Part shown: in pieces, positions 1-18,654 of the stretch
Layout: each line of letters opens with the position of its first letter
Position numbering within the stretch: position 1 is the stretch's first letter
NCBI GenBank assembly: GCA_024689605.1
Contig: JAILDD010000119.1
Span: forward strand, 1 to 18,654
DNA from: Lachnospiraceae bacterium
Lineage (GTDB): Bacteria; Bacillota_A; Clostridia; Lachnospirales; Lachnospiraceae
Reading direction: 5' to 3'
DNA length: 18,654 bases
Position numbers and translations under genes: made by a program
Notes under the pieces: model-generated
What the model was told of the DNA's origin: nothing
Database searches by the model: none
The model's input: only the letters and a program-made list of their open reading frames with translations

Positions 1-1859
1 TTCAATAGTTTTTCGACTTCACGTTTATAAGAGTCCATGTCAGCACCGTATACCGTGCTGCCGACCACGTTGCCTTCCCTGTCTATGAAATAGGTGGTGG
101 GAACGGCAGAAACTTCATTCATCAGTTTTGACAGACCGTCCTTGGGAATAAGGTTTGTGTAAGTGACGCCGGTGTCCTTTACAATGCTCTGAGCTTCGCT
201 GATATAGTAGGAGTCATTTTCGTCCTGTATGTCGCAGACTATGCCTATTATATTTACATTGGAGGGCATAGACTCATACCAGTCCTGTAGTTCAGGCATT
301 TCTTCTATGCAGTAGTAGCAGAAAGTTCCCCAAACATTTACTACGGTGATGTCATACTGGGAGAAGATATCGTCATTTACGGCATTTCCGTAGATATCCT
401 TTGTCTCGAAAGCAAATCTGGAATCGGCGGGCTCGAAATCAGCCACAGGTTCCGGAGTTACATCATCCTCTTCAGTTTCTCCATCCTCCGGCAATGTATC
501 ATCGTTTCCGTCATCCGTATTACTGTCCGCAAGCAGATCTGCCATGCCCTCCACGCTGTTTACCGTGCCGATGAAAACAGGAACACCGTTGTCGGTGTCT
601 ATTATGGCATAGGCAAAGGGACGGTCGAGATAGACTTCCTTGTATTCCTGAGGTGCCTCGACCCCTAATGTACGCATTTCAACTACTGTGGCAGCAGCTG
701 CTTTGGTGCCGGTCTGGTCCAGTTCGATATGGGTTTTATGTATGACTCTCGATATGAACAGATTGTCGTCCTTTAATTCCGCAATATTTGAAAAATCCGC
801 ATCCCCGGAGGAAAAGGCTGCATTAATGCCCATTTCCTTAAGGGTATCGTTCATAAGATACTCATAATCATAGGTGAACTCCGGGATTATGGTCCGAACG
901 TCCCATTCTTCTGTCCTGCTGTCATAGAACTCCCGGTAGTCTTCGGCGGTGAAATCAGCCATAAAGTCATTGGCATTTATTCTTTCCTTAGGAAGTATAG
1001 CAAGAAATGCATATTCATCGCCATCGTATGGTTTCAGGAATCCGGTAGCCTTGTCGGACTCGAAGTAAACGCTGCCGGTTTCCGCAAGATATAGCGCATC
1101 TTCGCTTTTTCCGTCAGCATTGGTGAAATCATTTTCGTGGACCTGGTCATCCGCATACTGAATAGCCCAGTCACCGTCGAAAGCTATGGCATTTACGAGA
1201 ACCGCTGCTGAGAAAGGATCCAGATCCTGTATGACGGTGGGGATCATGTGATCAGTGTTGTCGTCAACCCAGCCGTTTATTTCCTTGATGGTATCCGTGC
1301 CGAAAGCTGATTCCTTTATCTCGGCATGGTAGCCATCGACAGCATAATCCGTATAATCTCCGTTTATATTTCCTGCAAGGATACTTGAATTTAGCCAGAT
1401 GGAATTGGTAGAACGGAGCTCCACGCCCTTGGCATTGTTGAGGTGATCCTGGTAGTCAGCTGCAAAATGCTGGACTGCCATGGGATCATCGGCGCCTGTG
1501 CCTTTCAGCAGTCCGCTCATCTCTTCAAGAGTGGTGCCTCTGGCCCCTGCTGCAGTCATTTCCAGTGCTATAAAAGCTGAGGATGGTGAGATCATTATAT
1601 TTTCGTTTTTATTCCCCTTAGCAGCAGTCTTTCCGTACAGGTCAAAGGCATAATCGAGGTATGCATCTTTAAATTCATCTTCATCATAGGGGGTGGTTCT
1701 GACACCGGAGAATTCAATGGCGGCTCCTGTGCCTTTTTCAGATAAAGAAGATCCGCCATTTGACGGATCCGGATCTTCAATATTTATGCCTGAGCAGCCT
1801 ATGGCGCAGAGACCTAAGGCAGCAGACAGAAGCAGCGCCGATATTTTTTTATTTTTCAT
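1..1859 (-). CDS. Serpin-thioredoxin fusion lipoprotein (3' end outside window)
   Basis: The frame is open for 619 codons from an ATG at 1859 to the window edge, and no stop is seen. The start follows an AGGGGGG ribosome site. Residues 1-22 form a lipoprotein signal: basic start, hydrophobic core, and AIGC with the lipidated Cys at 22. About 60-435 is a serpin. It has the hinge G384-T385-K-A-A-A-A-T expected of inhibitory serpins and the serpin signature around LDRPFAY (411-417). Counting from G384 as P15 puts P1 at L398, which would favour chymotrypsin- or elastase-like targets; this position is an estimate. An acidic Asp/Glu-rich linker (about 443-480) leads to a TlpA/ResA-like thioredoxin domain with CYYC at 514-517 and a cis-Pro at P587. 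The product should sit on the outer face of the membrane, trap proteases and carry a redox-active module. Serpins and TlpA domains are each well known; I do not recall this fusion as characterised. It lies 30 bp after the prepilin gene, in the same unit. Confidence 0.9.
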   Translation of the reverse strand, partial: MKNKKISALLLSAALGLCAIGCSGINIEDPDPSNGGSSLSEKGTGAAIEFSGVRTTPYDEDEFKDAYLDYAFDLYGKTAAKGNKNENIMISPSSAFIALEMTAAGARGTTLEEMSGLLKGTGADDPMAVQHFAADYQDHLNNAKGVELRSTNSIWLNSSILAGNINGDYTDYAVDGYHAEIKESAFGTDTIKEINGWVDDNTDHMIPTVIQDLDPFSAAVLVNAIAFDGDWAIQYADDQVHENDFTNADGKSEDALYLAETGSVYFESDKATGFLKPYDGDEYAFLAILPKERINANDFMADFTAEDYREFYDSRTEEWDVRTIIPEFTYDYEYLMNDTLKEMGINAAFSSGDADFSNIAELKDDNLFISRVIHKTHIELDQTGTKAAAATVVEMRTLGVEAPQEYKEVYLDRPFAYAIIDTDNGVPVFIGTVNSVEGMADLLADSNTDDGNDDTLPEDGETEEDDVTPEPVADFEPADSRFAFETKDIYGNAVNDDIFSQYDITVVNVWGTFCYYCIEEMPELQDWYESMPSNVNIIGIVCDIQDENDSYYISEAQSIVKDTGVTYTNLIPKDGLSKLMNEVSAVPTTYFIDREGNVVGSTVYGADMDSYKREVEKLL

Positions 1860-1889
1860 AATAATTCCCCCCTGGAGATCATTTTGATG

Positions 1890-2642
1890 TTATGCGTTTA
1901 TCCAGTCCCAAAATTCCTTTTTGCCAACGGTGTTGTCCTGGTTATTCTTGTTTGACTTGTATGTTGTATTTTTATTTGCTATCAGGTAGTACTGAAGACG
2001 CATATCCTTAAGCGGTCCGGACAAAACCACATTATTACCGTTGAAGGTGAGGCCGTTGCCGGATGTGTCCTTTCGTGGACTTGCAGTGGTCCATTCTCCA
2101 TTATAGTAATACCAGACAGGAGCATCTTTTGTTTCAATATAAACAGCGTAATACACGGTATATTTTTCAAAAGTATCTGTCTGTCTTCCTTTGCTGTCCC
2201 CGGGTCTGTTGAAGTTTGTCTGATTACTTCCTACTGCCACCATAAAGAAATAGGGGTCTACGCCGGCCATTGAAAGGATATCGCTTCCGAAATCGCTGTA
2301 GACCACATCCAGGTCGCCGTTATTGCTTTTGCATGTTCCCTTCTCTTTTCCTGTTCCTTCATCCTTATCGCGAACCCCGACGGTAAGTCCGGAAACGATG
2401 GGGTAATTAGCAGCAACTTCCCCGTTTAAACCGTACTGCTCCACAAACTTAGCCTGTGCAGCATCTTTGCAGGCCTTTGCATTTGACAGGTATTTTCCTT
2501 CCCTTGCCTTATCTATATAGCCGAGCAATGTTGGAATCAGTATGGCTACAAGTATAGCCAGTATTACCAGTACTACTATGAGTTCTACAAGGGTAAAGCC
2601 ATTGTTATTATCCCTGCATACTCTTTTTCTTATATTATTCAT
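1890..2642 (-). CDS. Type IV prepilin-like protein with N-terminal methylation motif
   Basis: The N-terminus is a short basic leader ending in Gly15, followed by FTLVE (Phe16 as mature residue 1, Glu20 as mature Glu5) and a roughly 20-residue hydrophobic helix. This is the prepilin peptidase cleavage and methylation motif of type IV pilins and type II pseudopilins. The product is 250 residues. Its globular part is rich in Asn, Tyr, Gly and Lys and has two Cys (58 and 104) that could form a disulfide. I chose the ATG at 2642 because a GGGGGAG site lies 10 bases upstream and the leader then has the usual 15 residues. ATG 2648 is nearly equivalent. An in-frame ATG at 2702 would add 20 residues and leave only a very short mRNA leader. 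No pilus assembly ATPase, platform protein or prepilin peptidase is in the window, so whether it forms a pilus or a pseudopilus cannot be told here. It is the first gene of a unit with the serpin lipoprotein. Confidence 0.88.
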   Translation of the reverse strand: MNNIRKRVCRDNNNGFTLVELIVVLVILAILVAILIPTLLGYIDKAREGKYLSNAKACKDAAQAKFVEQYGLNGEVAANYPIVSGLTVGVRDKDEGTGKEKGTCKSNNGDLDVVYSDFGSDILSMAGVDPYFFMVAVGSNQTNFNRPGDSKGRQTDTFEKYTVYYAVYIETKDAPVWYYYNGEWTTASPRKDTSGNGLTFNGNNVVLSGPLKDMRLQYYLIANKNTTYKSNKNNQDNTVGKKEFWDWINA

Positions 2643-2724
2643 GATCATCAAACTCCCCCGAGCATATGAAATATCCGCAACATCTACAATGTATATCGGC
2701 ACACATCAGAAATAATTAACGTAA

Positions 2725-2753
2725 AGTATATCGCAATCTGCTGATAATATCAA
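2725..2753 (-). promoter_or_regulatory. Sigma-A type promoter for the prepilin-serpin unit
   Basis: On the minus strand TTGATA (2753-2748) and TATACT (2730-2725) are separated by exactly 17 bases. Each hexamer matches five of six consensus positions. Transcription would start near 2718, giving a leader of about 75 bases to the ATG at 2642. Confidence 0.7.
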
Positions 2754-2763
2754 ATAGGGCAGT

Positions 2764-2793
2764 TTGTTTTCGGATGTTTCTTTATGGTATAAT
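2764..2793 (+). promoter_or_regulatory. Extended -10 promoter for the kinase operon
   Basis: TATAAT at 2788-2793 is a perfect -10 and is preceded by TGG, giving the extended TGnTATAAT form. A weak -35 (TTGTTT, 2764-2769) lies 18 bases upstream. Transcription would start near 2800, about 77 bases before the first kinase start codon. It is divergent from the prepilin promoter, with the -35 elements only about 10 bp apart. Confidence 0.7.
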
Positions 2794-2814
2794 ATTTAAT
2801 CGGGGTATTATACC
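2786..2814. repeat. 9-bp inverted repeat spanning the -10 and start site
   Basis: GGTATAATA at 2786-2794 recurs as its exact reverse complement TATTATACC at 2806-2814, with 11 bases between. The right copy is also the core of a local palindrome, GGGTAT-T-ATACCC (2803-2815). The left copy is the -10 element itself and the right copy covers the early transcribed region. It could be a repressor operator, or it may simply place a second -10 on the opposite strand; I see no good -35 for the latter. Confidence 0.4.
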
Positions 2815-2876
2815 CTGCAGGCAAAATGGCTTTTAAGGTCTAATACAGATTTTATGCACAATAATGGCGTACAGGC

Positions 2877-5681
2877 ATGAAAACATCCGGCGGACAGAAA
2901 AGCAAAAATAAAGAAGAAACCAGGCTTACCATCAGGAACGTCATCGGTACCGTTCTGGTGATAGTATTTTTCGCGGGCATCATCATACTGTACTACAGCA
3001 TGCTTTATAACGAGAAGCGTGAGAATATCATCAGGGAAGGCGAACTGGCTGCCATGCAGTCAGCAGAGCAGCTGGATAAATATCTTTCCACAAACATAGA
3101 TTCCGTAAAGCTTACGGCTTATAGTCTGGACGATATGATAAGGGAAAAGCGTAGTGATGAAGAGATACAGGTTTTCCTGGTGGATCAGTCCACTGCCATA
3201 AAGAGCGCAGTCATGGAGAATTCCACCGGTCTGTACGGTTATATAAACGGCAGGTTTTTCAGCGGCACCAACTGGGTTCCGCCGGAAGACTACGATCCCG
3301 TGATGCGTCCCTGGTATACGAATCCCATGGAGCATCCCGGCGAGATCACTATACTTGATCCTTACGTGGATGTTCAGACGGGAAATGTGATGCTGGCTCT
3401 TGGAAAGACTCTCTGCGACGGGGTTAGTGTTATTTCTGTGGATGTGTCCCTGGATCAGGTGCAGAAACTTACGGAGAATGCAGTCAGAAGCGGTTATTCC
3501 GATGTGGAAATGATACTTAATAACAAAGGTACGGTGATAGCTCATTCGGAACCCTCTGAGAATGGCAAAAACTATTATGAAGAAAGCGGCAGTCTCGGTG
3601 CTGATATTGTCCGCCATCTGGATACAATGGAAGGAAATTCCTTTGAATTCAAATACAATGGGGCTTATTACATTGTGTATGTTGCTGAAATCCAGAACGG
3701 CTGGTACTGTATTTCGGTCAAGGATGCCACAAGGGTTTTCGGTTCGCTGAACTGGATTCTTTTTGCAACTATTTCAGCGGTCATAGTGACGATAATCATA
3801 ATCGGTATCATCATGGGACGGTCCGGAAGGTATATTCATCTGTCAGCCAGTGCCATTGCCGCAAATGAAGCAAAATCCGCCTTTCTTTCAAATATGTCAC
3901 ATGAGATAAGAACTCCCATAAATGCGATCCTTGGTATGAACGAGATGATACTCAGGGAAAGCGATGACAGACAGATAGTTTATTATTCCGAAAATATCAG
4001 AACTGCGGGCAAAAATCTGCTGGGACTCATCAATGACATTCTTGATTTTTCGAAGATCGAGGAAGGAAAGCTTGAGATCAATCCTGTGGAATACGATCTT
4101 TCCGCAGCCATAAGCGACCTGGTTAACATGGTCCATTTAAGGGCTGATAAAAAGGGACTGCTGTTCAGGCTTGAGATCGACCATGACATACCAAAACTCC
4201 TGGAAGGTGATGAGCTCCGTGTAAAACAGGTTATAACGAATCTGCTGACAAATGCCATTAAATACACGGAAAAAGGCAGCGTGCTGTTATCTATCGGATA
4301 TGAAAAGGCGGGGGAAGGTGAAGATTCTATCCTTCTTAAAGTTTCAGTTAAAGATACCGGCATAGGTATAAAGGAAGAGGATCTTTCAAAGTTGTTTTCC
4401 AAATTTGAGCGTATCGAGGAAAGCCGCAACAGGAATATCGAGGGCACAGGCTTAGGCATGAATATAACAGCCAATCTCCTTGAAATGATGGGCTCGGAGC
4501 TTATGGTAGAGAGCATATACGGAGAGGGATCCTGCTTTAGTTTTGACCTGAAGCAGAAGGTAAAGGACTGGACAGCTATCGGTGATTACGAGGCTTCATA
4601 CAGGGAACACCTGGAACAGAAGGAACGGTATAAAGAACGCTTCATTGCGCCGGATGCCCGTATACTTGTGGTGGATGATAATCCCATGAACCTTATAGTC
4701 TTTAAGAGCCTGGTCAAGCTGCTGGGAATGCGTGTTGATACGGCAAATGATGGCGTAGAGGGTGTCGCACTTTCCAAGGAAAACAGATATGACATGCTTT
4801 TCTTAGACCATATGATGCCTGTGAAGGATGGCATAGAGACTCTCCGTGACATAAAGGAAGATGAGGTGAATCCTAATTCGGCTGTTCCGGCAGTATGCCT
4901 GACAGCTAATGCGGTATCGGGAGCCAGGGAAAAGTATCTTGAGGCAGGTTTTGATGATTATCTTTCTAAACCCATAGACTCTGAAGAACTGGAGAACATG
5001 CTTGTCCGCTATATTCCGGCTGAAAAGATAATCGTGTCCAGAGGAAGCCATGAAGAAGCTGAACAGAAAAAAGATAAAATACTGTCTGTTCCTGACGATA
5101 TGGTTGAACTGGCGGCAATTAATGTGGATGTACTAAAGGGAATAAACAACAGCGGGGATGAACAGTCATACCGTGTGCTCTTAAAGGTTTTTTACGATTC
5201 CATTGAGGAAAAGGCAGAGGAGCTGGATCACTATTATGATATCGGCGATCATAAGAGCTACACGATAAAGGTGCATGCGCTGAAAAGCTCTGCACGGATC
5301 ATCGGTGCAGCAGAATTCGGTGAAAAAGCACAGAAACTTGAGGATGCCGGAAAGAACGGTGACATAGTCTATATCCGCGGACACCACAGCAGCTTTATGG
5401 AGGAATACAGGAATTTTGAGGGTATCCTGAGAGACATCGTAGGAAACGGAGAAAACACTTCTGATAAGCCCGAGGCTGATGAAAGCATAATGGCTGAAGT
5501 ATTTGAAGAGATAAGGGCTGCTGCAGAGGAAATGGACTGTGACCGGCTGGAAGGTGTTTTTGAGGAAATGGATGCTTACAGAATACCGCAGAAGGATGCG
5601 GAATTATATGAAAAGCTTAAGGATGCATATGCACAGTATGATTACGATGGTATAGTGAAACTTTTATATGAGGGGAACTAA
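2877..5681 (+). CDS. Hybrid sensor histidine kinase: dCache-HisKA-HATPase-REC-Hpt
   Basis: This 934-residue membrane kinase has TM1 at about 21-43, an extracellular double-Cache domain at about 44-290 and TM2 at about 291-313. HisKA follows with H342 in SHEIRTP, then HATPase (N459, D493-TGIG, GTGLG 523-527), a receiver (D600/D601, acceptor D644, T676, K698) and an Hpt domain (H800 in HALKSS). A tail of about 70 residues ends the protein. The Cache domain has Y139-x4-R144-x-W146-Y147 and D189, matching the amino-acid-binding motif described for dCache_1 sensors, so an amino-acid ligand is a reasonable inference. All relay residues are present (His-Asp-His), so it can pass phosphate to another receiver. 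The ATG is the first after an in-frame stop at 2862 but has only a weak ribosome site, which suggests modest translation. It heads the operon; the next gene starts 3 bases after its stop codon. Confidence 0.95.
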   Translation: MKTSGGQKSKNKEETRLTIRNVIGTVLVIVFFAGIIILYYSMLYNEKRENIIREGELAAMQSAEQLDKYLSTNIDSVKLTAYSLDDMIREKRSDEEIQVFLVDQSTAIKSAVMENSTGLYGYINGRFFSGTNWVPPEDYDPVMRPWYTNPMEHPGEITILDPYVDVQTGNVMLALGKTLCDGVSVISVDVSLDQVQKLTENAVRSGYSDVEMILNNKGTVIAHSEPSENGKNYYEESGSLGADIVRHLDTMEGNSFEFKYNGAYYIVYVAEIQNGWYCISVKDATRVFGSLNWILFATISAVIVTIIIIGIIMGRSGRYIHLSASAIAANEAKSAFLSNMSHEIRTPINAILGMNEMILRESDDRQIVYYSENIRTAGKNLLGLINDILDFSKIEEGKLEINPVEYDLSAAISDLVNMVHLRADKKGLLFRLEIDHDIPKLLEGDELRVKQVITNLLTNAIKYTEKGSVLLSIGYEKAGEGEDSILLKVSVKDTGIGIKEEDLSKLFSKFERIEESRNRNIEGTGLGMNITANLLEMMGSELMVESIYGEGSCFSFDLKQKVKDWTAIGDYEASYREHLEQKERYKERFIAPDARILVVDDNPMNLIVFKSLVKLLGMRVDTANDGVEGVALSKENRYDMLFLDHMMPVKDGIETLRDIKEDEVNPNSAVPAVCLTANAVSGAREKYLEAGFDDYLSKPIDSEELENMLVRYIPAEKIIVSRGSHEEAEQKKDKILSVPDDMVELAAINVDVLKGINNSGDEQSYRVLLKVFYDSIEEKAEELDHYYDIGDHKSYTIKVHALKSSARIIGAAEFGEKAQKLEDAGKNGDIVYIRGHHSSFMEEYRNFEGILRDIVGNGENTSDKPEADESIMAEVFEEIRAAAEEMDCDRLEGVFEEMDAYRIPQKDAELYEKLKDAYAQYDYDGIVKLLYEGN

Positions 5682-5683
5682 AG

Positions 5684-7024
5684 ATGCAGGAATGGATCGC
5701 AGTAGTAGATGATGAAGCATTGAGCCTTACAAATGCAAGAAAGCTGCTGGCCTCGCAGGGGATGAAGGTGTCCTGTATGAGGTCAGGGCAGGATATGCTC
5801 CGGTTCATGGAAAAGAACGAGCCGGATCTTATTCTTTTGGACATTATGATGCCGGAAGTGGACGGCTTTGAGGCCTTCAGGCTCCTCAGGGAGCAGGAAA
5901 AAAAGCTGGGCAGGCTTCCGACACCTGTGATATTTCTTACCGGCGAGGAAGATGCGGAAGCGGAAAAACGAGGCCTGTCGGAGGGCGCATCGGACTTCAT
6001 AAGGAAGCCGTTTGATAAGGAGATACTGGTCAGCCGTATCAATAATACGGTTAAGAACAGTCGTATGATCGAAAATCTGGCAGAAGAGGCCTCTACTGAT
6101 AAGCTTACCGGTTTTTTAAACAAAAGCAGCGGAACAGAGAAGATTTCTGACATGTGTGAAAAAAATACAGGTGCCCTTATAGTGCTGGACCTTGACAGCT
6201 TTAAGCTGGTAAATGACCTGTACGGACATGATATGGGTGACCGGGTACTGGGGGCCTTTGCGGACATAGTAAGACGCAGCATCAGGGGGAGTGACATTGC
6301 CAGCAGGATAGGCGGAGATGAGTTTATGCTCTTCATAGACGGTATGAATGAGGTAAGCGGCATCGATGATCTGATAAAGCGGCTCAATGACCTTCTGACA
6401 TCCGAAGCTGAAAAGCTTATGGGAGAGGATTTCGGCATTCCCCTTGGAATATCTGCGGGGGTGGTTTTTGTTCCCGAATTCGGTACTGATTATCCCATAC
6501 TGTTCCAATATGCGGATAGCAGCCTGTACAGGGTGAAGCAAAATGGAAAACACGGATATGAAATATACAGTTCGCATATTGAGGATACAGAGGAGACCGG
6601 TAATGATCTGGGCAGGGAACTGATACGCGTTACCAGGCTGGTTGAAGAGCGCGGTGCAGGGAAGGGTGCCATGGTATTAGGTCAGGATGCTTTTTCGGTT
6701 AATTACCGTTTGATAATCCGCTTCTTAAAAAGATATAAGTCAAAAGCCTGCAAGATACTTTTTGCTGTTGATGTAAAAGAGGATATGCAGATAGCTGATG
6801 CAATTAACTGTTTTGAAGAGATACTTCAGGAAAACCTTCGCAGAACGGATATCATTTTCAGAAGCAGGCAGAACCGCTTTTTCCTTCTTCTTCCGGAAAT
6901 GGGTCAGGAAGCAGTGGATATGTTCGTTGGACGTATTATGACGAAATGGGAAAAAACGGAATTTGCCGCATTGTTTGAATTAAGATATATATCTGAAAAT
7001 ATTGATTTTAGTGAGGAAAGATGA
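5684..7024 (+). CDS. Response regulator diguanylate cyclase (REC-GGDEF-degenerate GGDEF)
   Basis: The first 120 residues or so are a canonical receiver with D9/D10, acceptor D53, T86 and K108. A GGDEF domain follows (about 135-296) with an intact GGDEF at 210-214, metal-site D169 and an inhibitory I-site RGSD at 201-204 exactly five residues upstream. It should therefore be an active c-di-GMP synthase subject to product inhibition. Residues about 310-446 look like a second GGDEF-fold domain that has lost the motif: RQNRFF (395-400) sits where GGDEF would be, followed by LLLPE. Such a domain might bind nucleotide or serve in dimerisation. The protein is cytosolic, with no membrane segment. An AGGGG ribosome site lies 8 bases before the ATG, and its stop overlaps the next gene's ATG (ATGA). 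It is the only recognisable output protein in the operon, so it is the likely target of the Hpt domains of the neighbouring kinases. Confidence 0.93.
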   Translation: MQEWIAVVDDEALSLTNARKLLASQGMKVSCMRSGQDMLRFMEKNEPDLILLDIMMPEVDGFEAFRLLREQEKKLGRLPTPVIFLTGEEDAEAEKRGLSEGASDFIRKPFDKEILVSRINNTVKNSRMIENLAEEASTDKLTGFLNKSSGTEKISDMCEKNTGALIVLDLDSFKLVNDLYGHDMGDRVLGAFADIVRRSIRGSDIASRIGGDEFMLFIDGMNEVSGIDDLIKRLNDLLTSEAEKLMGEDFGIPLGISAGVVFVPEFGTDYPILFQYADSSLYRVKQNGKHGYEIYSSHIEDTEETGNDLGRELIRVTRLVEERGAGKGAMVLGQDAFSVNYRLIIRFLKRYKSKACKILFAVDVKEDMQIADAINCFEEILQENLRRTDIIFRSRQNRFFLLLPEMGQEAVDMFVGRIMTKWEKTEFAALFELRYISENIDFSEER

Positions 7025-9093
7025 CAGTTAAGCAGGGGGGCGTAATGGATCAGAAAAAAAATGAAAGATTTCTTTTGACCTTGTTAACACCCGGCGGAAT
7101 AGGACTTGCGGTTGTGAGTATCCTTATGGGCTGGGAATTCTGGGTGCCGCCGCTGCTCATTATCGCAGCGGTATTCCTGTGGATCATGCATATCACGGAA
7201 CAGCCGTCACCGGTGATCCGAAAGGTCTGTTATTTTCTTTATGCTGTTCTGGCAGTTTTTTATCATGGCGTTCACGAAACCAGTATGTTTGATATATCAG
7301 TTGTAATCCTTCTTGCGATGGCAGGTTTTTCATTTCTGAACAGTATATACATGCTGAATACTTTCCTGGCGGAATTTTCTATCCTGCTGTTCATTCAGAT
7401 AGTTCTTGCTGTAAGCCATTCGACATATGATTTCGACAAACTTGATAATGCAAGAATAGTACTGCATATCTGTGTGGTCCTGCTGGTATATTATTGCTGC
7501 GTGCGAATAGTTAAGGACAGGGCTGAAAGGATAAAGTCAGAGGCGGAAAAAGATGACAGGATCGAAGCTGTGGATGCTGATATGGAAGACTTCCTCACCA
7601 ATATATCGCACGAACTTCGTACCCCTGTAAATGTAGTAAACGGCATGTCTGAGATGCTCATGAAAAAAGATGTGGGATCGGAAGCAGTTTCCATTAAGAC
7701 GGCAGGCGTAAGGCTGGCTTATCAGATAGAGGATATCCAGGATTATACGGAGTGCAAGCGAAACAAGGTTATCCTTGAAGAAATTGATTATATGAGCACA
7801 TCCCTGATTAATGATGTGGTAACCAGCTTCCGGCTATTTGAAAATGAGAAAAGACTGGATCTTATTGTGGATCTGGATCCCATGGTTCCGACAAGGATGC
7901 ACGGTGATGTAAAAAAGATCCATAAGATATTCCGGCATCTTCTTGAAAATGCCGTGAAATTCACCAGGCGTGGCGGCATTTATGTAAAAATGTTCACGGA
8001 AAAAACGGATTATGGAGTAAATCTGTGCATTGAAATGACGGATACCGGTATCGGTATGGACAGAAAATCCATAGCCTCCCTGTCTCAGGGCATGTATCAG
8101 GTCAATAAAAAAAGAAACAGAAGTTCCGGCGGAATAGGTCTGGGTCTTTTTATAGTGTATGGCTTTGCACATCGGATGGGCGGGTTTGTAAAGATTGAAA
8201 GTGAACCCAAAAAAGGAACTACGGTGCGGTTAACACTGCCTCAGAAGGTTACTGATAAAACTCCCTGCCTTATGCTTTCCGGAACTTTTTCCGGGGATAT
8301 CCTTTTCCATGTCAGGATGAACAAGTACATGGTTCCGCGGGTGCGTGATTTTTACCGTTACATGGCGACCAATCTTGCAACGGGTATACATGTTCCTCTT
8401 TATTCCACTCAGAGCGTTAAGGAAATCGAACATATGAGGAAAAAACTGAATGTCTCATATATATTTATGGGACAGGAAGAGTATGAGGAAAATTCTGAGT
8501 ATTTTGATGAACTCAGCATGGGTGATGTGGTGGTGGCCGTATCCGCTGCTTCGGGATTTAAGCCTGATTCCGGAAGCAGGGTTCTGGTGATGCCTAAACC
8601 GCTTTATGCCTATCCAATAATCAAGGTCCTGAATGAGGGAGTGGATGCCGGAAATCTCGAAAATATCGCTAAGAGTGAAAGACCGGTATTTAAGAATGTA
8701 AGAGCCCTGGTTGTAGACGATGAACCTATGAATCTCGTAGTGGCAACAGGTCTTTTCAGCGATTACGAAATGGTGATCGAAACTGCCGGAAGCGGACGGG
8801 AAGCTATCAGCAAATTCAGAAGTAATGATTATGATGTTGTATTTATGGATCATATGATGCCGGAGATGGATGGCGTTGAGGCTATGAAGTGGATCAAGGC
8901 TATAGCGGCCGAACAGAACAAAAAGATCATAGTCATCGCCCTTACTGCCAATGCTGTTTCCGGAGCAAGAGAAATGTTTATGAAGGAAGGCTTTGATGGG
9001 TTTATAGCTAAGCCCATCAATATCGCGGATTTTGAAAGAGTGATGCTGCTTGAACTTTCCGGAACAGTAATTGGGAAGGGAGGTCAGGAGTGA
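7021..9093 (+). CDS. Multi-pass hybrid histidine kinase with pseudo-receiver and receiver, no Hpt
   Basis: The N-terminal 165 residues contain about six hydrophobic segments and no large extracellular domain, so the signal may be sensed within the membrane. HisKA has H197 in SHELRTP. The HATPase has N310, D341-TGIG and GIGLG at 371-375. Residues about 413-540 have receiver-like size and spacing but lack the acidic pair and the acceptor Asp, so I call it a pseudo-receiver. A true receiver follows (about 558-680): D566/D567, acceptor D610, T642, K664. There is no Hpt domain, so onward transfer would need an Hpt from another protein, and both other kinases here have one. The ATG at 7021 overlaps the upstream stop (ATGA), has GAGG four bases upstream and suggests coupled translation. 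An in-frame ATG at 7045 behind AGGGGGG is an equally good alternative. The gene ends at 9093, overlapping the next start as TGATG. Confidence 0.93.
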   Translation: MTVKQGGVMDQKKNERFLLTLLTPGGIGLAVVSILMGWEFWVPPLLIIAAVFLWIMHITEQPSPVIRKVCYFLYAVLAVFYHGVHETSMFDISVVILLAMAGFSFLNSIYMLNTFLAEFSILLFIQIVLAVSHSTYDFDKLDNARIVLHICVVLLVYYCCVRIVKDRAERIKSEAEKDDRIEAVDADMEDFLTNISHELRTPVNVVNGMSEMLMKKDVGSEAVSIKTAGVRLAYQIEDIQDYTECKRNKVILEEIDYMSTSLINDVVTSFRLFENEKRLDLIVDLDPMVPTRMHGDVKKIHKIFRHLLENAVKFTRRGGIYVKMFTEKTDYGVNLCIEMTDTGIGMDRKSIASLSQGMYQVNKKRNRSSGGIGLGLFIVYGFAHRMGGFVKIESEPKKGTTVRLTLPQKVTDKTPCLMLSGTFSGDILFHVRMNKYMVPRVRDFYRYMATNLATGIHVPLYSTQSVKEIEHMRKKLNVSYIFMGQEEYEENSEYFDELSMGDVVVAVSAASGFKPDSGSRVLVMPKPLYAYPIIKVLNEGVDAGNLENIAKSERPVFKNVRALVVDDEPMNLVVATGLFSDYEMVIETAGSGREAISKFRSNDYDVVFMDHMMPEMDGVEAMKWIKAIAAEQNKKIIVIALTANAVSGAREMFMKEGFDGFIAKPINIADFERVMLLELSGTVIGKGGQE

Positions 9094-12000
9094 TGGATAA
9101 CAAAAGTTTCATAAAAAGTCTGATCAGTGTTATAAAGGATCCGGAGAGGGATTTTTCTGAGCGTGTTTACCTTGGACTTTCCATAATATCGGAAATAGTA
9201 GTTTTTCTGGCACTTATCGGGGATCTTGTTATGAATGAGAATCCCCTGGAGACCATTGTACTCATAGCTACACTTATCTTTGTCCCGACAATAGATTATA
9301 TAGGACTTAAGATAAATAAGCTTGGTCCTATAACAAAGATCACTGTTATAGCCCTTATATTCCTGATATTGCCGGGACTGTTTTTCTTTGGCGGCGGACT
9401 GAATGGCGGCGGTGTATTGTGGTTTATTTTCGGCTTTATCTATGTCGGACTTGTGCTCAAGGGAAACTGGCGAAATGTGATGCTGGTTTTGCTGGTCATT
9501 GAATCGCTTGTATTTTATTTCCTGAACTATTATTATCCGGGGCTGGTATATGAGCATTCAAATGAAATGTTCTATGTTGATTCTTATCTTTCCCTTGTGT
9601 TGGTGGGAATCATTTGTTTTGCCATGACCTGGTTTCAGAACAGGCTGTATAAAGGCGAAAATAAGAGGGCACGGGATGCGGCGGACAGAGCTGAAGAACT
9701 GACACGTGCGCAGAACAGGTTCTTTTCAAGCATGAGCCATGAGATACGCACTCCGATCAATTCCATTTTAGGACTGAATGAGCTGATATTGCGTGATCCG
9801 GATGCGACGGATGAAATTGTCAGGGATGCAAATGATATACAGGGATCCGGCAAGATGCTGCTTGCGATAATTAACGATATCCTGGATTTTTCCAGGATGG
9901 AAGCCGGTGGAATGGACATTGTCCCGGTGGATTACCGCATAGCTGATATGCTTTCGGAACTGGTGAATATGGTATGGCACCGTGCAAATGAAAAAGAACT
10001 GAAATTCAACGTGATAGTGGATCCGGATGTGCCCTCAGTTCTGTATGGTGATGAAGTACGTATCAAGCAGGTGGTACTTAATCTGCTGAATAATGCAATA
10101 AAGTATACATCCTCCGGAACAGTTGAACTGCGCGTGGAAAGTGAGGCAAAGAGTGACGATATAGTTGAACTGACCATTTCGGTAAGCGATACCGGCATGG
10201 GTATCAAGAAAGAAGCCCTGCCTTATCTGTTTGATGCATTCAAGCGTGTTGATGTGGAGAAGAACCGCCATATAGAAGGTACCGGTCTGGGACTGTCTAT
10301 AGTTAAACTGCTGACAGATCTTATGGGCGGAACAGTCAATGTGAACAGCGTATACGGAGAGGGTTCCACATTTACTTTTTCCGTTATGCAGGGAGTGTCG
10401 GATGCAACAGCGGTCGGTGAAGTGAATATCCATGATCAGAGCACATCGGTACGGGCAAAGTATGAGTGCAGTTTTCATGCGCCCGAAGCACGCATTCTTA
10501 TCGTAGATGATAATGAGATGAATCTTGAAGTAGAGAGCAGGCTTCTGGCAGATTCGGGGGTTTCTATCGATAAGGCATTAAGCGGCAGGGAGGCGCTGGA
10601 TCTCTCGCTGAGGTATCATTATGATGTGATCCTTATGGATCATCTTATGCCGGAGCTGGATGGCATAGAGTGCCTGGAGCGCCTGCGGCATCAGTCGGGA
10701 GGCTTAAACCGTAATACACCTGTGGTAGTCCTTACTGCAAATGCCGGGGGTGAAAACCGCGAATTATACAACCGTGCAGGTTTTGACGGACATCTGGTAA
10801 AGCCTGTATCCGGAGATGCATTGGAAAAAGTGATGATAAGATTTATCCCCCGGGAAAAGCTTATCATAAGCAGCAGCCGAATGACGGGAAGCGGTGAGGA
10901 TTTACACGCTACATCAAGCCATTCCGGCAAAATGCCGGTTATAATAACGGCTACCAGCATGTGTGACCTTCCGAATTCCATCATCAGGAAGCAGGGGCTT
11001 TCGATCATTCCTTTTATGATAAGGACTGAGGAAGGAGTATTTAAAGATGGCGTGCAGATGGGCTCAGATGAGCTGATACGCTATATCAGTTCGGGAAAGA
11101 ATGCTGAGACATCCCCGCCGGATGAGGCGGCTTATACTGAATTCTTTGCGTCTAACCTTAGGCATGCCCATCATCTTATACATATTGCCATCACCACCGG
11201 CATGAGTGCGGACTACAGACGGGCTTCGGAAGCCGCAAAGGCATTTGATAATGTGACAGTCATTAACTCGGAGAGTATCTCATCAGCAACAGGAATTCTG
11301 GTGCTGATAGCACAGAAGCTTGTGCAGATGGGACTTTCCGTTGATGATATCGTAGAGGAGCTTGAAACGGTAAAACATCGTCTGAAGTGCAGTTTTGTAA
11401 TAAATCAGACGGAATATATGGCTAAAACGGGGATTCTAAGCAGCAACCTGGATCGTATGGCACGTGCCCTAAATCTGCACCCCTGCATCAGGGTATCTGA
11501 TGACAGGACGAAGATCGGCGGAATATGGATGGGTGACAGGATGCGGGCATACAGGAAATATATTTCCAAAGCCTTTCCTGTTGATGTAATACCGGATCCG
11601 GAGGTTGTATTTATAACCTATGTGGACATACCGGTTGATGTGCTTGTATGGGTAAAGGAAGAAGTCAGCAGGCATGCATATTTTGAAAGGGTAATCTTTA
11701 AGCAGGCATCTGCGGCAGTATCTACAAACTGCGGCCCCGGATCCTTGGGCATACTTTATTTTGTTAAGTCCAATAAATCGTATAACTTAGGATCATATTT
11801 TACGGGGGAAACCGTCCTTGAGAATGAACAGGTGGATGATGGTTTTGATTTTGATGTGGGACTTGATGATAGTTATAATGCGTATGAGGAAGGCACGAAT
11901 GAAGATGTTCAGTCAGATGCTGGCGAAAGCCGGAATGAAAAAAAGGAAACAGCGTGGTATGACAGCATAGACGGAATAGATGGGGATATTGCTATCCGGA

Positions 12001-12524
12001 ACAGCGGCTCGGAAGACGCGTTCAAAACTGTCCTTCAGATATTCCATGATTCAATAAGCAATAGGACTGCTGAGCTTGAGAGGTTCTTTGATGAGGGGGA
12101 CTGGAAGAATTATACGATAAAGGTTCATGCGCTTAAAAGTTCTGCAAAGCTTATAGGGGCAATGGAATTTTCGGAAAAAGCACGTCTGCTCGAAATGGCA
12201 GGAAAAGAAGATAATATTGATTATATCAGGGCTAATAATGCGGCATTTCTTGAGGAATATCAGACATATAAGTCTTTGCTCAGTCCCTTTATGAAAAAGG
12301 AGGATGATACTGACAAACCGGTGGCGGATGAATACCTGATGCAGGGAGCATACGAGGGGCTGGCTGAAGCTGCTGCGGCCATGGACTGCGATGCTATGGA
12401 TCAGATCTTTGATGAACTTAAGGATTATTCGATACCCGAAAGTGAAAAAGAAAAATTTGAAGCCATTCTGGAAAAGGCAGGCCAGTACGATTATGACGGT
12501 GTTTTGGAAGTACTGAAAGGTTAG
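9093..12524 (+). CDS. Hybrid histidine kinase with embedded DegV domain and Hpt
   Basis: This 1143-residue protein has about six membrane segments in 26-182 and a short coiled linker. HisKA (H216, SHEIRTP), HATPase (N334, D366-TGMG, GTGLG 396-400) and a receiver (D472/D473, D516, T548, K570) follow. Residues about 614-895 match the DegV/EDD fold: DLP near 625, IIP at 638-640, the ETSPP motif (T673, S674, P675), TTGMS at 701-705, SATG at 731-734 and CGPGSLG at 880-886. DegV proteins such as FakB bind a fatty acid. Two usual DegV features look altered: the GGRI loop reads KTGIL (778-782), and the His before GPG appears to be N879. An acidic linker leads to an Hpt (H1012 in HALKSS) and a tail like that of the first kinase. 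ATG 9093 is preferred over GTG 9090 because GGGAGG lies 9 bases upstream. I infer a lipid- or fatty-acid-responsive phosphorelay kinase. Confidence 0.93.
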   Translation: MDNKSFIKSLISVIKDPERDFSERVYLGLSIISEIVVFLALIGDLVMNENPLETIVLIATLIFVPTIDYIGLKINKLGPITKITVIALIFLILPGLFFFGGGLNGGGVLWFIFGFIYVGLVLKGNWRNVMLVLLVIESLVFYFLNYYYPGLVYEHSNEMFYVDSYLSLVLVGIICFAMTWFQNRLYKGENKRARDAADRAEELTRAQNRFFSSMSHEIRTPINSILGLNELILRDPDATDEIVRDANDIQGSGKMLLAIINDILDFSRMEAGGMDIVPVDYRIADMLSELVNMVWHRANEKELKFNVIVDPDVPSVLYGDEVRIKQVVLNLLNNAIKYTSSGTVELRVESEAKSDDIVELTISVSDTGMGIKKEALPYLFDAFKRVDVEKNRHIEGTGLGLSIVKLLTDLMGGTVNVNSVYGEGSTFTFSVMQGVSDATAVGEVNIHDQSTSVRAKYECSFHAPEARILIVDDNEMNLEVESRLLADSGVSIDKALSGREALDLSLRYHYDVILMDHLMPELDGIECLERLRHQSGGLNRNTPVVVLTANAGGENRELYNRAGFDGHLVKPVSGDALEKVMIRFIPREKLIISSSRMTGSGEDLHATSSHSGKMPVIITATSMCDLPNSIIRKQGLSIIPFMIRTEEGVFKDGVQMGSDELIRYISSGKNAETSPPDEAAYTEFFASNLRHAHHLIHIAITTGMSADYRRASEAAKAFDNVTVINSESISSATGILVLIAQKLVQMGLSVDDIVEELETVKHRLKCSFVINQTEYMAKTGILSSNLDRMARALNLHPCIRVSDDRTKIGGIWMGDRMRAYRKYISKAFPVDVIPDPEVVFITYVDIPVDVLVWVKEEVSRHAYFERVIFKQASAAVSTNCGPGSLGILYFVKSNKSYNLGSYFTGETVLENEQVDDGFDFDVGLDDSYNAYEEGTNEDVQSDAGESRNEKKETAWYDSIDGIDGDIAIRNSGSEDAFKTVLQIFHDSISNRTAELERFFDEGDWKNYTIKVHALKSSAKLIGAMEFSEKARLLEMAGKEDNIDYIRANNAAFLEEYQTYKSLLSPFMKKEDDTDKPVADEYLMQGAYEGLAEAAAAMDCDAMDQIFDELKDYSIPESEKEKFEAILEKAGQYDYDGVLEVLKG

Positions 12525-12530
12525 GACTTG

Positions 12531-14054
12531 ATGGGAATAGTAGTAAAGATAAATGATGCGGTAAACGGATTTGCCTGGGGAACCTTTGGCCTTTCGCTGC
12601 TTTTGGGAACGGGTATCATATGCAGTCTGATCACGGGATTTTTTCAGATAACGCATATAATACACTGGTGGAAGCATACCTTCGGGGTGATTGATGGAAA
12701 AGGGCGTATCATTAACGATGCCGGTGCATTGTCACCCTTCAGGGCATTTTGTACTGCTTTGTGTGCCACTATCGGAACAGGAAATATTGCCGGTGTATCC
12801 ACTGCAATCTGTGTCGGCGGCCCCGGAGCGGTATTCTGGATGTGGGTCGCTGCTTTTTTCGGCATGATGGTAAAGTATTCCGAAAATCTGCTGGGTGTAT
12901 ATTTCAGACGCAGGAATGTGGACGGGGCGTGGTCCGGCGGCCCCATGTATTACCTTCAGGACGGCCTGGGCGGAATAAAGCATTGCAAAAAATTAGGCAG
13001 GATTCTGGGCATATTGTTTTGTGTTTTTACCGTTCTGGCTTCCTTTGGTATAGGCAATATGGGGCAGATAAACAAGATCACCATAAATGTACAGTCGGCT
13101 TTTTTATCTGATGTGGATACCGGAACATTCTGGGGCATTGACAATGCCAACTGGGCTATTGGCGTTTTTCTTATGTTTGCGGTTGGATTGATACTTTTGG
13201 GCGGATACAGAAGGCTTGCGGCTGTTTCGGAAAAAATAGTTCCGGTCATGACTGTTGCTTATGTGGCAGGCTGTATCGTGATGATCACCATGGATATTGA
13301 AAGCGTGCCGGCAGTCCTTGCTTCAATATTTAAGTTTGCGCTGGGACCGGATGCTGTGAAAGGCGGAGCGGCAGGAACAGCAGTACAGATTGCTTTCAAT
13401 ACGATCAAGAACGGCTGCAAGCGCGGTGTGTTTTCAAACGAAGCCGGTCTTGGATCGTCTGTTATGGTTCACAGCACAAGCTGTAACAGAGAACCTGTAC
13501 GTCAGGGAATGTGGGGCATAGCAGAGGTTTTTCTGGACACTGTTGTGATATGTACCATGACGGCGATAGTGGTATTAAGCTCGGGGGCTATTGACCTCAA
13601 TACAGGACTTACTGCAGAAGGCGTGAATGATGCAACCCTTGTGGCCCAGGCTTTCGGAACGCATTTTGGACGGTATGGCGAGTGGTTTGTCGTGGCAGCC
13701 GTTACGCTTTTTGCATTCACTACGGTAATGGGATGGTCATATTACGGTGCAAAGGTAACCGAGTATCTATTCGGAGTGAAAGTGGCAAAACTTTACCGCA
13801 TAATATTTGTTGTACTGATAGTATTCGGCGCCATAATGGAATCCAATCTGGCGTGGGATATTTCGGATACATTTAACGGACTTATGATGATACCGAACCT
13901 CATTGGGCTGCTGGTACTGTCACCGTTAATAATAAAACTTACGCGTAATTATACTGAAAGAAGGATTAATGGAAAGGAAACGGAACCGATGCTTTCCTTT
14001 GATCCTGATATACAGAAGGAAGCTGCAAGGGTGGTTCAAAAGGGAGACGATTGA
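12531..14054 (+). CDS. Alanine/glycine:cation symporter, AGCS (AlsT/DagA-like) family
   Basis: The 507-residue product is full length for the family, with about ten or eleven hydrophobic segments. Family motifs are clear: GTGNIAGV (82-89) followed by GGPGA, SGGPMYYLQDGL (135-146) and FSNEAGLGSS (301-310). Members import alanine, glycine or related small amino acids with Na+ or H+. The substrate cannot be fixed from sequence. I start at the ATG, which has AGGA four bases upstream; an in-frame TTG at 12528 is less likely. The gene lies 6 bases after the DegV kinase stop, so it is probably co-transcribed with the signalling genes. Together with the amino-acid motif in the first kinase's Cache domain, this suggests the operon couples amino-acid sensing to uptake. 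The C-terminal 35 residues are polar and cytosolic. Confidence 0.94.
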   Translation: MGIVVKINDAVNGFAWGTFGLSLLLGTGIICSLITGFFQITHIIHWWKHTFGVIDGKGRIINDAGALSPFRAFCTALCATIGTGNIAGVSTAICVGGPGAVFWMWVAAFFGMMVKYSENLLGVYFRRRNVDGAWSGGPMYYLQDGLGGIKHCKKLGRILGILFCVFTVLASFGIGNMGQINKITINVQSAFLSDVDTGTFWGIDNANWAIGVFLMFAVGLILLGGYRRLAAVSEKIVPVMTVAYVAGCIVMITMDIESVPAVLASIFKFALGPDAVKGGAAGTAVQIAFNTIKNGCKRGVFSNEAGLGSSVMVHSTSCNREPVRQGMWGIAEVFLDTVVICTMTAIVVLSSGAIDLNTGLTAEGVNDATLVAQAFGTHFGRYGEWFVVAAVTLFAFTTVMGWSYYGAKVTEYLFGVKVAKLYRIIFVVLIVFGAIMESNLAWDISDTFNGLMMIPNLIGLLVLSPLIIKLTRNYTERRINGKETEPMLSFDPDIQKEAARVVQKGDD

Positions 14055-14184
14055 AACAGGATGGCCGGATTATTTGGAAAAATACCGCGTACCGCAGACG
14101 GAGGAAGAATTGTTTTCAAAGCTGAAGGAAAGCTCATCAAATTATGATTATGAAATGATAGTTTCGCTGTTCAGGAACAGATAA
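14053..14184 (+). pseudogene. Remnant of a kinase C-terminal tail (post-Hpt region)
   Basis: Starting as the symporter ends, but in the +1 frame relative to it, about 40 codons encode a sequence that ends in YDYEMIVSLF before a TAA at 14182. It aligns with the last 40 residues of the first kinase (YRIPQ, then ELYEKLK, then YDYDGIV) and more weakly with the DegV kinase (YSIPE, YDYDGVL). Shared positions include YR-PQ, EL-KLK, YDY and IV-L. No plausible start codon or Hpt precedes it except an overlapping ATG at 13969 inside the symporter. I read it as the 3' stump of a third kinase or Hpt gene lost by deletion. A small independently translated tail protein is possible but less likely. Confidence 0.55.
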
Positions 14185-14212
14185 CTGACAGAGAAGGATA
14201 TAAATCTAATAT
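14185..14212 (+). promoter_or_regulatory. Possible weak promoter for the dual-receiver gene
   Basis: CTGACA (14185-14190) and TAATAT (14207-14212) are separated by 16 bases, with five and four consensus matches. It lies in the 62-base gap between the kinase-tail remnant and the next gene. It could give separate expression of the dual-receiver gene, but the match is modest. Confidence 0.25.
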
Positions 14213-14246
14213 CAGAGAAGCTTAAAAAGCGCAGTAAGGAGGAAAT

Positions 14247-15026
14247 ATGAACGAAGCGGGAAAAGAAATCGCAATACTGATGTTCCAGTACAGTGTAGTA
14301 GTAAAGGGCATAGAAAGAAAACTGTCCGAAATGGAATATTCGGTAACGACAGTCACGGAACACCTTGAGGATGAGGCAAAGCGCCTGGCAGGACGGATTG
14401 CTTTGTTTATACTGTATCTTCCCGGGGACATAATGGACGATCCTCTTAAGAAGAAAAGGCTTCATCAGATAGTTGAGGCAGCAGTTGCCGCAAATCAGAA
14501 GATGTTTGTTATAGGAGAGGCAAAGTATCAGGATGATCTGATGGGTGAGATTTCCGATCTCAGGAATTACAGCTGGTTAAACAGGCCCGTAGATATGAAG
14601 GTGCTGGAAAAGACTGTTACGGATGAGCTGGAAAGGTCAGAGGCTGTATCCGTAAAGAAAAGAATATTGATAGTGGATGACGATCCTTCCTATGCAAAAA
14701 TGGTACGGGAATGGATCAGGGAAAAATATCGCGTGGATATAGTCACTGCGGGCATGCAGGCCATTACTTTCCTTGTGAAGGTTCCTGAGGACGAAAAGGT
14801 AGATCTGATCCTTTTGGATTATGAGATGCCTGTGGTTGACGGGCCTCAGGTGCTGCAGATGCTCAGACAGGAAGAAGCAACGGCACATATTCCCGTCATA
14901 TTCCTGACCGGTATCGGTACGAAGGAAGCGGTGTCCCGTGTTATGAGTCTGAGGCCCGACGGATATATTCTGAAGTCAACGACAAAGGCTGAAATCCTGG
15001 AGACTCTGGGAAAGAAGCTTCACTGA
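14247..15026 (+). CDS. Dual-receiver protein without output domain (pseudo-REC-REC)
   Basis: The 259-residue soluble protein has two receiver-sized halves. The C-terminal half (about 138-259) is canonical: D144/D145, acceptor D191, T221 and K243. The N-terminal half (about 5-128) has alternating strands and helices of receiver size and ends with NRPVD where receivers have the conserved Lys-Pro (R113, P114). It lacks the acidic pair and acceptor, so it is probably a pseudo-receiver. There is no DNA-binding, GGDEF or enzymatic domain. Such proteins act by protein contact or as phosphate sinks in relays. A strong AAGGAGG site lies 4 bases before the ATG. As the last signalling gene on this strand it is a candidate partner or sink for the Hpt domains upstream. 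The pseudo-receiver half recalls the one in the second kinase, though I cannot measure similarity. Confidence 0.88.
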   Translation: MNEAGKEIAILMFQYSVVVKGIERKLSEMEYSVTTVTEHLEDEAKRLAGRIALFILYLPGDIMDDPLKKKRLHQIVEAAVAANQKMFVIGEAKYQDDLMGEISDLRNYSWLNRPVDMKVLEKTVTDELERSEAVSVKKRILIVDDDPSYAKMVREWIREKYRVDIVTAGMQAITFLVKVPEDEKVDLILLDYEMPVVDGPQVLQMLRQEEATAHIPVIFLTGIGTKEAVSRVMSLRPDGYILKSTTKAEILETLGKKLH

Positions 15027-15043
15027 CAGAAAACGATTTCCAC

Positions 15044-15072
15044 TTGAATTTTAGAGCGATTGCTAATAAAAT
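15044..15072 (+). promoter_or_regulatory. Promoter for the lacI-glgP unit
   Basis: TTGAAT (15044-15049) and TAAAAT (15067-15072) are separated by exactly 17 bases, with four and five matches to the sigma-A consensus. Transcription would start near 15079, about 29 bases before the regulator's ATG. No clear intrinsic terminator separates it from the dual-receiver gene ending at 15026. Confidence 0.6.
15051..15066. promoter_or_regulatory. Candidate LacI-type operator in the promoter spacer
   Basis: TTAG at 15051-15054 and CTAA at 15063-15066 form a 16-bp interrupted palindrome (TTAG-N8-CTAA) filling the spacer between -35 and -10. LacI-family proteins bind short palindromes of this size, and occupancy here would block RNA polymerase. 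The arms are only 4 bp, so chance is a real alternative. Confidence 0.3.
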
Positions 15073-15107
15073 ATTTTAGGTGAAAAAATTCTTTTTGGGG
15101 TTTGGGA

Positions 15108-16127
15108 ATGGTTACGATAAAGGATGTTGCGGACAGATCGGGTGTTGCCATATCGACCGTATCTAAGGTTCTGAACGGCTATCCGAATGTCAGCGAGAAA
15201 ACAAAGCAGGCGGTGAATGATGCAATACAGGAATTGCACTATGTGCCTAATGCCATTGCTGCCGCTCTTTCTTCCAAGACGAGGATACGTATTGCACTGG
15301 TCATAAATTCAGTGGAACAATCCCAGTCCATAGATGAACTGGACATGCGTTATCTTTCAGGAGCACTGGAAGAAGCTAAAAAACAGGGACTGACAGTACG
15401 GACATATTTTTATTCCATGCTGGATGACCTGACTGCTGATGAGATCATAGGAGAGTTTCAGTCCTTAGGCATAGGAGCTGTGATATTCTTTGGCTTTAAC
15501 AAAGATGACAATGTGCTTAAGGATGTTGTAAATAGAAAATGTTTCAAGACGGTGATCGTGGATTCACCTATTGCGGAGGACGGGATATCGTCTGTCTGGA
15601 TCGACCAGAAGCAGGCTCAGTTTGATGTGGCTGAAGCAACTTTTCCCCAGGTCAGCGGAGACCGGGTTCTTTATATCGCAGGTAAAAAGAATGCTTATGT
15701 GACAGAGGGACGCATCAGTGGAATAAAGGAATTTGCAAAAAAGCATAAGCTGAAGCTGAAGATAGAATATGCTGATTTCAGCGAAAGAAAAGCCCGGGAG
15801 ATCACCTTCAGGGAAGGTACTGATACTGATATGATCGCCTGTGCATCGGACCTTATGGCAATTGGTGCGATGTTTGCGCTGAAAGAGATGGATGTATATC
15901 ATCCGATATGCGGTTTCGACGGGATAGGGCTTATGTCCTATGCTGCACAGAAGATGCATACCGTGAAGCAGGATTTTGCCGGAATAGCGGCAGAGTCTGT
16001 GAGGGAAGCAGTAAGGCTTCTGCAGGGAGAAGAAGGAAGAAATATAATCATGCCTCATGAACTGGCCATGCCTGAGTACGAGGATGTACTGCGCAGGGAA
16101 GAGGAATGGGGCAAGAATACTTTATAA
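15108..16127 (+). CDS. LacI-family transcriptional regulator
   Basis: The 339-residue protein starts with the typical LacI helix-turn-helix: TIKDVADRSG, then STVSKVLNG, with the hinge helix near 45-55 (YVPNAIAAAL). A periplasmic-binding-protein-like effector domain fills about 60-330. The hinge reads AIAAAL where many family members have a basic residue after AIA. I use the ATG at 15108, which puts the helix-turn-helix at the usual position; a TTG at 15102 would add two residues. The ribosome site is poor (GGGG 7 bases upstream), so the protein may be made at low level. It lies 24 bases before glycogen phosphorylase with a shared promoter, so it most likely controls this unit in response to a maltodextrin or related sugar. 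The ligand is inferred from context only. Confidence 0.93.
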   Translation: MVTIKDVADRSGVAISTVSKVLNGYPNVSEKTKQAVNDAIQELHYVPNAIAAALSSKTRIRIALVINSVEQSQSIDELDMRYLSGALEEAKKQGLTVRTYFYSMLDDLTADEIIGEFQSLGIGAVIFFGFNKDDNVLKDVVNRKCFKTVIVDSPIAEDGISSVWIDQKQAQFDVAEATFPQVSGDRVLYIAGKKNAYVTEGRISGIKEFAKKHKLKLKIEYADFSERKAREITFREGTDTDMIACASDLMAIGAMFALKEMDVYHPICGFDGIGLMSYAAQKMHTVKQDFAGIAAESVREAVRLLQGEEGRNIIMPHELAMPEYEDVLRREEEWGKNTL

Positions 16128-16151
16128 AGGAAGAGGACAAAGGAGATAAAA

Positions 16152-18476
16152 ATGCACACTTTACCTAACATGCAGAGACAGGTTTTAGAGGGAAGACTTG
16201 AACAGCAGCTTAATGATTTTGCAATGAAGTATTTCTCAAAAAGCTTTGAGGAATGTGATGACGCACAGTGTTATGACTGTCTGCTTCATATGACCAAGAC
16301 CCTTATGACCACCAGCGATGTCATAAACGGAGAAAAGAAACTTTATTATATATCGGCAGAGTTCCTTATCGGAAAGCTTCTTTCCAACAATCTGATCAAT
16401 CTGGGACTTTATGACAGGGTAAAGGAGCTGCTTGCATCTAAGGGCAAGGATCTGGCGAGGATAGAGGAGATGGAGCCGGAACCTTCTCTCGGAAACGGTG
16501 GCCTGGGAAGACTTGCGGCATGTTTCCTTGACTCTATCGCAACTCTTGGCATACCGGGAGATGGCATAGGGCTTAATTATCATTTCGGACTTTTTAAGCA
16601 GGTGTTCGAGGATCATCTTCAGATGGCAGAGAAGAATCCCTGGATAGAAAAGCATTCATGGCTTCATAAGACTGATACCCGTTTCAAGGTAAAGTTCGGT
16701 GACAGGGAAGTGGTTTCCAGATTATACGACCTGGATGTCATCGGATATGATAACGGAATAAACAAGCTTCATCTTTTTGATGTGGAATCCGTTGATGAAT
16801 CCATAGTAAAGGAAGGCATTGATTTCGATAAAGAAGACATTGAAAAGAACCTTACCCTTTTCCTTTACCCGGATGATTCCGATGAGGCCGGAAATCTTTT
16901 AAGGATATATCAGCAGTACTTTATGGTAAGCAACGCTGCCCAGCTTATACTGCAGGATATGAAGGAGCATGATTATGACCTGCACCATATGGATGAGCAT
17001 GCGGTCATTCAGATAAATGATACCCACCCGACTATGATCATCCCCGAACTCATAAGGGTTCTTGTGAATGACAAGGCTTTCACCATGGATGAGGCAATAG
17101 AAGTAGTGTCAAAGACCTGCGCTTATACCAATCATACCATTCTGGCTGAGGCTCTTGAAAAGTGGCCCCTTGAGTATCTTGAGAAGGTTGTTCCCCAGCT
17201 TGTGCCCATAATAAAAGAACTGGACAAGCGGGTTGCTGCTAAATACAAGGACAAAAAGGTTCAGATCATTGACAAGGATAAAAAGGTGCATATGGCACAT
17301 ATCGACATCCATTACGGCTTCAGCGTAAACGGTGTTGCTGCCATACATACTGAGATACTTAAAAATACAGAGCTTAACAGCTTTTATAAGATCTATCCCG
17401 AGAAGTTCAACAATAAGACAAACGGCATCACCTTCAGACGCTGGCTTCTTTCCTGCAACCATCCTCTGTCGGATATGATCACGGAGCTCATAGGAGAGGA
17501 TTTCAAGAAAGATGCCGATGAGCTTGAGAAGCTGCTTCAGTATAAAGAAGATGATGCAGTGCTTTCACGTCTTGAAAATATCAAGAAAGAAAATAAGAAA
17601 GTGCTTGCCGCATACATAAAGGAGCATGAAGGCGTCGAGCTTGATCCCGAATCGATTTTCGATATACAGATCAAGAGACTTCATGAGTATAAGAGACAGC
17701 AGATGAACGCCCTGTATATCATTCACAAATATCTGGAGATAAAAGGCGGAAAAAAGCCCGTAAGGCCTATCAGCTTTATCTTCGGAGCGAAGGCTGCACC
17801 TGCGTATGTCATTGCAAAGGATATCATACACCTGCTGTTAGTACTTCAGGAGATCATCAATAACGACCCTGATGTGAATAAGTACATAAAGCTTGTAATG
17901 GTTGAAAACTACAATGTCAGCTATGCGGAGAAACTTATCCCTGCGTGTGATATTTCCGAGCAGATTTCCCTTGCCAGCAAGGAGGCATCCGGAACCGGCA
18001 ATATGAAGTTCATGCTTAACGGTGCCGTTACCATAGGAACAGCCGACGGTGCAAATGTTGAGATCAGGGATCTGGTAGGACCCGAGAATATCTACGAGTT
18101 CGGCCTGGACAGCGACACAGTAATAAAGCATTATGAAGACGCTGATTATGTTTCAAAGGATTATTACAAGAAGAGTCCTGTGATAAAAGAGGCTGTGGAT
18201 TTCATAGTGGGCAAGCAGGCTCTGGCTGTCGGTAAGAAAGAGAACCTCGAAAGGCTTTATAAGGAGCTGCTGAATAAGGACTGGTTCATGACCCTTATAG
18301 ACCTTGAGGATTACATCGAGACCAAGGACCGTATGTTTGAGGATTTCGAGGACAGGAGAAAATGGCAGCAGATGAGTCTTACAAATATCGCAAAGGCCGG
18401 CTTCTTCTCGTCTGACCGTACCATAGCAGAGTACAACAGGGATATCTGGAAGCTTAAGAATGAAGACAATATGTAA
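16152..18476 (+). CDS. glgP: Glycogen/maltodextrin phosphorylase
   Basis: The 774-residue protein belongs to glycosyltransferase family 35. It phosphorolyses alpha-1,4-glucan ends to release glucose 1-phosphate using pyridoxal phosphate. Clear family motifs are [37 protein letters not shown] and [10 protein letters not shown]. The cofactor signature [10 protein letters not shown] contains the PLP-binding lysine at K619. The length is within the bacterial range, a little shorter than the E. coli enzymes, and no key motif is missing. It is cytosolic. AGGAG lies 6 bases before the ATG, indicating strong translation. It follows the LacI regulator in one unit. Whether it acts on stored glycogen (GlgP) or imported maltodextrin (MalP) cannot be told from sequence alone; the adjacent sugar-type regulator is compatible with either. 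Confidence 0.96.
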
Positions 18477-18528
18477 TTGCCTTGTATACCCAAAAGCATG
18501 AGCAGGAGGCGGGGATTGAATGAAAACT

Positions 18529-18625
18529 TAAATTCCACATGTAAAAGTAAATTCCATAATGAAGACTAAATTCAGCTTTTTAAAGGGTTTGACATATTTT
18601 GTCAAACCCTTTATTGTGGAATTTA
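18529..18625. repeat. Phased 19-bp direct repeats with inverted end copy
   Basis: TAAATTC begins at 18529, 18548 and 18567, exactly 19 bp apart; the first two copies extend to TAAATTCCA. The first copy, TAAATTCCACA (18529-18539), returns as its perfect reverse complement at 18615-18625, enclosing a strong hairpin. Multiple spaced copies of a short motif are typical of transposase-binding ends such as those of IS21-like elements. A short palindromic intergenic repeat (MITE or REP-like) is the other option. No transposase is in view and no target duplication was found. Confidence 0.5.
18581..18613 (+). terminator. Strong hairpin downstream of glgP (possible terminator)
   Basis: A perfect 14-bp stem (18581-18594 with 18600-18613; TAAAGGGTTTGACA on the left arm) closes a 5-base loop TATTT. 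It lies about 105 bases after the phosphorylase stop. On neither strand is the stem followed by a clear run of T, so it is not a textbook intrinsic terminator, although the stem itself ends in TTTA. It may end glgP transcripts or be the core of the surrounding repeat element. Confidence 0.45.
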
Positions 18626-18654
18626 GCCACTTGGACGATTGGTAAAATAAAAAA

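Follow-up and report, generated by a model that had tools for sequence, protein, structure and literature searches.

A FakB-derived domain inside a hybrid histidine kinase of Lachnospiraceae: a candidate lipid-binding module in a proposed two-kinase, one-Hpt phosphorelay

DegV/FakB proteins are known for carrying fatty acids to FakA. In FakB1 and FakB2 of S. aureus (PF02645), the available part of the published work assigns FakA docking to one arginine (FakB1 Arg205, FakB2 Arg202), and identifies a second, catalytic or latch arginine (FakB1 Arg173, FakB2 Arg170) that is needed for FakA catalysis (PMC8892158). A related fold occurs in the coactivator DhaQ and the kinase subunit DhaK (2iu4, 2iu6) and offers, as far as the excerpted source goes, a precedent for regulatory use. 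In DSF signalling of Xanthomonas, RpfC is a membrane hybrid kinase with receiver (REC) and Hpt domains that answers a fatty acid through a 22-residue N-terminal periplasmic sensor segment, and its response regulator RpfG is a c-di-GMP enzyme; no DegV is named for RpfC in the accessible portion of that report (PMC5391125). The window described here, i.e., the whole 18,654-nucleotide stretch of Lachnospiraceae DNA that was analysed, resembles RpfC/RpfG at the level of description, in that a c-di-GMP enzyme is encoded next to a membrane hybrid kinase that has both a REC and an Hpt domain. It differs in having a cytosolic DegV domain and a second kinase, and in an Hpt domain that changes chain among relatives. 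Similarly, the HisKA-HATPase-REC(-Hpt) core is shared with TorS/BarA/ArcB-type kinases, which gave the best NCBIfam scores among the best 25 of 136 families with all kinase models below cut-off; unlike these kinases, the window kinase carries a DegV insertion and has a conserved partner kinase.

The DegV hybrid histidine kinase (9093..12524, 1143 residues, alternative GTG start at 9090; all features lie on the + strand) has the order TM-HisKA-HATPase-REC-DegV-Hpt. Its N-terminal membrane part, with six hydrophobic segments in a Kyte-Doolittle scan (residues 29-177, 9177..9623), is already a candidate sensor and is followed by HisKA (9708..9908, phospho-acceptor His216 with its codon at 9738), HATPase_c (10047..10385, with N-box, G1 and G2 residues) and the receiver domain (10494..10829, phospho-Asp516 with its codon at 10638). 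A flexible linker (residues 594-611, 10872..10925, pLDDT <50 in the model) leads to the DegV/FakB-fold domain (residues 618-890, 10944..11762). The Hpt domain (12006..12269, Pfam; His1012 with its codon at 12126) closes the series and scores 129 bits with a local Hpt model, of whose seven seeds it is itself one.

The preliminary description, made from the sequence alone, had placed a DegV domain inside a complete hybrid kinase and had proposed a PF02645 search and a structure prediction compared with FakB as checks, and both bear out the assignment. The domain matches PF02645 at E 3.4e-35 (122.2 bits, cut-off 27) and TIGR00762 at 137.8 bits (cut-off 99.7), and its AlphaFold2 model (pLDDT 92.8) has the FakB/DegV fold and matches FakB2 (4x9x) at E 1e-25 in Foldseek, where families missing from the structural-match lists are not thereby excluded. 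A chance motif match was rejected, since profile, fold and family are concordant. Fused DegV kinases form a sizeable family, mostly in Lachnospiraceae, and the presence of the fusion on many contigs rules out a one-off event or an assembly artefact; by record title, rumen samples are the source of many loci. In keeping with what had been claimed at the outset, no functional description of the family was found in the literature.

In a tree, a 100/100 branch separates the fused DegV domains from 24 standalone DegVs, with 62 fused rows and again with 102; these 24 were used of 25 matches in seven genomes, L090 falling below the 50-bit cut. Standalone DegVs and FakA-like_C matches in FakA-sized frames are present in all seven of these relative genomes, so the FakB job would be covered elsewhere. 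No kinase lies directly upstream of the four nearest standalone DegVs. One of these four, L138, seems to adjoin fatty-acid synthesis genes, going by visual inspection of sequence starts alone.

Directly upstream of the DegV kinase, and overlapping its start, lies the partner hybrid histidine kinase (7021..9093), which is built as TM-HisKA-HATPase-REC, with His197 and Asp610 as its phosphorylation sites, and has no Hpt domain. For the first set, 61 loci were fetched and 52 had readable upstream DNA, and a second hybrid kinase is directly upstream in all 52; left out were L008, L012, L014, L022, L046, L048, L049 and L051, which lack upstream room, and L054, in which the DegV ORF is broken. By a profile version of the same rule, the arrangement recurs in 36 of 40 further loci, which represent 40 of 59 fused rows and carry DegVs 34-55% identical to the first set. 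The partner kinase cores form one clade (100/99) in a tree with 22 other kinases, including five unpaired DegV kinases. The HisKA histidine, the N, G1 and G2 boxes and the receiver aspartate are intact in both kinases of all 53 first-set pairs, the window included; all eight catalytic positions checked per kinase are likewise intact (53/53), except that two partners have Ser in place of a receiver Thr. As a result, a pair of pseudokinases was rejected. The two kinases diverge in correlation (r 0.91 and 0.93, uncorrected for shared species history). Neither the partner kinase nor the single Hpt per pair had been noticed in the preliminary description.

The window pair is flanked upstream by a REC-GGDEF response regulator (5684..7024) that overlaps the partner gene and is the likely output, and the run begins with a dCache hybrid kinase bearing its own Hpt (2877..5681), which occurs beside some relatives only. 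A Na+:alanine symporter family protein (12528..14054) lies just downstream, followed by a 259-residue receiver protein (14247..15026); both are common near window-type relatives. Within searched flanks of up to 6 kb, a GGDEF or HD-GYP gene is present at 38 of 52 loci, directly adjoining the pair at 29 of 52, and none was found in the searched flanks, some of them short, of the remaining 14.

The Hpt domain follows a simple rule across the family: it is never found on both proteins of a pair. Among the 53 first-set pairs, 34 have it on the partner only, 18 on the DegV kinase only and one on neither, giving a single Hpt in 52; among 36 further pairs, the corresponding counts are 30, five and one. 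Members with Hpt after DegV, as in the window, are here called LONG, and those with DegV as the last domain SHORT. With the local Hpt model, the SHORT first-set pairs have Hpt on the partner in 34/34 (weakly in L056, 19 bits) and on the DegV kinase in 0/34. In a Pfam scan covering 45 members (39 SHORT, 6 LONG), only five gave an Hpt match; the scan leaves these unnamed, and five LONG members are otherwise known to bear the domain. Several loci depart from the usual layout. In L007, the DegV-kinase ORF is short and neither protein has Hpt, and the corresponding ORF of L008, a near twin, is full-length; L112 has a partner split into two ORFs, with Hpt on the second; L134 combines a broken DegV-kinase ORF and a partner without Hpt with an adjoining, separate REC-Hpt protein; and L100 is an additional Hpt-bearing DegV kinase placed, with weak support, outside the main LONG clade. 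A different architecture is seen in L101 and L127, where DegV is borne by a partner-like kinase that gives neither a HisKA nor a REC match. In L114, DegV is N-terminal, before the transmembrane helices, and no Hpt was found in an ORF that runs off the contig. An Hpt tree (90 columns) did not resolve the origin of the window-type domain.

These counts bear directly on the earlier proposal that DegV, lying between receiver and Hpt, gates His-Asp-His transfer within one chain. The domain order is real in the window and in its LONG relatives. As a general rule, however, the order was rejected, because most genome loci read have a DegV kinase that ends in DegV, with the Hpt in the other protein (34/34 SHORT first-set pairs, 30/36 further pairs); moreover, DegV is N-terminal in L114, and in a model of REC and DegV together the tether is disordered and the placement of the domains is not confident (pTM 0.64). 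A gate of this kind is therefore highly improbable.

The DegV domain resembles FakB over its entire fold and retains T673 and S705, the Thr and Ser of the carboxylate network, and differs in being fused into a kinase and in the residues linked to FakA. In the window, Ile781, Met813 and Asn879 replace FakB2 Arg170 (catalytic), Arg202 (docking) and His266 (network), in agreement with the altered GGRI-loop and head-group residues of the preliminary description. At the Arg202 column, whose register was bridged through the nearest standalone DegVs across an adjoining alignment gap, Arg occurs in 0/22 LONG rows (window counted), 0/120 LONG homologues (which overlap with the loci sets), 0/40 SHORT rows and 1/40 further loci (L123), compared with 21/24 standalone DegVs; Lys occurs in none of these fused rows. 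The His266 column holds His in 21/24 standalone DegVs and in none of the same fused rows, Asn being found instead in 22/22 LONG rows, 120/120 LONG homologues, 36/40 SHORT rows and 36/40 further loci. Since the carboxylate-side His is absent, the docking Arg is lost in all but one fused row and the window's catalytic Arg is gone, the domain, though derived from FakB, probably no longer belongs to the FakA pathway, as far as its residues indicate; the DegV kinase was rejected as a working FakB, and the acyl-phosphate input suggested earlier is unlikely. The departure is not uniform, because the Arg170 column still holds Arg in 10/40 SHORT rows and 17/40 further loci (0/22 LONG, 5/120 LONG homologues).

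Whether lipid binding persists bears on two alternatives. The Ser93 column is Ser in 22/22 LONG rows, only 8/40 SHORT rows and 21/40 further loci; with the carboxylate-side His gone and this column variable, binding of the fatty-acid carboxylate may have been lost in the family. The ligand could be something other than a fatty acid, for example a different acyl compound or some small metabolite, held by a head-group site rebuilt around the common NCGPG motif, which we regard as unlikely yet worth serious consideration. Alternatively, DegV may bind no ligand and serve as a structural or protein-docking domain holding the two kinases together, as the never-His266 column, the variable Ser93 and Arg170 columns and a pairing conserved as well as the domain would allow. 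This is rather improbable, given a fold retained at high confidence that matches lipid-bound DegVs, and LONG rows with Ser at 93 throughout and Ser or Thr at position 61 in 22/22. In addition, mutation of the carboxylate network destabilises FakB (PMC8892158), and the change to Asn may therefore be compensatory.

On balance, we favour, as somewhat more likely than not, a two-kinase, one-Hpt membrane phosphorelay with a tethered FakB-derived lipid-binding module, often encoded beside c-di-GMP enzymes. The DegV kinase and its immediate upstream neighbour would associate physically into one membrane relay, in which each autophosphorylates and passes phosphate to its own receiver; the single Hpt, on either partner, would collect phosphate from both receivers and hand it to a response regulator, often the adjoining c-di-GMP enzyme. 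DegV would act as a cytosolic module that picks up its ligand, a fatty acid or a comparable acyl compound, from the membrane. In the loaded state it would shift the balance between kinase and phosphatase activity or alter the phosphate flow through the pair. The input-like position in L114 speaks for such a role; against it, almost every member carries DegV C-terminal to REC, the usual place of an output domain. DegV could accordingly be read as an effector that loads, releases or hands over lipid upon receiver phosphorylation, as in REC-effector proteins, the more so as it is the last domain of SHORT members and the six-TM part may already sense. We nevertheless consider this output role quite unlikely: with only one fused row retaining the docking Arg, the best known lipid destination is gone, the model gives no confident REC-DegV interface, and DegV is N-terminal in L114.

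The favoured relay has a broader form, which is put forward tentatively and falls a little short of probable: a FakB-type carrier captured by a histidine kinase would have become a cytosolic lipid receptor in an obligate two-kinase relay whose single Hpt can reside on either protein, linking the fatty-acid state of the membrane to c-di-GMP in Clostridia of the gut and rumen. In the rumen, Butyrivibrio fibrisolvens is a bacterium for which unsaturated fatty acids are toxic, according to the title of PMC2836310, and a rumen fatty-acid sensor would therefore be physiologically sensible. If the carrier fold has indeed become part of a sensor kinase, it would connect membrane fatty acids to second-messenger control by a direct molecular path; at the same time, the one-Hpt rule is a natural experiment in the sharing of a relay between two hybrid kinases.

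The gene at 9093-12524 of the window encodes a DegV kinase of 1143 residues in which six membrane segments (residues 29-177, hydropathy scan) are followed by the Pfam domains HisKA (206-272), HATPase_c (319-431), Response_reg (468-579), DegV (618-890) and Hpt (980-1041). This order bears out the preliminary description of a DegV domain inside a hybrid kinase, between receiver and Hpt; the putative phosphorylation sites, assigned by motif, are His216, Asp516 and His1012. The genes 5' of it abut or overlap one another, namely a dCache kinase (2877-5681), a REC-GGDEF protein (5684-7024) that overlaps the partner gene, and the partner itself, a hybrid kinase (7021-9093) directly before the DegV kinase; a Na+:alanine symporter family gene starts directly after it at 12528. 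On the minus strand, a lipoprotein-like ORF (3-1859) combining a serpin (PF00079, 5.2e-77) with an AhpC/TSA-type thioredoxin domain (PF00578, 9.6e-11) runs off the window end, and 1890-2702 encodes a prepilin-like protein whose N-terminus carries a methylation motif (PF07963).

A protein search returned 319 clusters, with DegV, HATPase and receiver domains in all 120 matches listed, and a genome scan yielded 61 loci, going by record title mostly from Lachnospiraceae or Butyrivibrio, the rest coming from some Oscillospiraceae, Eubacterium, Ruminococcus, Saccharofermentans and unplaced Clostridia. The 299 sampled genomes of one family, including G001, the source genome of locus L001, contained at E<=1e-60 at least 59 fused rows (frame of at least 700 residues) across at least 45 genomes, 12 of the 59 reaching at least 1100 residues. 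At the same threshold, at least 27 of 391 genomes sampled from the class matched, at least nine of them with a frame of at least 700 residues; both genome counts are lower bounds, the top candidates per genome having been scored. Two forms occur: a long one (~1150 residues) with DegV between receiver and Hpt, and a short one (~895 residues) in which DegV is the last domain. When 45 members, 39 of them short and 6 long, were scanned with Pfam, all 45 matched DegV and receiver, 44 HisKA, 44 HATPase and 5 Hpt. Two DegV matches, at G338:C44:64819-65658 (open frame of 580 residues) and G612:C7:27170-28015 (413 residues), may be other fusions.

A relative of the partner lies directly upstream, on the same strand, at all 52 loci (of 61) that are readable there, with stop-to-stop distances of -37 to +157 nt. 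By a profile-based rule, an upstream partner is also present at 36 of 40 further, previously unused loci, taken from the 59 fused rows, whose DegVs are 34-55% identical to those of the first set. Compared with the 53 DegV kinases of these pairs and with 22 additional kinase ORFs (five of them unpaired DegV kinases), 53 partner kinase cores, including that of the window, form one clade with support of 100/99. For each kinase of the pair, all 53 sequences retain the His, N, G1 and G2 positions as well as the receiver Asp and Lys; two partners have Ser in place of the receiver Thr. Moreover, the paired kinases co-diverge (r 0.91 for 19 long and 0.93 for 34 short forms), and 0 of 2000 permutations reached the observed r in either form, although this statistic ignores species history.

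Using a local Hpt model of seven seeds, six of which were drawn from proteins under test, an Hpt was found in the DegV kinase only in 18 of the 53 pairs, in the partner only in 34 (among them L056, a weak match of 19 bits), in neither in one (L007, a short ORF) and in both in none. Similarly, the 36 further pairs carry it in the DegV kinase (5), the partner (30), neither (1, L114) or both (0). The remaining four of the 40 loci are L112, L134, L101 and L127. At L112 the partner is split, and the Hpt is in the second part. The Hpt sits on either protein and never on both, and it is therefore a property of the pair, not of one chain. At L134 a partner without Hpt occurs with a separate REC-Hpt protein beside the pair (L134:8123-9097, minus). 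In L101:7210-9837 and L127:7243-9837, DegV is fused to a partner-like kinase, unlike the DegV kinase, and no HisKA or receiver match was found in these two proteins.

It had been proposed that DegV, placed between receiver and Hpt, gates His-Asp-His transfer within one chain. The placement holds for the long form but not for the short form, which ends in DegV, nor for L114:5410-8304, an ORF running off its contig in which DegV comes first (26-296), ahead of the membrane helices, HisKA (518-583) and receiver (780-893). This variable position, together with a linker pLDDT <50 (window residues ~594-611) in the predicted REC-DegV model (pTM 0.64), argues against a rigid gate, and DegV would be best seen as a tethered module.

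The FakB2 positions that we take to be equivalent to FakB1 Thr62, Ser95, His270, Arg173 and Arg205 are 61, 93, 266, 170 and 202, where 4x9x (FakB2) has T, S, H, R and R; the window has Thr673, Ser705, Asn879, Ile781 and Met813, so that the suspected change of the His near the GPG motif is confirmed as Asn879 in place of His266. In FakB1, according to part of PMC8892158, Thr62, Ser95 and His270 are among the network holding the fatty-acid carboxylate, catalysis requires Arg173 and FakA binding requires Arg205; a look through PMC9136124 for residue names gave no match. Residues were counted in 22 long rows (window included), 120 long homologues (which overlap the loci), 40 short forms, 40 further loci and 24 standalone DegVs. 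In that order, the His266 column has His in 0, 0, 0, 0 and 21 and Asn in 22, 120, 36, 36 and 0; Arg is found in 0, 0, 0, 1 and 21 at Arg202 and in 0, 5, 10, 17 and 24 at Arg170, and Ser in 22, 119, 8, 21 and 23 at Ser93. An alignment gap adjoins the Arg202 column, its register being bridged via the nearest standalone DegVs: these show Arg-Gly at a site that is mostly hydrophobic-Gly in fused DegVs. We take the loss of the docking Arg and of the His to mean that the fused domains probably left the FakA pathway at the time of fusion or shortly afterwards; Arg170 was, from these columns, apparently lost later and in only part of the family. The fused DegVs of L055 and L057 (Butyrivibrio) have Ile-His-Gly-Pro-Gly, versus Asn-Cys-Gly-Pro-Gly in most others, and retain the latch Arg.

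In an 87-row DegV tree drawn with a midpoint root, a 100/100 branch sets 62 fused domains to one side, and 102 fused rows stay together (100/100) in a larger tree. The nearest standalone group in the 87-row tree consists of four HCGPG-type proteins (L065, L066, L069 and L071), which also outscore all other standalone DegVs against the fused profile (195-208 bits, compared with 143 for the next best). Standalone DegVs (25 matches) and FakA-like_C matches are present in seven of seven relative genomes. At L138 (~734-7849), a nearest-group standalone DegV lies, by eye, near fabD-, fabG-, fabF- and fabZ-like genes.

Literature on DegV with histidine kinase, two-component or Butyrivibrio, searched with most subscription journals outside its scope, gave no account of a kinase-DegV fusion, the two-component papers being judged by title and the opening of the abstract, nor by title did the best 5 of 179 items on the EDD fold and sensors. 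In the DegV passages of PMC3146951, PMC9912610, PMC3533761 and PMC3091722, the subject is a standalone DegV or a DAK2/DegV protein and not a kinase fusion. The nearest working analogue is RpfC/RpfG, which in the relevant part of PMC5391125 links a fatty acid, a hybrid kinase with REC and Hpt, and a c-di-GMP enzyme; the RpfC sensor, as described there, is of another kind.

Of 52 loci, 38 have a GGDEF or HD-GYP gene in the searched flanks (up to 6 kb), and at 29 such a gene adjoins the pair in the same orientation; GGDEF itself is in the flanks of 29. At the GGDEF density of seven relative genomes (256 matches in ~22.5 Mb), chance alone would place ~6 in the 497 kb of flanks searched; the comparison is not an independent test because the loci are mutually related. 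It is highly probable that the kinase pair works as a single relay, and DegV is fairly likely to be its input, not its output; binding of an acyl ligand by DegV is somewhat favoured, as is, to a like degree, c-di-GMP as the main output. In the reading adopted here, the two kinases would form a relay sharing one Hpt, lipid binding at DegV would modulate that relay, and its output may often be c-di-GMP.
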